A DNA stretch of 64,000 bases, from contig CAIFEY010000008.1 in NCBI GenBank assembly GCA_903789635.1, positions 1-64,000 of the forward strand, given 5' to 3'. Below are positions 1 through 64,000 of the stretch, piece by piece; the stretch's first letter is position 1; every line of letters begins with the position of its first letter. The translations under genes were made by a program, and so were the position numbers. Source of the stretch: an uncultured Eubacteriaceae bacterium. GTDB lineage: Bacteria; Bacillota; Clostridia; Peptostreptococcales; Anaerovoracaceae. The notes beneath the pieces are model-generated. The model had not been told where the DNA came from. It saw only the letters and a list, made by a program, of their open reading frames with translations, and did not search any database.

Positions 1-2
1 AA

Positions 3-1100
3 TTACCTACATTTTTGCTTTGCAACTTTCTGTATTTTCATTATGCAAAAAACATACAGTCTGTATTCATTTCCGTTCTCATCCTTGCCTACTTTATAAC
101 CTCCTTGCCGCGCACTGCAGATAAAACCTAATTCATAAGTATCCGTTCCAATGTCATTGCAGTACACGCGCAGAGCTCCCGTCTTCAGTCTCACCTTCAT
201 CCAACGCTCAGGCTGAGTTCCGACCGGTACCACCTCCGTGTATGTCTTATTCAACTTAATGGTCTTCGCCTTCTTCTGCTTGCTGGCATTTCCGACGGTG
301 TTTCGGTAACTGGTGTTTGCAAACTTTATAGAATACCAATCTGAATCACTCGAAACTACAATTTTATATGTCTTTCCTGCCGAAACACCGAAACTCCCTT
401 GGTCATCCTTTTCGGCATTTATATCAAAGTCTGTCAGCCTTTCCCCCTTGGAGGAACATACATAAAAAGACGTACTAGAATACGGTGTTTTTGTGTTAAC
501 TGTAATCAAACCAGTATGCTTGGTCTTAATCTTGAAGATCTTCGTATTCTCATTAAGATAGCGATTGTTCTGCACGTAATAGTCCGTATCGAAGGACGCC
601 TTGATCGTTCCTCCCGCCGAGGTCATGTGCTCGACCCGGTCGTTGGAGAAGGTAATGTCGCACCAGCCACCGTCAGCTGAATAAAGACCCTGAAATACCA
701 CGTCATAGGTCGTGCCGGCCTTGACGTTATAGAAGTTCTGGATTTTATAGTCACCTCCCCAATAATTAGCTGCATTCGCCAGGGTGCTGCCGGAGGCCGT
801 GCGGAGGTAACATTCTCCAGACCAAAGATTGTTCGTCGTGATCGTAAGCCTGCCGGTCTGCGTCGGGGTAACCTTAAATATGTTGACTACGCTCTCATCA
901 TCTTCCTTATCTACTGTCGTGACCGTGTAGGTCTGGTTCAGGGACGCGTTGACGGTGTCGCCCGCATTGACCGGCGTGCCCGTTCCCCCAGTGGTGTCGT
1001 CGTCCGCAAAGGCCGACGGCAGGGTGAAGCACAGGGCCAGGAGCACGGCGAGTGCCGCGACCAGTACGCTGCGAGCGAGCTTGTGTTTGCTCATGTTCAT
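3..1100 (-). CDS. Secreted repeat protein of unknown function
   Basis: A signal peptide follows the start (KHKLAR, then a hydrophobic run ending near PSAFA-DDD), so the product should be exported. The mature part holds about three related beta-rich modules of roughly 90-100 residues, each with a pattern like 'T-I-x-x-S-x-D-x-x-Y ... K-I-x-T-x-x-T-G-x-I-T-V'. They resemble pre-peptidase C-terminal-type modules but I cannot name a family with certainty. The track ORF begins nine codons earlier, but that stretch contains the SD (GGAG), so I start at the ATG 8 bases after it. The third module ends abruptly in a Lys-rich tail just after a run of six T, so a frameshift or true truncation at the C-terminus is possible. 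Confidence 0.6.
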   Translation of the reverse strand: MNMSKHKLARSVLVAALAVLLALCFTLPSAFADDDTTGGTGTPVNAGDTVNASLNQTYTVTTVDKEDDESVVNIFKVTPTQTGRLTITTNNLWSGECYLRTASGSTLANAANYWGGDYKIQNFYNVKAGTTYDVVFQGLYSADGGWCDITFSNDRVEHMTSAGGTIKASFDTDYYVQNNRYLNENTKIFKIKTKHTGLITVNTKTPYSSTSFYVCSSKGERLTDFDINAEKDDQGSFGVSAGKTYKIVVSSDSDWYSIKFANTSYRNTVGNASKQKKAKTIKLNKTYTEVVPVGTQPERWMKVRLKTGALRVYCNDIGTDTYELGFICSARQGGYKVGKDENGNEYRLYVFCIMKIQKVAKQKCR

Positions 1101-1259
1101 AATATGCTCTCCTTTCCATTGTTTCATTCATTGCCGATGAAACTACTATCGCTTTATCATCATACACCCATTATGACCGAAGCGACAATACATTCTGACA
1201 ACAATCAATGTCTATGAACGATCGATGTCTATGGCAGGCGCGGAATATCACGAAAAGCA

Positions 1260-1293
1260 GAAAAGAGAGACCGCAGTACCGCGATCCCTCTCT
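1260..1293 (-). terminator. Terminator after hydA copy 1
   Basis: Read on the minus strand, AGAGAG and an inner CGC pair with GCG and CTCTCT, followed by TTTTCTGCTTTT. It lies about 100 bases after the hydA stop and before the secreted-protein gene. Confidence 0.6.
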
Positions 1294-1397
1294 TCCACAA
1301 CTCTATATATAATTAGCCGTATATTAACTTTTCCCTAATTAATAACCGGTGCACTTCCTACTATATATCCCCGAGTATCCCGAGTGGGATGGCCGAC

Positions 1398-3119
1398 TTA
1401 CTGCTCGGCCGCCTCACGCTCGCGCTGGGCCTCCTCGAAGTTCCGGTGCAGGAGCTCGTGGGTCTTGCCCTTCAGCAGTCCCTCGTAGAGCATCGTGACC
1501 ATCGGGTTCTCGTCCGACTTCTTGATCTGGGTGTTGATGTCCGTCTCGTAGATGCTCTTGTAGCGGGCAGTGCGTGTGCGCGGACCGGACTTGGCCGGCT
1601 GGCCGCCTCCCATGATGCAGCCGCGCGGGCACGCCATGACTTCGACAAAGTCGTAGCTCGCCTCGCCGCTCTTGATCTCCTCCATGACCTTGTCGGCATT
1701 CGCGAGTCCGCTGACGACGGCAAAGCTCAGGTCGCGCCCGTTGTAGCGGTACGTGAACTCCTTGATGCCTTCCATTCCGCGGACGCCGCTTTCCTTGATG
1801 TCTGCCATCGCGGTGCGGTCGTGGCCCTGGTTCAGGCGGCGCATGACCGCCTCGGTTACGCCTCCGGTGACGCCGAATATCATGCCGCTTCCCGATCCGA
1901 TTCCGAACGGAACGTCCGCGGACTCAATGTCGACTTTGTCAAAGACGATGCCGGAGCGCTCGATCATCGACGCGAGCTCCTCTGTCGTCAGCACGTAGTC
2001 GACGTTCTGGACGCCCTTGTTCTTGGACTCAGGACGCCTGATCTCTTCCTTCTTGGCCGTGCACGGCATGACCGCGATGTTCACGAGGCGCTTTCCCTCG
2101 TTCTTCTCCGGGTTCTTGTAGTACTCCTGGATGACCGCACTGAACATGCCCATCGGCGAGCGGCAGGTGGAGATGTGCTGCGCGAGCTCCGGATACTTGG
2201 TCTCGCAGTGCTTGACCCAGGCCGGGCAGCAGGACGTGAAGAGCGGAAGCCCGCTTCCTGATGACAGGCGCTCCAGGAACTCCTTGGACTCCTCCAGGAC
2301 CGTCAGGTCCGCACCGTACGTCGTGTCGTAGACCTCGTCGAAGCCCAGGCGGTGCATGACGTTGACGATCATGCCCATAACGTTCGTCCCCTTAGGCAGG
2401 CCGAACTTGTCGCCGAGTGCGAGACGGACCGCCGGCGCGATCTGCGCGACGACGATCGCGTTCCTGTCAGCGAGCGCCTCCATGACCGGCATCACGTCGT
2501 TACGGACGGTGATCGCTCCGGTCGGACAGACAACTCTGCACTGGCCGCAGCCGACGCAGGCCGTCTCGTTGATCGTTTTGTTGAACGCCGGCGTGACGAG
2601 CGCGTCCGTGCCGCGGTAGGCGAAGTCAATTGCGTTGATCCCCTGGATGTCTGAGCACATTCTGACGCAGTCGCCGCACAGGATGCACTTGTTCGGGTTG
2701 CGGATGATCGCAGCGGAGCTTCGGTCGATCGGCTGCGGCTCCCTCGTGTTCTTGAAACGCACGTCGTCTACGCACAGTCTCTGCGCGAGCTCGAGCAGGT
2801 GGCAGCTGCCGCTGACGACGCAGGTCGTGCAGTCTCTCTCGTGCGCCGCGAGCAGGAGCTCCAGGATGAGCTTGCGGTAGCGCATCAACCGAGGCGTGTT
2901 GGTGTAGATGACCATCCCGTCCCTCGGCTTCTCCGAGCAGGACGCGAACGTCTTTCCCCTGTCGTCCTCTACAATGCAGAGACGGCAGGAGCCGTATGTG
3001 GAAAGCTCTGATACGTAGCAGAGCGTTGGTATATCGATCCCCGCGTTGCGGATGACCGTCAGCACGTTCTTCTCATCGGAAAATTCAACGTGCCTTCCGT
3101 CGATTGTCATATGACCCAT
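1398..3119 (-). CDS. hydA: [FeFe]-hydrogenase catalytic subunit HydA, copy 1
   Basis: Catalytic subunit of a soluble HydABC hydrogenase that couples H2 to NADH and ferredoxin. The 573 residues show a plant-type [2Fe-2S] domain (C34, C45, C48, C61), a His/Cys NuoG-type cluster (H93, C97, C100, C106), two [4Fe-4S] motifs (C145-C155 and C188-C198), then the H-cluster domain with all three signatures: TSCCPAW (295-301), MPCTAKKEE (351-359) and MACPRGCIMGGGQP (495-508). It lacks the extra C-terminal [2Fe-2S] domain of Thermotoga HydA. The gene is 27 bases after hydB with a good SD (AAGGAGGT). The protein is identical to the copy at 6075-7796; the stop codon differs (TAA here, TAG there). Electron bifurcation is inferred from subunit composition; maturases HydEFG are not in the window. 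Confidence 0.95.
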   Translation of the reverse strand: MGHMTIDGRHVEFSDEKNVLTVIRNAGIDIPTLCYVSELSTYGSCRLCIVEDDRGKTFASCSEKPRDGMVIYTNTPRLMRYRKLILELLLAAHERDCTTCVVSGSCHLLELAQRLCVDDVRFKNTREPQPIDRSSAAIIRNPNKCILCGDCVRMCSDIQGINAIDFAYRGTDALVTPAFNKTINETACVGCGQCRVVCPTGAITVRNDVMPVMEALADRNAIVVAQIAPAVRLALGDKFGLPKGTNVMGMIVNVMHRLGFDEVYDTTYGADLTVLEESKEFLERLSSGSGLPLFTSCCPAWVKHCETKYPELAQHISTCRSPMGMFSAVIQEYYKNPEKNEGKRLVNIAVMPCTAKKEEIRRPESKNKGVQNVDYVLTTEELASMIERSGIVFDKVDIESADVPFGIGSGSGMIFGVTGGVTEAVMRRLNQGHDRTAMADIKESGVRGMEGIKEFTYRYNGRDLSFAVVSGLANADKVMEEIKSGEASYDFVEVMACPRGCIMGGGQPAKSGPRTRTARYKSIYETDINTQIKKSDENPMVTMLYEGLLKGKTHELLHRNFEEAQREREAAEQ

Positions 3120-3146
3120 GATCTGACCTCCTTCTGGTACAATGAA

Positions 3147-5024
3147 CTATTCCTGATAGATCGCGCCGAACGGGCAGCCTTCCATGCAGGCGCCGCACTT
3201 CAGACACTTCATTGCGTCGATGACATATGGGTGTTTCAGTTCTCCCGTGATCGCATCTGCCGGGCAGTTTCTCGCGCACTTGGAGCAGCCCTTGCACTTG
3301 TCCGGGTTGATCTTGTACGTAAGCAGATCCTGACAGACATGCGTGCGGCAGCGTTTCTCTTCGATATGCTCACGGAACTCGTCTCCAAATCCGTTCAGCG
3401 CACTGATGACCGGCTTAGGAGCTCCCTTTCCGAGTCCGCAAAGAGCCGTGTTCTCGATCATGTCGGCGAGCTCACGCAGCTCGTCCAGGTCGGACATCTG
3501 TCCTTCTCCGTGTACGATTCTTTCCATGATCTCCAGCATGCGCTTGGTTCCCTCGCGGCACGGCACGCACTTACCGCAGCTCTCACGCTGGGTGAAGTTC
3601 ATGAAGAAGCGGGCCACCTCGACCATGCAGGTGGAGTCGTCCATGACGACCAGTCCGCCGGATCCGATCATCGCGCCGATCTTCTTCAGGGAGTCGAAGT
3701 CCATGGAGCAGTCGAGGTCGTCCTCGGTCAGGCAGCCGCCGGAAGGTCCGCCGATCTGCACGGCCTTGAACTTCTTTCCGTCCTTGATGCCGCCTCCGAT
3801 ATCGTAGATGATCTCTCTAAGAGTGATTCCCATCGGGACCTCGATCAGTCCGGTGTTGTTCACGTTTCCGGTCAGGGCGAACGCCTTGGTTCCCGGGCTC
3901 GTCGCAAGACCGATGCTCTTGTACCAGTCTGCACCGTTCTTGATGATCATCGGCACGTTCGCGTACGTCTCGACGTTGTTCAGGACGGTCGGCTTTCCGA
4001 ACAGTCCCTGCTCGACCGTGCGCGGCGGCTTGACGCGCGGCATTCCGCGCTTTCCCTCGATGGATGCGGTCAGCGCCGATCCCTCTCCGCAGACGAACGC
4101 GCCGGCTCCGCGGTTGATGTGCAGGTGGAAGCTGAAGTCGGTGCCGAGGATGTTGTCCCCGAGGAGCCCGAGGTGCTCCGCCTGCTCGATCGCAATCTCA
4201 AGGCGCTTGACCGCGAGCGGATACTCCGCGCGGACGTAGATGTAGCCTTCCTTCGCCTGCACGGCGTAGGCGGCGATCATCATGCCCTCGATCATGCGGT
4301 GCGGGTCACCTTCCATGACGCTTCGGTCCATGAACGCGCCCGGGTCTCCCTCGTCACCGTTGCAGACGACGTAGCGCGTCTTCTCCTTCTGGCCGGCGAC
4401 CTGCGTCCACTTGCGTCCGGTCGGGAAGCCAGCGCCTCCTCTTCCTCTCAAATTGGAGTCGGAGATGATGCGGATAACTTCCTCCGGCGGCATCTCGAAC
4501 AGCGCCTTCTCGAACGACTGATAGTCGCCGACCGCGAGCGCCTCCTCGATGTGCTCGGCGTCGATGTGACCGCAGTTCTTCAGGACGAGGCGCGTCTGGC
4601 GCGCGTAGAACGGGATCTCCTCCTCGGTCTGGTAGACTTTGTCATCCTGCTTGTACATCAGGCGCTCGACCGGCTTTCCGGCGAGTACAGAAGTCTGGAA
4701 AATCTCCTCGCAGTCCTCCAGGTTCGTCTTCAGGTAAAGGTAATTGAACGGCTCGATACGGACGAGCGGTCCCATCTCGCAGAATCCGTGACAGCCGCTC
4801 TTCTTGACGCCCGTGTGGGCGATCTCCTCGCCGAACTCGACCTGAATGTCGTGGTTTCCGCAGTAAGCGGCCGTCAGTTCCTTCATCTTCTCAAAGATCT
4901 GCTGGGATCCGCCGGCGAGACATCCCGTGCCTCCGCAGACCAGGATCCTCCTCGTCTCCGCATTGCGTCTCCTGACGCAGTCCTCGCGCAGCATGTCCAG
5001 CTGCGTTCTGTTTTCCAGTCTCAT
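3147..5024 (-). CDS. hydB: HydB, NuoF-like NADH/flavin subunit of HydABC hydrogenase, copy 1
   Basis: Binds NAD(H) and FMN and passes electrons to HydA. In order, 625 residues show an N-terminal thioredoxin-like [2Fe-2S] domain (C30, C35, C78, C82), a NuoF core with the nucleotide loop GRGGAGFPTGRKW near residue 200 and NGDEGDPGAFMD, the NuoF [4Fe-4S] motif ESCGKCVPCREGT, and two C-terminal [4Fe-4S] motifs (CKGCSKCARNCP from 577, CLKCGACMEGCP from 607). This layout and length match HydB of electron-bifurcating hydrogenases. The start codon overlaps the hydC stop by one base (TAATG), suggesting translational coupling. It is identical to the second copy at 7824-9701. The 666-aa plus-strand ORF over it is a shadow. 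Confidence 0.94.
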   Translation of the reverse strand: MRLENRTQLDMLREDCVRRRNAETRRILVCGGTGCLAGGSQQIFEKMKELTAAYCGNHDIQVEFGEEIAHTGVKKSGCHGFCEMGPLVRIEPFNYLYLKTNLEDCEEIFQTSVLAGKPVERLMYKQDDKVYQTEEEIPFYARQTRLVLKNCGHIDAEHIEEALAVGDYQSFEKALFEMPPEEVIRIISDSNLRGRGGAGFPTGRKWTQVAGQKEKTRYVVCNGDEGDPGAFMDRSVMEGDPHRMIEGMMIAAYAVQAKEGYIYVRAEYPLAVKRLEIAIEQAEHLGLLGDNILGTDFSFHLHINRGAGAFVCGEGSALTASIEGKRGMPRVKPPRTVEQGLFGKPTVLNNVETYANVPMIIKNGADWYKSIGLATSPGTKAFALTGNVNNTGLIEVPMGITLREIIYDIGGGIKDGKKFKAVQIGGPSGGCLTEDDLDCSMDFDSLKKIGAMIGSGGLVVMDDSTCMVEVARFFMNFTQRESCGKCVPCREGTKRMLEIMERIVHGEGQMSDLDELRELADMIENTALCGLGKGAPKPVISALNGFGDEFREHIEEKRCRTHVCQDLLTYKINPDKCKGCSKCARNCPADAITGELKHPYVIDAMKCLKCGACMEGCPFGAIYQE

Positions 5025-5503
5025 TATTCATTCTCCTTCCGCAGCTGTTCAACGAGGCTCAGCATCTTCTCCGGGGTCATCTTCGGGTAAACCTTTCCGT
5101 TGACCGTGACGGCCGGCGCGAGTCCGCAGGCGCCCAGGCACGATACCGTCTCAAGCGTGAAGAGCTGGTCGTCCGACGTGTGTTTTCTCTTGGAGAGCCC
5201 GAGGTTCTCTGTCAGCGCCTCCAGGATCGGCATCGACTTTCTGACATGACAGGCAGTCCCGTCACAGACGCGGATGACGTATTTTCCCTTTGCTTCGAAG
5301 GAGAAATTCTCGTAGAAGCTTGCCACGCTGTACGCCTTAGCCTCGGAAATGTCGAGCTTTCCGGCGACATACTCCAGCAGTTCCGGTGGCACATAGGTAT
5401 AGGCTTCCTGAATATCCTGAATAATCGGAATCAGAAAACGCTCTTCCTTTCCGTGAAGCCGGATGATCGCATCCGCCTTGTCATAATACGATTGATCTAA
5501 CAT
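5024..5503 (-). CDS. hydC: HydC, NuoE-like [2Fe-2S] subunit of HydABC hydrogenase, copy 1
   Basis: Small electron-transfer subunit with a thioredoxin-like fold and one [2Fe-2S] cluster held by C80, C85, C122 and C126 (CDGTACH and SCLGACG). Its 159 residues match the family. It is the first gene of the operon, behind its own promoter and a candidate Rex site. It differs from copy 2 by seven residues (A10T, R15Q, H17R, E44D, G48D, D51N, S110T here to there), all in the N-terminal two-thirds, whereas HydA and HydB are identical between copies. The SD (AAGGAGGTG) is unusually far from the ATG, with a hairpin between them. Confidence 0.94.
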   Translation of the reverse strand: MLDQSYYDKADAIIRLHGKEERFLIPIIQDIQEAYTYVPPELLEYVAGKLDISEAKAYSVASFYENFSFEAKGKYVIRVCDGTACHVRKSMPILEALTENLGLSKRKHTSDDQLFTLETVSCLGACGLAPAVTVNGKVYPKMTPEKMLSLVEQLRKENE

Positions 5504-5513
5504 AGTTTCTCAT

Positions 5514-5529
5514 GGATGCGTGCGCACCC
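5514..5529 (-). promoter_or_regulatory. Hairpin between SD and start codon of hydC copy 1
   Basis: On the minus strand GGGTGC-GCAC-GCATCC can form a six-pair stem (one G.U) between the SD and the ATG. Copy 2 keeps the same stem with an A-U pair in place of the G.U and a different loop. Folding would bring the distant SD closer to the start. Confidence 0.5.
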
Positions 5530-5561
5530 ACACCTCCTTTTTACTTGTACTGCTTCAGACA

Positions 5562-5579
5562 TTGTTAAAACGTTATCTA
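5562..5579 (-). promoter_or_regulatory. Candidate Rex operator, hyd copy 1
   Basis: TTGTTAA-AACG-TTATCTA on the plus strand matches the Rex consensus TTGTTAA-N4-TTAACAA at 12 of 14 positions. It starts 8 bases downstream of the -10 box, where bound repressor would block initiation. Rex senses NADH/NAD+, which suits an NADH-linked hydrogenase. No rex gene is in the window. Confidence 0.6.
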
Positions 5580-5587
5580 TATGTATC

Positions 5588-5616
5588 ATTCTACCCATGT
5601 TCATAATAAAATTCAA
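5588..5616 (-). promoter_or_regulatory. Promoter of hyd operon copy 1
   Basis: TTGAAT-N17-TAGAAT on the minus strand, about 85 bases before the hydC start. The hexamers and 17-base spacer are conserved in copy 2 although the spacer sequence differs. Confidence 0.75.
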
Positions 5617-5943
5617 GCGAATATACAGAAAACTTACCCCTCATATTTTGTCTTTTTGTAAAAACAATACCGTATAAAAACATTGTGCCCGATCGAATAA
5701 TGTAGGAAATCCAACGATTATATAGATTGTATCAATAGTCAACCCTAGTTTGTTAAAATTTTACCGCAGTCACAAGTGGCGTAAAACGGGTAATTTTCCA
5801 ACTAACGACGATATTTTGTATAGATATTAGTGCATTCTATTTCTCGTCATTTGCGTTTTCATGTCCAGAAACGTACAATTTTCTCCATTTGTACGACAAA
5901 ACACACCCGCCCTGCATACCGAGCCCCGACCTGCCGGACACGC
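5617..5943. other. AT-rich spacer between the two hyd operons
   Basis: No gene is supported here. The part nearest copy 1 (ATTCAAG...ATACAGAAAACT) is also recognisable upstream of copy 2, so the duplication included the promoter region. A promoter-like TTGACTATTGATAC...TATAAT string occurs on the minus strand around 5715-5745, but its hexamer spacing is poor. Confidence 0.5.
5872..5895. promoter_or_regulatory. Inverted repeat CGTACAA-N10-TTGTACG
   Basis: A perfect 7-base inverted repeat in the AT-rich spacer between the two hyd copies. The shape suits a dimeric regulator, but no promoter or gene clearly goes with it. Confidence 0.3.
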
Positions 5944-5977
5944 GAAAAGAAGAGGAACCGCGGCCTGCAGTCCCTCT
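5944..5977 (-). terminator. Terminator after hydA copy 2
   Basis: Read on the minus strand, AGAGGGA pairs with TTCCTCT and inner CTGC with GCGG, followed by TCTTTTC. It sits about 100 bases after hydA copy 2, matching the position of the terminator after copy 1, but the sequences differ. Confidence 0.65.
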
Positions 5978-6074
5978 CCCCTATATATTGGATATATTCA
6001 CATTCGTCTTTAAATTTTCAACTTCTGTATTTGGCGTCAAGTCGGCAGTCCTATTGCCTCCGATTCAGCTGCTC

Positions 6075-7796
6075 CTACTGCTCGGCAGCCTCGCGCTCGC
6101 GCTGGGCCTCCTCGAAGTTCCGGTGCAGGAGCTCGTGGGTCTTGCCCTTCAGCAGTCCCTCGTAGAGCATCGTGACCATCGGGTTCTCGTCCGACTTCTT
6201 GATCTGGGTGTTGATGTCCGTCTCGTAGATGCTCTTGTAGCGGGCAGTGCGTGTGCGCGGACCGGACTTGGCCGGCTGGCCGCCTCCCATGATGCAGCCG
6301 CGCGGGCACGCCATGACTTCGACAAAGTCGTAGCTCGCCTCGCCGCTCTTGATCTCCTCCATGACCTTGTCGGCATTCGCGAGTCCGCTGACGACGGCAA
6401 AGCTCAGGTCGCGCCCGTTGTAGCGGTACGTGAACTCCTTGATGCCTTCCATTCCGCGGACGCCGCTTTCCTTGATGTCTGCCATCGCGGTGCGGTCGTG
6501 GCCCTGGTTCAGGCGGCGCATGACCGCCTCGGTTACGCCTCCGGTGACGCCGAATATCATGCCGCTTCCCGATCCGATTCCGAACGGAACGTCCGCGGAC
6601 TCAATGTCGACTTTGTCAAAGACGATGCCGGAGCGCTCGATCATCGACGCGAGCTCCTCTGTCGTCAGCACGTAGTCGACGTTCTGGACGCCCTTGTTCT
6701 TGGACTCAGGACGCCTGATCTCTTCCTTCTTGGCCGTGCACGGCATGACCGCGATGTTCACGAGGCGCTTTCCCTCGTTCTTCTCCGGGTTCTTGTAGTA
6801 CTCCTGGATGACCGCACTGAACATGCCCATCGGCGAGCGGCAGGTGGAGATGTGCTGCGCGAGCTCCGGATACTTGGTCTCGCAGTGCTTGACCCAGGCC
6901 GGGCAGCAGGACGTGAAGAGCGGAAGCCCGCTTCCTGATGACAGGCGCTCCAGGAACTCCTTGGACTCCTCCAGGACCGTCAGGTCCGCACCGTACGTCG
7001 TGTCGTAGACCTCGTCGAAGCCCAGGCGGTGCATGACGTTGACGATCATGCCCATAACGTTCGTCCCCTTAGGCAGGCCGAACTTGTCGCCGAGTGCGAG
7101 ACGGACCGCCGGCGCGATCTGCGCGACGACGATCGCGTTCCTGTCAGCGAGCGCCTCCATGACCGGCATCACGTCGTTACGGACGGTGATCGCTCCGGTC
7201 GGACAGACAACTCTGCACTGGCCGCAGCCGACGCAGGCCGTCTCGTTGATCGTTTTGTTGAACGCCGGCGTGACGAGCGCGTCCGTGCCGCGGTAGGCGA
7301 AGTCAATTGCGTTGATCCCCTGGATGTCTGAGCACATTCTGACGCAGTCGCCGCACAGGATGCACTTGTTCGGGTTGCGGATGATCGCAGCGGAGCTTCG
7401 GTCGATCGGCTGCGGCTCCCTCGTGTTCTTGAAACGCACGTCGTCTACGCACAGTCTCTGCGCGAGCTCGAGCAGGTGGCAGCTGCCGCTGACGACGCAG
7501 GTCGTGCAGTCTCTCTCGTGCGCCGCGAGCAGGAGCTCCAGGATGAGCTTGCGGTAGCGCATCAACCGAGGCGTGTTGGTGTAGATGACCATCCCGTCCC
7601 TCGGCTTCTCCGAGCAGGACGCGAACGTCTTTCCCCTGTCGTCCTCTACAATGCAGAGACGGCAGGAGCCGTATGTGGAAAGCTCTGATACGTAGCAGAG
7701 CGTTGGTATATCGATCCCCGCGTTGCGGATGACCGTCAGCACGTTCTTCTCATCGGAAAATTCAACGTGCCTTCCGTCGATTGTCATATGACCCAT
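6075..7796 (-). CDS. hydA: [FeFe]-hydrogenase catalytic subunit HydA, copy 2
   Basis: Encodes the same 573-residue protein as copy 1, with every Fe-S ligand and all three H-cluster signatures intact, so it should be functional. The offset between copies is exactly 4,677 bases. DNA identity runs without a mismatch from 6094 upward; only the last few codons carry silent changes and the stop is TAG instead of TAA. The DNA after the stop is unrelated to that of copy 1. It is last in the hydC-hydB-hydA operon and has its own downstream terminator. Confidence 0.95.
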   Translation of the reverse strand: MGHMTIDGRHVEFSDEKNVLTVIRNAGIDIPTLCYVSELSTYGSCRLCIVEDDRGKTFASCSEKPRDGMVIYTNTPRLMRYRKLILELLLAAHERDCTTCVVSGSCHLLELAQRLCVDDVRFKNTREPQPIDRSSAAIIRNPNKCILCGDCVRMCSDIQGINAIDFAYRGTDALVTPAFNKTINETACVGCGQCRVVCPTGAITVRNDVMPVMEALADRNAIVVAQIAPAVRLALGDKFGLPKGTNVMGMIVNVMHRLGFDEVYDTTYGADLTVLEESKEFLERLSSGSGLPLFTSCCPAWVKHCETKYPELAQHISTCRSPMGMFSAVIQEYYKNPEKNEGKRLVNIAVMPCTAKKEEIRRPESKNKGVQNVDYVLTTEELASMIERSGIVFDKVDIESADVPFGIGSGSGMIFGVTGGVTEAVMRRLNQGHDRTAMADIKESGVRGMEGIKEFTYRYNGRDLSFAVVSGLANADKVMEEIKSGEASYDFVEVMACPRGCIMGGGQPAKSGPRTRTARYKSIYETDINTQIKKSDENPMVTMLYEGLLKGKTHELLHRNFEEAQREREAAEQ

Positions 7797-7823
7797 GATC
7801 TGACCTCCTTCTGGTACAATGAA

Positions 7824-9701
7824 CTATTCCTGATAGATCGCGCCGAACGGGCAGCCTTCCATGCAGGCGCCGCACTTCAGACACTTCATTGCGTCGATGA
7901 CATATGGGTGTTTCAGTTCTCCCGTGATCGCATCTGCCGGGCAGTTTCTCGCGCACTTGGAGCAGCCCTTGCACTTGTCCGGGTTGATCTTGTACGTAAG
8001 CAGATCCTGACAGACATGCGTGCGGCAGCGTTTCTCTTCGATATGCTCACGGAACTCGTCTCCAAATCCGTTCAGCGCACTGATGACCGGCTTAGGAGCT
8101 CCCTTTCCGAGTCCGCAAAGAGCCGTGTTCTCGATCATGTCGGCGAGCTCACGCAGCTCGTCCAGGTCGGACATCTGTCCTTCTCCGTGTACGATTCTTT
8201 CCATGATCTCCAGCATGCGCTTGGTTCCCTCGCGGCACGGCACGCACTTACCGCAGCTCTCACGCTGGGTGAAGTTCATGAAGAAGCGGGCCACCTCGAC
8301 CATGCAGGTGGAGTCGTCCATGACGACCAGTCCGCCGGATCCGATCATCGCGCCGATCTTCTTCAGGGAGTCGAAGTCCATGGAGCAGTCGAGGTCGTCC
8401 TCGGTCAGGCAGCCGCCGGAAGGTCCGCCGATCTGCACGGCCTTGAACTTCTTTCCGTCCTTGATGCCGCCTCCGATATCGTAGATGATCTCTCTAAGAG
8501 TGATTCCCATCGGGACCTCGATCAGTCCGGTGTTGTTCACGTTTCCGGTCAGGGCGAACGCCTTGGTTCCCGGGCTCGTCGCAAGACCGATGCTCTTGTA
8601 CCAGTCTGCACCGTTCTTGATGATCATCGGCACGTTCGCGTACGTCTCGACGTTGTTCAGGACGGTCGGCTTTCCGAACAGTCCCTGCTCGACCGTGCGC
8701 GGCGGCTTGACGCGCGGCATTCCGCGCTTTCCCTCGATGGATGCGGTCAGCGCCGATCCCTCTCCGCAGACGAACGCGCCGGCTCCGCGGTTGATGTGCA
8801 GGTGGAAGCTGAAGTCGGTGCCGAGGATGTTGTCCCCGAGGAGCCCGAGGTGCTCCGCCTGCTCGATCGCAATCTCAAGGCGCTTGACCGCGAGCGGATA
8901 CTCCGCGCGGACGTAGATGTAGCCTTCCTTCGCCTGCACGGCGTAGGCGGCGATCATCATGCCCTCGATCATGCGGTGCGGGTCACCTTCCATGACGCTT
9001 CGGTCCATGAACGCGCCCGGGTCTCCCTCGTCACCGTTGCAGACGACGTAGCGCGTCTTCTCCTTCTGGCCGGCGACCTGCGTCCACTTGCGTCCGGTCG
9101 GGAAGCCAGCGCCTCCTCTTCCTCTCAAATTGGAGTCGGAGATGATGCGGATAACTTCCTCCGGCGGCATCTCGAACAGCGCCTTCTCGAACGACTGATA
9201 GTCGCCGACCGCGAGCGCCTCCTCGATGTGCTCGGCGTCGATGTGACCGCAGTTCTTCAGGACGAGGCGCGTCTGGCGCGCGTAGAACGGGATCTCCTCC
9301 TCGGTCTGGTAGACTTTGTCATCCTGCTTGTACATCAGGCGCTCGACCGGCTTTCCGGCGAGTACAGAAGTCTGGAAAATCTCCTCGCAGTCCTCCAGGT
9401 TCGTCTTCAGGTAAAGGTAATTGAACGGCTCGATACGGACGAGCGGTCCCATCTCGCAGAATCCGTGACAGCCGCTCTTCTTGACGCCCGTGTGGGCGAT
9501 CTCCTCGCCGAACTCGACCTGAATGTCGTGGTTTCCGCAGTAAGCGGCCGTCAGTTCCTTCATCTTCTCAAAGATCTGCTGGGATCCGCCGGCGAGACAT
9601 CCCGTGCCTCCGCAGACCAGGATCCTCCTCGTCTCCGCATTGCGTCTCCTGACGCAGTCCTCGCGCAGCATGTCCAGCTGCGTTCTGTTTTCCAGTCTCA
9701 T
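7824..9701 (-). CDS. hydB: HydB, NuoF-like NADH/flavin subunit, copy 2
   Basis: Identical to copy 1 in protein and DNA: thioredoxin-like [2Fe-2S] domain, NuoF NADH/FMN core, NuoF [4Fe-4S] site and two C-terminal [4Fe-4S] motifs. The one-base overlap with hydC (TAATG) and the 27-base gap to hydA are also kept. The whole gene lies inside the perfectly identical block, as expected for a very recent duplication or for gene conversion between older copies. Confidence 0.94.
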   Translation of the reverse strand: MRLENRTQLDMLREDCVRRRNAETRRILVCGGTGCLAGGSQQIFEKMKELTAAYCGNHDIQVEFGEEIAHTGVKKSGCHGFCEMGPLVRIEPFNYLYLKTNLEDCEEIFQTSVLAGKPVERLMYKQDDKVYQTEEEIPFYARQTRLVLKNCGHIDAEHIEEALAVGDYQSFEKALFEMPPEEVIRIISDSNLRGRGGAGFPTGRKWTQVAGQKEKTRYVVCNGDEGDPGAFMDRSVMEGDPHRMIEGMMIAAYAVQAKEGYIYVRAEYPLAVKRLEIAIEQAEHLGLLGDNILGTDFSFHLHINRGAGAFVCGEGSALTASIEGKRGMPRVKPPRTVEQGLFGKPTVLNNVETYANVPMIIKNGADWYKSIGLATSPGTKAFALTGNVNNTGLIEVPMGITLREIIYDIGGGIKDGKKFKAVQIGGPSGGCLTEDDLDCSMDFDSLKKIGAMIGSGGLVVMDDSTCMVEVARFFMNFTQRESCGKCVPCREGTKRMLEIMERIVHGEGQMSDLDELRELADMIENTALCGLGKGAPKPVISALNGFGDEFREHIEEKRCRTHVCQDLLTYKINPDKCKGCSKCARNCPADAITGELKHPYVIDAMKCLKCGACMEGCPFGAIYQE

Positions 9702-10180
9702 TATTCATTCTCCTTCCGCAGCTGTTCAACGAGGCTCAGCATCTTCTCCGGGGTCATCTTCGGGTAAACCTTTCCGTTGACCGTGACGGCCGGCGCGAGT
9801 CCGCAGGCGCCCAGGCACGATACCGTCTCAAGCGTGAAGAGCTGGTCGTCCGTCGTGTGCTTCCTCTTGGACAGTCCCAGGTTCTCCGTCAGCGCCTCCA
9901 GGATCGGCATCGACTTTCTGACATGACAGGCAGTTCCGTCACAGACGCGGATGACGTATTTTCCCTTTGCTTCGAAGGAGAAATTTTCGTAAAAACTCGC
10001 TACGCTGTACGCCTTGGCTTCAGATATATTTAATTTATCGGCGACGTAGTCCAGAAGCTCCGGCGGAACATAAGTATAGGCTTCCTGAATATCTTGAATG
10101 ATCGGTATCAAGAAACGTTCTTCCTTTCCGCGAAGCTGGATGATGGCATCCGTCTTGTCGTAATACGATTGATCTAACAT
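9701..10180 (-). CDS. hydC: HydC, NuoE-like [2Fe-2S] subunit, copy 2
   Basis: Same 159-residue NuoE-like protein with the four cluster cysteines (C80, C85, C122, C126). The 3' part of the gene is identical to copy 1. From base 9853 to the start codon I count about 42 differences in 328 bases, mostly silent, giving seven substitutions. The sharp change from zero to about 13 % divergence inside the gene marks a conversion or recombination boundary. Promoter, candidate Rex operator and leader hairpin are present in the same arrangement as in copy 1. Confidence 0.94.
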   Translation of the reverse strand: MLDQSYYDKTDAIIQLRGKEERFLIPIIQDIQEAYTYVPPELLDYVADKLNISEAKAYSVASFYENFSFEAKGKYVIRVCDGTACHVRKSMPILEALTENLGLSKRKHTTDDQLFTLETVSCLGACGLAPAVTVNGKVYPKMTPEKMLSLVEQLRKENE

Positions 10181-10190
10181 AGTTTCTCAT

Positions 10191-10206
10191 GGATGCCTGT
10201 GCATCC
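10191..10206 (-). promoter_or_regulatory. Hairpin between SD and start codon of hydC copy 2
   Basis: GGATGC-ACAG-GCATCC on the minus strand forms a perfect six-pair stem between the SD (GGGAGGTG) and the ATG. It corresponds to the hairpin of copy 1; the one stem difference keeps pairing. Confidence 0.5.
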
Positions 10207-10229
10207 ACACCTCCCTTAAAAATTTTTTG

Positions 10230-10247
10230 TTGTTATCGAATAAACAT
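10230..10247 (-). promoter_or_regulatory. Candidate Rex operator, hyd copy 2
   Basis: TTGTTAT-CGAA-TAAACAT on the plus strand matches the Rex consensus at 11 of 14 positions. It begins 7 bases after the -10 box, almost the same place as in copy 1, though the surrounding bases have diverged. Confidence 0.55.
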
Positions 10248-10254
10248 CACGATA

Positions 10255-10283
10255 ATTTTACTCATGTTTGAGAAAAAATTCAA
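10255..10283 (-). promoter_or_regulatory. Promoter of hyd operon copy 2
   Basis: TTGAAT-N17-TAAAAT on the minus strand, aligned with the copy 1 promoter. Confidence 0.75.
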
Positions 10284-10545
10284 GGAAATATACAGAAAAC
10301 TATGCTCATCGAAAATGTTTTTTTCCATAGACAATTCCATCCTTAATATTGTGACCAAATTGACAATACTGATAATTTAAGGTTTCTATAGTTTATATCT
10401 GCAATCCTGATAAAATCTATGTAATTTAACCCATTTCAGGTGTACAGAAAGCAATGCAGTTTTTCCACCAACAGATCATAATTATGTCCATTGTCACTTT
10501 CTGCACATGCACAATCTATTTAGTTTTCCTCCTCTAACTTTCCGA
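10284..10545. other. AT-rich spacer upstream of hyd copy 2
   Basis: No gene is supported. The first 30 bases match the upstream flank of hyd copy 1. A good -35 hexamer (TTGACA) occurs on the plus strand near 10359 but has no convincing partner or gene. Confidence 0.4.
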
Positions 10546-11475
10546 TTATTTTCCCATCTTTCGGCAAAATCCGACCGCCCAGGAACCCGCGCACCGGGCT
10601 GCCGGATGACCGCTTTCCGCTGAACAGCAACGCCTTGCCCTGCGGGACGGGTAAATTTTGTCCAATAAAAAGACGCTGCCGACAGAAACTCTGACGGCGG
10701 CGCCGCTATTGTTAAGCAATTCACATTTAACTCTTTTTATCTGACTGGCGGCTTCTCGCTTCTGGTCGGCAATCCGCCTCGCCGCGCCCCCGTGCCGTGG
10801 GTAGAGCCGCACGTACGGGAAGAAAAACGACACGATCGGAAGGATCAGGAACATGTAGATCGCCGGCTTGGTGAAGAAGAACGATAGCACCATCAGCACA
10901 CCGTTCAGCACGATGCCCCAGAAGATGCGCAGGAGCATGAACCCCCGGTAGACCGTCGAGTACAGCTTGAGCTTTTTTCGGTGTGCGACGAAGAACACGA
11001 GCGCCTCCAGCACTGTCGCGACGAAGTAGACGAAGCCGAAGTTGATCACCGCCCTCCTGTTCATGTCGGCCATGATCCACTTGGTCATGATCGGGATCAG
11101 CGCGAGCGCCGCGAGGAACAGGAAGTCGGAGACGACGACCCAGTGATCGGCCTCTTCAAACGTCGTGAAAGTCCGGTGCAGCTCGTACCAGAAGTCCGCG
11201 ACCATGAAGAAGCTCACGATGAAGATGAAGATGTTCTCCCTGAACGCGTGGATGCTGTACGTGTCCGACGGGTACGGGATCCCCAGGATCATGATCGTGA
11301 TGAAGATCGCGATGACCCCGTCGTTGAAGTTCTCCAGGTGCGCCTTCAGCCGGCCCCCTAGCTCCTTCCGGTGCGAGATGATCGATTCCTCCAGCTCCCG
11401 GACCTCCTCCTCGTCCATCTGCGCGCGCCGGCGCAGCTCCTCTTCGATTCGTTTTTCCCTTCTCGTCTTACTCAT
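10546..11475 (-). CDS. TMEM175-like (DUF1211) membrane protein, putative K+ channel
   Basis: A charged N-terminus (about 45 residues) is followed by LENFNDGVIAIFITIMIL, which fits the first-helix signature of bacterial TMEM175 channels (F-S-D-G-V-x-A-I), with N in place of S. About six hydrophobic segments follow, up to residue 230. The family conducts K+ in other species; this is inferred here. The last 40-odd residues (from LLDKIYPSRRARR) are Arg- and Cys-rich and unlike a membrane protein tail. They are translated from an intergenic repeat element (10562-10663), so the native end may be earlier and the stop lost. The gene starts 19 bases after ferritin and is probably cotranscribed with it. 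Confidence 0.75.
   Translation of the reverse strand: MSKTRREKRIEEELRRRAQMDEEEVRELEESIISHRKELGGRLKAHLENFNDGVIAIFITIMILGIPYPSDTYSIHAFRENIFIFIVSFFMVADFWYELHRTFTTFEEADHWVVVSDFLFLAALALIPIMTKWIMADMNRRAVINFGFVYFVATVLEALVFFVAHRKKLKLYSTVYRGFMLLRIFWGIVLNGVLMVLSFFFTKPAIYMFLILPIVSFFFPYVRLYPRHGGAARRIADQKREAASQIKRVKCELLNNSGAAVRVSVGSVFLLDKIYPSRRARRCCSAESGHPAARCAGSWAVGFCRKMGK
10562..10663. repeat. Intergenic inverted-repeat element E1
   Basis: Ends CGGCAAAATCC and AAATTTTGTCC are imperfect inverted repeats about 100 bases apart, with small hairpins inside (CCCG...CGGG, GCTGAACAGC). On the minus strand the right end, CTGGGCGGTCGGATTTTGCC, resembles elements at 17976 and 38105. The element lies inside the 3' end of the TMEM175-like ORF. 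Confidence 0.5.
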
Positions 11476-11494
11476 CCTGTATTCCGGTTAAGCC

Positions 11495-12007
11495 CTACAG
11501 CGTCAGTGACGGCGCGGTGTAAACCCTGGTCAAAAGCTCCTGGTTCAGCGCGTACAGGCCCTTCGGATCTCCGCCGAACAGCTCGAACTTTCTGATCAGG
11601 TCCTGGACGTTCTTCTCTTCCTCGCCCTGCTCCTTGACGAACCAGTCGAGGCACTGCATCGTGCGGAAGTCATCGACCTCGTTCGCGGCCTTATAGATCT
11701 TATTGACGCAGCCGGTGATGTACCGCTCGTGCTCGAGTCCCGCATCGAGAGGGTCCTTGAGGCTGTTGTATGTCTGATTCGGCGCATCGACGGTGCCGAA
11801 GGTGACGCGAACGCCGTTGTTGATCAGATACTGTCTCAGCAGCATCGCGTGATCACGCTCCTCCTGGGCCTGGATGTCGTACCAGTTCGCGAACCCGTCG
11901 AGCCCCTGATCGTTATAGTAATTCGAGAAGTCCAAATATAGATAAGCGGAATAAAATTCCGTAGTCACCTGCTCATTGATTAACTCTGCTACTTTCTTAT
12001 CCAGCAT
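11495..12007 (-). CDS. ftnA: Non-haem ferritin
   Basis: Stores iron as ferric mineral inside a 24-subunit shell after oxidising Fe(II). The 170 residues form the four-helix ferritin fold with the expected ferroxidase ligands: E17 in TTEFYSAYLY, E50 and H53 in QEERDHAMLL, E94 in LEHERY, and a Gln near residue 127 in VKEQGEEEK. No haem-binding Met marks it as a bacterioferritin. SD AAAGGAAG precedes the ATG. It is the first gene before the TMEM175-like gene. In an anaerobe rich in Fe-S enzymes it would buffer iron and limit peroxide damage. I saw no clear Fur box in the 186-base upstream spacer. Confidence 0.9.
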   Translation of the reverse strand: MLDKKVAELINEQVTTEFYSAYLYLDFSNYYNDQGLDGFANWYDIQAQEERDHAMLLRQYLINNGVRVTFGTVDAPNQTYNSLKDPLDAGLEHERYITGCVNKIYKAANEVDDFRTMQCLDWFVKEQGEEEKNVQDLIRKFELFGGDPKGLYALNQELLTRVYTAPSLTL

Positions 12008-12193
12008 GATAAAACTTCCTTTCTGTAAAATCTCTATCTGCGTGTCCGGGCAATCTGCTACGGAGTACGTCTTTCCCCTTGGTCAGCACGCGAGTAAACA
12101 AGCGTGTCTGGAACGATTTCCCACATATATTGAATCTACCCGATTTCCGGGCGGGTTAAAACCGTGTATCGAAAGTTGAACACTGAAATTTTA

Positions 12194-13138
12194 CTACCAG
12201 GAGAATTCTTCTATAATATCGGGATTCTCCGGTAATTCCGAGAATTCCCCACTCCTGTGCCGTCCCTTCTCCCGGAGCAGCATGCCTGCAATCTCGACGC
12301 GCCTCTCACGGCTCGCCCTGTCCGTGAACCGCTGCAGGTCCACTTCCTTGATCAGCCCGCCGTCGATCAGGAACGCCGCCGCCTTTCCGTCGCCCTTCGC
12401 AATCGCGATGTCGAGCAGGCTGCCTGCGCGCGCCCTGACGTATGCCGCGGTGTTCGGCCGCTGGTCTTCAAGCGCCTCGATGCTCTCGTATCCGGCTTTG
12501 CATTCGTCCGCGCAGCTTTCTTCGACAAAGTCTGCCCGCCCCGCCAATTCACCGCACCTGCCGTTCAGCCCATCCATGCACGTAAACGCCGCGAGCCGCT
12601 GCACCTGCCGCGGGCAGTCCGGGAACCGGTCATCCATGACCAGGACACCCGTAAGATCCACGCACGTCCTCAGCGCCTCCCTCGCGATGAAGCTGACGCT
12701 GCCCGGAAACGAGACCACGTTAAGGTCCCCGCAGCCGTAGAAGAACATCTCGTCGACCTGCCTGGTCCCCTCCGGAAGAACTGCCCTCTTCAGCCTCCAG
12801 CAATGCTGGAAGATCCCGCAGCCGACCTTCCGGACCGTTCGCGGGAACACGACCTCTTCCAGCGCGTGCAGCCCCGAGAAGCAGTAATTACCAATTTCTT
12901 CCACACCATCCGGCAGGACGATCCGCCGGACGTTCTCTATTCCACCATTGCCGTCTTTGCCGCCTTTGCAGTCAGTCCCGCCCTGCTGCCTCAGGTTCTC
13001 CGCGGTGACACGCAGAACCCCAGAAGGGATATATAATTCGCCCATTCCCGCAGCTGCGTCCGCCCGCAGAGGCGCCGCGGCAGCCTCCTCAGCGGCATTC
13101 CTGTTATCCACGCTTTCGATCTCGCTCAGCTTACTCAT
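12194..13138 (-). CDS. LRR (BspA-like) protein with ankyrin-like C-terminus
   Basis: Residues about 45-190 contain BspA-type leucine-rich repeats of the form 'L-P-x-G-V-x-x-I-x-x-x-x-F-x-x-C' (LPDGVEEIGNYCFSGL, FPRTVRKVGCGIFQHC, LPEGTRQVDEMFFYGC, FPGSVSFIAREALRTC). The C-terminal part looks like one or two ankyrin repeats (GSLLDIAIAKGDGKAAAFLID). Both modules bind proteins, and no signal peptide is seen, so it probably acts in the cytoplasm. I moved the start to ATG 13138, which overlaps the AAA ATPase stop by 8 bases (ATGAGTAA); the longer track ORF reads through the end of that gene. It is third in the VWA-MoxR-LRR operon and could be its substrate adaptor or client. Confidence 0.7.
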   Translation of the reverse strand: MSKLSEIESVDNRNAAEEAAAAPLRADAAAGMGELYIPSGVLRVTAENLRQQGGTDCKGGKDGNGGIENVRRIVLPDGVEEIGNYCFSGLHALEEVVFPRTVRKVGCGIFQHCWRLKRAVLPEGTRQVDEMFFYGCGDLNVVSFPGSVSFIAREALRTCVDLTGVLVMDDRFPDCPRQVQRLAAFTCMDGLNGRCGELAGRADFVEESCADECKAGYESIEALEDQRPNTAAYVRARAGSLLDIAIAKGDGKAAAFLIDGGLIKEVDLQRFTDRASRERRVEIAGMLLREKGRHRSGEFSELPENPDIIEEFSW

Positions 13139-14915
13139 CGGATTCTGTCCCTGCATACGGGCCCTCCTTCCGCTCTTCACGCAGGTCTTCCGACGGCTCT
13201 GCCGGTTTTTCTGAAGGCGCGCCGGAAACTGCGTCGGCAGGCGCGCCGGAAACCTCATTAGAAGAATCATCTCCAGGATCCGCGATTTCCGAAGCCTTAG
13301 GCTCGCGCGGCCTAAGATCCGCGGCAGACGAGGTCTCGTCTGCGGCCGTCGTCTTTGTCCTGTCCTGCGTCGGCGCTGCGTAGTTGTCTTCCTGGAGGCC
13401 GTGCAGCTTCCTTCGGATGGACGATCCCCTCGACGTGAACTGAAGCTTCTCGCTGTACTCGTCGTAGGCCTCGCAGCCGTAGCGGCCGATGAAGTCCGCG
13501 CAGTAGAAGTCGGCGGTGAGCTCGGTGACTAAAATCAGCATCTCGTGGGACAGCCCGTACGCCTGCTCGCAGAACGCGAAGGTGTGCGTGATCTCCCGGG
13601 AGGAGACGCGCACCAGGTGCCTCAGGTCGTGCAGCTGCTCGTTCATCCGTGACGCGATCAGGTCGCCGGCCAGGGTTCCCTTGTCGTCCCTGCCGCGCTC
13701 GCTGCCCTCGTGCAGGAGCTCCTTCACCCAGGAATCCAGCAGGCGGATCTCGGAGAAGCGGATCTTCTGCTGCTCCTTGTCCATGGATCCGGCTTCCTTT
13801 GCCTTAGCGAGGCCGTCCTGCATGTCCTCGCTCAGGTCCTGGAGGATGTTGATGATCTCGCCGTAGCGGTGGCGGGACGGCTGACCGACACTTTCGCGGA
13901 CACGTTTCTCCAGGTCCGCGAGGCCGGTGCGCCTCCTGTAAACCTCTTGAAGAGGTTCCTTCAGGCGCTCCAGGATCAGCTGAAGCAGCACCAGGCGCTC
14001 ATCAAGGGAGGCGTTATGGGCTCGGTCGATGGTTTCTTTGTCCGCCTTGCCTAATGCGATGCTGTCCACCGGGTAAACGCTCCGATACTCATAGAACAGG
14101 TCGCAGAACGCGGAAAAGTCCTTCGCGATCCGCTCGTTCTGGACGTACTGGCCGATCAGGCGCTCGTCGACCGGGAAGCCCTTCTTCTCGTAGAGCTTGA
14201 GCATGACGGAGAGGTCCATCCAGCCTCTTCCCGTCACGAACTCGGTGCCGTCCACGGTCGTCTCGACGCGGTAGAAGTCGTGCTTTCTGCCGTCCAGGTA
14301 GGCCAGGATCAGCGGGTGCACGCCCTGATTTACCGCGTACGACCGCCATGCATCGTAGTCAGGCTCGATCTCGATCTTCTTCACGCGGTCCCAGGTGACG
14401 ATGTCGAACTCCCTGGCCCCGGCGTTGTACTCCGGCGGGTTTCCAGCGGCGACGATGACCCAGCCGTCCGGGACCCTGTACTCGCCGAACGCCTTGAACT
14501 GCAGAAAGCGCAGCATCGACGGCGCGAGCGTCTCCGACACGCAGTTCAGCTCGTCCAGGAACAGGATGCCCTCCCTGACGGCGGTATCTTCCATAATCTG
14601 GTAAACTGACGCGATGATCTCGCTCATCGTGTACTCCGAGACCTTGTATTCCTTCCCCTGGTACGTCTTCTCCGTGATGAACGGGAGGCCGAGCGCGCTC
14701 TGCCTCGTGTGGTGCGTCATGGAGTAGGAGACAAAGGCGAGACCCAGCTCCTCCGCAGCCTGGCTCGCGATCGCCGTCTTGCCGATTCCCGGAGGCCCGA
14801 CGAGGAAGACCGGCCTCTGCTCCTCCAGCGGGATCACGTACTGCCCGTCCTCGTCCTTCTCCAGACAGCAGGCCGCCGCGTACTTCAGTTGTTCTTTTGC
14901 TTCGTTGATCTTCAT
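13131..14915 (-). CDS. MoxR-type AAA+ ATPase
   Basis: The 594-residue protein has Walker A GPPGIGKT (40-47), Walker B ILFLDELN (117-124) and sensor-1 AAGNPPEYN, as in the MoxR/AAA_5 branch. These ATPases act as chaperones that remodel or load cofactors into partners, usually with a VWA protein encoded next door. Here the VWA gene is directly upstream (59-base gap) and the LRR protein overlaps the 3' end. The middle (330-500) is helical and unassigned. The last 80 residues are Pro/Glu/Ala-rich and probably disordered. The large plus-strand ORFs over it are shadows. Confidence 0.85.
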   Translation of the reverse strand: MKINEAKEQLKYAAACCLEKDEDGQYVIPLEEQRPVFLVGPPGIGKTAIASQAAEELGLAFVSYSMTHHTRQSALGLPFITEKTYQGKEYKVSEYTMSEIIASVYQIMEDTAVREGILFLDELNCVSETLAPSMLRFLQFKAFGEYRVPDGWVIVAAGNPPEYNAGAREFDIVTWDRVKKIEIEPDYDAWRSYAVNQGVHPLILAYLDGRKHDFYRVETTVDGTEFVTGRGWMDLSVMLKLYEKKGFPVDERLIGQYVQNERIAKDFSAFCDLFYEYRSVYPVDSIALGKADKETIDRAHNASLDERLVLLQLILERLKEPLQEVYRRRTGLADLEKRVRESVGQPSRHRYGEIINILQDLSEDMQDGLAKAKEAGSMDKEQQKIRFSEIRLLDSWVKELLHEGSERGRDDKGTLAGDLIASRMNEQLHDLRHLVRVSSREITHTFAFCEQAYGLSHEMLILVTELTADFYCADFIGRYGCEAYDEYSEKLQFTSRGSSIRRKLHGLQEDNYAAPTQDRTKTTAADETSSAADLRPREPKASEIADPGDDSSNEVSGAPADAVSGAPSEKPAEPSEDLREERKEGPYAGTESDE

Positions 14916-14974
14916 TGCTTTCCTGCTTCCTTTATTTCCCTGCTTTCCAGCTTACTTCTGTGCTTCCCCACTTC

Positions 14975-16585
14975 TTAGCGCTCCCAAATCACCTGATACG
15001 CCCATGGCGGAACCTCCGGCGCGTCCAGCTCCTTCCTCAGGAACACAAACGCCGTCTTATAGTCCGGCCGCTTCTTCGGGTAGATGCCACGCCCGTCGGT
15101 AAAATACAGCAGGCCCTGCAGGTGATTGATCTTCCCGGCCTTCCGCATCCGGTCCGCGTACGCGAACACCGGCCGGAAGTCCGTGCCGCCGAGCCCCTTG
15201 ACCGTCATGTTCTTCACCGCCCGGTCGATCTCCGTCCGGCTCCGGATCACGGTCGCCTCCTGGATCCTGGCGTCACACTGCACGATGTGCAGGTTCATCC
15301 GTTCGGAGAACACCTCTTTATTCATCAGGATCCCGCACGTCTCCCGAAGAAAATCCTGCACCAGCGCCCCGCTCGTCGACCCCGACGTGTCGATCGCGAT
15401 GATGAAGTCGCGGATCTGCTTCTCCTGCGACGTCTCCGCCTCCTCGATCAGCGGCAGGTTCCCGTACATCTGCAGCCCGTACGTATACAGGATCGGGTTG
15501 AATTCCTCCATGCTCGGCTTGACGGCGGGCTCTCTCTTCGCGAACTTCATCAGGAAACTTCGGTAATCCTGAGGCTTTCTCTGCATCTCGGAAAGCTCCT
15601 GCATCAGCCACCCGGCCTCGTCCGTGCGCCCCCTGGCGCCCGTTTTCATCTGCGACAAAATATACCCGGACCTGTCCGCCCAGATGCTGCTGAGCTGCTG
15701 GTTCACCTGATCCTCGAACAGGCTGCGGTACGCCGCCCCGTCCTCGTAACGACCATCATCGAAACTCCCTGAACCGTTGGAATCTCGCAGGCGTTCAGTC
15801 TCGCTGCCCTGCGGCCTCCGGACGTTTTCCTCCCCGGAAAACCCGTCAGAGCCCCTGGAATTTGATTTACCATAATCTTTTCTACGTTGACCATTTAGAA
15901 ACCGCATCAGCTCGGCCATATCCATCTCGTGCCACGGCCTGTGCGTGTCCACCCGGAACAGCGCGGCGAGCCTCTTCAGCGAAGCGAGCTCTTCCGCGCC
16001 CGCCTCATCGAAGAGGTATCGGTAGATCCGCTCGGCGGTCAGCATGCCGACGCGTTCCTGCAGCCGGGAGATGACCCGCCGCTGCTCCGCGTCCCGCTCC
16101 AGCCTGAAGCACGGCTTTCCCTGCGAGAGGATGATGCCCTCGACGGCCAGGTCGCACGAGAGGTCCCAGAGGTCCTGCCGCGGCAGGCCGGAGGAGAACG
16201 GGTGCAGGAAAATCACGTGAAGGAGGGCGTGCATGTACGCCCGGCAGACCGCGTTCTCGTTCTGTTCGTAATCCTGGATCACGCGCCCCGGGCTGTACAG
16301 GAACCTGCGCCCGTCGACCGCGTAGTCGGGCGTGCTCTCAGGCGCTGCGGCCGGCTTCAGCGCGTACAGCGCGCTGTCCAGGTACCGCTCCTGCGCTAAT
16401 ATCCTCGCCCTGGCCACTTCGACGATCTCCGCCGCGGCCTCGCGCTCAAGCTGCGCAGACTGTTCAGAGCGTCCAGACTGCGCGGCTTGGCCAGGCTCCG
16501 CAGGTCTTCTGGATTCTTCAGCAGTATGATCGATCCCTGCTGACCCGCCGGACTGCACCGTTTTTCTTGATTCTAGATCCGTCAC
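14975..16585 (-). CDS. VWA protein with degenerate DUF2201-type metallopeptidase domain
   Basis: The C-terminus is a von Willebrand A domain with a complete MIDAS: DTSGS (from 399), the Thr of GGTDF near 467 and the Asp of FTDGRG. The N-terminal half matches the putative metallopeptidase domain that accompanies such VWA domains (VDGRRFLYSPGRVI, then a His motif, then WDLSCDLAVEG). The zinc motif reads HALLHVIFLH (119-128): the histidines remain but the catalytic Glu of HExxH is Ala, suggesting metal binding without proteolysis. The start is GTG behind AAAGGAGGAGGAC. It is first in the operon with the MoxR ATPase, its likely partner. A Ser/Gly/Arg-rich linker lies near 240-280. Confidence 0.8.
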   Translation of the reverse strand: MTDLESRKTVQSGGSAGIDHTAEESRRPAEPGQAAQSGRSEQSAQLEREAAAEIVEVARARILAQERYLDSALYALKPAAAPESTPDYAVDGRRFLYSPGRVIQDYEQNENAVCRAYMHALLHVIFLHPFSSGLPRQDLWDLSCDLAVEGIILSQGKPCFRLERDAEQRRVISRLQERVGMLTAERIYRYLFDEAGAEELASLKRLAALFRVDTHRPWHEMDMAELMRFLNGQRRKDYGKSNSRGSDGFSGEENVRRPQGSETERLRDSNGSGSFDDGRYEDGAAYRSLFEDQVNQQLSSIWADRSGYILSQMKTGARGRTDEAGWLMQELSEMQRKPQDYRSFLMKFAKREPAVKPSMEEFNPILYTYGLQMYGNLPLIEEAETSQEKQIRDFIIAIDTSGSTSGALVQDFLRETCGILMNKEVFSERMNLHIVQCDARIQEATVIRSRTEIDRAVKNMTVKGLGGTDFRPVFAYADRMRKAGKINHLQGLLYFTDGRGIYPKKRPDYKTAFVFLRKELDAPEVPPWAYQVIWER

Positions 16586-16624
16586 GTCCTCCTCCTTTCA
16601 TTAATTCCCGGATTTCAGCCGAAA

Positions 16625-16660
16625 GCGCGGTGTTCCCTGATTTTCCGGAAAACCCCGCGC
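16625..16660 (-). terminator. Terminator after the UroD-like gene
   Basis: GCGCGG...CCGCGC stem with additional GTTTTCC/GGGAAC pairing, followed on the minus strand by TTTC. It lies 40 bases after the stop of the UroD-like gene and just before the VWA operon. Confidence 0.55.
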
Positions 16661-16700
16661 CCGTCTATTATATCACATTTATCGTTGTTTCTCAGCCGCA

Positions 16701-17831
16701 CTAATCCTCGTCGCTTAAGCCGAGCGGCAGGCGGCCCTTCTGCGCGCCTCTTCCGTACTTTCTCGCAGCGTAGATGAACGCGTCAAAGTTCTCCCGCTTG
16801 GTGCCGATCGGGACCTGGCAGCCGGTTCCCAGGGTGTATCCCATCGGGCTGTCCGCGCCCTTCTCGAGACATTCTTTGCAGGTCTCGATGACCTCGTCGA
16901 TCGTGCCGTTCAGCATGACATCAACCGGCGAGACGTTTCCGACCAGCATGTAGTGGCTGCCCAGGACTTCCTTTGCCTTGAGAAGGTCCTCGGAATTGTC
17001 GACACTGTAGCTCGAGATGTTCAGGTCCAGCATGTGAGACCAGAGCGGGTTCGTCTTCCCGCAGATGTGCAGGCCCGGCTTTCTGCCCGTGATCTCGTAG
17101 AGGCCGTCCATCAGGCGGGACAGATACGGCTCGGAGTAGATCTCGTACTGGCGCGGGCTGAAGATGTCGGCGCAGGAGACCGGATCGCAGATGCCGCACG
17201 GCATCGGGCCGAATTCCTTCACCATCATGTCCACCCAGGCGAGCGAGTGGTCCACGCAGAAATTCAGGAGGTCGGCAAATTTCTCCCTGTGCTTCATCGT
17301 ATCCCGGAGCAGCAGCTCGATCGGGCGGATCGCCGCCGCCGTCGTGACTGGCCCCGCGACGACCGTGTTCACGCCCATGTCCGGGAACGCGTCCTTCAGC
17401 TCGCGGCAGCGCTGCAGCATGGACTGATACAGCGGGTTCTTATACGGGTCGTCCTTCAGGACCTCCTCAAGCCCCGAGAAATCCGGCCTGTCGAGCACGA
17501 ACTTCGCGACGGAGTCGATGCCGACCTCCGGGAAGTGCATCTCGGACCCGACCGCCTGGCCGACCGTCCGGAGCCTCAGGCCGACCTTGATTCCTTCGAT
17601 CCCGAACTCCTCCCTGCGCCGCCTCAGCACGTCGATCATGACCTTGGTCCCGTCCAGGCTCTGCGCCGTCGTGTAGCCGAAGATGTCCGTCATCGCCTCC
17701 TCGTTGCTCTGCAGGGAATACGGGATGTGGTCGACCATCTCGCCCGCCGCGTACTTGGCGCCGCGCTCCGCCTGCGTCATCGTCTCCTCCGGGAGCTCTG
17801 CCATCCTCCTCTTCAATTCCTGATAATCCAT
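16701..17831 (-). CDS. Uroporphyrinogen decarboxylase / MtaA-type methyltransferase family protein
   Basis: The 376-residue TIM-barrel protein belongs to the UroD family (PF01208-type), on the branch with corrinoid methyltransferases rather than haem synthesis. Visible marks are CGICDPVSCADIFSP, LHICGKTNPLWSHML and YTLGTGCQVPIGTKREN; the last two carry His and Cys residues that bind zinc in MtaA/MtbA relatives. No corrinoid protein or haem gene is nearby, so the substrate is unknown. It is monocistronic, with a promoter 50 bases upstream and a terminator downstream. SD TTGGAGGTGAACG precedes the ATG. Confidence 0.8.
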   Translation of the reverse strand: MDYQELKRRMAELPEETMTQAERGAKYAAGEMVDHIPYSLQSNEEAMTDIFGYTTAQSLDGTKVMIDVLRRRREEFGIEGIKVGLRLRTVGQAVGSEMHFPEVGIDSVAKFVLDRPDFSGLEEVLKDDPYKNPLYQSMLQRCRELKDAFPDMGVNTVVAGPVTTAAAIRPIELLLRDTMKHREKFADLLNFCVDHSLAWVDMMVKEFGPMPCGICDPVSCADIFSPRQYEIYSEPYLSRLMDGLYEITGRKPGLHICGKTNPLWSHMLDLNISSYSVDNSEDLLKAKEVLGSHYMLVGNVSPVDVMLNGTIDEVIETCKECLEKGADSPMGYTLGTGCQVPIGTKRENFDAFIYAARKYGRGAQKGRLPLGLSDED

Positions 17832-17878
17832 CGTTCACCTCCAAGTCAAATCCTAGTATTCGGTAAATTCTACCTCCC

Positions 17879-17908
17879 ATTGTAGGAGCCTTCCCCGGCC
17901 CTGTCCAA
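17879..17908 (-). promoter_or_regulatory. Probable promoter of the UroD-like gene
   Basis: TTGGAC-N18-TACAAT on the minus strand, 48 bases before the start codon. Confidence 0.5.
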
Positions 17909-17975
17909 TAGCCCAGCGCAATATCACAATCCGCATCTATTGTTAATCTTTATACATTCAGCACATTCATCCTCT

Positions 17976-18055
17976 GCGGCAAAATCCACCCGCCCAGAAC
18001 CAACGCCCCGCCCTGATGGATCCCGAGCGGTTCACCTGGGCCGCACCGCCGCCCA
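17976..18055. repeat. Intergenic element E5, one end conserved
   Basis: GCGGCAAAATCCACCCGCCCAG matches the left part of E1 (CGGCAAAATCCGACCGCCCAG) nearly base for base. The opposite inverted end is missing or too diverged to see, so the right limit is approximate. Confidence 0.4.
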
Positions 18056-18063
18056 CTCCATCC

Positions 18064-18101
18064 CAAAAAAACAGCAGCAGGAGGGCATCCTGTCCTCCTG
18101 C
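18064..18101 (-). terminator. Terminator after the flavoredoxin-like gene
   Basis: On the minus strand GCAGGAGG-N9-CCTCCTGC is followed by TGCTGTTTTTTTGG, a classic Rho-independent terminator. Apart from this and E5, the spacer 17909-18212 shows nothing else. Confidence 0.85.
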
Positions 18102-18212
18102 GTCTGATGTATGATTATAACTCTTATTGGCGTGATAACAGAAAGCTGCCGCGGCCGACTGCCGCTCACTGCCTTCTTCTTGTCTGCTTCCCGCAGTGTA
18201 ACTTCTCCTGCG

Positions 18213-18785
18213 TTATTTCTTCGCGAGGTCCGCGCCGGCGTTCCAGGCCTTTCCAGCCTCGTCGCCGAGGTGGAAGTATCCCCTCTGGAAGGTGTCAAAG
18301 ACCAGCGGATCGAGCTTCTTGATGTCGATCGCGCCGTCCGCACCAAGCAGGCTCTCGTCCGCCAGGACGTTGACGATGTCGCCGTATACGTGCAGGCAGG
18401 TCTTGCCCTCGACGATCTCGTCGACCTTGCACTCCAGCGTGAACGGATACTCCTCGATGACCGGGGCGTCTACGTTCTTGCTCTTCACCGCGTGATAACC
18501 GCTCTTCTCGAACTTGTCCGCCATCGTGTTTCCGGACGCGATACCGAAGAAGTCGGATTCCTTCATCGTCGCACCTGTCGCCGGGCTCAGCGTGAATGCT
18601 CCGCGCTTTCTCAGGTTCTCCGAGGTCTTGTGCCCCTCGCTGATGTTCAGGACAACCTGCGTGGATCCGCAGATTCCGCCCCACGCCATATTCATGACGT
18701 CGACCTTGTCATCGTCCCCGTAGGTGGCGATCATCAGCACCGGCATCGGCGCCAGAAGCGGTTCTACACCCAAATCTTTTTTCAT
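18213..18785 (-). CDS. Flavin reductase-like / flavoredoxin family protein
   Basis: 190 residues of the FMN-binding split-barrel family (flavin reductase-like domain). The N-terminal PVLMIATYGDDDKVDVMNMAWGG and the central FTLSPATGATMKESDFFG fit flavoredoxin-type proteins, which transfer electrons through FMN in anaerobes. No membrane segment is present. A second flavoprotein gene lies just upstream on the same strand. It has a promoter of its own and a strong terminator, so it is probably transcribed alone. The electron donor and acceptor cannot be told from sequence. Confidence 0.8.
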   Translation of the reverse strand: MKKDLGVEPLLAPMPVLMIATYGDDDKVDVMNMAWGGICGSTQVVLNISEGHKTSENLRKRGAFTLSPATGATMKESDFFGIASGNTMADKFEKSGYHAVKSKNVDAPVIEEYPFTLECKVDEIVEGKTCLHVYGDIVNVLADESLLGADGAIDIKKLDPLVFDTFQRGYFHLGDEAGKAWNAGADLAKK

Positions 18786-18816
18786 AGTCTCTGCCTCCTT
18801 ATTTTATTCACTCCTT

Positions 18817-18845
18817 TATATTTACACGGTAGCGGCATAAGTCAA
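18817..18845 (-). promoter_or_regulatory. Probable promoter of the flavoredoxin-like gene
   Basis: TTGACT-N17-AATATA on the minus strand, 32 bases before the start codon, with SD AAGGAGG in between. Confidence 0.5.
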
Positions 18846-18929
18846 TCATGGTTTTCTTATTCCGTGAAAGATTCGGAATATATGGAGGCTGGCGTCTTCT
18901 GTTTTCATTTCCGGGCAGCGCTGCAGGAA

Positions 18930-19481
18930 TTACTGAATGGAGCTTCCCAGGTCATGCGCTTCCTGGATTTCCGGCTTTCCCTTGATGTCGCCGACATCAT
19001 TGTTGCCTCCGGCGAGAACGTGACCGAGGTTCTTCCAGTTGAGATGCTCCATCAGGTGGTCAAAATAGCGCGTCACATCCTCAAAGTCGTGCCCCTCTGC
19101 TGCCATCAGCAGCGCGCAGGAACGGCCGTGTCCGCGGAGCAGGTTTTCATCCCCTTCCTCGAGGGCGAAGAGGCGGTCGATGGCAGTCCTGATCTGGCCG
19201 CTCATGTTCCAGTAGTACAGCGGGCTCGCCAGGACGATCACATCGCATTCCCTGACTGCCGGGTAGATCTTGTTCATGTCATCCTTCTGAACGCACGGAC
19301 ATTCCCGTTCATTGTGTCCGCCGAAGCAGCCCTTGCAGCCGTGGATATCCATCCCGTCGAGGAAGAACTCGGTCACGGTGTTTCCCGCGCTCTCCGCACC
19401 TTCCGTAAACGCCTTGACGAGGGCAGTTGTGTTCCCCTTGCGGCGCGGGCTTCCATTCAGAATGACAATATTCTTACTCAT
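18930..19481 (-). CDS. NAD(P)H-dependent FMN reductase family flavoprotein
   Basis: Flavodoxin-fold protein of 183 residues. The phosphate loop GSPRRKGNT (residues 10-18) binds FMN, ASPLYYWNMSGQ is the second FMN loop, and CKGCFGGHNERECPC resembles the short Cys motif of iron-sulfur flavoproteins, though spacing is not a classic cluster site. It probably reduces quinones, nitro compounds or a redox partner. The gene is divergent from an HxlR regulator, a common pairing in electrophile or redox-stress responses, so induction by reactive carbonyls or quinones is a reasonable inference. Confidence 0.8.
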   Translation of the reverse strand: MSKNIVILNGSPRRKGNTTALVKAFTEGAESAGNTVTEFFLDGMDIHGCKGCFGGHNERECPCVQKDDMNKIYPAVRECDVIVLASPLYYWNMSGQIRTAIDRLFALEEGDENLLRGHGRSCALLMAAEGHDFEDVTRYFDHLMEHLNWKNLGHVLAGGNNDVGDIKGKPEIQEAHDLGSSIQ

Positions 19482-19525
19482 ATCGATTTCTCCTTTTCTT
19501 CTTTTTCTACCATTTTCTTCTGTGA

Positions 19526-19554
19526 TTGACTTTTATCAGTGCCGATATTAGAAT
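19526..19554 (+). promoter_or_regulatory. Promoter of the HxlR regulator gene
   Basis: TTGACT-N17-TAGAAT on the plus strand, giving a leader of about 85 bases before the regulator start. Confidence 0.7.
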
Positions 19555-19578
19555 TGTAGCAAGAATGAGAAGAAAAAC

Positions 19579-19626
19579 AAGTACGTACATTGAGGTATGG
19601 TACTTACATCAAGGTTATATACTTAC
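19579..19626. promoter_or_regulatory. Candidate HxlR operator region
   Basis: AAGTAC-N15-GTACTT is an inverted repeat between the divergent genes, and the half motif TACTTAC recurs 19 bases further on. Its place in the regulator leader and upstream of the flavoprotein gene fits control of both. Confidence 0.4.
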
Positions 19627-19644
19627 CTAAAGGAGAGTGTAAAA

Positions 19645-19980
19645 ATGAGCGACAGATGCATTTCCAATGAGACCCTGGGCACCACCGGGTTCAGCTACAC
19701 GTTGTCACTGATCAACGGAAAATACAAGATGACGATCCTCTATACCCTGATGGAATTCGGCGTTGTCCGGTTCAATGAGATGAAGAAGTATATCGGCGGA
19801 ATTTCCTACAAGACGCTCAGTTCCAACCTGAAGGAGCTTGAGGCCGACCAGCTCGTCCACAGGGAAGAATACCCTCAGATCCCGCCGAAAGTAGAATACA
19901 GTCTGACCGAGAGAGGAAAGTCCCTCATCCCGATCCTGGACGGCATGTGCGACTGGGGCGACAAGAACAGGCTTCTGTAA
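19645..19980 (+). CDS. HxlR-family transcriptional regulator
   Basis: 111-residue winged-helix regulator and the only clear plus-strand gene. The fold is visible as LINGKYKMTILYTLMEFGVVRFNEMKKYI, then ISYKTLSSNLKELEADQLVHRE (recognition helix) and the wing PPKVEYSLTERGKSL. A Cys near the N-terminus (C5) sits where HxlR/YodB-type sensors carry a redox-active Cys. The track ORF starts 16 codons earlier, but SD AAAGGAG lies directly before ATG 19645. It probably represses or activates the divergent flavoprotein gene and itself. Confidence 0.88.
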   Translation: MSDRCISNETLGTTGFSYTLSLINGKYKMTILYTLMEFGVVRFNEMKKYIGGISYKTLSSNLKELEADQLVHREEYPQIPPKVEYSLTERGKSLIPILDGMCDWGDKNRLL

Positions 19981-19986
19981 AGTCAC

Positions 19987-20027
19987 GCAGCCCCTCTGCA
20001 CTGGATGGATCAGCGCAGAGGGGCTGC
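19987..20027. terminator. Strong hairpin between convergent hxlR-like and eamA-like genes
   Basis: GCAGCCCCTCTGC pairs perfectly with GCAGAGGGGCTGC across a 15-base loop. No T-run follows on either strand, but the position between convergent genes suits a bidirectional terminator. Confidence 0.6.
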
Positions 20028-20105
20028 GGTACGGAGCAAATTGGCGGGGCTGGCGTTCTCTTGCGCCGCGCGGCCAAATTGCCTGATGTATGAATGATGG
20101 CTTTG

Positions 20106-21104
20106 TCAGTTCTGCGGTCGGCTCTCCGTCCTTGCCTGGCCCCGTTTCCCGGCCTGGCTTCGGCTGCCGGACGGACTTGAAGTTTCCGCCTGCGCCTTCC
20201 TGCGGGCGATGCGCCGTTCCTTCTCGGCGTGGATGAAGTCGCTCTCGTTCTTCCACTTGATGGCGGCGGCGCCGATGATGACGGCGTAGCCGATCCAGCT
20301 CAGCAGGTCCGGGCTCTCGCGGAAGTACAGGAAGCCCAGCAGGGCGGAAAACAGCACCTGCGTGTAGTTGAAGACGGAGACGTCCTTTGCCGGCGCATAC
20401 TTATACGCTGCGGTGACACCGAACTGTCCGACTGCGGCAAAAGCCCCCGTGCCCACAAGCCACAGGAACTGATGCACGGTCGGCATTTTGAAATTGAACA
20501 GCATGAACGGGACGCAGGCTAAACAGGACAGGAACGAGAAGTAGAACACGACGACCTGAGAACGCTCGCCCCTGGTCGTGACCAGGCGCAGGAATGTGTA
20601 GGCCATGCCGGCGCAGAATCCGCTGAAGAGGCCGACCAGCGCCGGGAACGCGGCGAGCCCCGCCGACGGCTTGATGACGAACAGAGTGCCCGCGAACGCC
20701 ATGACGACGAGGGCATTGTCGAGCTTGGTCGGCTTCTCCTTCAGAATGAAGACGGACGCGATGATCGTGAAGAACGGCGACATCTTATTCAGCACGTTGG
20801 AGTCGGCCAGTCCCATCTGCCCGATCGCCCAGAAGTTGGCCATCAAACCGATCGTCCCGAACGTCACGCGCAGCAGCAGCGCGCCCCTGGTCTCCTTCTT
20901 GGTCTTGAAGCGGCCCGGACCCGGCATGTTCATCAGGGTCACGACGGCGATCACTGCGGCGACGGCATTCCGGAAAAACGCCTTCTCCATCGTCGGCAGA
21001 TCCCCCGCGCCCTTGACGCAGAACGACATCGCCGCAAACCCCAGCGAAGAAATAATTGTATACAGGATACCTTTCGACAGATTCCTTCGGTATGCTGTTT
21101 CCAT
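20106..21104 (-). CDS. EamA/DMT-family transporter
   Basis: 332 residues with about ten hydrophobic helices in two EamA halves, roughly residues 10-145 and 160-285. Typical first-half features are ILYTIISSLGFAAMSFCVKG and FFRNAVAAVIA, with the R-x-x-x-A element seen in many drug/metabolite transporters. The last 45 residues are Arg/Ser/Gln-rich and cytoplasmic. The substrate is unknown; relatives export amino acids or metabolites. [11 protein letters not shown] lies before the ATG. The leader of about 150 bases holds four 14-bp tandem repeats, which suggests regulated expression. Confidence 0.85.
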   Translation of the reverse strand: METAYRRNLSKGILYTIISSLGFAAMSFCVKGAGDLPTMEKAFFRNAVAAVIAVVTLMNMPGPGRFKTKKETRGALLLRVTFGTIGLMANFWAIGQMGLADSNVLNKMSPFFTIIASVFILKEKPTKLDNALVVMAFAGTLFVIKPSAGLAAFPALVGLFSGFCAGMAYTFLRLVTTRGERSQVVVFYFSFLSCLACVPFMLFNFKMPTVHQFLWLVGTGAFAAVGQFGVTAAYKYAPAKDVSVFNYTQVLFSALLGFLYFRESPDLLSWIGYAVIIGAAAIKWKNESDFIHAEKERRIARRKAQAETSSPSGSRSQAGKRGQARTESRPQN

Positions 21105-21185
21105 TTGTGCGAACTTCCTTTCTATCTTCGTAACCTCTCATCCCAACCTAAGCCGGGCCCCGACCGGACCTAAAGGTCCTTTCGG

Positions 21186-21241
21186 CATGATCCATCAGAC
21201 ATGATCCATCAGACATGATCCGTCAGGCATGACCTGGCAGG
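21186..21241. repeat. Four 14-bp tandem repeats in the eamA-like leader
   Basis: Units CATGATCCATCAGA, CATGATCCATCAGA, CATGATCCGTCAGG and CATGACCTGGCAGG follow one another exactly. They lie just downstream of a good -10 box (TATAAT, 21269-21274 on the minus strand) and before a GGACC-TTTA-GGTCC hairpin, so they are in the untranslated leader. Confidence 0.7.
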
Positions 21242-21519
21242 CAGAACCCGCCCCGGCAATATCTATATATTATACGCCTTTAACGCCGATTGTACACATT
21301 TGAACAAACATTTCTCCTGCGAAAACACATCTCTTGTCCTTATCGAACAAGAACCTTCCTTTATTATATTACTGGTATTACTGTCGATGCGCGTGCACAT
21401 CCAGCTGCCGTGCGGCGCTTTGCTGCGGCGCCATAATCCTCTGGCAAGTCAACCTGCTCCGTTCCGCCGCGTCCGTCTGTACTTGTTGGCAGGCAGCCCA
21501 GCCGCGCCGTGCGCGCAGC
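21242..21519. other. Spacer between the purL terminator and the eamA-like gene
   Basis: Besides the -10-like TATAAT at 21269-21274 I see no gene or clear motif. The 99-aa and 414-aa plus-strand ORFs that begin here run into the antisense of purL and have no SD. Confidence 0.5.
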
Positions 21520-21568
21520 AAAAAGCCGCGGCAGGGCTCCGGATCTCTCCGGCTTCCCCGCCGCGGCT
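21520..21568 (-). terminator. Terminator of the purine operon
   Basis: On the minus strand AGCCGCGGC pairs with GCCGCGGCT, with a second stem inside, followed by TTTTTGCTG. It lies 24 bases after the purL stop. Confidence 0.85.
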
Positions 21569-21591
21569 CAATATCATCTATTCAATTGATT

Positions 21592-24500
21592 CTACTTAAA
21601 GTACTCTACCGCAGACTCGAACATCTTCAGGTCGAACTCGCCCGGGACATTCTTATACAGGTACGGTCCCTTACGCTCGCAGTGCGCCATCTTTCCGAAG
21701 ACGCGGCCGTCCGGGGAAGTGATTCCTTCGATCGCGTGCAGCGAACCGTTCGGGTTGAACTGGATGTCGAAGGAGACGTTTCCGTCAAGGTCGACGTACT
21801 GGGTCGCGATCTGTCCGTTCTCCGCCAGCTCCTGGATCGTCCCTTCAGGGGCGATGAAGCGTCCCTCGCCGTGGGAAATCGCCGTCGTGTAGATCTCGCC
21901 CGGCTTGCACTTTGCGAGCCATGGAGACTTGTTCGAGGCGATCCTGGTCTGGATAAGCTTGGACTGGTGGCGTCCGATCGTGTTGAAGGTCAGCGTCGGG
22001 CTGTCCTCGGTCGGATCGACGATCTTTCCGTACGGCACGAGGCCGAGCTTGATCAGCGCCTGGAATCCGTTGCAGATTCCGGCCATCAGGCCGTCGCGCT
22101 GCTCCAGGAGTTCGGTGACTGCCTCCCGGATCTCCGCGTTTCTGAAGAAGGCGGTGATGAACTTTCCGGAACCGTCCGGCTCGTCCGCGCCCGAGAATCC
22201 GCCAGGGATGAAGATCATCTGCGAAGATCTGATCTTCTGCGCGAACTCCTCGACGCTCCTTCCGACGTTCTCCGCGGTCAGGTTGTTGATGACGAAGATT
22301 TCCGGATCCGCGCCGGCATCGGCGAACGCCTTGGCCGAGTCGTACTCGCAGTTGTTGCCCGGGAATACCGGAATCAGTACCTTAGGGGATGCGGACTTGA
22401 TGTTCGCGTGGAGGTTCTCCTTCGCGGCAAAGCTGAAGGCCTCCGTATCTCCCTCTCCTGCTGCGATGTTGCAGCGGTATACCGGCTCGAGCTTCTGCTC
22501 GTACACCTTCAGGATGTCCGGCAGGGCGATGGTCTCTCCGAAGCCGGTGATTTCCTTTGTCTCCGTCGTCTTTCCTAAGAGGACTGCGCCCTCAACCTCG
22601 GTCCCCGCAGGAACCTCGAGCAGGAACGCGCCGTAGCAGTATCCGAACAGCTGTTCCTTGGTGAGCGCATCGCCGTAAGCGAAGCCGATCTCGTTGCCCA
22701 TCGCCATCTTCAGGACGGCCTCGGCGACTCCGCCGTAACCCGGAGTATACGCCGCGCAGGCGGTCTTATCGACGATCAGCTTGTTGACCTTCTCGTAGAG
22801 CTTCTTGACGGATTCGCAGGTCGGGAGTCCGTCCTCGCCGTACTCTGGGACGAGCAGGATCACGTCGTCGCCTGCGTTCTTGAACTCCGGCGAGATGATG
22901 TGCTCCGCCTGGTCGGTCGTGACCGCGAACGATACCAGTGTCGGCGGCACATCGAGATTCTCGAAGGTTCCGCTCATGGAGTCTTTGCCTCCGATTGCGG
23001 CCACTCCCATGCCAAGCTGTGCCCTGTATGCGCCGAGCATTGCGGCCATCGGTGCGCCCCAGCGCGACGGGTCGGTTCCCGGCTTTCCGAAGTATTCCTG
23101 GAAGCTCAGGTACGTGTCGTCGAACGACGCGCCGGCAGCGATCAGCTTGGAGATGGACTCGATGACGGCCAGGTATGCGCCGTCGTACGGGCTCGCGGAG
23201 GAGATCATCGGGTTGAATCCGTACGCCATCGCGGAGACGGTGTCGGTGTGCTTCTTCTCTACCGAGATCAGGTGAACCATCGCCTGGATCGGGGTCCTCT
23301 GGTACTTTCCGCCGAACGGCATCAGGACAGTTCCCGCGCCGATCGTGGAGTCGAACTCCTCGGACAGGCCCCTCTTGGAGCAGACATTCAGGTCGGACGC
23401 CATCTTCTCATACGCCTCAGTGAAGCTTCCGGTCACCTTTCTCTCGTAGCTTCCGCGCTTAGGAACCTCGACGTCGATGTGCTTCTCGACGCCGTCGGTA
23501 TCCAGGAACGCCCTGGAGATGTTGACGATCGTCTCGCCGTTCCAGGTCTCGGTCAGGTACGGGCTCTCCTTGACGGTCGCGACGACGGTCGCCTCGAGGT
23601 TCTCCCCGTGCGCGAGCTCGATGTAGCGGTCCGCGTCCTCAGCGGCAACGACGACGGCCATTCTCTCCTGAGACTCGGAGATCGCGAGCTCCGTTCCGTC
23701 GAGTCCGGCATACTTCTTGGTGACCTTGTCGAGGTTGATGTCCAGTCCGTCCGCGAGCTCTCCGATCGCGACGGAGACTCCGCCTGCGCCGAAGTCGTTG
23801 CAGCGCTTGATCATCTTGGAAGCCTCCGGATTTCTGAACAGCCTCTGCAGCTTTCTCTCCTCCGGGGCATTTCCCTTCTGCACCTCGGCGCCGTCCTTCT
23901 CCAGGGAGTCGACGTTGTGCTTCTTGGAGGAACCGGTCGCTCCGCCGATTCCGTCGCGTCCCGTGCGTCCTCCGAGCAGGATGACGACGTCGCCCGGCTG
24001 CGGACGCTCTCTCCTGACGTTCTCTTCAGGAGCAGCGGCGATGACCGCGCCGACCTCCATCCTCTTGGCCGCGTAGCCAGGGTGGTAGATCTCGTCGACC
24101 TGTCCGGTCGCGAGTCCGATCTGGTTTCCGTAGGAGCTGTAACCATCCGCAGCGGTCGTGACGATCTTTCTCTGCGGCAGCTTGCCCTCCATCGTCTCGG
24201 AAACCGGAGTGAGCGGGTTGGCAGCGCCCGTTACGCGCATCGCCGCGTAGACATAGCTTCTGCCGGACAGCGGGTCTCTGATCGCGCCTCCGATGCAGGT
24301 TGCGGCGCCTCCGAACGGCTCGATCTCGGTCGGGTGGTTATGCGTCTCGTTCTTGAACAGCAGCAGCCACTTCTCCGTCTTTCCCTCGACGTTGACGTCA
24401 ATCTTGACCGTGCATGCGTTGATCTCCTCGGACGCGTCGAGCTTGTCCAGCATGCCGCGCTTCTTCAGAACCTTGGCAGCGATCGTGCCGAGATCCATCA

Positions 24501-25290
24501 GGTTGATCGGCTTGGTGCGGTTGATCTCCTCGCGGGATCCGAGGTACTCCTCGTACGTCTTCTGGATCGCCGGATCGTCGAACTTCACGCTGTCGAGCGT
24601 CGTTTTGTACGTCGTGTGGCGGCAGTGGTCGGACCAGTACGTGTCGATGACGCGGATCTCCGTGATCGTCGGGTCGCGCTGCTCCTTGGTGAAGTATTCC
24701 TGGACGAACGCGAGATCAGCTAAGTCCATGGCAAGGCCGTGGCCGTCCAGGAACTCCTGCAGCTCGTCCTTAGAATACTTATTGAATCCGGTGAGCGTCT
24801 CGACGGTCGTCGGGATCTCGACGTCGACCTTCAGCGTCTCGTACGGCTCCAGGGACGCCTCCCTGGCCTCCACCGGGTTGATGATGTACTTCTTCAGCGC
24901 GTTTACGTCGTCGTCCGTGATCGACCCGGTCAGGATGAACACCTTGGCCGACTTGACGGTCGGGCGGTCGCCGCGGAAAGCCAGCTGGATGCACTCCGCA
25001 GCGGAGTTCGCGCGCGCGTCGAACTGACCCGGCAGGAACTCCGTCGCGAACACCTTCTCGGAAGGCTTGATCTCGAGGTCCCTGTAGACGTTGTCGACCT
25101 GCGGCTCGGAGAATACGGTGTTTACCGCCTTCTCAAAGAGTTCAGCCGGCAGGTTCTCCGCGTCGTAGCGGTTGATCACGCGGACGCTCTCAAGACCCTG
25201 GATCTGCAGCAGCTCCCTGGCCTCGTTCAGGATGCCCTTTGCCTCGTTCGCGAACTGCGGCTTCTTTTCCACATATACTCTGTAAACCAT
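21592..25290 (-). CDS. purL: Phosphoribosylformylglycinamidine synthase, single-chain PurL
   Basis: Converts FGAR to FGAM using ATP and glutamine (step 4 of purine synthesis). At 1,232 residues it fuses PurS-like, PurL and PurQ parts. The synthetase core shows SDHCRHTTYKT and KNETHNHPTEIEPFGGAATC. The C-terminal class I amidotransferase begins near 975 (VFPGNNCEYD) and has FIPGGFSG, the nucleophile Cys in GICNGFQ and the His of SHGEGRF. This is the clostridial single-chain form. It starts one base after the purD stop and ends the operon. Confidence 0.95.
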   Translation of the reverse strand: MVYRVYVEKKPQFANEAKGILNEARELLQIQGLESVRVINRYDAENLPAELFEKAVNTVFSEPQVDNVYRDLEIKPSEKVFATEFLPGQFDARANSAAECIQLAFRGDRPTVKSAKVFILTGSITDDDVNALKKYIINPVEAREASLEPYETLKVDVEIPTTVETLTGFNKYSKDELQEFLDGHGLAMDLADLAFVQEYFTKEQRDPTITEIRVIDTYWSDHCRHTTYKTTLDSVKFDDPAIQKTYEEYLGSREEINRTKPINLMDLGTIAAKVLKKRGMLDKLDASEEINACTVKIDVNVEGKTEKWLLLFKNETHNHPTEIEPFGGAATCIGGAIRDPLSGRSYVYAAMRVTGAANPLTPVSETMEGKLPQRKIVTTAADGYSSYGNQIGLATGQVDEIYHPGYAAKRMEVGAVIAAAPEENVRRERPQPGDVVILLGGRTGRDGIGGATGSSKKHNVDSLEKDGAEVQKGNAPEERKLQRLFRNPEASKMIKRCNDFGAGGVSVAIGELADGLDINLDKVTKKYAGLDGTELAISESQERMAVVVAAEDADRYIELAHGENLEATVVATVKESPYLTETWNGETIVNISRAFLDTDGVEKHIDVEVPKRGSYERKVTGSFTEAYEKMASDLNVCSKRGLSEEFDSTIGAGTVLMPFGGKYQRTPIQAMVHLISVEKKHTDTVSAMAYGFNPMISSASPYDGAYLAVIESISKLIAAGASFDDTYLSFQEYFGKPGTDPSRWGAPMAAMLGAYRAQLGMGVAAIGGKDSMSGTFENLDVPPTLVSFAVTTDQAEHIISPEFKNAGDDVILLVPEYGEDGLPTCESVKKLYEKVNKLIVDKTACAAYTPGYGGVAEAVLKMAMGNEIGFAYGDALTKEQLFGYCYGAFLLEVPAGTEVEGAVLLGKTTETKEITGFGETIALPDILKVYEQKLEPVYRCNIAAGEGDTEAFSFAAKENLHANIKSASPKVLIPVFPGNNCEYDSAKAFADAGADPEIFVINNLTAENVGRSVEEFAQKIRSSQMIFIPGGFSGADEPDGSGKFITAFFRNAEIREAVTELLEQRDGLMAGICNGFQALIKLGLVPYGKIVDPTEDSPTLTFNTIGRHQSKLIQTRIASNKSPWLAKCKPGEIYTTAISHGEGRFIAPEGTIQELAENGQIATQYVDLDGNVSFDIQFNPNGSLHAIEGITSPDGRVFGKMAHCERKGPYLYKNVPGEFDLKMFESAVEYFK

Positions 25291-25291
25291 G

Positions 25292-26590
25292 TTAACGCGT
25301 TTCTCCTTTCCAAGCGGCTAATGCCTTCTGTCCGATGTCGTGACGGTAGAATCCGTCCGGGAATTCGATGCGTGCGACCTGTGCGTACGCGCTGTCGATC
25401 GCCTCCGGAAGGTTCTTGCCCCTTGCCGTTACGCCGAGCACGCGGCCGCCGTCGGACAGGAGCTCTCCGTTCTCTCCCAGCTTGGCGCCTGCGACGTACA
25501 CGTTCTCGAGGTCGTCCGGGATGCTCAGCGGGTAGCCCTTCTCGTAGTGCTCCGGGTAGCCCTTGGTCGCCATGATTACGCAGCAGGCAGCTTCGTCTTC
25601 GGCAAAGTGGAACTTTGCCGAGGAAAGCGTCCCATCTGCTGTATGCATCATGATGTCCAGAAGATCGCCCTCGAGCAGCGGAAGCACGACCTGCGCCTCC
25701 GGATCGCCGAAGCGGCAGTTGTACTCGATGACCTTAGGACCCTCCGTGGTCAGCATCAGGCCAAAGTACAGGCAGCCCTTGAACGTCCTGCCCTCTTTAT
25801 TCATCGCGCGCATCGTCGGCAGGAAGATCGTCTCCATGCACTCGCTGGCGATGTCCTCGGTGTAGTATGGATTCGGGGCGATCGTGCCCATTCCGCCGGT
25901 GTTCAGGCCCTTGTCCCCGTCAAACGCGCGCTTGTGGTCCATCGAGCTGACCATCGGGATGACCGTGTTTCCGTCCGTGAACGACAGCACGCTGACCTCC
26001 GGTCCCTCGAGGAACTCCTCGATGACGACCGTGGAGCCGCTCTTGCCGAACACCTGATCCTGCATCATCTCGAGGACCGCAGCCTCCGCCGCATCCCTCG
26101 TCTCGCAGATCAGGACGCCCTTTCCCTTCGCGAGTCCGTCCGCCTTGACGACGACCGGGATCCTGCAGGTCTTCACGTACTCGAGCGCGTCGCCCATGTC
26201 GGTGAACGTCTCGAACTGCGCCGTCGGAATGTCGTACTTCTTCATCAGATCCTTGGAGAAGGCCTTGCTTCCCTCGATGATCGCCGCCCTCTTATTCGGG
26301 CCGAAGCACGGAATTCCTTTTTCTTCCAGCAGATCGACGAGTCCCATTACCAGCGGATCGTCCGGTGCGACGACCGCGAAGTCGATCTTCTCCCTGACGG
26401 CAAAGTCGACGACCCCATCCAGGTCTTCCGCGCTGATGGCTACGCACTCGGCGTCCTTCGCGATTCCTGCATTGCCCGGCAGGCAGTAGATCTTCCCCGC
26501 CTGAGGGCTCTCCTTCAGCTTCTTGATGATTGCGTGCTCTCTTCCGCCGCCGCCGACGACCATGATCTTATCAACCACTGTAATCCCCAT
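25292..26590 (-). CDS. purD: Phosphoribosylamine-glycine ligase PurD
   Basis: ATP-grasp enzyme making GAR from phosphoribosylamine and glycine (step 2). The N-terminal VVGGGGREHAI is the family signature; VVKADGLAKGKGV and EGPEVSVLSF mark the ATP-grasp domain and CRFGDPEAQVVLP the metal and substrate site. The length of 432 is normal. The start is uncertain: ATG 26590 is directly behind AGAAAAGG, while GTG four codons later would place GGGG at a better distance. A 181-base gap separates it from the AICAR transformylase gene. Confidence 0.94.
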   Translation of the reverse strand: MGITVVDKIMVVGGGGREHAIIKKLKESPQAGKIYCLPGNAGIAKDAECVAISAEDLDGVVDFAVREKIDFAVVAPDDPLVMGLVDLLEEKGIPCFGPNKRAAIIEGSKAFSKDLMKKYDIPTAQFETFTDMGDALEYVKTCRIPVVVKADGLAKGKGVLICETRDAAEAAVLEMMQDQVFGKSGSTVVIEEFLEGPEVSVLSFTDGNTVIPMVSSMDHKRAFDGDKGLNTGGMGTIAPNPYYTEDIASECMETIFLPTMRAMNKEGRTFKGCLYFGLMLTTEGPKVIEYNCRFGDPEAQVVLPLLEGDLLDIMMHTADGTLSSAKFHFAEDEAACCVIMATKGYPEHYEKGYPLSIPDDLENVYVAGAKLGENGELLSDGGRVLGVTARGKNLPEAIDSAYAQVARIEFPDGFYRHDIGQKALAAWKGETR

Positions 26591-26771
26591 CCTTTTCTTC
26601 TATTTCTATCTCTGAATCCCCGCCGCATCCTCTTCAGATGAAACAGGAGGGAAACCCTCATAATAAGAAGGTCTCCCCGCAATAATTTCAATATTTTCCG
26701 CGGAATGAACGCTCCCTGCAGCAGCCTGAGGCCGCAGCGCAGGCGGGCGCACTCCCACGCGGTCCCCGCGA

Positions 26772-27956
26772 TTAGTGGTGGAACAGGCGCATGCCGGTGA
26801 AGGCCATGGCGATTCCGTACTTGTCGCAGGTGTCGATGACATGATCATCTCTGATGGATCCGCCCGGCTCCGCGATATAGGAGACGCCGCTCTTGTGCGC
26901 CCTCTCGATGTTGTCGCCGAACGGGAAGAAGGCATCGGAGCCTAAAGCCACGCCGCTGATCGTATCCAGGTAAGCGCGCTTCTCTTCCTCGGTGAACGGC
27001 TCAGGCTGCTCGGTGAACCACTTCTGCCACTCGCCGTCTGCCAGGACGTCCATGTACTCGTTTCCAAGGTAGACGTCGATCGTGTTGTCCCTGTCGGCAC
27101 GCTTGATGCCGTCCTTGAACGGCAGGTTCAGGACGCGGTCGGACTGGCGCAGATGCCAGAAGTCCGCCTTCTGTCCCGCTAAGCGCGTGCAGTGGATTCT
27201 AGACTGCTGTCCGGCGCCGACGCCGATCGCCTGTCCGTCCTTAGCGTAAGCTACGGAGTTGGACTGCGTGTACTTCAGCGTGATCAGCGCGACGACCAGG
27301 TCCCTTCTGGCCTCTTCCGGAAGATCCTTATTCTTAGTCACGATCTCGGTGAAGTCCTCCGGCTTGACCGCGTAGTCGTTTCTCTTCTGCTCGAACGTGA
27401 TACCGAAGACCTGCTTTCTCTCGAACTCCTCCGGAACGTAGTTCGGATCGATCTTGACGATGTTGTAGTTGCCCTTCTTCTTCTGCTTCAGAATCTCGAG
27501 CGCCTCATCGGTGTAGCCCGGCGCGATGACGCCGTCGGAGACCTCGCGCTTCAGAAGTCTTGCCGTTGCCGCGTCGCAGACGTCGCTGAGCGCAGCCCAG
27601 TCGCCGAACGAGGACATCCTGTCCGTTCCTCTCGCCCTCGCGTACGCCGTAGCGAGCGGGGAATCGTCGAGACCCTCCATGTCGTCGACAAAGCAGGCCT
27701 TCTTCAGGTTCTCACTCATCGGGATGCCGACCGCCGCTGATGTCGGGCTGACGTGCTTGAAGGACGCCGCCGCAGGGAGATTCAGGCTCTCCTTCAGCTC
27801 GTGGACGAGCTGCCAGCTGTTCAGCGCGTCCAGGAAGTTGATGTATCCCGGACGTCCGTTGACGATCTCTACCGGAAGATCACTGCCGTCCGCCATGTAA
27901 ATGCGCGCCGGCTTCTGATTCGGATTGCATCCGTATTTCAGCGAAAACTCTTTCAT
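26772..27956 (-). CDS. Stand-alone AICAR formyltransferase (PurH transformylase-type)
   Basis: Formylates AICAR to FAICAR with 10-formyl-tetrahydrofolate (step 9). The 394 residues cover only the transformylase part of PurH: KYGCNPNQKPA at the N-terminus, ASFKHVSPTSAAVG (the Lys-His pair used in catalysis), TLKYTQSNSVAYAKDGQAIGVGAGQQSR, and SDAFFPFGDNIERA. No cyclohydrolase (MGS-like) domain is present; that activity is supplied by the neighbouring purO. The start at ATG 27956 is set by AGGAGGG nine bases before it; the longer track ORF extends into non-coding DNA. Confidence 0.92.
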   Translation of the reverse strand: MKEFSLKYGCNPNQKPARIYMADGSDLPVEIVNGRPGYINFLDALNSWQLVHELKESLNLPAAASFKHVSPTSAAVGIPMSENLKKACFVDDMEGLDDSPLATAYARARGTDRMSSFGDWAALSDVCDAATARLLKREVSDGVIAPGYTDEALEILKQKKKGNYNIVKIDPNYVPEEFERKQVFGITFEQKRNDYAVKPEDFTEIVTKNKDLPEEARRDLVVALITLKYTQSNSVAYAKDGQAIGVGAGQQSRIHCTRLAGQKADFWHLRQSDRVLNLPFKDGIKRADRDNTIDVYLGNEYMDVLADGEWQKWFTEQPEPFTEEEKRAYLDTISGVALGSDAFFPFGDNIERAHKSGVSYIAEPGGSIRDDHVIDTCDKYGIAMAFTGMRLFHH

Positions 27957-28067
27957 CTCATTTCCCTCCTGTTGACTAAATACCCATATTTCTCTATTCC
28001 CGGCAGCCGGCTGCTTTCCGGCACGTACGGCCTGCAGCTGGTGCCCGTTTAACCTTTGTCCCTGCAC

Positions 28068-28814
28068 CTAGCAGTGCTTGTTGATCAGGCGGTCCTCGTA
28101 CTCACCCGTCTTGAGGTCCGTGAAGCGGACGTACAGGGAGATCTTGTTGGCCTCATCCAGATTCTGCCAGATCTCGTCCGTGAACGCCTGGATGCTTTCC
28201 GGAATCTCAACGCGCTCCGGCTCGCCCATGAACGTAGGGATCGGGGATCCGTCGGTCTGGTACGTGTGGATGAAGCGTCCCTCGCCCGGGATTCCGTCGT
28301 ACTCGTAGAAGTTGCGGATGTTTCCGCCGCCCTGCTCGTCGCTGCTCTTCAGGATGCTCATGTCGAAGCGGAACGGCTCCTTCCCGGGTAAATCCAGGAT
28401 CGCGCTGATTCTCGGCGTCCAGTTCGGTCCGTCCGGCTCGAACTGGCGGGTTCTCAGTGCCTTGGCGAAGATTCCGCTGTCCAGGTCATCCTCGCCTTTG
28501 CAGAGGTCCGCGATCGTGTCGGTCTGGTCTCCGTTCGTGACGACCAGCGTCTTTCCGACCGTCCTGACCGGGTAGTAGATGATCAGGGACGGGTCCTCGA
28601 GCTTGGACTCGTCGAACGCCTTGGTCCTGACATCGTCCCCCTCCTGCTGGAAGACGCGGTTTCTGCTGTTCTCCGAGCGGCCCATGATGAAGTAAGCGAC
28701 CGCGGCCTTTCCGTCCTTGGTCAGGCCGCAGATGATGCCCCTGCCCGGATAAGGGTTTCCGTTCAGGTAGTGTGCCGCAGGAAACGCCTCGTATGGATTC
28801 TTAATCGTTGCCAT
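28068..28814 (-). CDS. purO: IMP cyclohydrolase, PurO type
   Basis: Closes FAICAR to IMP, the last step of the pathway. The 248 residues match the archaeal-type PurO family rather than PurH: NPYPGRGIICGLT, YFIMGRSENSRNR, SLIIYYPVRTVG and the conserved NWTPRISA. The fold is that of the Ntn-hydrolases. The gene overlaps the end of purN by 14 bases. Together with the stand-alone transformylase it replaces bifunctional PurH. PurO-like enzymes are known in some Clostridia, so this is a lineage trait rather than necessarily a recent transfer. Confidence 0.88.
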   Translation of the reverse strand: MATIKNPYEAFPAAHYLNGNPYPGRGIICGLTKDGKAAVAYFIMGRSENSRNRVFQQEGDDVRTKAFDESKLEDPSLIIYYPVRTVGKTLVVTNGDQTDTIADLCKGEDDLDSGIFAKALRTRQFEPDGPNWTPRISAILDLPGKEPFRFDMSILKSSDEQGGGNIRNFYEYDGIPGEGRFIHTYQTDGSPIPTFMGEPERVEIPESIQAFTDEIWQNLDEANKISLYVRFTDLKTGEYEDRLINKHC

Positions 28815-29400
28815 TCTCTTTCCCCTTTCGGATTTCTTCAGAAATCTGCTGTACCGCCTGCGGGAGCAGAACCCATTCTGCCTGCTCCATGACCCTCTTC
28901 TGGAGGATCTCCGGCGTGTCTCCGTCCTGAACTTCTACGGCTTTCTGGGCGATGATCTTACCGCCGTCCGGGATTTCGTTGACAAAGTGCACCGTGGCTC
29001 CGGTGACCTTGACCCCGTAATCCAGTGCCATCTCGTGCACGTGCAGGCCGTAGGCTCCCTTCCCGCAGAATGACGGGATCAGGGCCGGATGAATATTGAT
29101 GATGCGGTTCTCGTAGCGGCGGATGAAGTCCTTGCTCAGGATCTTCAGGAAGCCGGCCAGAACGATCAGCTCCGCGCTGGACTCCTCGAGTGCCTGGAGG
29201 ATCTCCGCCTCCGACTTCGCATATACCCCTTTGATATTGTTCTGCTCCGCCCGCGTCAGCGCGTAGGCGTTCTTGCTGCTGGATACGACCAGGACGACCT
29301 CGCCGTCCTTGATGATCCCGCTCTTCTCAGCGTCGATGATCGCCTGCAGGTTCGTTCCCCCGCCGGAGACCAGAACGGCAACCTTTGTCTTCTCTAACAT
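28801..29400 (-). CDS. purN: Glycinamide ribonucleotide transformylase PurN
   Basis: Transfers a formyl group from 10-formyl-THF to GAR (step 3). 199 residues with [14 protein letters not shown] at the nucleotide site, the catalytic Asn-His in [11 protein letters not shown] and the Asp-loop region [15 protein letters not shown]. It overlaps purM upstream by 7 bases and purO downstream by 14, indicating tight translational coupling. Confidence 0.94.
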
Positions 29401-30440
29401 AAGATCACGCTCTCTTCTTCCGACTTCACGATCTCGCCCAGGACATAGGCATCCTCGCCCATCTCCTTAGCAGCAGCGACCGCTGCATCCGCATCCTCCG
29501 GGGAGACGACGAACGTCATGCCGACGCCCATGTTGTACGTGTTGTACATGTCGCGCTCCGGGATGTTTCCTTCCTTCTGCAGCAGATCGAAGATCGGCAG
29601 GACGCGGACGTCCTTCTTCTGGATCTTCACGCCGCAGCCGTCCGGAAGGCTTCTCGGGATGTTCTCATAGAATCCGCCTCCGGTGATGTGGGAAACGGCC
29701 TTGACCGTGACCTTGTCGAAGACGTGGAGCATCGGCTTCACGTAGATCTTGGTCGGGGTCAGCAGCGTCTCGCCCAGGCTCTTTCCGCCGAGGCTCTCGA
29801 GCGGCTTGGTGAGGTCCGTGTGTTCTACGTCAAAGACCTTCCTGACCAGGGAGAATCCGTTGGAATGCACGCCGGACGACGGAAGCGCGATCATCACGTC
29901 GCCTTCCTTGATGGTGCTGTTGTCTAAAACCCTGGACTGGTCGACGACACCGACCGCGAATCCGGCCAGGTCGTACTCGTCCTCCGGGTAGAATCCCGGC
30001 ATCTCCGCAGTCTCTCCGCCGATCAGCGCGGACTCGGACTGAACGCAGCCCTCGGCTACGCCGCTGACGATCTGCGCGATCTTCTCCGGGTAGTTCTTTC
30101 CGCAGGCGATGTAGTCCAGGAAGAACAGCGGCTTAGCGCCGACGCAGATGATGTCGTTTACGCACATCGCGACGCAGTCGATGCCGACCGTGTCGTGCTT
30201 GTCCATCAGGAACGCGATCTTCAGCTTGGTTCCCACGCCGTCCGTTCCGCTGACCAGGACAGGATCCTTCAGGTCCTTCATGTCCAGGTGGAACAGGCCG
30301 CCGAAGCCGCCGACGTCGGCTGTATCTCCGAAGACCTTGGTCCTGGCGATGTGCTGTTTCATGAGTTCTACCGATTTATAGCCGGCGGTGATGTCGACCC
30401 CCGCCTCCTTATAGCTTTCACTGAAACTCTTCTTCGTCAT
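29394..30440 (-). CDS. purM: AIR synthetase PurM
   Basis: Cyclises FGAM to AIR with ATP (step 5). 348 residues with the family hallmarks [47 protein letters not shown] and [11 protein letters not shown]. The start is placed at ATG 30440 because AGGAGG lies six bases before it; the track start is seven codons earlier, inside purF's last codons. It sits between purF and purN in the operon. Confidence 0.95.
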
Positions 30441-30453
30441 GGATTTCCTCCTG

Positions 30454-31935
30454 TTAGTCATTTCTGAGATACATATCGTAGTTTTCGGCGTCAGATTTCT
30501 TCTGCTTCTTCTCGCTCTTGGAGATTTTGCCCTCGAATCGGTCCTTCTGACCGGTCGGGATCACCGTCGGGTACGGCTCGCCGAAGCAGCTCGCGCAGAA
30601 GCCCTCGCCCGGCTGCGTGCCGATGACCATGTTCAGGTGATCGACGTACAGGTAGCCGACGCTGTCCGCGCCGATGACCTCCGCAATCTTATCCAGCGGG
30701 TGCTGACAGGCGATCAGATTCTCCTGGGAATCGACGTCGGTGCCGTAGTAGCACGGGTCCGTGAACGGCGGCGCCGCCGCGCGGACGTGAACCTCCTTGG
30801 CTCCCGCATTCCTGACCAGGCGGACGATTCTCGTGATCGTCGTACCTCTGACGATGGAATCGTCGACCAGGACGACGCGCTTGCCTCTCATCGTCTCCGC
30901 GATCGCGTTCAGCTTGATCCTGACCTTATCCTCGCGGTTCTTCTGTCCCGGGGCGATGAACGTCCTTCCGATGTATTTATTCTTGATGAATCCCATGCCG
31001 TACGGAATGCCAGACTGCTTGGAATATCCGATCGCCGCGTCCAGACCGGAGTCCGGAACGCCGACCACGACGTCCGCCTCGACCGGGTGCTCCATCGCGA
31101 GGAGCGAACCGGCACGGACTCTGGCCTCGTGCACGCTCTTTCCCTCGATGACGGAATCCGGGCGCGCGAAGTACAGGTACTCGAAGATGCAGATCTTATG
31201 CGGCTTGGTCTCGCAGTGATCCTTGATGCTCCTGACCTCGTCCCCGTCAAAGACGACGATCTCACCCGGCTCGATGTCGCGGACGAACTTGGCGCCGACG
31301 GCATCCAGAGCGCAGGTCTCGGAGGCGACGATGAACGTTCCGTCGTCTCTCTTTCCGTAGCAGAGCGGGCGGAAGCCGTACGGGTCACGGACCGCCAGCA
31401 TCTTGGCCGGCGACATGATGACCAGGGAGTACGCTCCCTCGATCTTATTCATCGCGCGGTTGACCGCCTCCTCGATTGACTCGCAGTCGATCCTCTCCTT
31501 CGTGATCATGTATGCGATGACCTCCGTGTCGGAGGTCGTATGGAAAATCGATCCCTGCAGCTCCAGTTCCTGACGGAGCTCGAACGCATTGACCAGGTTT
31601 CCGTTGTGTGCGATCGCCATTCTTCCCTTGTGGTGGTTGACGACGATCGGCTGGGCGTTGTTTCTGTCTCCCATTCCGGTCGTGCCGTAGCGGCAGTGGC
31701 CGATCGCCGCCTGCCCCTGTCCAAGCGAAGCCAGGTTCTGCTTGTTGAACACCTGGCTCACCAGCCCCATATCCTTATAGGTGGTGAACAGGCCGTCGTC
31801 GTCGACGACGATGCCGCAGCTCTCCTGCCCCCTGTGCTGCAGCGCGTACAATCCGTAGTATACGGTTCTCGCGACATCTTCTGTCTGATGCCCGTAAATG
31901 CCGAATACCGCGCATTCTTCATGTAAGTTACTCAT
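30454..31935 (-). CDS. purF: Amidophosphoribosyltransferase PurF
   Basis: First enzyme of purine synthesis: PRPP and glutamine to phosphoribosylamine. The Ntn glutaminase is preceded by a short propeptide (MSNLHEE) and becomes active when C8 (ECAVFGIYG) is exposed by cleavage. The PRPP site is [13 protein letters not shown]. Cysteines near the C-terminus ([11 protein letters not shown]) fit the [4Fe-4S]-containing Bacillus-type enzyme, in which oxygen destabilises the protein. The length of 493 is normal. Confidence 0.95.
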
Positions 31936-32027
31936 CCACGTCTCCCTGTTTTCTCATCCTTCTCATCAATCAAAAAAGCAATGTCTGTATTGATTCCGCC
32001 GGGAACAGCCCCGGCTGATTGAATCCC

Positions 32028-32519
32028 CTAGTGGTTAAATTTTTCCTCTACCGCCGCGTTCTTCTTCAGCACGTTCTTTTCGCCGTCCTCTCTTGCCTTC
32101 TTCAGGCGAGCAGCGAGGTCGGCGTCCTCGATCGCGATCATCTCCGCAGCCAGGTAAGCCGCGTTCTTAGATCCGTTGATCGCAACAGTAGCGACTGGAA
32201 TGCCGCTCGGCATCATGACCGTCGCGAGGAGTGCGTCCATGCCCTCCACCGTCGACTTGATCGGAATGCCGATGACCGGAAGCGTCGTCGATGCGGCGAC
32301 TACACCGGCCAGGTGCGCAGCCATGCCGGCCGCACAGATGATGACTCCGAAACCGTTTTCCCTTGCGTTTTCTGAAAATTCCCTCACCTGCTCAGGCGTT
32401 CTGTGTGCAGAATACACGTGCATCTCGTACGGGACCTGAAGTTCGTCCAGAATTCCCGCTGCCTTCTCTACTACCGGCAGATCGCTGTCGCTTCCCATAA
32501 TGATTCCAACTTTTCTCAT
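32028..32519 (-). CDS. purE: N5-CAIR mutase PurE
   Basis: Works on the carboxylation of AIR. 163 residues with GSDSDLPV, SAHRTPEQV and AGMAAHLAG, the class I signature, which normally needs PurK for its N5-CAIR substrate. No purK, purC or purB is in the window; they may lie elsewhere. It is the first gene of the purine cluster, 92 bases before purF, with SD GGGAGG. A hairpin (GCCGGG-GCTGTT-CCCGGC) lies in the purE-purF gap and could be an attenuator. No guanine-riboswitch fold was recognised upstream. Confidence 0.93.
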   Translation of the reverse strand: MRKVGIIMGSDSDLPVVEKAAGILDELQVPYEMHVYSAHRTPEQVREFSENARENGFGVIICAAGMAAHLAGVVAASTTLPVIGIPIKSTVEGMDALLATVMMPSGIPVATVAINGSKNAAYLAAEMIAIEDADLAARLKKAREDGEKNVLKKNAAVEEKFNH

Positions 32520-32566
32520 TGTACCTTATACCCTCCCTTGATTGCTATAGAAATGATATAGAAAAC

Positions 32567-32606
32567 GGTGACAAAAAAGAAAATGCAATTTTCTTGCTTC
32601 GTCACC
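32567..32606. terminator. Long hairpin between ruvX and purE
   Basis: GGTGAC and a long A/T-rich arm (AAGAAAA...TTTTCTT) pair, closed by GTCACC, followed on the minus strand by GTTTTC. It probably ends the ruvX transcript before the purine operon begins. Confidence 0.6.
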
Positions 32607-32617
32607 CATTATCCACA

Positions 32618-33055
32618 TTACAGCGCAGACGGCTGCTGATCCAGCCACGTCTGCAGAATGATGACGGCAGCCTGCTTGTCGATCACGGTCTTGCGCTTGC
32701 TGCGGCTCACGTCCGCCTCGATCAGCACGCGCTCAGCCTGCACGGTCGTCAGGCGCTCGTCCTGCCAGACCACGGTGATCCCCTTCATCGCGGTGCTGCG
32801 CATCTTGTTCTCCAGCATGGTGCGGAACTCCCGGACCTTCTGCGTCTGCTCGCTGTCCTCCCCGCTCAGGCTGAGCGGAAGGCCCATGACGATCGTGTCG
32901 CAGTCATACTCCTTCACGTAATCCAGGACCTTTCCCGCGTCCTTGCGGATGCCGACGCGCTCGATGGTCGTGATACCCTGCGCGGTGATGCCAAGCGGGT
33001 CGCTCACAGCCACGCCGATCGTACGGTCACCGACATCTAATCCAATTTTTCTCAT
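32618..33055 (-). CDS. ruvX: RuvX/YqgF family nuclease (pre-16S rRNA nuclease or Holliday junction resolvase)
   Basis: 145-residue RNase H-like protein with the first catalytic Asp in IGLDVGDRTIGVAVSDP, MGLPLSLSGEDSEQ, and the acidic DERLTT motif, plus DKQAAVIILQ near the end. The family processes the 5' end of 16S rRNA in E. coli and has also been proposed as a resolvase. It follows alaS and ireB, the standard order in Bacillota. A terminator-like hairpin lies between ireB and this gene. Confidence 0.9.
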   Translation of the reverse strand: MRKIGLDVGDRTIGVAVSDPLGITAQGITTIERVGIRKDAGKVLDYVKEYDCDTIVMGLPLSLSGEDSEQTQKVREFRTMLENKMRSTAMKGITVVWQDERLTTVQAERVLIEADVSRSKRKTVIDKQAAVIILQTWLDQQPSAL

Positions 33056-33070
33056 AAATTCCTCACAATA

Positions 33071-33099
33071 AAGAGGCAGGTTAAAAAAACCTGCCTCCT
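33071..33099 (-). terminator. Terminator or attenuator between ireB and ruvX
   Basis: GAGGCAGGTT pairs with AACCTGCCTC around a T-rich loop; on the minus strand TTTATTG follows. It would reduce ruvX transcription from the ireB promoter. Confidence 0.65.
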
Positions 33100-33109
33100 T
33101 GTATTTCCG

Positions 33110-33355
33110 TTATTTCTGCAAGTACTCCTTCAGAATCTCCTCGACAAGCTCATCCCTGTCGATTCTGCTGATCATCAGTCTTGCGTTGTTATGGCTTGTG
33201 ATATAGGACGGATCGCCAGACAAAATATATCCTACCATCTGATCGATGCCGTTATATCCCCTTTCTTCCAGAGCATCATATACAGACTCCAGAATCTGCT
33301 TAGTCGTCTTCTTCTGCGTCTTTCCAGCATCAAACAAAATTGTCTTTCTGTCCAT
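33110..33355 (-). CDS. ireB: IreB family regulatory phosphoprotein (UPF0297)
   Basis: 81 residues with the family's conserved core QILESVYDALEERGYNGIDQMVGYILSGDPSYITSHNNAR. In Enterococcus IreB is a target of the Ser/Thr kinase IreK and affects cephalosporin tolerance; the N-terminal Thr residues (KTQKKTTK) correspond to the phosphorylated region. It has its own promoter just after alaS and belongs to the conserved alaS-ireB-ruvX cluster. Confidence 0.92.
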   Translation of the reverse strand: MDRKTILFDAGKTQKKTTKQILESVYDALEERGYNGIDQMVGYILSGDPSYITSHNNARLMISRIDRDELVEEILKEYLQK

Positions 33356-33374
33356 AGTTCATCCTCCTGAAACA

Positions 33375-33403
33375 AGTATACTATTCTTTCAGCCTGCCTG
33401 CAA
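33375..33403 (-). promoter_or_regulatory. Promoter of ireB
   Basis: TTGCAG-N17-TATACT on the minus strand in the 73-base gap after alaS, followed by SD AGGAGG. Confidence 0.6.
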
Positions 33404-33428
33404 GCCGAAAAAACAGTGCAAGCCTCGG

Positions 33429-36041
33429 CTACATCAGGCTTTCTGCGGCCTTGAAGGCGTTCTCGAGTCCGCTCGGATCCTTGCCGCCTGCCTGTGCGAG
33501 GTCGGCCTTTCCGCCGCCGCCTCCCTTGACTTCCTTCGCGATCGGCTTGATCAGCTTTCCGGCGTTGTACTTATCGGTCAGGTCATCGGTTACGCCGACA
33601 ACCATCGTGACCTTGCCGTCCTCGACGGATGCCAGGACCATGACAGCAGGTACGCCCTGTGCCTTGATCTGGTCAGCAGCTGTGCGCAGGTCGTCGATGG
33701 TCGCCCCGTCGAACTTGGCCGTAACGAGCTTGACGCCGTTAAAGTCCTTGGCGCTGTTCATCAGGTCGCCGATTCCGCTTCCGAGCTGCTCCTTCTTCAT
33801 CGCGTCGAGCTCACGCTCCGCGGTCTTGAACTCGTCCATGAACTCTCCGGCCCTTCTGACCAGTCCTTCCGGCTTGGTCTTCAGGATCTCGGACGCGTCA
33901 CGCGCGATTCCCTCAAAGCGCTCGGCTCTCTTCAGGATGCCTGTTCCGGTAATCGCCTCGATTCTTCTGACTCCGGAAGCGACGCCGCTCTCGCCGACGA
34001 TGTGGAAGGCGCCGATCATGCCGGTGTTCGGCACGTGCGTTCCAGCGCAGAACTCCAGACTCCAGTCGCCCATGCTGACGACTCTTACCGTGTCGCCGTA
34101 CTTATCGTCGAACAGCATCATCGCGTGCTTCTTCTTGGCCTCTTCAATCGGGAGAACCTCTGTCGTTACCGGCAGGAAGGCCAGGATCTTCTCGTTGACC
34201 AGGTCCTCGGTCTTCTTAAGCTCTTCCGCCGTCATCGGCTCAAAGTGCGTGAAGTCAAAGCGCAGTTCGTTCGCGTTGTTCATCGAACCAGCCTGCTTGA
34301 CGTGGTCTCCCAGGACCTCCTGCAGAGCCTTCTGCAGCAGATGCGTAGCACTGTGGTTTCTCGCGCCCGCGTGTCTTCTGCTGACGTCGACGGAAGCCGT
34401 GACCTCTTCACCCTTCTTGAAGCTGCCCTGCTCGATCTTAACCTCGTGGCGGAACAGGCCGTTCTTCTTCTGAACGTTCAGGACGCGCATGCTTGCGTCT
34501 CCGCAGGTGATCACACCGGTGTCGTAAATCTGTCCGCCGCCCTCTGCGTAGAACGGCGTGCGGTCGAGGTAGACATCGACGCTCTGGCCGGCATCAGCGG
34601 TCTCAAGTTCTCCGCTGTCTCCGTAGATCGCTTCGATCTTTGCCTCTGTAACGAGCTCGGAATATCCGGTGAAGACGGTCTCAGCGAGATCCTTAGGGCT
34701 CGCCTTCTCCTTCCACGCCTCGCCGGACGTGTCTCTCTGTCCCGCTCTCGCGCGCTCCTTCTGCGCCTCCATGTTCTTATGGAAGCCGTCGATGTCCGCG
34801 GTCATGCCGGCATCGGCCAGGATCTCCTCGGTCAGCTCGATTGGGAATCCGTATGTGTCATAGAGCTTGAACGCCTCGTCACCGTCCATGACGGTCTTTC
34901 CCGCAGCCTTCAGATCCTCGATGTATCCGTTGATGATCTCCGTGCCCTGGCCCAGAGTCTCCTCGAACTTGCTCTCCTCCGTCGCGATGACGCGCTTGAT
35001 GTAATCCTGCTGCTCTCTGATCTCCGGATAAGCATCTCCGGAAACCTCGACGACCTTGTCGACGAGTCCGGCGAGGAATTTACCCTCGATGCCGAGCAGT
35101 CTTCCGTGACGCGCGGATCTTCTGATCATGCGGCGCAGCACGTAGCCCCTAGCCTCGTTCGACGGAAGGATGCCGTCTCCGATCATGAAGACCATGCTCC
35201 TCAGGTGGTCGGTGATGATACGCAGGGACATGTCGTTCTGCGCGTTGCCCGCCTCATACGGAACGCCGCTCAGCTCTACGACCGCGTCCAGGATGTGGCG
35301 GATCGTGTCGACGTCAAAGATCGAGTCCGTTCCCTGCATGATGCAGGCCATTCTCTCGAGTCCCATTCCGGTATCGATGTTTGGATGCTCCATCGGCCTG
35401 TAGGTGCCGTCCTCCTGCTTGTCGAACTGGGAGAATACGTGGTTCCATACCTCCATGTAGCGGTCGCAGTCGCAGCCCGGCGCGCAGTCCGGCTTTCCGC
35501 AGCCGAACTCCGGTCCTCTGTCAAAGTAGATCTCGGAGCAAGGGCCGCATGGACCGAGTCCGATCTCCCAGAAATTGTCGTCTTTGCCTAAGCGGACAAT
35601 TCTCTCCTCCGGCAGGCCGATGTTCTTCCAGATCTCGACCGCCTCGTCGTCGTCCAGGTATACCGTCGCCCAGAGCTTGTCCTCCGGAATTTTCAGGACG
35701 TCCGTCAGGAATTCCCATCCCCAGGCGAGGGATTCTTTCTTGAAGTAGTCACCGAAGGAAAAGTTTCCCATCATCTCGAAGAATGTGCCGTGACGGGCCG
35801 TGATGCCGACGTTCTCGATGTCGTCCGTGCGGACGCACTTCTGGCAGGTCGTCATTCTCTTCTTCGGTGGGGTCTCCGCGCCCAGGAAGTACGGCTTCAG
35901 CGGAGCCATTCCGGAATTGATGATGAGCAGCGACTTATCATTCTTCGGGATCAGAGACGCACTCTTTCCCGGGTAATGTCCCTTGCTGACAAAAAAGTCG
36001 CGGAACATCGTTCTGATTTCATTCAACCCTAACTTTTCCAT
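33429..36041 (-). CDS. alaS: Alanyl-tRNA synthetase
   Basis: Charges tRNA-Ala and edits mischarged Ser/Gly. 870 residues contain the class II core (motif 2 region TTCQKCVRTDDIENVG, GHYPGKSASLIPKND), the editing domain zinc site (HSATHLL and CAGTH), and a C-terminal Gly-rich C-Ala domain (GGGGGKADLAQAGG). The length is typical. The 200-base leader has no T-box signature but contains a nested GC-rich hairpin. Downstream come ireB and ruvX. Confidence 0.97.
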   Translation of the reverse strand: MEKLGLNEIRTMFRDFFVSKGHYPGKSASLIPKNDKSLLIINSGMAPLKPYFLGAETPPKKRMTTCQKCVRTDDIENVGITARHGTFFEMMGNFSFGDYFKKESLAWGWEFLTDVLKIPEDKLWATVYLDDDEAVEIWKNIGLPEERIVRLGKDDNFWEIGLGPCGPCSEIYFDRGPEFGCGKPDCAPGCDCDRYMEVWNHVFSQFDKQEDGTYRPMEHPNIDTGMGLERMACIMQGTDSIFDVDTIRHILDAVVELSGVPYEAGNAQNDMSLRIITDHLRSMVFMIGDGILPSNEARGYVLRRMIRRSARHGRLLGIEGKFLAGLVDKVVEVSGDAYPEIREQQDYIKRVIATEESKFEETLGQGTEIINGYIEDLKAAGKTVMDGDEAFKLYDTYGFPIELTEEILADAGMTADIDGFHKNMEAQKERARAGQRDTSGEAWKEKASPKDLAETVFTGYSELVTEAKIEAIYGDSGELETADAGQSVDVYLDRTPFYAEGGGQIYDTGVITCGDASMRVLNVQKKNGLFRHEVKIEQGSFKKGEEVTASVDVSRRHAGARNHSATHLLQKALQEVLGDHVKQAGSMNNANELRFDFTHFEPMTAEELKKTEDLVNEKILAFLPVTTEVLPIEEAKKKHAMMLFDDKYGDTVRVVSMGDWSLEFCAGTHVPNTGMIGAFHIVGESGVASGVRRIEAITGTGILKRAERFEGIARDASEILKTKPEGLVRRAGEFMDEFKTAERELDAMKKEQLGSGIGDLMNSAKDFNGVKLVTAKFDGATIDDLRTAADQIKAQGVPAVMVLASVEDGKVTMVVGVTDDLTDKYNAGKLIKPIAKEVKGGGGGKADLAQAGGKDPSGLENAFKAAESLM

Positions 36042-36123
36042 ACGATTGTTACCTCTTCATTCCTATTACAAGTTTTCGCCGGCAAAACCACAGGGTGGGA
36101 AATTTCCTTCTCATCCGTTTATC

Positions 36124-36177
36124 CATCGCAGATGTCGGTATGACGCCGCCGCGGCGCCGATTCAAGCTTCTGCGATG
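36124..36177 (-). promoter_or_regulatory. Nested hairpin in the alaS leader
   Basis: CATCGCAGA and TCTGCGATG form a nine-pair outer stem; inside, TCGG/CCGA and a CGCCGCGGCG core can pair. It lies about 80 bases before the alaS start and may be a leader structure, or the end of the mutase transcript; no T-run is present. Confidence 0.45.
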
Positions 36178-36242
36178 CCGCAATGATTTCACAATGCTTT
36201 TACAATGGTGCCGTTTTGCACGGCAGTACATCCCTTAGTATA

Positions 36243-37907
36243 CTATACCTCTTTAAATCTTTCAATAATGCGGACGACCTCACGCTCGACGCCGGAGAAG
36301 TCGCACGTCTCGAATGAGTAGACCTTAAGCTTGGCCTCCGTGCCGCTCGGGCGGATCATCAGCCGGCTTCCGTCCCTAAAATCGAACTCCATGACATCGG
36401 CAGGCGGGAATCCCTCCTGATTGAGATAGTCCACGCGCCTTGCGATCTCGCGGCCGCCGAAGCTTTCCCCGACCTCGCCCCTGAAGTACGCCATGATCTT
36501 TCTCATCGTCTCCTGCCCCTGCGCGCCGCTGAAGGTGTAGCTCCTCTGCTTGTCGCTGCAGACGCCGAACTCCCGGTACAGCTCATTCAGGCGGTCGACC
36601 AGGTCCTTCCCCTGCGCCTTGTGGAACGCCGCGACCTCCGCGATCAGAACCGACGCGCTGATGCCGTCCTTCTCGCACAGGAACGGCGAGACCAGGAAGC
36701 TGTCGCTCTCCTCGAACCCGAAGTAGAACCGGTCCTGCTGCCCCGCGTGCTTAAGGCGGCTCACGATGTCACCGATGTAGCGGAAGCCCGTCAGCGTATT
36801 GATCACCCTGAACCCGTATTTCTTTGCCAAAAGAGAAGCCATCGGCGAGGTCACGATGCTCTTGATGACGAACTGGTCCTCCCTCGGCGGTCGGAAGTGA
36901 CAAAGGTAATCCAGCATCAGGATTCCGAGCTGGTTGCCGGTCAGGATGCTCCGCATGCCGTCGTGGTACAGCGCAGCCCCCGCGCGGTCCGCATCCGGAT
37001 CCGTCGCGATGATCAGGTCGCCGCCCTCCTCGTCCAGGACCTTGAACCCCTCGTCGTAGGCCAGGATCTTCTCCGGATTCGGCGCCGGACAAGTCGTGAA
37101 CTCCGGGTCCGGATACTCCTGCGTGCGCACGATCGCGTGGTTCATGTAGCCGATGCTGTTGAACGCGGCCAGCACGTACCTGGCGCCCGTCCCGTTCAGC
37201 GGCGTGTAGATCGTCTTCAGGCGGTTCATCATGTCCCGGTCCGGCGGCATCAGCTCGTCCGCGATCGTCCTGATGAAGCTCTCGCGGATCTTGGAAGGCA
37301 CGCGGCGGATCTTCCCGTCCTTCTTGTACGCGATCCCCGTGAAATAGTCGAGGCCGTTGATCTCCTCCAGAATCCTCTCCGGCTCGTCGCCGATCACCTG
37401 GTAGCCCTCCGCGTTGTATACCTTATACCCGTTGTAGATCTTCGGGTTGTGGCTCGCCGTGATCATGACGCCCATCGTGCAGCCCATCTTCCGGATCGCG
37501 TACGACAGCACGCTGACCGGCGTCAGCTCCGAGAAGAGGTACGTCGTGATCCCGTTCCCGTTCAGCACCGCGGCCGTCTCCTCGGCAAAATACTTGGAAT
37601 GCCTCCTGCTGTCGTACGACACGGCGACGCTCGGTTCCTCGTAATTCTTGTTCAGGTAGTTCGCGAGCCCCTGCGTCGCGCGCCTGACCGTGTACCCGTT
37701 CACGCGGTTCGTCCCGGGCCCCAGGATTCCCCTGAGTCCGGAAGTCCCGAACTTCAGCGGTTTATAGAAGGCGTCGGTGATCTCATCGTCGTTCCCCTCG
37801 ATCTCCTTCAGCGTGCGGTAAAACCGCGATTTTCTGTCTGCATTCTCAAGCCAGCGCTCGTACTCCTTCCGCGCGCGCTCCTCCAGCTCCCTATAGTCAA
37901 ATGCCAT
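36243..37907 (-). CDS. Phosphohexomutase (phosphoglucomutase/phosphomannomutase family)
   Basis: Interconverts sugar 1- and 6-phosphates through a phosphoserine. The active Ser is in ITASHNPKIYNGYKVY, the metal loop is ATDPDADRAG, the sugar-binding loop is GFEESDSFL, and the phosphate-binding loop is RPSGTEAKLK near the C-terminus. About 554 residues, the size of PgcA-type alpha-phosphoglucomutases. I prefer ATG 37907 (MAFDYREL) with GGAG upstream; the track start is a GTG four codons earlier. It is monocistronic. Confidence 0.9.
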   Translation of the reverse strand: MAFDYRELEERARKEYERWLENADRKSRFYRTLKEIEGNDDEITDAFYKPLKFGTSGLRGILGPGTNRVNGYTVRRATQGLANYLNKNYEEPSVAVSYDSRRHSKYFAEETAAVLNGNGITTYLFSELTPVSVLSYAIRKMGCTMGVMITASHNPKIYNGYKVYNAEGYQVIGDEPERILEEINGLDYFTGIAYKKDGKIRRVPSKIRESFIRTIADELMPPDRDMMNRLKTIYTPLNGTGARYVLAAFNSIGYMNHAIVRTQEYPDPEFTTCPAPNPEKILAYDEGFKVLDEEGGDLIIATDPDADRAGAALYHDGMRSILTGNQLGILMLDYLCHFRPPREDQFVIKSIVTSPMASLLAKKYGFRVINTLTGFRYIGDIVSRLKHAGQQDRFYFGFEESDSFLVSPFLCEKDGISASVLIAEVAAFHKAQGKDLVDRLNELYREFGVCSDKQRSYTFSGAQGQETMRKIMAYFRGEVGESFGGREIARRVDYLNQEGFPPADVMEFDFRDGSRLMIRPSGTEAKLKVYSFETCDFSGVEREVVRIIERFKEV

Positions 37908-38104
37908 TTCTGCATCCACTCCATTTCCAGTCTATGTCATTCCCCGAATCCCCCTATATTAATGTAGGAATTTTAACAGGGATACTCAATTTCAAAATTC
38001 ATTTATATCATGCGCCGTCATTACTGCTGTCACGATGTCTCCCATCGGCTCTCAGCATTTTCCGGCACGTTCGTGTCTGGCCGCGGCCACAGGACAGGTC
38101 CCGC

Positions 38105-38158
38105 CTTTGTCCCCGCGCACACGCGCTCTTCCTCGTCAGACAAAGTCCACCCGCCCAA
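38105..38158. repeat. Intergenic inverted-repeat element E2
   Basis: CTTTGTC and GACAAAG are inverted 27 bases apart around a GCGC-rich hairpin. The adjoining GTCCACCCGCCCA is shared with E1 and E5. The rest of the spacer 37908-38400 holds no gene; a diverged copy of the 59-bp repeat lies at about 38285-38362. Confidence 0.4.
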
Positions 38159-38400
38159 TCCAAAAAACTGGTCTCCGGTCACGCCTAAAATTATATCATA
38201 AAAACAAGATCTAACCCCAGCCCTGCGGCAAATATCCATTTAATCTTCTTAAGATGCATAAAAAAAATAGGAGGCGTAACTTCTGCGGGGTTGGGCAGAT
38301 GTGCAGCGCGGTTTTCCCTTACTTAGTACGACATATAAGACATGAAAATTCCGCGACGGAAGACGGCAGTCATGGAAAGGCTGATTTTCTTCTGGATGAA

Positions 38401-38425
38401 GAGGCGGGGAACTTATCCCCGCCTC
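38401..38425 (-). terminator. Hairpin after the lipoprotein gene
   Basis: GAGGCGGGG pairs perfectly with CCCCGCCTC, 50 bases after the lipoprotein stop. T-run support is weak. Confidence 0.5.
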
Positions 38426-38475
38426 TGCTGCGTTTCTGAGCGCTGTCATTCCGCGGCCGTTCCGGACCCGCGCAA

Positions 38476-39171
38476 TCAGTCCTCGATCGCACCCCAGTTC
38501 TGCGCGAACATTTCGACTTTATCGTAATCAGGAATTCCGGATCCGTATGTGTTCACCTGGTAAGGCACGACGGCGCCCTTTCCGACACGACCGGTAAAAT
38601 CACTGCTGCCGCCGACGATCTTCCCATCGCGGTAAAATACGGCGCAGATCATAACCGAATCCACCTTAGCGCCGTTGTTCTTCAGTTCCCCGACAACGGT
38701 CGGATCATCTCCCCTGTTCACCCTGTAGTTGAGGACCTTGAAGCGGTTCCGCTCGGCCTTCGCCTTCTCTTGGTCGATTTCGACATAATCCTCCGCGTAC
38801 ACGCTGATTTTCACATTGACGGTGTCCTTCTCCGCGGTAGTCATATTCGCAAAGTACGCGGTCTGCTTCGGCCAGATCGTCCCGACCGTCCAGTCCTCCG
38901 TGCCGGTCACTTCACCCTTCTTATCGTACCGCGTGACCCGGATCACCGGCGCGCTCGCCTTCTTGAGCTTGTTCGGATTCCTGAGCTTCACGCCGTAATA
39001 GACATATCTGTCTCCGAGCCCGTCCGTCTCGATCTCGTATCCGGACTGCACGAGCTTCAGCTTCTGCATCTTCTGCGCAGCAGGTGTACTCGCGGATCCT
39101 CCGCATCCCACCGCAGCAGCGGCAACAGCCGCAGTCAATACCACGCAGCACAGCTTCTTTAACATCTTCAT
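38476..39171 (-). CDS. Lipoprotein of unknown function
   Basis: 231 residues with a clear lipoprotein signal: MKMLKKLCCVVLTAAVAAAAVGC, lipobox AVGC. The mature protein has two beta-rich stretches (YVYYGVKLRNPN and FKVLNYRVNRGDDPTVVGELKN) that resemble FxLYD-type modules of surface lipoproteins, but the family is not certain. The start is at ATG 39171 behind AAAGGAGC; the track ORF begins 30 codons earlier without an SD. The gene is flanked on both sides by copies of a 59-bp repeat and is otherwise alone. Confidence 0.75.
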   Translation of the reverse strand: MKMLKKLCCVVLTAAVAAAAVGCGGSASTPAAQKMQKLKLVQSGYEIETDGLGDRYVYYGVKLRNPNKLKKASAPVIRVTRYDKKGEVTGTEDWTVGTIWPKQTAYFANMTTAEKDTVNVKISVYAEDYVEIDQEKAKAERNRFKVLNYRVNRGDDPTVVGELKNNGAKVDSVMICAVFYRDGKIVGGSSDFTGRVGKGAVVPYQVNTYGSGIPDYDKVEMFAQNWGAIED

Positions 39172-39251
39172 AATTCTGCTCCTTTCGAAACACCTATAAC
39201 TTAAAACCGCAGTCACGCCGCCCCGCCGAAGCGCGGGAAGGCAGCTGCTGT

Positions 39252-39453
39252 TATACGGCATGTAAAATTTGCGAGGTTAAGCAGAGGTGCTGCGCGGGTT
39301 CATGTCTCAATATACGACTTGTAAAATTTGCGAGGAGCAAGCTCAAGAAATGCGTGGTTCCTGTCTCAATATACGGCATGTAAATTTTGCGAGAAAAAAG
39401 CGCAGGAAATGCGAGGTTTACACCTCCATATACGGCATGTAAATTCTGCGAGG
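39252..39453. repeat. 59-bp tandem repeat, about 3.5 units
   Basis: Units start with TATACG(G/A)C(A/T)TGTAAA at 39252, 39311, 39370 and 39429, a period of exactly 59. The most conserved part is TATACGGCATGTAAAATTTGCGAGG; the remaining 34 bases are also related between units. The repeat lies 80 bases upstream of the lipoprotein gene. Confidence 0.75.
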
Positions 39454-40080
39454 GCGGTGTGGCAGATTCTCAGCGGACATAGGGAGAAAATTACCTGTAT
39501 ATACAGTGCACAGCTATGAAAAACCGCGATTTCCTCCTTCTGGTGGAACGAGCTTTGCAAAATTCCACAATAGCGTAAAAATGGCGTCCCTGCGCAACAG
39601 TCTCTGGACGCCGTCTATTCTTATAGATTTACCATCATTGCAATTTATTGTGCGCCCTGAAGATTGTCTCCTTTTCGCACCGTTTTCAGGCAAAATATCC
39701 TCCGTAACGGAGCAAATTCATACACTCAACACAAGTATTCAGTTAATTCAAGTACTTGTTTGCCGCCGCAGACGCTGCCAGGCCGCCTCCGGACAACCTC
39801 AGGATCGCTCGCGGACCATTTTCATGTCAAAACTGGCCCACTTTAAATTGTCAGACTCCTTCACTGCGTTTTTGACGGCAAAATAGTTACGCCATAGCTT
39901 CAAATCATACGCATTGCTGAACTTCGGAAAACTCGTTCTACCAAAATTACAGATTTGGCTTATTGCAGGAAAATGAACGGCCGGAATGCTTCTCCGGGAG
40001 TTTCTCGATTGATATTATCAATGGATACAGGATACAAACACCCTTCAGCCCCGCTGAAGCAGTAAGGTCAGAAAAATTTT
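39454..40080. other. Gene-free spacer between lipoprotein and nifU
   Basis: No ORF here has a good SD, plausible composition or recognisable product; the 126-aa plus-strand ORF at 39506 is likely spurious. The stretch is more AT-rich than its neighbours and could be decayed sequence or hold an RNA I cannot recognise. Confidence 0.4.
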
Positions 40081-40084
40081 GTCA

Positions 40085-40123
40085 ATAATAAAAACAGGAC
40101 ATCCGCCATTCAGCGAATGTCCT
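40085..40123 (-). terminator. Terminator of nifS-nifU
   Basis: On the minus strand AGGACATTCGC-N6-GCGGATGTCCT is followed by GTTTTTATTATTG. It lies about 50 bases after nifU. Confidence 0.85.
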
Positions 40124-40171
40124 TGAAATCTCTCGTTTTCAACAGTCAGCGTTTCCGCCGGGGCGCGCCTC

Positions 40172-40621
40172 TTACAGGTGCGTAACCTCGTCCGGAGCGG
40201 TTCCGTGATCGTTAGGGTCGAAGCCGTCCAGCTCAGCGTAGTGCTTGCCGTGCTTCTGCGCGTAATCGTAGATCGCGTGCTTCAGTGCATCCTCCGCCAG
40301 TACGGAACAGTGCAGCTTGACGTTCGGCAGTCCGCCGAGACGATCGACGATGCTCTTGTTCGTGATCTTCAGCGCATCCTCAACCTTCTGTCCGATGACC
40401 ATGGTCGTAGCCATGCTGGAGGAAGCGATCGCACTTCCGCATCCGAAGGTCTTGAACTTGCAGTCGGTGATGACGTCGTTCTCGTCAACCTTGATCTGTA
40501 CCTGCATCATGTCTCCGCAGGCCGGGCTTCCGTAGATTCCCGTTCCGTCTGCGTCCGGAATCTCTCCGATGTTTCTTGGGTGCATGAAATGGTCCATTAC
40601 TGTATCGTTATATAATCCCAT
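40172..40621 (-). CDS. nifU: Fe-S cluster scaffold NifU/IscU
   Basis: 149-residue scaffold on which [2Fe-2S]/[4Fe-4S] clusters are assembled. The three ligand cysteines are present in SPACGDMM, FGCGSAIASSS and LHCSVLAEDA. It is only the IscU-like domain, without the ferredoxin and Nfu domains of nitrogen-fixing NifU. It lies downstream of the cysteine desulfurase, its sulfur donor, with repeat element E3 in the 244-base gap. It probably supplies general Fe-S proteins, including the hydrogenases. Confidence 0.94.
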   Translation of the reverse strand: MGLYNDTVMDHFMHPRNIGEIPDADGTGIYGSPACGDMMQVQIKVDENDVITDCKFKTFGCGSAIASSSMATTMVIGQKVEDALKITNKSIVDRLGGLPNVKLHCSVLAEDALKHAIYDYAQKHGKHYAELDGFDPNDHGTAPDEVTHL

Positions 40622-40742
40622 AGTTGTTCATCCTCTCTGTTCATATCCCTCCGGCGCTTGGAACCGCCGGTGTTAATCATTTTTGTCCACAGCCATTATA
40701 CACTAATCCGGTCGGAATTAAACATTCCGTGTAATTTTCTGT

Positions 40743-40830
40743 GGGACAAAGCCCTCACCTTCCAGGAAGGTACCCGCACTGCCGGTATCCGGCAGATCAG
40801 GCCGGTCACTGGGCGCGTCGGCTTTGCCGC
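40743..40830. repeat. Intergenic inverted-repeat element E3
   Basis: GGGACAAAGCCC and GGCTTTGCC close an 88-base segment with two perfect inner hairpins, CCTTCC/GGAAGG and CTGCCGG-TAT-CCGGCAG. The same plan appears in E4 at 59279. The element separates nifS and nifU. Confidence 0.6.
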
Positions 40831-40865
40831 TGCATTCCTCCCGGAAAAGCCCTGAAAATGCCGGC

Positions 40866-42032
40866 TTACAGCATTGTGATCTCGCGCAGGCGCTCAGCAA
40901 CCTTCTTCATGCAGTCGACGACGTAGTCAACGTCTTCCTTGGTCGTGAAATCGCCGACGGTGAAGCGGATGGAGCCGTGGATGGTCTCCGGGTCGACGCC
41001 GATTGCGGTCAGGACGTGCGACGGGTCCAGGCTCTTGGACGAGCAGGCGGATCCGGTGGAAACCGCGATGCCCATGCTGTCCAGCAGGAGCAGGATCGAC
41101 TCACCCTCGATGCGCTTGAACGTGATGTTCGCGTTGCCCGGGTGGCGCTTGCTGTGGTCGGTCGGGCCGTTCGCTACGCAGTCCGGAATCTCCTTCAGGA
41201 TGCGGTCCATCAGGTAGTCACGCAGCTCGCTGCAGTGCTTTCTGTGCTGCTCCAGATTCTTCTCCGCGAGCTCTGCCGCAGCGCCGAATCCGACGATTCC
41301 TGCGAGGTTCTCTGTGCCTGCACGCTTTCCGTTCTCCTGCGCGCCGCCGTGGATGAAGCTCGTGATCTTGACGCCGTGCTTCATGAACAGTCCGCCCTCG
41401 CCCTTAGGTCCGTAGATCTTATGGGAAGAGAAGGACATGAAGTCTACGTCCAGGTCCTTGACGTCGATCGGCACGTTTCCGAGTGCCTGTACGGCGTCTG
41501 TATGGAAGAGGATGCCGTGCTTGTGCGCTACCGCAGCCAGTTCCTTGATCGGCTCTACCGTTCCGATCTCGTTATTGACAAACATGATGCTGACCAGAAT
41601 CGTGTCCGGGCGGATCGCCTTCTCGAGGTCGGCAGGGCTGACGAATCCCTCGTGGTCGACCGGCAGGTAAGTTACCTCGAAGCCGTGCTTCTCCAGATAT
41701 TCGCCCGTGTGCAGAATCGCATGGTGCTCGATCTGTGTCGTGATAATGTGCTTGCCTTTATTCTTAAGCTGATCGGCAACGGACTCCAGAACCCAGTTGT
41801 CGGACTCGCTCCCGCCGCCGTCAAAATATACCTCAGATGGCATCGCACCGATCAGGTGTGCGACCTGTGCCCTTGCCTTCTCTACGGCCGCCTTCGCCTC
41901 AAGTCCGATCGTGTACAGACTGGACGGGTTGCCGAAGTTCTCCGTGAAATATGGAATCATCTGATCGAGGACTTCCTTCTTGACCGGCGTGGTCGCGGAA
42001 TAGTCCATATATACTCTTCTGGTTTCGCTCAT
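40866..42032 (-). CDS. nifS: Cysteine desulfurase NifS/IscS
   Basis: PLP enzyme that takes sulfur from cysteine for cluster assembly and thiolation. 388 residues with EIGTVEPIKEL, HTDAVQALGNVPID, the PLP Lys in SFSSHKIYGPKG, and the persulfide loop Cys in STGSACSSKSLDPSHVL. The start at ATG 42032 is set by AGGAGGGAG; the track ORF adds 40 codons of leader. A cluster of GTAC motifs lies in the leader. No iscR gene is adjacent. Confidence 0.95.
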   Translation of the reverse strand: MSETRRVYMDYSATTPVKKEVLDQMIPYFTENFGNPSSLYTIGLEAKAAVEKARAQVAHLIGAMPSEVYFDGGGSESDNWVLESVADQLKNKGKHIITTQIEHHAILHTGEYLEKHGFEVTYLPVDHEGFVSPADLEKAIRPDTILVSIMFVNNEIGTVEPIKELAAVAHKHGILFHTDAVQALGNVPIDVKDLDVDFMSFSSHKIYGPKGEGGLFMKHGVKITSFIHGGAQENGKRAGTENLAGIVGFGAAAELAEKNLEQHRKHCSELRDYLMDRILKEIPDCVANGPTDHSKRHPGNANITFKRIEGESILLLLDSMGIAVSTGSACSSKSLDPSHVLTAIGVDPETIHGSIRFTVGDFTTKEDVDYVVDCMKKVAERLREITML

Positions 42033-42053
42033 CTTGAAAATCTCCCTCCTGAA

Positions 42054-42091
42054 GTACTTTGTATCAAGTACTCTGTGTACGTTATTTGTAC
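42054..42091 (-). promoter_or_regulatory. Cluster of GTAC motifs in the nifS leader
   Basis: GTAC occurs at 42054, 42068, 42077 and 42088, within AAGTACTT/AAGTACTC-like contexts, between a possible promoter and the SD. It may be an operator for an unknown regulator. Confidence 0.3.
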
Positions 42092-42098
42092 CTTGTTG

Positions 42099-42126
42099 CT
42101 TATACCTTCTTAAACGCCCGGTTAAA
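42099..42126 (-). promoter_or_regulatory. Possible promoter of nifS
   Basis: TTTAAC-N16-TATAAG on the minus strand, about 70 bases before nifS. Confidence 0.4.
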
Positions 42127-42187
42127 CCGCCAAACCCCAAAAAATTTAACAAAACCCGAAAAAACCTATATTTAGCGTATGTAAATG

Positions 42188-42240
42188 TAAAAAGATGCCA
42201 GAACGCGGCATATTCCGCCGCTCCGGCATCTCATCATTTC
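42188..42240 (-). terminator. Terminator of the YnzC-like gene
   Basis: On the minus strand GATGCC...GGCATC, with inner GGCG/CCGC-type pairing, is followed by TTTTTACATTT. Confidence 0.75.
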
Positions 42241-42253
42241 CCTGTTCTCTTGT

Positions 42254-42553
42254 CTACGACAAAGTCTCGACTTCGACTTCTTCCACCGTCTCTGCTGTTT
42301 CGACGGCATCCGCGGTTTCCACCGTCTCGACTGTTTCGACCGTTTCGGCTGCAGCCCCGGTCCCGCGTCCGGCCTTCACCGGCGCGTCGACGATCTCGAT
42401 CCGGTCAAGCTGCGCGCGGAGATTCTCCTTAAACGAGTCGATATACGCCCTGCGCAGGAACTTCTGCTCCTCGCGCTCCTCGGCCGTCAGTCCGACAGAC
42501 TTCGACTTGTGAGCCAGCTCGTTGATCCTGTTGATCTGTTCCTTTGTAACCAA
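42254..42553 (-). CDS. DUF896/YnzC-like protein with repetitive acidic tail
   Basis: Residues 1-55 match the YnzC family of small helical proteins (INRINELAHKSK, GLTAEEREEQKFLRRAYIDSFKENLRAQLD). Its function is unknown. The tail is a run of Thr-Val-Glu repeats (ETVETVETVETADAVETAE) absent from ordinary members and encoded by a short DNA tandem repeat that could expand or contract. I choose the TTG start at 42553 because GAGGTG lies before it and it gives the usual N-terminus; ATG 42580 has no SD. Confidence 0.8.
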   Translation of the reverse strand: MVTKEQINRINELAHKSKSVGLTAEEREEQKFLRRAYIDSFKENLRAQLDRIEIVDAPVKAGRGTGAAAETVETVETVETADAVETAETVEEVEVETLS

Positions 42554-42639
42554 ATGATTCACCTCTTTCTTGCTGATCATCTGGTATTATACCACACGCC
42601 CCGCCGTCGAATCCATTTGCTTCGATGAATCCGGCGGAT

Positions 42640-42733
42640 TCGTCAAACTCATTGACCAATCAAATCCGCTGAGCCCGCCGAACCGTTCAGTCCGTCAGTC
42701 CGTCATACCCGTTAATCCCGCCAGTCCGGCGAA
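42640..42733. repeat. Degenerate short repeats after the Spo0A-like gene
   Basis: Imperfect 8-9-base units such as AGTCCGTC, AGTCCGTC, AATCCCGCC and AGTCCGGCG run through this spacer. They resemble the low-complexity composition of the 3' end of the adjacent gene. Confidence 0.35.
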
Positions 42734-43732
42734 TCAGTTAGACCCGCCGAAACGGCTGAAATCATCGAACCGATCGCAGCTTCCGTCCGCCACCCTGACC
42801 ACGCGCGTTACCCGGTCGCCCGGCATCTCCGAACCCGTGCCCGGCCTGCCCGGCATACAAAAAGGTAGGGAATCAGGCATCCTGGAGCTCGCGCCGTATG
42901 CCTCGATTCTTCCGCAGTCTGCTCCGGCGCCGTGTCCTCCAAAGCGGGCTCTCCTGCTCCAGTCCGCAATCTCCTCCTGCAGGTACTGGCAGGCCAGAAC
43001 ATGGATCAATCGCTTGTTTGTCGGCTTGCCGGAAATCTTTCCGTCGGTCGCGCGGAAGAAGAACCGCTGCATCTCCGGAGACTTCCAGGTCTTATTGAGC
43101 CACCTCCTGATCGCCATATCGATGCAGTTCTCCGTCGTCCCGTAGCGTTCCGAAAGCACCGGATACACATCCTTATACAGGACGCAGACCGCGTGATCTC
43201 TGAGGCAGTCCGCGTAGACCTTCAGCGTGTCGAAGAAGTACCGGCATCCCACCATGTCGGAATTCCGGAAGATCCGCATGAGCTCGGCGCTGTGGTGGAA
43301 GAAAATGCTCGCATCCCAGAACCGCTCGTCTTCCAGGCCGATTTCACACTCCAGCCTGCAAATTTTTCTGTATAGATGGTCATCCTGCTCCTGCTCAGCC
43401 TCCTGCTCGGCGTTCCTCCACCACATCGAGTCGTGGATCCACCGATCAACCTCCGGATCGCGGGATACCGCGCTCCTAAAATACTTGGATACATGAACGC
43501 CGTGTTGATTATGTCCCGTGCATCCCATATTTCTTGGATTTTCTGGGCATCCTGGACTTTCTGTACTTCCTAGGCTTCCCATGTTCCCCGAATTTCCTGG
43601 GAATCCCGCATTTTCAATGTTCTCAGTATTGCCTGGAACGATTGAAATTACCGGCACCCCGTATGTTTTCTCTCCTTTCCTTACGGCGTCGCTGCCTCCG
43701 CCGATTCTGTTCACCTCTGCTCCTCCAGCCAT
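42734..43732 (-). CDS. Spo0A C-terminal-like DNA-binding protein without receiver domain
   Basis: Residues about 163-252 resemble the Spo0A effector domain: VYPVLSERYGTTENCIDMAIRRWLNKTW followed by GKPTNKRLIHVLACQYL aligns with the Spo0A pattern YP-x-x-A-x-x-F-x-T-T...AIR...W...KPTN-x-x-F. There is no phosphoacceptor receiver domain. The N-terminal 75 residues are Gly/Asn/Pro-rich, almost collagen-like, and the C-terminal 70 residues are low-complexity; both may be products of DNA repeat growth. SD AAAGGAGG precedes the ATG. It could be a repurposed regulator or a decaying gene. Confidence 0.6.
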   Translation of the reverse strand: MAGGAEVNRIGGGSDAVRKGEKTYGVPVISIVPGNTENIENAGFPGNSGNMGSLGSTESPGCPENPRNMGCTGHNQHGVHVSKYFRSAVSRDPEVDRWIHDSMWWRNAEQEAEQEQDDHLYRKICRLECEIGLEDERFWDASIFFHHSAELMRIFRNSDMVGCRYFFDTLKVYADCLRDHAVCVLYKDVYPVLSERYGTTENCIDMAIRRWLNKTWKSPEMQRFFFRATDGKISGKPTNKRLIHVLACQYLQEEIADWSRRARFGGHGAGADCGRIEAYGASSRMPDSLPFCMPGRPGTGSEMPGDRVTRVVRVADGSCDRFDDFSRFGGSN

Positions 43733-43923
43733 GTCATCCTCCTTTCTGGTTGGTGGTATTATTCATTACATATTCATCCATATACATCGTCTAATTCCTA
43801 TCTGATTCTCCTTTGCATATTTATGCATACCAGGATCTGAGCGAATATAAATGCATAATAATACACTGCATCACTCGTAAACATTTTAAGCCCCTCTCCG
43901 CCGCTCTCGCGGCCTTTTACATG

Positions 43924-44622
43924 CTATACGGTAATCTGGTTCTCAAGCTTCTCAAAAGTCTTATCTCCAATGCCTGAGACGTTTTTCAGGTCTTCCTTCT
44001 TCTGGAACGGCCCGTTTTCCTCGCGGTACTTGACGATCGACTCGGCGGTGACCGGCCCGACGCCGTTGATCGCCTGCAGCTCGATCACATCCGCCTGGTT
44101 GATGTTTACCAGAGCAGTATTCTGTGAACTGCCCGTCGCTCCCGCGGCGCTTCCGCCCTGCCCTCCTGCGGAGTTCTGACCGGTTCCGCTTCCGGAGTCT
44201 GCCTTCTCGGCGATGAAGACCTTCTGCCCGTCCGTCACCTGCGCGGCCATATTCAACGACTGTGTATCCGCCTTCTTCGTCAGCCCGCCTGCCATGTCAA
44301 TAACCTCGAAGAGCCGCGTACCGGATTTGACCCTATACACACCCGGATTAACCACAGCACCGTCGATGTCGACGTAGAATTTAGAAGCGTTTTCCCCTGA
44401 CTCACTCGCTCCATCCGTCTGCGCATCGCCGTTAGACGATCCGACCGTCTCCTCCTGGACTTCCGTCCCCGCCTTCGCGGACGACTCTGTGATCGTCGAG
44501 CTTCGCCCGTTCAGCATAAAAAACGCAAACGCGGCGGCCACGAACACGGTCACCGCGATGATCAGGATCTTCTTATGATTCTCCTGCTCCCAGCGTTTTA
44601 GATTCTGCAGCTTCTGTTCCAT
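43924..44622 (-). CDS. comEA: ComEA-like DNA-binding competence protein
   Basis: 232 residues: a short cytoplasmic N-terminus, one membrane segment (ILIIAVTVFVAAAFAFFML), a Ser/Glu-rich linker, an SLBB domain (FYVDIDGAVVNPGVYRVKSG), a Gly/Ser linker, and paired helix-hairpin-helix motifs (VNINQADVIELQAINGVGPVTAESIV). ComEA binds incoming DNA at the cell surface. ComEC and other uptake genes are not in the window. The start ATG 44622 is set by GGGGAGG; it has its own promoter. Confidence 0.9.
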   Translation of the reverse strand: MEQKLQNLKRWEQENHKKILIIAVTVFVAAAFAFFMLNGRSSTITESSAKAGTEVQEETVGSSNGDAQTDGASESGENASKFYVDIDGAVVNPGVYRVKSGTRLFEVIDMAGGLTKKADTQSLNMAAQVTDGQKVFIAEKADSGSGTGQNSAGGQGGSAAGATGSSQNTALVNINQADVIELQAINGVGPVTAESIVKYREENGPFQKKEDLKNVSGIGDKTFEKLENQITV

Positions 44623-44699
44623 GTACATCCCTCCCCTTATATTTCCAGAACTGACCTGCTTCCAATAGACCAACATATTCCAAAACTTACGGTGACATC

Positions 44700-44728
44700 A
44701 TCATAACGTCTGTAAAATCTGAAATCAA
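44700..44728 (-). promoter_or_regulatory. Promoter of comEA
   Basis: TTGATT-N17-TATGAT on the minus strand, 77 bases before the start. Confidence 0.6.
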
Positions 44729-44797
44729 CACTTCCCCATAGCAAAGTGGAGAACCTCCCGCTTTAAGTGACGAATCCCGCACATTTCATAAGAGGGT

Positions 44798-44868
44798 AAA
44801 AAAACAGACAGGCTGCCCGCACCCAAGCGCGACACGAAATCGCGCTTGGACGGGCAGCCTGCCTGTCT
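44798..44868 (-). terminator. Large terminator of the rplU-obgE-radical SAM operon
   Basis: AGACAGGCTGCCCG pairs with CGGGCAGCCTG(C)CTGTCT, and inner CCAAGCGCGA with TCGCGCTTGG, giving more than 20 pairs, followed on the minus strand by GTTTTTTTACC. It lies 160 bases after the last gene; 44869-45030 shows nothing else. Confidence 0.9.
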
Positions 44869-45030
44869 AAGGTATGTTATTAATTGTTTTTTCTATCAGT
44901 CCGAGAAGCGAACTGTGCAGCGAACCGCCGCGCACCGAAACATTCCGACCGAAGGACGGAACCTCAACCTCCGGCATACGTTCCAGCCAAGCGGCATCTA
45001 AGCGGCGGCCTTCTCATCGGAAATGGGCGC

Positions 45031-45759
45031 CTAGCGCACGCCTCCGTAGAGCTCCTCGAGCTCTGAATCCTCCGGGAAGTGCAGGCACTTTCTGCAGACC
45101 TCGATCTGGTAGCGCGGCACGTCGATCCCCGTGAATGCCTCGAACGATTCGATTACGAGCTCCGGGCTCAGGTTCGACTGACTACCGCAGTCCAGGCGGA
45201 CGTTCAGCTGCAGGAGATTCCGTTTCAGGATCTCGACGCCCTCCCCGCCTTCCGAAGGGACCGCCTCCATGCTGCGGATCTTTCCGCGGATGTCGACTTC
45301 CTTCTTCTCCTTCGACTTCTTCTGACGCTTCATGACCAGGATCTGCTCCTGCGCCAGGTAGTCGCGGACGACCGCGTCGTAGCTTCTGTCATAGAACGGC
45401 ACTGGGATCAGGATCTCGTAGTCCGCCGCCGCGACCAGTCCGGCCAGCGGCTTCCTCTCGGTGACCGGCAGAACCGCTGTGACCTGCATGCCCTGGGGCA
45501 TTTTGTCGCGGAGGAGGCCTAAGATCACTTCCGTCTCATACGGCTCATCCGTGCTGAACTCCAGAATTTCCGCCTCCGCAGAGTAGCCGAGCGAGAGCGG
45601 CTGGGCAAAACTCATCAGCGGGTGCGGATTGAATCCGTGGCTGTAGCTCAGCGCGACCCCGGCACGGCGGAACGCCCTCTTGAACAGGCGCTGCATGTCC
45701 AGATGCGATGTATATTTACTGTATCCTTCTTTTTTGAAAAACAGGACGTATTTACTCAT
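45031..45759 (-). CDS. Radical SAM-associated protein, TIGR03936 family (DUF2344)
   Basis: 242 residues with the family start YVLFFKKEGYSKYTSHLDMQRLFKRAFRRAGVALSYSHGFNPHP. The protein always accompanies the TIGR03960 radical SAM enzyme, encoded 11 bases upstream here. Its role is unknown; the basic N-terminal region suggests RNA binding. Association with rplU and rpmA in many Bacillota hints at a part in ribosome or tRNA modification, which is inference. Confidence 0.9.
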   Translation of the reverse strand: MSKYVLFFKKEGYSKYTSHLDMQRLFKRAFRRAGVALSYSHGFNPHPLMSFAQPLSLGYSAEAEILEFSTDEPYETEVILGLLRDKMPQGMQVTAVLPVTERKPLAGLVAAADYEILIPVPFYDRSYDAVVRDYLAQEQILVMKRQKKSKEKKEVDIRGKIRSMEAVPSEGGEGVEILKRNLLQLNVRLDCGSQSNLSPELVIESFEAFTGIDVPRYQIEVCRKCLHFPEDSELEELYGGVR

Positions 45760-45770
45760 TCCACACCCCT

Positions 45771-48152
45771 TTACTTCATTTCCGTCTCACGAGCGGTGCT
45801 TCCGGCATAGATTCCGCCCAGCGGGCAGTCCGTCCGGCGCGCGATTCCGCAGCCCGTGCAGCCTTCCCTGCAGTCGTTCGTGATCGTTTCCGTCACCGCG
45901 CGCTCCGCCTCGAGCTTCAGGTAAGCCTTGGAAACACCCGATTCGATCAGATCCCACGGCAGAACCTCGTCGTACGGCCTCTGCCTCTCCGTGTAGAAGC
46001 GGTAGTCGATCCACCAGTCGGAGAGCGCCTTCTCCCAGACGTCCTTCTTGAAATACTCCGTCCAGCCGTCCAGCAGGCATCCGCCCTCGTGCAGCTTCAG
46101 CAGCAGCTCCCCGCATCTGCGGTCGCCCCTCGCCAAAATCGCCTCGCACGTGCTGACGATGTCCTCGTGGTAGGTCAGGCGCACGCCCTTGATGTGCAGG
46201 ATCTTCTCGAGGTAGATGTGCTTCTCGCGGAAGTCCTCCGTGGAAGGCTGCGCGATCCACTGGAACGGCGTGTGTGCCTTAGGGACAAAGTTCGAGACGC
46301 TCACCGTAATATTGAGTCTGCCGCGCTCCCCGGATTCCCGGAAGATGCGCATGATGTTCCGGCAGATCTCCGCCATGCCGTCGAAATCCTCGTTCGTTTC
46401 GGTCGGGAGTCCGTCCATGAAGTAGAGCTTGATCTTTCTCCAGCCCAGGCGGACCGCCTGATCGACCGCGTCGTAGATGTCACTCTCCGTGATGCCCTTG
46501 TTGATGACATCGCGCAGGCGCTGCGAACCGGCCTCGACCGCGAACGTCAGCCCCGACTTCTTGTACTTCTGGATCTCGTTCAGGACGTTGAACGAGAACG
46601 AGTCCAGACGCAGCGAAGGCAGGGACAGCGACGTGTTGTGCGCGCTGCAGAAGTCCATCAGCCTGGTCGCGAGCGACTCGAAGCTGGAATAGTCGCTGGT
46701 CGACAGCGACAGGATGGACAGCTCGTCGTGACCGGTGTTCTCGATCTGCTTCTTCGCGAGCTCGAGGATCTTCTCCTCGCTGCGCTCCCTGACCGGGCGG
46801 TAGATCATGCCCGCCTGGCAGAAGCGGCAGCCGCGCGAGCAGCCGCGGAACGTCTCCACAACCGCGCGGTCGTGGACCGTCTTGATGATCGGGACGATCG
46901 GCTTCTCCGGATACGGGAGCTTGTCGACGTCCGGGACCAGGGCCTTCCTGACCTTGTCCGGCGCGCCGTCCCAGGTCTTCTCAATCTCGGCAATCGTGCC
47001 GTCCTCATTGTAGACAGGCTCGTAGAACTGCGGGATGTAGATGCCGTCGACGCCGGAGATTCTCTTGAGGTAGTCCTCCTTAGACTCGTGGTTCTGCTTC
47101 GCCTTCTCGTACTCCTGAAGGACGAACGGCAGGACCTCCTCACCGTCTCCGATCATGAACAGGTCGAAGAAGTCGGCGAGCGGCTCCGGGTTGAACGCGC
47201 AAGGGCCTCCCGCGACGATCAGTGGGTCGCTGTCCGTGCGGTCCTCTCGCTTCAGCGGAATCCCCGCGAGACTCATCATGTCTAAGATCGTCGGGAAACT
47301 CATCTCGTACTGCAGCGTAAATCCGAGCACGTCCATCTGGTTCACCGGCGTGTGCGTCTCTAGCGTGAACAGCGGGAATCCGTGCTTCTGCATCAGCTCG
47401 CGCATATCCGGGGCAGGCTCGAACACGCGCTCGCAGTAGATATCATCGTACGAATTGGTCAGGCTGTACAGGATCTGCAGGCCCATGTAGGACATGCCGA
47501 TCTCGTAGAGGTCCGGGAACGCGAACGCGAAGCGGATTCCGACCGATTCCGGATCCTTCACGACCATGTTCGTCTCGCCGCCGATGTACTGCGCCGGAAG
47601 CTGGACCTGCTTGAACAGCTCATCCAGGGACGGCTGGAACAGGGAATCGATCGTGCAGCCGATCGCCTCCTCCACCTCGTCCATGAAGGCTCTGATCTCC
47701 GATTTTCCGCGAAGGATGCTCTGCGTGCGCTCCTCGCTCATCCCCTTCTTGTGGATGAGGTAGTCCATGCGCTCGTCGAGCCCGACGTATGCGTGCTCCT
47801 TCACGAGGCGGTCGCCCAGGCAGACCATGTCGAGCTCCGTCGCATCCTTCAGCGAAGTCAGGCGATGGCGCATGTGGCCGCGGACGATGCCCGCCTCTTC
47901 CGGATAACCGATGCTCTCCAGAATTTTGGCGCCCTCCTCCGCGTGCGGCTCCTGCAGGCGCACGACGTCGTGAATCAGACCGCTGACCCGGATCTTCTCC
48001 AGGTCAAAGTTATAACCGTGCCGGTTCAGCTGGCTCGCGATGACGACTGCCGTGTCGCTGACCGCCCTGCAGTGCTGCTTGATATGTTCCGGCGTTTCAT
48101 ATTTCCGAAACAGTTCGTAGCATTCTTTTTCTGTAAGTCTGTTTTTCTCCAT
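45771..48152 (-). CDS. HD domain fused to TIGR03960-type B12-binding radical SAM protein
   Basis: 793 residues, about 170 longer than ordinary TIGR03960 proteins. The extra N-terminus is an HD phosphohydrolase-like domain with H27, H61-D62 (LIHDVVR), H70, H93 and D114 in the right order, so it looks catalytically intact; it resembles HD domains attached to MobA-like enzymes. Then come a B12-binding-like region (about 200-390), the radical SAM motif CSRGCRFC near 435-445, and a Cys-rich end (CREGCTGCGIARRTDC). It lies in the rplU-rpmA-obgE transcript. The substrate of either part is unknown. Confidence 0.88.
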   Translation of the reverse strand: MEKNRLTEKECYELFRKYETPEHIKQHCRAVSDTAVVIASQLNRHGYNFDLEKIRVSGLIHDVVRLQEPHAEEGAKILESIGYPEEAGIVRGHMRHRLTSLKDATELDMVCLGDRLVKEHAYVGLDERMDYLIHKKGMSEERTQSILRGKSEIRAFMDEVEEAIGCTIDSLFQPSLDELFKQVQLPAQYIGGETNMVVKDPESVGIRFAFAFPDLYEIGMSYMGLQILYSLTNSYDDIYCERVFEPAPDMRELMQKHGFPLFTLETHTPVNQMDVLGFTLQYEMSFPTILDMMSLAGIPLKREDRTDSDPLIVAGGPCAFNPEPLADFFDLFMIGDGEEVLPFVLQEYEKAKQNHESKEDYLKRISGVDGIYIPQFYEPVYNEDGTIAEIEKTWDGAPDKVRKALVPDVDKLPYPEKPIVPIIKTVHDRAVVETFRGCSRGCRFCQAGMIYRPVRERSEEKILELAKKQIENTGHDELSILSLSTSDYSSFESLATRLMDFCSAHNTSLSLPSLRLDSFSFNVLNEIQKYKKSGLTFAVEAGSQRLRDVINKGITESDIYDAVDQAVRLGWRKIKLYFMDGLPTETNEDFDGMAEICRNIMRIFRESGERGRLNITVSVSNFVPKAHTPFQWIAQPSTEDFREKHIYLEKILHIKGVRLTYHEDIVSTCEAILARGDRRCGELLLKLHEGGCLLDGWTEYFKKDVWEKALSDWWIDYRFYTERQRPYDEVLPWDLIESGVSKAYLKLEAERAVTETITNDCREGCTGCGIARRTDCPLGGIYAGSTARETEMK

Positions 48153-48197
48153 ACTGATATTGCTGCTCCTTCACGGAAATCGGAATTCCGCATTCGT

Positions 48198-49493
48198 TTA
48201 ATATTCGTCCTCAAATTCAAACTCGTAGTCTTCGATCCGAATGGTGTCGCCCTCTTCCAGGCCGAGCGCCTTCATCTTCTTGATCGCGCCCTTCTTCTCT
48301 ACGTACTTGTACAGGTAGCGAAGGGAACCGAAGTCGTTGAAGTTGGTCGAGTTGAAAATCTTGGAGAGCTGCTTGCCCTCCGCTACGTATACATTCCCCT
48401 CACGGCGGACTTTAACCACATCATAATCCGGATCCTGGTCTTCCTTATCGAAGTCGAAATATTCCCTCGTGTCCTCCTCAGGCGGAAGTGCGTTGACCTC
48501 GTTCACCTTCTGCAGGGCAGCCTGCATTAGCTCCTTCAGGCCGTAGTGGATCGGAGCGGACAGCGGATAGACCTCGTAGCCCTGCTTCTCGACGTACGCC
48601 TTGAACTCGAGGTACTTCTCGTCGTCCTCGCCCCCGAGGATGTCCACCTTATTCGCAGCGACGATCATCGGCTTCTTCATGACGCCGTGGCCGTACTCCC
48701 TGAGCTCGTCCATGATCTTGTCGAAGTCCTCGATCGGCTCCCTTCCCTCGGAGCCGGACACGTCGACGACGTGAATCAGGACCTTGGTGCGCTCGATGTG
48801 CTTGAGGAACTCCAGTCCCAGACCGAGTCCCTCGTGCGCGCCCTCGATGATTCCTGCGACGTCAGCCATGACAAAGCTCGTCTGCGGGAACTCGACGACG
48901 CCCAGGTTCGGCGCCAATGTCGTGAAGTGGTAGTTTCCGATCTTCGGCGACGTGTGGGTCGCTGCCGCCAGCAGGCTGGACTTGCCGACGTTCGGGAATC
49001 CGACGAGCCCGACGTCCGCGATCATCTTCAGCTCGAGCAGGATCACGCGCTCCTTGCCCGGGTCTCCCGCCTCGGCAAAGTTCGGTGCCTGGCGCACGGA
49101 ATTCTTGTAGTGGACGTTTCCGTTTCCGCCCTTTCCGCCCTTCGCCGCGACAAAGGACTCACCCGGCTCCGTAAGATCCTTCATGATGAGTCCGCTCTCC
49201 TGGTCGATGACGACCGTCCCCTGCGGGACGCAGATGACCAGGTCCTTTCCGGCCTTTCCGTAGCGCTTCTTCCTCATGCCGTCCTGGCCGTTCTCGGCCA
49301 CGTATTTTCTCTTGTATTTAAAGTCCATCAGGGTGCGCAGGCCGCTGTCCGCCTGGATGATGACGTCTCCGCCCTTGCCGCCGTCGCCGCCGTCCGGACC
49401 GCCCTCCGGGACAAATGGCTCCCTGCGGAAAGATACAGCACCGTTACCGCCTTTACCTGATACAATTGTGATTTTTGCTCTGTCTACGAACAT
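48198..49493 (-). CDS. obgE: GTPase ObgE/CgtA
   Basis: Ribosome-assembly and stress GTPase. 431 residues: the Gly-rich Obg fold (VSGKGGNGAVSFRREPFVPEGGPDGGDGG), the G domain with GFPNVGKSSLL, DVAGIIEGAH and NKVD, and an OCT C-terminal domain ending EFEFEDEY. I start at the conserved MFVDRAKI (49493); the track ORF begins 18 codons earlier in the leader. It follows rplU and rpmA as usual and precedes the HD/radical SAM gene. Confidence 0.95.
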   Translation of the reverse strand: MFVDRAKITIVSGKGGNGAVSFRREPFVPEGGPDGGDGGKGGDVIIQADSGLRTLMDFKYKRKYVAENGQDGMRKKRYGKAGKDLVICVPQGTVVIDQESGLIMKDLTEPGESFVAAKGGKGGNGNVHYKNSVRQAPNFAEAGDPGKERVILLELKMIADVGLVGFPNVGKSSLLAAATHTSPKIGNYHFTTLAPNLGVVEFPQTSFVMADVAGIIEGAHEGLGLGLEFLKHIERTKVLIHVVDVSGSEGREPIEDFDKIMDELREYGHGVMKKPMIVAANKVDILGGEDDEKYLEFKAYVEKQGYEVYPLSAPIHYGLKELMQAALQKVNEVNALPPEEDTREYFDFDKEDQDPDYDVVKVRREGNVYVAEGKQLSKIFNSTNFNDFGSLRYLYKYVEKKGAIKKMKALGLEEGDTIRIEDYEFEFEDEY

Positions 49494-49532
49494 ACTTTCC
49501 GCCTCCAATATTTGTTCCCGTGAAGAAACAGC

Positions 49533-49560
49533 AAGCCCCCTACTCATTCGTAGGGGGCTT
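49533..49560 (-). terminator. Hairpin between rpmA and obgE
   Basis: AAGCCCCCTAC pairs perfectly with GTAGGGGGCTT around six bases. The T-run after it is poor (GCTGTTTC), so it may attenuate rather than end transcription, lowering obgE relative to the ribosomal proteins. Confidence 0.6.
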
Positions 49561-49574
49561 GGTAATCTCGTTAA

Positions 49575-49835
49575 TTAAGCTTCCTTAGGGTAAACACTTA
49601 CCTGCTTCTTGTCACGGCCCTTTCTCTCGAACTTAACCGCTCCATCGATCTTGGCAAACAATGTATCATCGCCACCGATTCCTACATTGATTCCAGGATG
49701 CAGATGAGTACCTCTCTGTCTAACAAGGATGCTTCCTGCAGATACGAACTGACCGTCACCAGCCTTGCAGCCCAGACGTTTGGACTCGGACTCACGGCCG
49801 TTCTTGGAACTTCCTACTCCCTTTTTACTTGACAT
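49575..49835 (-). CDS. rpmA: Ribosomal protein bL27
   Basis: 86 residues beginning [16 protein letters not shown], with [28 protein letters not shown]. In most Bacillota L27 is made with a short N-terminal extension (ending in FFA before SKKG) that protease Prp removes. Here the protein starts directly at the mature end, and the prp gene that usually sits between rplU and rpmA is missing: the gap is only 32 bases. The N-terminus reaches the peptidyl-transferase centre. Confidence 0.96.
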
Positions 49836-49867
49836 GGATCAGACACCTCCTTACTGATGACAATCAA

Positions 49868-50332
49868 CTATTTTTCTGCATTTTCGATCGTCTCGATGAT
49901 CACGCTCTTCGTAGCCTTCTCGTCGATCTCGATATTATGCTCATTAGCGTAAGCAATCAGCTCATCCTTCTTCATGGATGAGGATACTTTCTTCTCAGCC
50001 TTAGCAGCCGGCTCAGCAGATACACCGCCGAGATTCTTGATCTCAACCTTAGTGTAAGACTGTCTGTGTCCCTGCTTCTTCTTGTAGCCCTTCTTAGCCT
50101 TGTACTTGAAAACGATGACCTTCTTGGCTCTTCCGTTTTCTACAACCTCAGCCTCAACCTTGGCACCCTCGATGTAAGGTGTACCAACCTTCAGGCCGTT
50201 GTCGTCGCTCAGTACCAGGACCTTGTCGAACTCAACCTTTTCTCCGGCTTCGACGCCCAGCTTTTCAACGTCCAGGATGTCTCCCTCCTGAACTCTGTAC
50301 TGCTTTCCGCCAGTTTCGATTACTGCGTACAT
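49868..50332 (-). CDS. rplU: Ribosomal protein bL21 with C-terminal extension
   Basis: Residues 1-102 are a normal bL21 ([37 protein letters not shown]). Some 50 residues follow: an Ala/Lys linker, then [31 protein letters not shown], which looks like a small helical HeH/SAP-like module. Such domains often bind nucleic acid, but the role here is unknown. It is first in the operon, behind a strong promoter and a structured leader. Confidence 0.95.
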
Positions 50333-50416
50333 ATGTTACCTCCTCTTTCCAGTCTCGCCTTTTCAGGTAGCACGCCTTGAGGGCGCACTTTCAGAACCTT
50401 TGCCGTGCGGTCTAAC
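50333..50416 (-). ncRNA. Probable L21 leader
   Basis: The untranslated leader before rplU contains GTGCGCC-CTCAA-GGCGTGC, a seven-pair stem, and an AAGGTTCTGAAAG segment, in the place where many Bacillota carry the L21 leader element. Identity to that element is inferred from position and stem shape. Confidence 0.5.
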
Positions 50417-50422
50417 TCAATT

Positions 50423-50451
50423 AGGATAGCATGAGTCAGACACGTTGTCAA
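50423..50451 (-). promoter_or_regulatory. Promoter of the rplU operon
   Basis: TTGACA-N17-TATCCT on the minus strand, giving a leader of about 85 bases. Confidence 0.75.
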
Positions 50452-50476
50452 TGACAAATTCGACTTTTTGAGGAGA

Positions 50477-50497
50477 AAGGGGCCCTTGCAGGCCCCG
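50477..50497 (-). terminator. Terminator after recA
   Basis: GGGGCC(C)TTGCAGGCCCC hairpin, followed on the minus strand by TTTCTCC, 40 bases after recA and just before the rplU promoter. Confidence 0.6.
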
Positions 50498-50534
50498 AAC
50501 AGTTTCGATTTAAATTACGATAGGAAAGAATGAG

Positions 50535-51665
50535 CTACTCGACGATGACACCGTCCTCATCCGCGATGATCTCGTCGTCCGCTTCCATCGTGCCCCCTGC
50601 GTCGACCGAAGCTGCGACGTTCTCATCCGCATCCTGCTCCGCCTTCCTGCTCTCGTCCGCTTCCGGCGTGTGCAGTGTCGCCATGAGCTTCTGCTGGATC
50701 TCGTCCATGAGTTCCTCATGCTCCTCCAGGTAAACCTTGACGTTCTCACGGCCCTGGCCGATGCGCTCGCCGTTGTAGCTGTACCAGGAGCCAGCCTTCT
50801 TGACAATGTCCGCCTCAACTGCGCAGTCCAGGATGTCTCCGGACTTGGAGATTCCCTTTCCGTACATGATGTCGAACTCCGCCTTCTTGAACGGAGGAGC
50901 GACCTTGTTCTTGACGATCTTCACGCGCGTGCGGTTTCCGAGCATCTGGTCACCCTGCTTGATCGTCTCAATCCTTCTGACGTCGAAACGCATCGTCGCG
51001 TAGAACTTCAGCGCTCTTCCTCCGGTCGTCGTCTCCGGGCTTCCGAACATGACGCCGACTTTCTCACGCAGCTGGTTGATGAAGATCACACAGGTGTTCG
51101 ACTTGTTCACGGTTCCGGTCAGCTTACGCAGCGCCTGAGACATCAGACGTGCCTGCAGGCCGACGTGGGAATCTCCCATCTCGCCCTGGATCTCCGCCTT
51201 AGGAACCAGTGCCGCAACGGAGTCGACGACGATGACGTCGATCGCGCCGCTGCTCGCAAGCATGTCGCAGATCTCGAGTCCCTGCTCACCGGTGTCCGGC
51301 TGGGAAACCAGGAGCTCGTCGATCTGAACACCCAGGTTCTTCGCGTAGACCGGGTCCAGCGCGTGCTCCGCGTCGATGAAGGCGGCCTTACCGCCTGCCT
51401 TCTGCGCCTCTGCGACAATATGAAGGGCCAGGGTCGTCTTACCGGAAGACTCTGGTCCGTATATCTCAACAACTCTCCCGCGCGGCACTCCGCCGACGCC
51501 GGTCGCCAGGTCCAGGCTGATCGATCCGGTTGAGATCGTCTCGATCTGCATGCCGGTCGCCTCGCCCATCTTCATGATCGCGCCCTGTCCGAATTGTTTC
51601 TGAATCTTCTTCAGCGCCTCATCAAGCGCCTTCTCGCGGCCGTCTGCCGCTTCCTTCTTTGCCAT
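50535..51665 (-). CDS. recA: Recombinase RecA
   Basis: 376 residues: Walker [37 protein letters not shown], loop L2 [22 protein letters not shown], and an acidic C-terminal tail ([16 protein letters not shown]). The start ATG 51665 is behind GGAGG; the track ORF adds eight codons. An SOS box lies over the transcription start. recX and rny, often nearby in relatives, are not here. Confidence 0.97.
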
Positions 51666-51682
51666 GCTTAACCTCCATGTAG

Positions 51683-51696
51683 CGAACATTTGTTCT
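51683..51696. promoter_or_regulatory. LexA (SOS) box of recA
   Basis: CGAACATTTGTTCT matches the Gram-positive consensus CGAAC-N4-GTTCG with one mismatch. It lies 9-22 bases after the -10 box. Confidence 0.8.
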
Positions 51697-51704
51697 GTAC
51701 ATCT

Positions 51705-51732
51705 ATTCTACTATATATCTCGAATTAGTCAA
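51705..51732 (-). promoter_or_regulatory. Promoter of recA
   Basis: TTGACT-N16-TAGAAT on the minus strand, directly upstream of the SOS box. Confidence 0.7.
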
Positions 51733-51795
51733 GCCATTTGATGTGGAAATATATGGTACAGAAAACGGTATCATACCGCGGCAGGTTTGTCAATC

Positions 51796-53073
51796 TTACA
51801 GCAGCTCCCGGCGGTCACTTCCCGGAACCGGTCTTCCGTCCAGCATGCGGTTGATCGTGTCGAACATGCTGAGAACGGCGTGGCGCCTGTTCCAGCTCCT
51901 GCTCATGTTGCGCGTGAGCAGCTTCTTGACCACCGTGCTTCCTTTATATGTGCAGCCGATGTAGATCAGGCCGACCGGCTTCTCCTCCGTGCCGCCGCCA
52001 GGGCCGGCGATTCCGGTGACGGAGACACAGACGTCGCTTCCGGTCTTCTTCTGCAGGCCTTCCGCCATCTGCTGCGCAACGTTCGGGCTGACCGCAGTCT
52101 CGTCGGCAAGTGTCTTCTCGCTGACGCCGAGCTCCTCGATCTTTGCCCTCTCGGTATAGGTCACGATGCCGCGCTCGAACACCTCGGAAATGCCCGGGAT
52201 GTCGGTCAGGAACTCCGCAAACATGCCGCCGGTGCAGGATTCCGAACTGGAGATGGTGATGTGGTTCTCCAGGAGCTTCTCGCCGACGACCTCAGGAAGA
52301 GACCTTCCGTCGTCGCTGTAGACGCAGTCCCCGAGCCGCTCCTTCACCTGGTCGGCGACCTCGATGCACGCGGCCTTTGCCTCCTCCAAGGTATCCCTCT
52401 TGGAAGCGACGCGGACCGAGCACTCGCCCTCAGCGGCGTACGTTGCGATCGTCGGGTCCGTCTGCGCGTCGATCAGGTCGAGAATCTCCGTCTCCACGCG
52501 CGACTCGCCCTTTCCGAAGACCCGCAGCGTCTCGTAGGAGATTACGCAGTCCGTCTTAGGCTCAAGCCACGGGCGGACGCGGCGCTCGAACATGCGTTTC
52601 ATCTCGCGCGGAGGCCCAGGCAGGCAGACAATGGTCTTCCCGGCCTCGTTGGAGAGCGCAAACCCCGGCGCAGTCCCGGCATCGGTGTCGAACACCTCCG
52701 CCCTGGTCGGCATCAGCGTCTGCTTGAGGTTGTTCTTGGTGAACAGGTCGTACCGCTGGTCCTTCACCATCTGCATCATCGCCTGGCGCGAAGGCTCGTG
52801 GACCTCCAGCGTGTCGTTCATGTATTTGGTGACGGTCTCCTTGGTCATGTCGTCTTCGGTAGGCCCAAGGCCTCCCGTCGTGATGACGAGGTCGCAGTCC
52901 TTCAGCGCGAGGTCCAGCACCTCCGTCAGGCGGCCGTCGTTGTCCCCGACCGTGTAGCGGTACATGACGTCGATCCCGAGCGCGTTCAGCTGCTGCGACA
53001 GGTAGACGGCATTGGTGTCGGTGACCTGCCCCATCAGAAGCTCCGTGCCGACGCTGATTAATGCACTTTTCAT
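51796..53073 (-). CDS. cinA: CinA family protein (NMN deamidase / competence-damage protein)
   Basis: 425 residues with the N-terminal MoCF-like domain (SVGTELLMGQVTDTNA, TTGGLGPTEDDMTKE, LPGPPREMKRMF) and the C-terminal CinA domain (SSESCTGGMFAEFLTD, SVTGIAGPGGGTEEKPVG) that deamidates NMN in pyridine-nucleotide recycling. It is in its standard place between pgsA and recA; recA has its own promoter. The start ATG 53073 is chosen from conservation (MKSALISVGTELL) and an SD (GAAGGG). Confidence 0.94.
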   Translation of the reverse strand: MKSALISVGTELLMGQVTDTNAVYLSQQLNALGIDVMYRYTVGDNDGRLTEVLDLALKDCDLVITTGGLGPTEDDMTKETVTKYMNDTLEVHEPSRQAMMQMVKDQRYDLFTKNNLKQTLMPTRAEVFDTDAGTAPGFALSNEAGKTIVCLPGPPREMKRMFERRVRPWLEPKTDCVISYETLRVFGKGESRVETEILDLIDAQTDPTIATYAAEGECSVRVASKRDTLEEAKAACIEVADQVKERLGDCVYSDDGRSLPEVVGEKLLENHITISSSESCTGGMFAEFLTDIPGISEVFERGIVTYTERAKIEELGVSEKTLADETAVSPNVAQQMAEGLQKKTGSDVCVSVTGIAGPGGGTEEKPVGLIYIGCTYKGSTVVKKLLTRNMSRSWNRRHAVLSMFDTINRMLDGRPVPGSDRRELL

Positions 53074-53202
53074 TGATAATCCCTTCTTCCTTCTTTCCCG
53101 CGTGATTTTATCTCCGAAAAATGCCGGGAGGCAAAAAGACGCGGCGGCCGGCAGTTCGGCCATTCCCCTTGAACGATTTAAATTTTGTCGATAAACCGAC
53201 AG

Positions 53203-53751
53203 TTAATTGGATTCCTTGAAAACGCCGATATTCTTTACGACGTACTCGATTCCGGAGTAGACGGTCATGACGAGCGACGCATACAGCAGCGTGTAGGCGA
53301 TCATGTAGACCGGGCTGTACAGTGTCGAGCTTCCCTTCACTGCCTGCATCAGGATCAGGAAGATGATCGCGAACATCTGCAGAACCGTCTTGATTTTGCC
53401 GCTCATGGCAGCCGCGATGACGTGGCCCTCGGAAGCGGCAACCGTGCGCATTCCCGCGATCGTGAACTCCCTCGTGAGGATGACGATCAGCATCCAGGAC
53501 GCCATCGTCCGGTCCCCGATCATCAGGCAGAACGCGGAGTAGCAGAGGATCTTGTCGGCGAGCGGGTCCATGATCTTTCCAAAGTTGGTGACCAGGTTGC
53601 GTGCACGCGCGACCTTGCCGTCGAGCATGTCCGTCAGGGATGCCAGGCAGAAGAGAATCAGCGCCGCGGCGAAGAATCCTTTCAGGTACAGCACGATGAA
53701 GAACGGAACCGCGATGACACGCGCAACCGTTAACTTATTCGGTAAATTCAT
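53203..53751 (-). CDS. pgsA: Phosphatidylglycerophosphate synthase PgsA
   Basis: Makes phosphatidylglycerol phosphate from CDP-diacylglycerol. 182 residues with five or six membrane segments and the CDP-alcohol phosphotransferase motif DMLDGKVARARNLVTNFGKI followed by MDPLADK. The start ATG 53751 is behind AAAGGAG. It lies between rimO and cinA in the conserved order. Confidence 0.93.
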   Translation of the reverse strand: MNLPNKLTVARVIAVPFFIVLYLKGFFAAALILFCLASLTDMLDGKVARARNLVTNFGKIMDPLADKILCYSAFCLMIGDRTMASWMLIVILTREFTIAGMRTVAASEGHVIAAAMSGKIKTVLQMFAIIFLILMQAVKGSSTLYSPVYMIAYTLLYASLVMTVYSGIEYVVKNIGVFKESN

Positions 53752-53794
53752 GTGATATTCTCCTTTCAAGAACATTTATCCGAAAGGGATGCGG

Positions 53795-55123
53795 CTATGC
53801 GAAAACCGCCGTTCCCTCGAGGTCGTAGTCAAACGCGTCGTCGATCCGGACCGAGACGATATCGCCCGGCTGAAGAGGCTTCTCCGACGTGAAAATCACG
53901 GAGTTGTCGATGTCCGGGGCGTCGTAGGCGGTCCTTCCGACGTATGCACCATCCTCATCCTGCTCGTCGACCATGACGGAGAGCGTCTTCCCGACCAGCG
54001 CCTGGTTGGCCTCGTTCGAGATCTGCATCTGCTCCATCATCAGCGCGTCCAGGCGCTCCTGCTTGACCTCGTCCGGGATCTGATCCTCGCGCTGCGCGGC
54101 CGGCGTGCCCTCCTCCTGGGAGTACGTGAACGCGCCCAGGCGGCTGAAGCGGATCTCCTTCACGAAGTCCATCAGGTCGGAGAACTCCTCCTCCGTCTCG
54201 CCCGGGAATCCGACGATCATCGTCGTGCGGATGCAGATGTCCGGCATCGCCTCCCTGAGCTTGTGAATCGTTTCACGGATGGACGCCTGCGTCGAGCGGC
54301 GGTTCATCTCCTTCAGGACCTTGTCGTTGCTGTGCTGCAGCGGGATGTCGATGTAGTGGCAGATCTTAGGCGTCTCCGCCATCGTCTGGATCAGCTCGTC
54401 CGTGATGTTCTCCTCGTAGCAGTAGAGGACGCGGATCCACTGAATGCCGTCGATCTCCGCGAGTTTTCTCAGCAGCTCGGCCAGCATCGGCTTTCCGGTC
54501 AGGTCCTTGCCGTAGTAGCTCGTGTCCTGCGCGATCACGTTCAGTTCGCGGCATCCGGCGTCGGCCAGGCGCCTTGCCTCCTCGACGATGCTCTCCATCG
54601 AGCGGCTCCTGTACGGGCCCCTGATCTTAGGGATGATGCAGTACGTGCAGCGGTTGTCGCAGCCCTCCGCGATGCGGATCGACGTGCTGTAGACCTGCTG
54701 CGGGATCTTTCTCATGCGGTTCTCCTGCTCGAGCGCGCCCTGCTGCATCTCGTCGACTTTGCGGAAGCGGTTTCCGTTCTTCTGCAGGTTATCCAGCAGG
54801 TCCGGAAACTGCTCGTAGTCGTTGACCCCGACGAGGCCGTCCGCCTCCGGAATCTCCTTAAACAGCTCGTCCGCGTAGCGCTGCACCAGGCAGCCGGAGA
54901 CAATCAGCTTCTTCCCCTGCTCCCTGTACTGCGCCATATCGAAGATTTCCCCGATCGACTCCTTCTTGGCGTCGTCGATGAACCCGCAGGTGTTGACCAC
55001 GATCGCGTCCGCCTCCTCCGGCGACTGCACGATCTGATGCCCGCGCTCCTCCAGGATTCCCATCGCCATGTCCGAGTCGTTGAAATTCTTCAGACATCCT
55101 AAGGTGTCAAAATATACCTTCAT
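53795..55123 (-). CDS. rimO: Ribosomal protein S12 methylthiotransferase RimO
   Basis: Radical SAM enzyme that methylthiolates an Asp of S12. 442 residues: UPF0004 domain with cysteines in TLGCLKN, NTCGF and SGCLVQRY, the radical SAM motif CDNRCTYCIIPKIRGPYRSR, and a C-terminal TRAM domain. The YCIIPKIRGPYRSR form separates RimO from MiaB. It follows ftsK with a 280-base gap holding hairpins. Confidence 0.94.
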   Translation of the reverse strand: MKVYFDTLGCLKNFNDSDMAMGILEERGHQIVQSPEEADAIVVNTCGFIDDAKKESIGEIFDMAQYREQGKKLIVSGCLVQRYADELFKEIPEADGLVGVNDYEQFPDLLDNLQKNGNRFRKVDEMQQGALEQENRMRKIPQQVYSTSIRIAEGCDNRCTYCIIPKIRGPYRSRSMESIVEEARRLADAGCRELNVIAQDTSYYGKDLTGKPMLAELLRKLAEIDGIQWIRVLYCYEENITDELIQTMAETPKICHYIDIPLQHSNDKVLKEMNRRSTQASIRETIHKLREAMPDICIRTTMIVGFPGETEEEFSDLMDFVKEIRFSRLGAFTYSQEEGTPAAQREDQIPDEVKQERLDALMMEQMQISNEANQALVGKTLSVMVDEQDEDGAYVGRTAYDAPDIDNSVIFTSEKPLQPGDIVSVRIDDAFDYDLEGTAVFA

Positions 55124-55214
55124 ATTATTCTTCTGTTCTTTCCTCTCCTGTTTTCATTGGTTCCGCGCTTAGCGCGCTCAACTGCCTTATTATACCAGAT
55201 CTCTTCGACAAAAT

Positions 55215-55264
55215 AAAATGTGCAGGAAATTCCCCGTTTTTGATGGTTTCCCTGCAAGCATTTT
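55215..55264. terminator. Hairpin between ftsK and rimO
   Basis: AAAATG and GCAGG pair with CCTGC and CATTTT; on the minus strand the arm is followed by ATTTTGTC. It may serve as a terminator after ftsK. Confidence 0.5.
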
Positions 55265-55324
55265 AATCTGCCCGTTCTGGCGGGCAAACGCATAGATATT
55301 ACCTATTCACCGAAACCTTCTATA

Positions 55325-55379
55325 TCTAAACGTTTCTAAACGTCTCTAAACGGTTCCGGACGTCTGAACGCCCCGGAAC
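55325..55379 (-). terminator. Terminator-like hairpin and 10-bp repeats after ftsK
   Basis: On the minus strand GTTCCGG-N13-CCGGAAC is followed by three tandem copies of a 10-base unit, CGTTTAGA(G/A/T)A. The hairpin lies 25 bases after the ftsK stop. Confidence 0.45.
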
Positions 55380-55403
55380 GCCGCTGGGACTCTAACTGCC
55401 GTC

Positions 55404-58400
55404 CTATTCACCAGAACCGTTCATCTCGTCGAGTTCCTCCTGGGTCAGCAGGACCTGCCTCGGGTGGCTTCCGTCCTGCGGGCTGACGATCCCGCGCTCC
55501 TCCATCTCGTCCATGATTCTCGCGGCGCGGTTGTATCCGATCCGGAAGTGGCGCTGCAGCATGGATGTGGACGCGCGCTCCGCCTGCACGACGCAGGAGA
55601 TCGCCTCCGGCAGCAGTTCGTCCGCAGAGTCGCTTCCGCCCGGCATCGCCTTCTGCTCGATGTCCTGAATGACCTCCTCGTTATAGGTGGCCTCCTCCTG
55701 CGGCGTCTGCGCCTTCACGAAGTCGATGACGCGGTTGATCTCCTCGTCGGAGATGAACGTGCCCTGCACGCGCAGCGGCTTGCTGGAACCCTGCGGATTG
55801 AAGAGCATGTCGCCCTTTCCGACCAGCTTCTCCGCGCCGTTCATGTCCAGGATTGTTCTGGAGTCGAACTGCGAGGACACGGCAAAGGCGATCCTCGACG
55901 GGATATTCGCCTTGATCAGGCCGGTGATGATGTCTACGGAAGGACGCTGCGTCGCGACGATCAGGTGCATGCCCGCCGCCCTCGCGAGCTGGGCAAGGCG
56001 GCAGATCGACTCCTCGACCTGGTTCGGGGCGGCCATCATCAGGTCGGCCAGCTCGTCGATGATGATGACGACCTGCGGCATCTTCTGATCTTCTCGATCC
56101 GTGTTCTTCATCTTATCGTTGTACGTCGACAGATCGCGGACGTTCTCATCCGCAAACTTCTTATATCTGTCCGTCATCTCGGAGACCGCCCAGTTCAGCG
56201 CCGCCGCTGCCTTGCCCGGGTCGGTGACGACCGGGATCAGCAGGTGCGGGATGCCGTTGTAATTTCCGAGCTCGACGACCTTAGGGTCGATCAGCACGAG
56301 CCTGACCTCGTCCGGGCTCGCCTTATACAGGATGCTCGTGATGATGCTGTTGATGCAGACCGACTTACCGGATCCGGTCGCGCCGGCGATCAACAGATGC
56401 GGCATCCCCTTCAGGTCCGCGACGATCGCGTTTCCGGCGATGTCCTTGCCCACGGCAAAGGAGATCTTGGACTTCGCCTGCTTGAACTCCCTGGACCCGA
56501 TGATCTCACGAATCCTGACCATCTGGATGCGCTCGTTCTCGACCTCGATTCCGACTGCGGCCTTGCCCGGGATCGGCGCCTCGATTCGGATGCTCTTGGC
56601 CTTCAGGTTCAGCGCGATGTCGTCGGAAAGGCCGACGATCTTGCTGACCTTGACGCCAGGACCCGGCTGGATCTCGTAGCGCGTGACCGCAGGTCCCTGC
56701 GTCACCTGCACGACGTGGGCGTCGACGTGGAAGCTCTCCAGCGTCTCCTCCAGCACCCTCGCCTTCTGGCGAAGCTGCTGGTTGAGCCCGGTCGTATCCG
56801 GAAGCTCCGGCGGGTTCAGCAGATCAAGTGATGGTTTACGATATATGAATTTAGTCTTCTTCTGGATGCTCTTCGCCGCCGCACCGGCCATGGCCGCGCC
56901 CGACAGCTCGCCGTCCGCGTCCGACTTCTTATGCATCGTCGATCTCGTCGGGCGGGAGGACGGGCTCCGCCCGTCACTCCCTGCGGCGGCACCGCCGGCA
57001 GCCGCACCGACGGAAGAGGCGGCTGCCCCATGCGCTCGGATTCCCCTCTCCTCTTCCGTCCTGGCCTGTTCCTCGCGCATCAGCTGTTCTGCATTCTTCA
57101 GCACACGGGTCATCGTATTACGATCGGTTTCCTCTAACGGATTATTGGAAACCCACTCGCCGTCCGCGTTTTGATGTACACAGGTGATGTGCTCCATGGA
57201 AACTGGAACTTCAGACTCCTCATCAGCCGCGCCTCCAGCCGTATCGACACCTGCCGCACCGCCGGAGAAGCCTGCGCCTGCTCCCGCATCTCCACTGGTT
57301 CCACTGTTACTGTGTGCAGAATACGTTCCATCTTCCCACGGGAGATCGATCGTCCGCGTGTCCGCAGAAGTCCCCGCGTACGCGGAGGCTCTGCTGCCAG
57401 CGGCGGCAGAACGCCCTGCTAAATCTCCCGATGCGCCGGAATCGCCCGCAGCGCCGGCAGCCGAACTGAAATTCATCGCGCCGCCGAGGTTCTGCGTGTC
57501 GGAGAGCCCGTAGCCCGCGCCTGCCGGCTGGGACGGCTCGAGGCCGTAGCCTTTGCCGCCTGAAGCCGAAGAACCGGAGCCGGAATCGGCTCCGCCGTCA
57601 AGCCCATAGCCGCGCGGCGCGGCAGTGACCGGGTCGAGCCCGTAGGATCCGCTGCGCTCACGCTCGATGATGCGGTCGCGCTCCGCGATCTCCTCCGGTT
57701 CCTTGATGTCGTAAGCACCGAAGGAAATCGTCGGCTCTCCCGGATTGTTCCCACTGCTCCCATTGCTTCCGCTGTTTACGCTGCCGCCGAACAGGTCCGC
57801 GCCGGATGTGCCGGCGCCGGCATAGTGAACTCCGTCAGCGCCGCCGGCCAGGCCGTTTTCTTCCTGCGCGATCTGGTGAGCTGAAAGCTCCTGCGTCCTT
57901 CCGCCGAGCGGGTTTTGGTGCATGACCGCGACGACGTTGGACGGCTTCTTCACGTGGTGCGCCTTCTCCAGCCTGGCCTCGGCGTCTTGTGAATGCAGGA
58001 TGCTGTGCAGCAGCCCGTGTTTCTTTGCAGGGGCGGCAGCGGCAGGCGCTGCGGCGTCCGGGGAGGCGTACAGGAGGCTGTCCGGCATCGCCTGCTGCTG
58101 CGGGGATTTTGGCGCATCGGACGTATCCGGGAACTCCTCCAGGTCCTGCGGTCCTCGGATCGTCAGGGAGGCCTCGCGTTTCTGTCGCTCCAGCTCTTCC
58201 TGGTACGAGCGGTCCGCGATGCTCTCGTTCATCAGCTGCTCCAGGCGGCGGTCCTCCTCCCTGCGCTGGCGCCTCCTCGTGATCATCGCCGAGATCGGCG
58301 TGTTCAGCAGGAGCAGCAGGCAGATCAGGAGCAGCGCCGTGCACAGGATGTACAGGCCCGCGATGCCGAGGAACTTCACGAGCAGCGAGCCGACCGTCAT

Positions 58401-59003
58401 GCCGAACGCGCCGCCGGATTGTAATTTTACACCTTCATTATAGAATTGTACGATGTCGACCGCCATTTTCGAGGTGGAGACCCCGATCAGGAACCTCCCG
58501 GCATTCATCACGCAGAGGATCAGCAGGACCCCGACCGACATCCAGAGCGTCCGCTGCGTGAAGTGCAGCGCCTTGCCCGTGATGAACAGCAGGCCGAGGA
58601 TGATCAGGTACCACGGCAGGACGAGGCCGATCAGGCCGAACACGCCCTTCAGCACGATGCCGAGCTGGTTTCCGAACTCGCCCGTCGCCTGGAACTGGAT
58701 GCTCGCGAAGATGAACACGCCGAGCGCGATGTACACGAGCCCGCTGATCACGTCGCGGATCCGCTTGGACGTGTGCGCCTTCCGCATCTCCTCCCTGACC
58801 TGCGCCCGCTTCTCTTCCTCGTCCAGCGGCTCCGCCTTCGCGCGGGAAGACGATTTCGCCGTCGATTTCGCGGTCTTGGACGAGGATTTCGCACTTTTCG
58901 AGGCCGATCTCGATGATTTGGACGATCTCGATGAACCCGAAGACGATTTCGCCGCCCGGCCCTTCTTCGTTGTTTTATTTTCTGTATTTCTTTTGCCAGT
59001 CAA
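55404..59003 (-). CDS. ftsK: DNA translocase FtsK/SpoIIIE
   Basis: Pumps DNA through the closing septum. About 1,199 residues: a Lys/Ser-rich N-terminal stretch ([15 protein letters not shown]), four or five membrane helices (about 85-240), a very long Gly/Ala/Ser linker (about 280-690), the motor with Walker [11 protein letters not shown] and Walker [13 protein letters not shown], and a gamma winged helix at the end that reads KOPS-like sites. The start is probably the TTG at 59003 with GGGAG seven bases before; the track start nine codons earlier has no SD. An extended -10 (TGCTATAAT) lies upstream. Confidence 0.94.
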
Positions 59004-59180
59004 AATGAAACTCCCATCATGATCCTGCAAGGTAATTTTTGTTCGCTGCCGGCCGATGCGTTCGGCCTGTCCGCGCCGCGTTCTTTCCCGGAAACGGCCC
59101 GTGAGACCAGCCGTAATCCTCTTGAGAAAAGCCGTGCAAACGGGGATCTGTCCCCGTTCCGGGCGGCGTCTTATTGCTCT

Positions 59181-59189
59181 ATTATAGCA
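59181..59189 (-). promoter_or_regulatory. Extended -10 promoter element of ftsK
   Basis: TGCTATAAT on the minus strand about 180 bases before ftsK; the -35 region is poor. The leader contains a perfect AACGGGGA/TCCCCGTT hairpin near 59131-59152. Confidence 0.45.
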
Positions 59190-59218
59190 GACTCTTCCCG
59201 GCGGGTACAGGGGAACGC

Positions 59219-59253
59219 AGAAAAAAGAGAACAGACGTTTCCGTCCATTCTCT
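59219..59253 (-). terminator. Terminator of asd
   Basis: On the minus strand AGAGAA-TG-GACG-GAAA-CGTC-TG-TTCTCT is followed by TTTTTCTG, 135 bases after the asd stop and after element E4. Confidence 0.85.
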
Positions 59254-59278
59254 TTATTTCCGCTTTACGTTAATTTTC

Positions 59279-59366
59279 GGGCAAAGCCCTCCGTCCGGAC
59301 TGCCGAGAGGCGAACTCCCGCCATCCGGCAGAACCTTTCTCCTGAGTGAAGGCGCATGCTTTGTCC
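59279..59366. repeat. Intergenic inverted-repeat element E4
   Basis: GGGCAAAGCC and GCTTTGTCC close an 88-base segment. Inner hairpins are CTGCCG...CGGCAG (with GGCG/CGCC inside) and CCTT...AAGG. Read on the minus strand it lines up with E3: GGACAAAGC, a CCTTC..AAGG hairpin, CTGCCGG...CGGCAG, then GGGCTTTGCC. It lies in the 3' untranslated region of asd. Confidence 0.6.
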
Positions 59367-59387
59367 GACGAAAAGTGAAGCGATCCC

Positions 59388-60482
59388 TTACTTGAAGTCG
59401 ATGTAGCCCTTCTCGACGAGTGCCTCCGCGGACAGAACCGCTCCGCCCGCCGCTCCTCTGACGGTGTTGTGCGCGAGTCCGACGAACTTGTAGTCGAACA
59501 GGGTGTCCTCACGCAGACGGCCGAACGTGACGCCGAATCCGTTCTCATAATAGACGTCCTTCTTGACCTGCGGACGGTCGTCGTCCTCGAGGTACTTGAT
59601 GAACTGCTTCGGTCCGCTCGGGAGGTCTGCCTCCTGCGGGAATCCCTTGAAGCTGTTCAGCTTCTCTATCAGGTCCTCCTTCTCCGGCTTCTTATTGAAG
59701 TTGATGAAGACGGATGCCGTGTGGCCCTCCAGGACCGGGACGCGGATGCACTGGCTCGTGATGACCGGACCGTCGGACGGTACGATCTCGCCGTTCTCGA
59801 TGTGTCCGAAGATGCGCAGAGGCTCCTTCTCGCTCTTAGCCTCCTCGCCGCTGATGAACGGAATGATGTTTCCGACCATCTCCGGCCAAGTCTCAAAGTT
59901 CTTGCCCGCTCCGCTGATCGCCTGATACGTGGAAACGACGACCTGTGTCGGCTCGTAGTCCTTCCATGCAGCAAGGGCCGGCACGTAGCACTGGATCGAG
60001 CAGTTCGGCTTGACGGCGATGAATCCGCGCTTGGTGCCGAGGCGCTGCTTCTGGTAGCGGATCACGTCGTAGTGCTCCGGATTGATCTCCGGGATGACCA
60101 TCGGAACGTCCGGTGTCCAGCGGTGCGCGCTGTTGTTGGAGACGACCGGCGTCTCCGTCTTCGCGTACTCTTCCTCGATCGCACGGATCTCTTCCTTAGA
60201 CATGTTGACCGCGCTGAATACGAAGTCGACATCTTTCGCGACGTTCTCCACGTCCGCGACGTCCTTGATGACGATGTTCTTCACCGCCTCAGGAACCGGT
60301 GCCTCGAGCTTCCACTTTCCGTCGACCGCCTCCGCGTAAGTCTTGCCTGCGCTGTGCGCACTTGCTGCGATCGTTGTTACCTCGAACCATGGATGGTTGT
60401 CCAGCAGTGTGATAAAGCGCTGGCCGACCATTCCTGTGCCGCCGAGAATACCAACCTTGAGTTTTCTCTTCAGATTTTTCAT
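59388..60482 (-). CDS. asd: Aspartate-semialdehyde dehydrogenase, archaeal/fungal type
   Basis: Reduces aspartyl phosphate to aspartate semialdehyde for Lys, Thr and Met synthesis. 364 residues: NADP loop GILGGTGMVGQRF, catalytic Cys in VKPNCSIQCY, and the active-site His within RVPVLEGHTASVF. The sequence belongs to the branch found in archaea and fungi rather than the E. coli type. It is monocistronic with a very good promoter; no lysine riboswitch is visible in the short leader. Confidence 0.93.
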   Translation of the reverse strand: MKNLKRKLKVGILGGTGMVGQRFITLLDNHPWFEVTTIAASAHSAGKTYAEAVDGKWKLEAPVPEAVKNIVIKDVADVENVAKDVDFVFSAVNMSKEEIRAIEEEYAKTETPVVSNNSAHRWTPDVPMVIPEINPEHYDVIRYQKQRLGTKRGFIAVKPNCSIQCYVPALAAWKDYEPTQVVVSTYQAISGAGKNFETWPEMVGNIIPFISGEEAKSEKEPLRIFGHIENGEIVPSDGPVITSQCIRVPVLEGHTASVFINFNKKPEKEDLIEKLNSFKGFPQEADLPSGPKQFIKYLEDDDRPQVKKDVYYENGFGVTFGRLREDTLFDYKFVGLAHNTVRGAAGGAVLSAEALVEKGYIDFK

Positions 60483-60526
60483 TGGTTTCTCCCCCTAACC
60501 CTGGTTTTTTATTTGAAATCACAAAA

Positions 60527-60555
60527 ATTATACCAAATCACAGGTGCCTTTTCAA
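60527..60555 (-). promoter_or_regulatory. Promoter of asd
   Basis: TTGAAA-N17-TATAAT on the minus strand, 45 bases before the start. The rest of the spacer up to the rpmF terminator (60556-60742) shows no gene. Confidence 0.8.
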
Positions 60556-60742
60556 CAAAAGTCAAAAAAATATCAAGTTCGGTGAAATATTTCTTTTCTC
60601 GGCAGAGCTCACGCCTGCATCCCCCGCCGACCCTCCCCGGACAAAATCAGAGCTGACCGCACACGAGCCTCCCCTGATGCGCAGCTGTATTTTGTATACA
60701 TATCATACTCGGGTCACGTACGGCGCGCCCGTTATTCCCGCC

Positions 60743-60782
60743 AAAAAATGAGATAGAGACAGGCGTGCGCACACCTGTCTCT
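60743..60782 (-). terminator. Terminator of rpmF
   Basis: On the minus strand AGAGACAGG-N10-CCTGTCTCT is followed by ATCTCATTTTTTGG. Confidence 0.85.
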
Positions 60783-60814
60783 TCTTGATCATGATCTAAA
60801 ACTCTAAATTTATC

Positions 60815-61006
60815 CTATGCCTCTGCTGTGGATGCACCCAGAACGTCCTTACCGTCATAGAAATTACAGTTAGGGCAAACTCTGTGCGGAAGCTTTGGCT
60901 GATGACACTGTGGACAAATGCAGAGACCCGGAGCCGTTTTCTTCATGTTCGGAGAACGTCTCTTATCCCTTCTGGCTTTAGATGTTCTTCTCTTTGGAAC
61001 TGCCAT
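60815..61006 (-). CDS. rpmF: Ribosomal protein bL32
   Basis: 63 residues, MAVPKRRTSKARRDKRRS at the start, with the four zinc cysteines intact (CPQC and CPNC), so this is the zinc-containing form. SD AAGGAGG. Directly upstream of the SD is an eight-base perfect inverted repeat. TTGACG with a weak TATTTT suggests a local promoter. Confidence 0.96.
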   Translation of the reverse strand: MAVPKRRTSKARRDKRRSPNMKKTAPGLCICPQCHQPKLPHRVCPNCNFYDGKDVLGASTAEA

Positions 61007-61018
61007 TGTCTTACCTCC

Positions 61019-61039
61019 TTACATTAAAAAATAATGTAA
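61019..61039 (-). promoter_or_regulatory. Perfect inverted repeat abutting the rpmF SD
   Basis: TTACATTA-N5-TAATGTAA, with the SD (AAGGAGG) starting inside its last bases on the minus strand. As RNA it could hide the SD; as DNA it could be an operator over the start of transcription. Confidence 0.4.
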
Positions 61040-61180
61040 ATAAGAATTTTCGTCAACGTTAAGAGTATATCATCGAACGCACGCCGTGTCAAAGGAATTC
61101 CGCAACTTTTTCTGCCAATTTCTGCCGGTGACGATCGATTTCGATTCTGATTTCGATTCTGATTTCGATTTTCCTTCTAT

Positions 61181-62332
61181 TTATCTCTGCTCCTGTGGAT
61201 TCCGCAGATAGTACGGGTGGCGGACCAGATCGGCGTTCGCGTACAAGTCCTGTCCCGTGATCAGGTGATAGAGATCGGAAGCGAGCGCGTCGATCCTGAG
61301 GCTCCTCGCGATCTCGGGATAATTCTCCGCCTCCTTGTTCAGGTTCGTCAGCACCGGAATCTCGGAGAGCTCCTCCTTCCTGATCCGCTTAAGCAATCTG
61401 GCTCCCCGGCCGGAAAACGCCAGCACCCGCGCGTACAGCCTTGGATTCTCCATGTCCTCCCCTGTCACGCCGAGCAGGCACTGCGTCAGCATCCGCCTGA
61501 CCCTGGTCATCGTGTACGCCTTGCTCTTCGCCCGGGCAAGCAGCTCGTCCAGGCTCCCGCACCTTCTAATCTCCTTCTTCAGCTTGTTCCCGAGCCCATC
61601 CCCTGCCGACGCGATCCTTGCAAGCTCGCTCTCGTCCATCTGCAGGATCCTCGCCGCCGCGAGCCTAAAGTACCGATCCTGACAAATCTCATAGTACCCA
61701 GGATTCTCCTCCATCGCCTGTTTCCTGAGCTTAGACCCGGAGGCGTGATAGTCGCCCGCCTCCCGCCGGATCGTCTGCGCATCCGGCCGTCTGTCCTCCG
61801 GAAGCTGTAAAATCTGCCGCATGTACTCGACCGCGAGGATATTATTCGGTTCGGACAAAATAGATCCGGACCTTATTATCCCGAGCTCTTCTGCCGCCAT
61901 CTGCTGCGCCTTCGGAAACGACAGCCCGTTCTTTCGATATTCCGAAATCCGCAGGTGAAGCTGTTCCTCCTGGTCGAGCAGGGCTTTTGCCGCATCCGCG
62001 ATCTCACCGATCTCGCCGGACTCGCTCCCGAACCCGATCACGTCCACCCCGCCAAGGCCCGCCATGATCCTGACGCCCGCCATGCAGAAGTACGGGGACG
62101 CCGCGCTCGCGTAGATCGCCGGCATCTCGACGACGAGGTCCACCCCGCCGCGGACCGCAGCCTCCGCCCGCTCCCACTTGTCCCGGAACGCCGGCTCGCC
62201 GCGCTGCGTGAAGTTTCCGCTCATAACAGAAAGGACCGTGTCTGCCCCGGTCCTAAGTTTCAGCTCTTCCACAGCGTAGCGATGCCCGTCGTGGAAGGGG
62301 TTGTATTCTGCTGTAATTCCGACGGTGCGCAT
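61181..62332 (-). CDS. tmcAL: tRNA(Met) cytidine acetate ligase TmcAL
   Basis: Makes N4-acetylcytidine at the wobble base of elongator tRNA-Met from acetate and ATP. 383 residues: nucleotidyltransferase motif ITAEYNPFHDGHRYAV, SGNFTQRGEPA, DLVVEMPAIYASASP-like segment and GFGSESG. It overlaps the preceding gene by one base and is in its usual neighbourhood with coaD and rpmF. rpmF follows after about 175 bases, with its own likely promoter. Confidence 0.92.
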   Translation of the reverse strand: MRTVGITAEYNPFHDGHRYAVEELKLRTGADTVLSVMSGNFTQRGEPAFRDKWERAEAAVRGGVDLVVEMPAIYASAASPYFCMAGVRIMAGLGGVDVIGFGSESGEIGEIADAAKALLDQEEQLHLRISEYRKNGLSFPKAQQMAAEELGIIRSGSILSEPNNILAVEYMRQILQLPEDRRPDAQTIRREAGDYHASGSKLRKQAMEENPGYYEICQDRYFRLAAARILQMDESELARIASAGDGLGNKLKKEIRRCGSLDELLARAKSKAYTMTRVRRMLTQCLLGVTGEDMENPRLYARVLAFSGRGARLLKRIRKEELSEIPVLTNLNKEAENYPEIARSLRIDALASDLYHLITGQDLYANADLVRHPYYLRNPQEQR

Positions 62333-62901
62333 TACTTGTTTCCCTTGCCCCCGTCGTCCTTGTTCTCGTAAAGCCAGTCCTCGCCGTGCTGGGTGTGGGA
62401 GGCGAGCTGCTTGAGCTCGTCGCGGTTGCTCGCGAGCTGCCCGTCGATGCCCTCGAACGTCTTCGCGAGGTTGTCGTACATCGAGCCGAAATACGTGTTG
62501 TTCAGGTCGTCCATGCGCTTCTGCATCTTGAACAGCATCTGGTCCAGATAGTCGTAGGTGCGCAGCTTCAGCATCATCGCGTACTCTTCCGCTTCCTTCT
62601 CGATCGCGTCCGCGTGCTTCCTGGCCTTTAACGTAATATCGTTATTGTCTACCAGGAACTCTGCCTGCTTCTTCGCCTCGACGACGAGCTTCTGGTATTC
62701 CTTCTTGGCGTCCTCCAGGATCCGGTTCTGCTCGCCCTTCAGCCAGTGCGCCTGCTTCACGTCCTCCGGAAGCGTATTCCTGATGTCGGCGACGATCTCC
62801 AGGATCTCATTGCCGTCTACCATGATTTTTCCTGTCAAAGGTACCGTCGACGCCGTGTCCACGATGTCTTCCAGTTCTTCCAGCAATTCCAATACCGTCA
62901 T
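62332..62901 (-). CDS. Coiled-coil protein between coaD and tmcAL
   Basis: 189 residues, mostly heptad-like helix (EQNRILEDAKKEYQKLVVEAKKQAEFLV, KARKHADAIEKEAEEYAMML), somewhat like the stalk of ATP synthase subunit b but with no membrane segment. A protein of this kind is common at this place in Clostridia. Its function is unknown; DivIVA- or stalk-like scaffolding is only a guess. The stop overlaps the tmcAL start. Confidence 0.75.
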   Translation of the reverse strand: MTVLELLEELEDIVDTASTVPLTGKIMVDGNEILEIVADIRNTLPEDVKQAHWLKGEQNRILEDAKKEYQKLVVEAKKQAEFLVDNNDITLKARKHADAIEKEAEEYAMMLKLRTYDYLDQMLFKMQKRMDDLNNTYFGSMYDNLAKTFEGIDGQLASNRDELKQLASHTQHGEDWLYENKDDGGKGNK

Positions 62902-62912
62902 GGCTGCTCCTC

Positions 62913-63407
62913 CTATCCTTTTTGTGCGTACTTTTCTTTCATTTTCTGAAGGATCTTATCCGGCACCATTCCTTCCGGCGGGGTTCCGCCTACAGAAACA
63001 ATCTCTCTGACATTGGATGAACTGACGATCGAATACTCCGGTCTGGCCATTAAGAAGACCGACTCCACACCTTCACGAAACAACTGCTGATTGACCTGCG
63101 CCATCTCGATCTCGTAGGCGAAGTCCTTCTCGGTGCGTAAGCCCCGGACGACGGCACACAGGTCTCTCGGATTGACATAGTCCGCGAGAAGGCCCTGGAA
63201 GCTGTCGACGCTGATCTCCGGCCGGTCCTTAAACAGGTCCTCGATCATCTCGGTCCTCTCCTCGATGGTGAAGAGTCCGCCTTTCCTCGGATTCTTGATA
63301 ATGCCGATGACGAGCTCATCGAACATCGATGCCGCTCTGTTAATAATATCAATGTGTCCGTAGGTGATCGGGTCGAACGAGCCCGTGATCAACGCACGTC
63401 TGATCAT
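62913..63407 (-). CDS. coaD: Phosphopantetheine adenylyltransferase CoaD
   Basis: Fourth step of coenzyme A synthesis. 164 residues with the T/HxGH motif in GSFDPITYGHIDII, VRGLRTEKDFAYE for phosphopantetheine binding, and the conserved SIVSSSNVREI. It lies between rsmD and the coiled-coil gene, 11 bases before the latter. Confidence 0.96.
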   Translation of the reverse strand: MIRRALITGSFDPITYGHIDIINRAASMFDELVIGIIKNPRKGGLFTIEERTEMIEDLFKDRPEISVDSFQGLLADYVNPRDLCAVVRGLRTEKDFAYEIEMAQVNQQLFREGVESVFLMARPEYSIVSSSNVREIVSVGGTPPEGMVPDKILQKMKEKYAQKG

Positions 63408-63448
63408 GTTCCATGCCTCCGCGTCAAACTATATCTTACTCTCTTAAA

Positions 63449-64000
63449 TTACTCTTCTTCTGAATCTGCAGAATCCTCTGCAGAATTCTCGACGTCTTCT
63501 TCCCGCTTGTAGATCGACACCGTGGTCTTTCCGTACCTTCTGTCCTGCGTCTTGACGAACCTTCCGGCCCGTTCAGGGAGCGGACTGCGGGAATCATGCT
63601 CTGCTAATATTATACCGTCAGGAGCCAATAAATCAAGGTCACCGATCCTCTCGAAGCAGTCCTCATAAAGGCCCTCCCTGTACGGCGGGTCGAGGAAAAA
63701 GATGTCGATCTTCTCCCTGATCCTGTTCAGGCTGCGTCTGTAATCGCCCATCAGCACGACCGCGTCGTCCTGCGCCTGGCACTTCTCCAGGTTCGTCTTG
63801 ATCAGGCGGATCGAATCCCTCGACTTGTCGGCCAGGTAGACGCGCTCAGCGCCCCTGGACAGTGCCTCGATGCCGAGGTTGCCCGTGCCCGCGAACAGGT
63901 CGCAGCAGACGGATCCGTAGATGTCGTTCATCAGGATGTTGAATACCGCTTCCTTGACCTTGTCGGACGTCGGCCTGATGTCGTAATTCTCCGGCGTCTC
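63449..64000 (-). CDS. rsmD: 16S rRNA (guanine-966 N2) methyltransferase RsmD, 5' end beyond window
   Basis: The reading frame continues to the window edge: before the track's first Met the frame reads YDIRPTSDKVKEAVFNIL, the conserved RsmD N-terminus, so the true start is outside. SAM motif CCDLFAGTGNLGIEALSRG and catalytic DPPY (FFLDPPYREG) are present. The C-terminus has an acidic tail (EEDVENSAEDSADSEEE). It precedes coaD, as in most bacteria. Confidence 0.93.
   Translation of the reverse strand, partial: ETPENYDIRPTSDKVKEAVFNILMNDIYGSVCCDLFAGTGNLGIEALSRGAERVYLADKSRDSIRLIKTNLEKCQAQDDAVVLMGDYRRSLNRIREKIDIFFLDPPYREGLYEDCFERIGDLDLLAPDGIILAEHDSRSPLPERAGRFVKTQDRRYGKTTVSIYKREEDVENSAEDSADSEEE

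Follow-up and report, generated by a model that had tools for sequence, protein, structure and literature searches.

A MoxR-VWA gene pair linked to an LRR/ankyrin-type repeat protein in gut Clostridia and Coriobacteriia, and its possible action as an adaptor-guided remodelling machine

Three genes on the minus strand

The window analysed here is a stretch of 64,000 nucleotides from an uncultured Eubacteriaceae bacterium (contig CAIFEY010000008.1, positions 1 to 64,000). It carries a minus-strand group of three genes encoding a VWA protein, a MoxR-like AAA+ ATPase and a cytoplasmic leucine-rich repeat (LRR) protein, the last referred to below as the third protein (Table 1). A preliminary description had reported these three open reading frames and the 59-nt gap between the VWA and MoxR genes, and all were recovered at the same positions and on the same strand. 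The 8-base overlap that it gave for the MoxR and LRR genes has to be revised. That figure rests on an ATG at 13138; a better Shine-Dalgarno sequence, GGAAGGAGGG, lies ahead of an in-frame ATG at 13156, and a start there makes the overlap 26 nt. The promoter-like site upstream of the operon came from a consensus scan that returned 2 sites against 1.5 expected by shuffling, a count close to chance. A gene for a TMEM175-type potassium channel is found at 10546-11475 (-), close to a ferritin gene. A search for plasmid carriage of the locus gave no match.

Table 1. Features of the three-gene locus (window coordinates)
Feature	Coordinates	Strand	Remarks
VWA protein gene	14975..16585	-	536 aa; GTG start; strong Shine-Dalgarno sequence AAAGGAGGAGG ahead of the GTG
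VWA-MoxR intergenic gap	14916..14974	-	59 nt
MoxR-like AAA+ ATPase gene	13131..14915	-	594 aa
Third gene, cytoplasmic LRR protein	12194..13156	-	320 aa from ATG 13156; 314 aa from 13138; ORF opens at 13270
Promoter-like site CTGAGA-17-TATAAT, extended -10	16667..16695	-	upstream of operon; consensus scan alone
H119xxxH123CxxxH128...D145xxxE149-type signature	16139..16231	-	catalytic Glu of HExxH missing; HALLH in the window
MIDAS DxSxS, D399-S403	15377..15391	-	T468 and D497 complete the site
Walker A GPPGIGKT	14775..14798	-	glycines and Lys invariant in alignment
HHTRQS motif, signature of the MoxR clade	14697..14714	-	invariant in 32 sequences
BspA-type LRR region	12638..12934	-	LRR_5 (PF13306) 2e-17 in the Pfam scan, above cut-off; 7e-18 in the genome search
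Helical C-terminal domain (CTD)	12242..12481	-	profile A6 match 1.3e-17; the window is 1 of the 32 rows of A6
C-terminal tail EEFSW	12197..12211	-	window version of the acidic/aromatic tail (tail survey)

The MoxR-like protein matched the Pfam families AAA (2e-8) and AAA_5 (1e-7) above cut-off, and its Walker A and Walker B motifs are intact; with the VWA partner, these features bear out its earlier assignment as a MoxR AAA+ protein. The HHTRQS motif also served as a genome-wide probe. Over its first ~510 residues the protein is 41-50% identical to its triad relatives and 35-37% identical to an outgroup MoxR clade (loci L096-L099), while its last ~85 residues form a tail that is not common to most relatives. 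None of the curated MoxR subfamily models reached cut-off with this protein, the bpMoxR match included, and no NCBIfam model scored above cut-off for any of the three proteins. When solved structures were searched by sequence, the MoxR-like protein returned generic AAA+ matches only, and the VWA protein nothing informative.

The VWA protein, 31-39% identical to its triad relatives, has a degenerate metallopeptidase-like domain followed by a C-terminal VWA domain. Both parts scored above the Pfam cut-offs (DUF2201, 3e-12, 47.1 vs 26.4 bits; DUF2201_N, 4e-10, 40.2 vs 23.2 bits), and the scan detected no extra or effector domain. Most other DUF2201_N members carry HExxHxxxxH...DxxxN. The catalytic Glu of the HExxH motif is missing in all 31 aligned relatives, so that by its motif an active metallopeptidase was ruled out, and the domain is probably not a working peptidase. 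H119, H123, H128 and D145 are invariant across the same 31 relatives, and E149 is almost invariant, being missing in the outgroup. Hence the domain has lost its catalytic Glu but retained its potential metal ligands, and we infer a second role for it. The metallopeptidase-like domain of the preliminary description is present, with HALLH in place of HExxH. The MIDAS residues D399, S401, S403, T468 and D497 are invariant in 31 sequences, and the AF2 model matched VWA domains in Foldseek, including MDN1-MIDAS/NLE1 at 3e-4.

The AF2 model of the third protein (a single chain, like the other AF2 models) comprises a confident LRR part, a helical C-terminal part and a disordered N-terminus. The LRR region has a pLDDT above 90, and its best Foldseek matches are BspA-like LRR structures such as 4gt6. 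These matches and the LRR_5 score agree with the description of the protein as a BspA-type LRR protein. The ankyrin-like end also ascribed to it could not be confirmed: although the model shows a helical C-terminal part, the window protein matched no Pfam ankyrin family. An N-terminal hydrophobic segment occurs in only one of the 89 triad third proteins, which otherwise lack a signal peptide; a secreted or surface-anchored BspA-type protein was thereby ruled out.

Of the trio, the third protein shows the least conservation, with 20-27% identity within its own subfamily. Across the third proteins the N-terminal repeats range in length from roughly 100 to more than 800 residues. Among the 34 third proteins scanned with Pfam, 30 carry LRR_5 and two ankyrin repeats only; DUF4132 was found in two further ones examined separately (L111:4142-5500 and L109:11213-12733). 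Apart from LRR, ankyrin and DUF4132, the scans matched nothing, and in particular no enzymatic or toxic domain. A single HMM of the CTD, which is ~95 residues long, matches the LRR, ankyrin and DUF4132 proteins alike.

The usual ending of the third proteins is either an acidic/aromatic/Leu tail (DFSL, EFEL, DYSL, DMWEL) or a PF-type tail, WDPFA. A pattern written after inspection of these tails matched 37 of 89 third proteins defined by adjacency, compared with 23 of 444 neighbour genes (p 2e-17). We relied on this adjacency-defined set; an earlier test was partly circular, because the motif had seeded its CTD set. The tails are heterogeneous, the CTD is internal rather than terminal in 35 of 125 cases, and a loose form of the pattern is also present in 59 of 243 VWA/MoxR proteins. 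In the outgroup clade the partner belongs to a divergent protein family, ankyrin-like in one member; of six copies examined, five have a tail that reads RYEL, RYGL, YDFET or TYDL. Genes for a UvrD-nuclease, GmrSD, a WYL-domain protein and a second AAA+ protein lie near some of these outgroup loci.

Linkage and co-occurrence among relatives

When 199 genomes from the window's family were searched with the MoxR protein, a strong homologue (E value below 1e-30) was present in 36 of them. At the wider loci of the family, VWA and LRR genes adjoin the MoxR gene in nearly all cases and the flanks are mostly unrelated; the LRR gene follows MoxR, lies between VWA and MoxR, or precedes VWA. A collection of species-representative genomes contained at least 584 MoxR relatives. 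The best 80 of these loci, from Lachnospiraceae, Oscillospiraceae, Ruminococcus, Mogibacterium and Coriobacteriia, show the same gene pattern, and cultured hosts of the trio include Paraeggerthella hongkongensis, Gordonibacter, Ruminococcus flavefaciens and Mogibacterium kristiansenii. MoxR relatives are also encoded by unannotated faecal contigs labelled 'Bacteriophage sp.' (MT837836 and six others), possibly bacterial DNA in a virome.

Absence of the LRR gene beside MoxR-VWA in all relatives had been named as the result that would refute the proposal. It is not what was observed. In the pooled set, 89 of 116 loci have an LRR/ankyrin-type third gene within two same-strand genes of MoxR, in three orders (46/18/15). 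A CTD-bearing protein lies within 4 kb of MoxR at 96 of the 116, and 14 of the 20 loci that lack one are stretches ending within 2 kb, at a contig or locus end. When the position of the third gene was placed on the MoxR tree, at least 15 changes were counted with the linkage kept; the count is approximate, since the tree was a quick one with many weak branches. We considered whether an abundant LRR gene might have come to lie here by chance, and ruled this out: a profile search of the window genome found the third gene to be its sole LRR_5 match, and the linkage has outlasted those rearrangements. That single match, and the recurrence of the triad across families and phyla, take the linkage beyond chance.

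Co-occurrence of the families, proposed earlier as a check, was examined with profile A6, which represents the CTD alone, run against the same 199 genomes. The CTD was found in 36 genomes and MoxR in 36, with 33 genomes holding both (Fisher p about 1e-30, with genomes treated as independent and species relatedness uncorrected). The exceptions are few. Three MoxR genomes gave no CTD match: two (G008 and G189) fall in the divergent outgroup clade, and in the third (G119) a triad-type locus (L081) is truncated at the end of its contig and outgroup-type copies (L098) are also present. The three CTD genomes without MoxR comprise two borderline matches and one 70%-complete assembly (G150).

Third genes occur in tandem at several loci (L109, L106, L121, L173), and several MoxR-bearing genomes contain further CTD-LRR genes that are unlinked to the triad. 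In tandem paralogues the CTD is 95% identical and the repeats 54% at L109, and the corresponding values at L106 are 57% and 26%. A CTD more strongly conserved than the repeats is seen in some pairs only and was not counted as evidence. At L211, L212, L213, L214 and L221, CTD-LRR genes of about 280 aa stand alone; in the four scanned (L212, L213, L214 and L221) the neighbour is a CLC chloride channel gene, in differing orientation.

Possible roles of the trio

A constant C-terminus joined to variable repeats fits a protein with one end for docking and the other for recognition. Our preferred reading is that the trio may form an adaptor-guided MoxR-VWA remodelling machine, in which the LRR/ankyrin protein would be an exchangeable recognition subunit. 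To this reading, drawn from sequence comparison, we give about an even chance. The MoxR protein would form an ATP-driven ring, and the VWA protein would be its co-chaperone, gripping partners through the MIDAS metal site. By analogy with CbbQO, NorQD (PMC13036017) and Rea1, the ring would act by way of the VWA protein to bring about a conformational change. The repeats of the third protein would bind the client, while its CTD and tail would dock onto the MoxR-VWA pair. The MIDAS of CbbO binds an acidic residue of its client (PMC4660213), and MIDAS binding of an acidic residue is likewise known for Rea1 (PMC6624252); here the tail carboxylate might sit on the MIDAS ion. The clients probably vary by lineage.

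However, the linkage, the co-occurrence and the conserved CTD would also be expected if the motor gripped its client by the CTD and tail. The repeat protein would then be a dedicated client or effector that MoxR-VWA folds, assembles or switches and that acts onward itself, and known MoxR-VWA pairs do mostly have a linked or fixed client. We regard this alternative as rather unlikely. No enzymatic or toxic domain turned up in the Pfam-scanned third proteins, and the replacement of LRR by ankyrin repeats with the CTD kept makes a recognition module likelier than a single conserved effector.

The tandem third genes and the unlinked CTD-LRR copies suggest one motor with several adaptors. Extending the adaptor reading on this basis, one could picture a split, NLR-like bacterial machine, with one MoxR-VWA motor and many swappable LRR, ankyrin or DUF4132 sensors, some encoded elsewhere, which plug in via the common CTD and a short tail that the metal site of the VWA protein would recognise. 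We offer this extension tentatively, as a possibility that may well not hold. If it were true, a cell could direct a single motor towards many targets in its interior.

The genes around the triad were examined for other roles. Directly upstream of the triad in the window is a URO-D family gene (16701-17831, -), one of 6 URO-D matches in the genome. In a second genome of the same family (G076, contig C18), five of its six URO-D matches surround the triad. A third (G171, C7) has, on one strand, the order VWA-MoxR-URO-D-B12 protein-RACo-URO-D-LRR, and in a fourth (G032, C12) the sole RACo gene of the genome adjoins VWA. The adjacency to corrinoid genes in these four genomes, along with the H/C/H/D/E cluster in the N-terminal domain of the VWA protein, would suit a NorQD-like chaperone for cofactor or metal insertion, acting here on corrinoid methyltransferase systems. 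The proximity was noticed after the fact, however, and the majority of triads lack a constant metalloenzyme neighbour. RACo is missing from 10 of the 18 triad-bearing genomes tested, so that a corrinoid role is not general and corrinoid systems would be at most a lineage-specific client. We consider the cofactor explanation improbable.

The preliminary description had also suggested surveillance, with phage challenge as a test. The MoxR-VWA pair with its cytoplasmic repeat protein is consistent with the adaptor half of that proposal, and the surveillance half found no backing. Were the trio an intracellular anti-phage conflict system, kin to the MoxR-VWA ternary systems, the LRR/ankyrin protein would be the sensor of the invader. 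The plan of a motor, a VWA protein and a variable third protein matches the published one (PMC7159879, PMC8195603), and the patchy distribution, the several copies per genome, the divergent versions within one genus and the fast-evolving third protein would fit as well. Against this, PADLOC gave no defence assignment and no convincing match for the three proteins, and the Pfam scans detected no effector domain and no match to VMAP, iSTAND, FtsH or beta-propeller. The triad neighbours are mostly metabolic or housekeeping genes, among which defence-like matches are merely scattered, so a defence island was set aside; the neighbourhood survey found no constant fourth gene beside the triads. Moreover, it is mostly in multicellular bacteria that the published ternary systems are enriched, and the hosts here are mostly gut anaerobes. 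An anti-phage role thus seems very improbable.

Comparison with known MoxR-VWA systems

A search of papers on MoxR, VWA, LRR, BspA and DUF2201, whose scope excluded most subscription journals and all preprints, found no description of the trio. As judged from sequence, the trio is a real, conserved and apparently undescribed variant of the known MoxR-VWA ternary theme, and it is common in gut Clostridia and Coriobacteriia. MoxR-VWA pairs are widespread, and for very few of them is the choice of client known. A separate recognition subunit with changing repeats and a constant docking domain would provide a handle on that choice, along with a docking motif that can be tested.

A MoxR protein (YehL), a VWA protein (YehP) and a DUF4132 protein (YehI) are likewise encoded in one locus of E. 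coli, yehI-yehL-yehM-yehP-yehQ. Specific homology to YehL and YehP was not found (hhalign probability 10% and 2%, respectively), nor was the CTD in YehI. With the BspA-type LRR surface proteins, the third protein shares the LRR_5 repeats and the Foldseek matches; it differs in having no signal peptide, in possessing the CTD and in being encoded beside an ATPase. In Rea1/midasin acting on Rsa4 or Ytm1, too, a VWA/MIDAS domain grips an adaptor-like ligand, which the AAA+ ring removes, but Rea1 is a single giant eukaryotic protein and its ligand is a UBL domain rather than a C-terminal tail.

The published MoxR-vWA ternary conflict systems, described with VMAP, iSTAND, FtsH and beta-propeller components and later with iSTAND2 and TERNS3 (PMC7159879, PMC8195603), resemble the trio in encoding a MoxR AAA+ protein, a VWA protein and a system-specific third component together. 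Unlike them, the trio has as its third component an LRR/ankyrin protein with a CTD of its own; its VWA protein is of the DUF2201 type, with no fused effector found, and its bpMoxR score falls below cut-off. CbbQO, NorQD and RavA-ViaA share with it the MoxR motor and the VWA partner, but they are two-gene machines with known clients, another VWA N-terminal domain and no separate repeat protein. It is this separate repeat protein that is new in the trio relative to the known MoxR-VWA machines.
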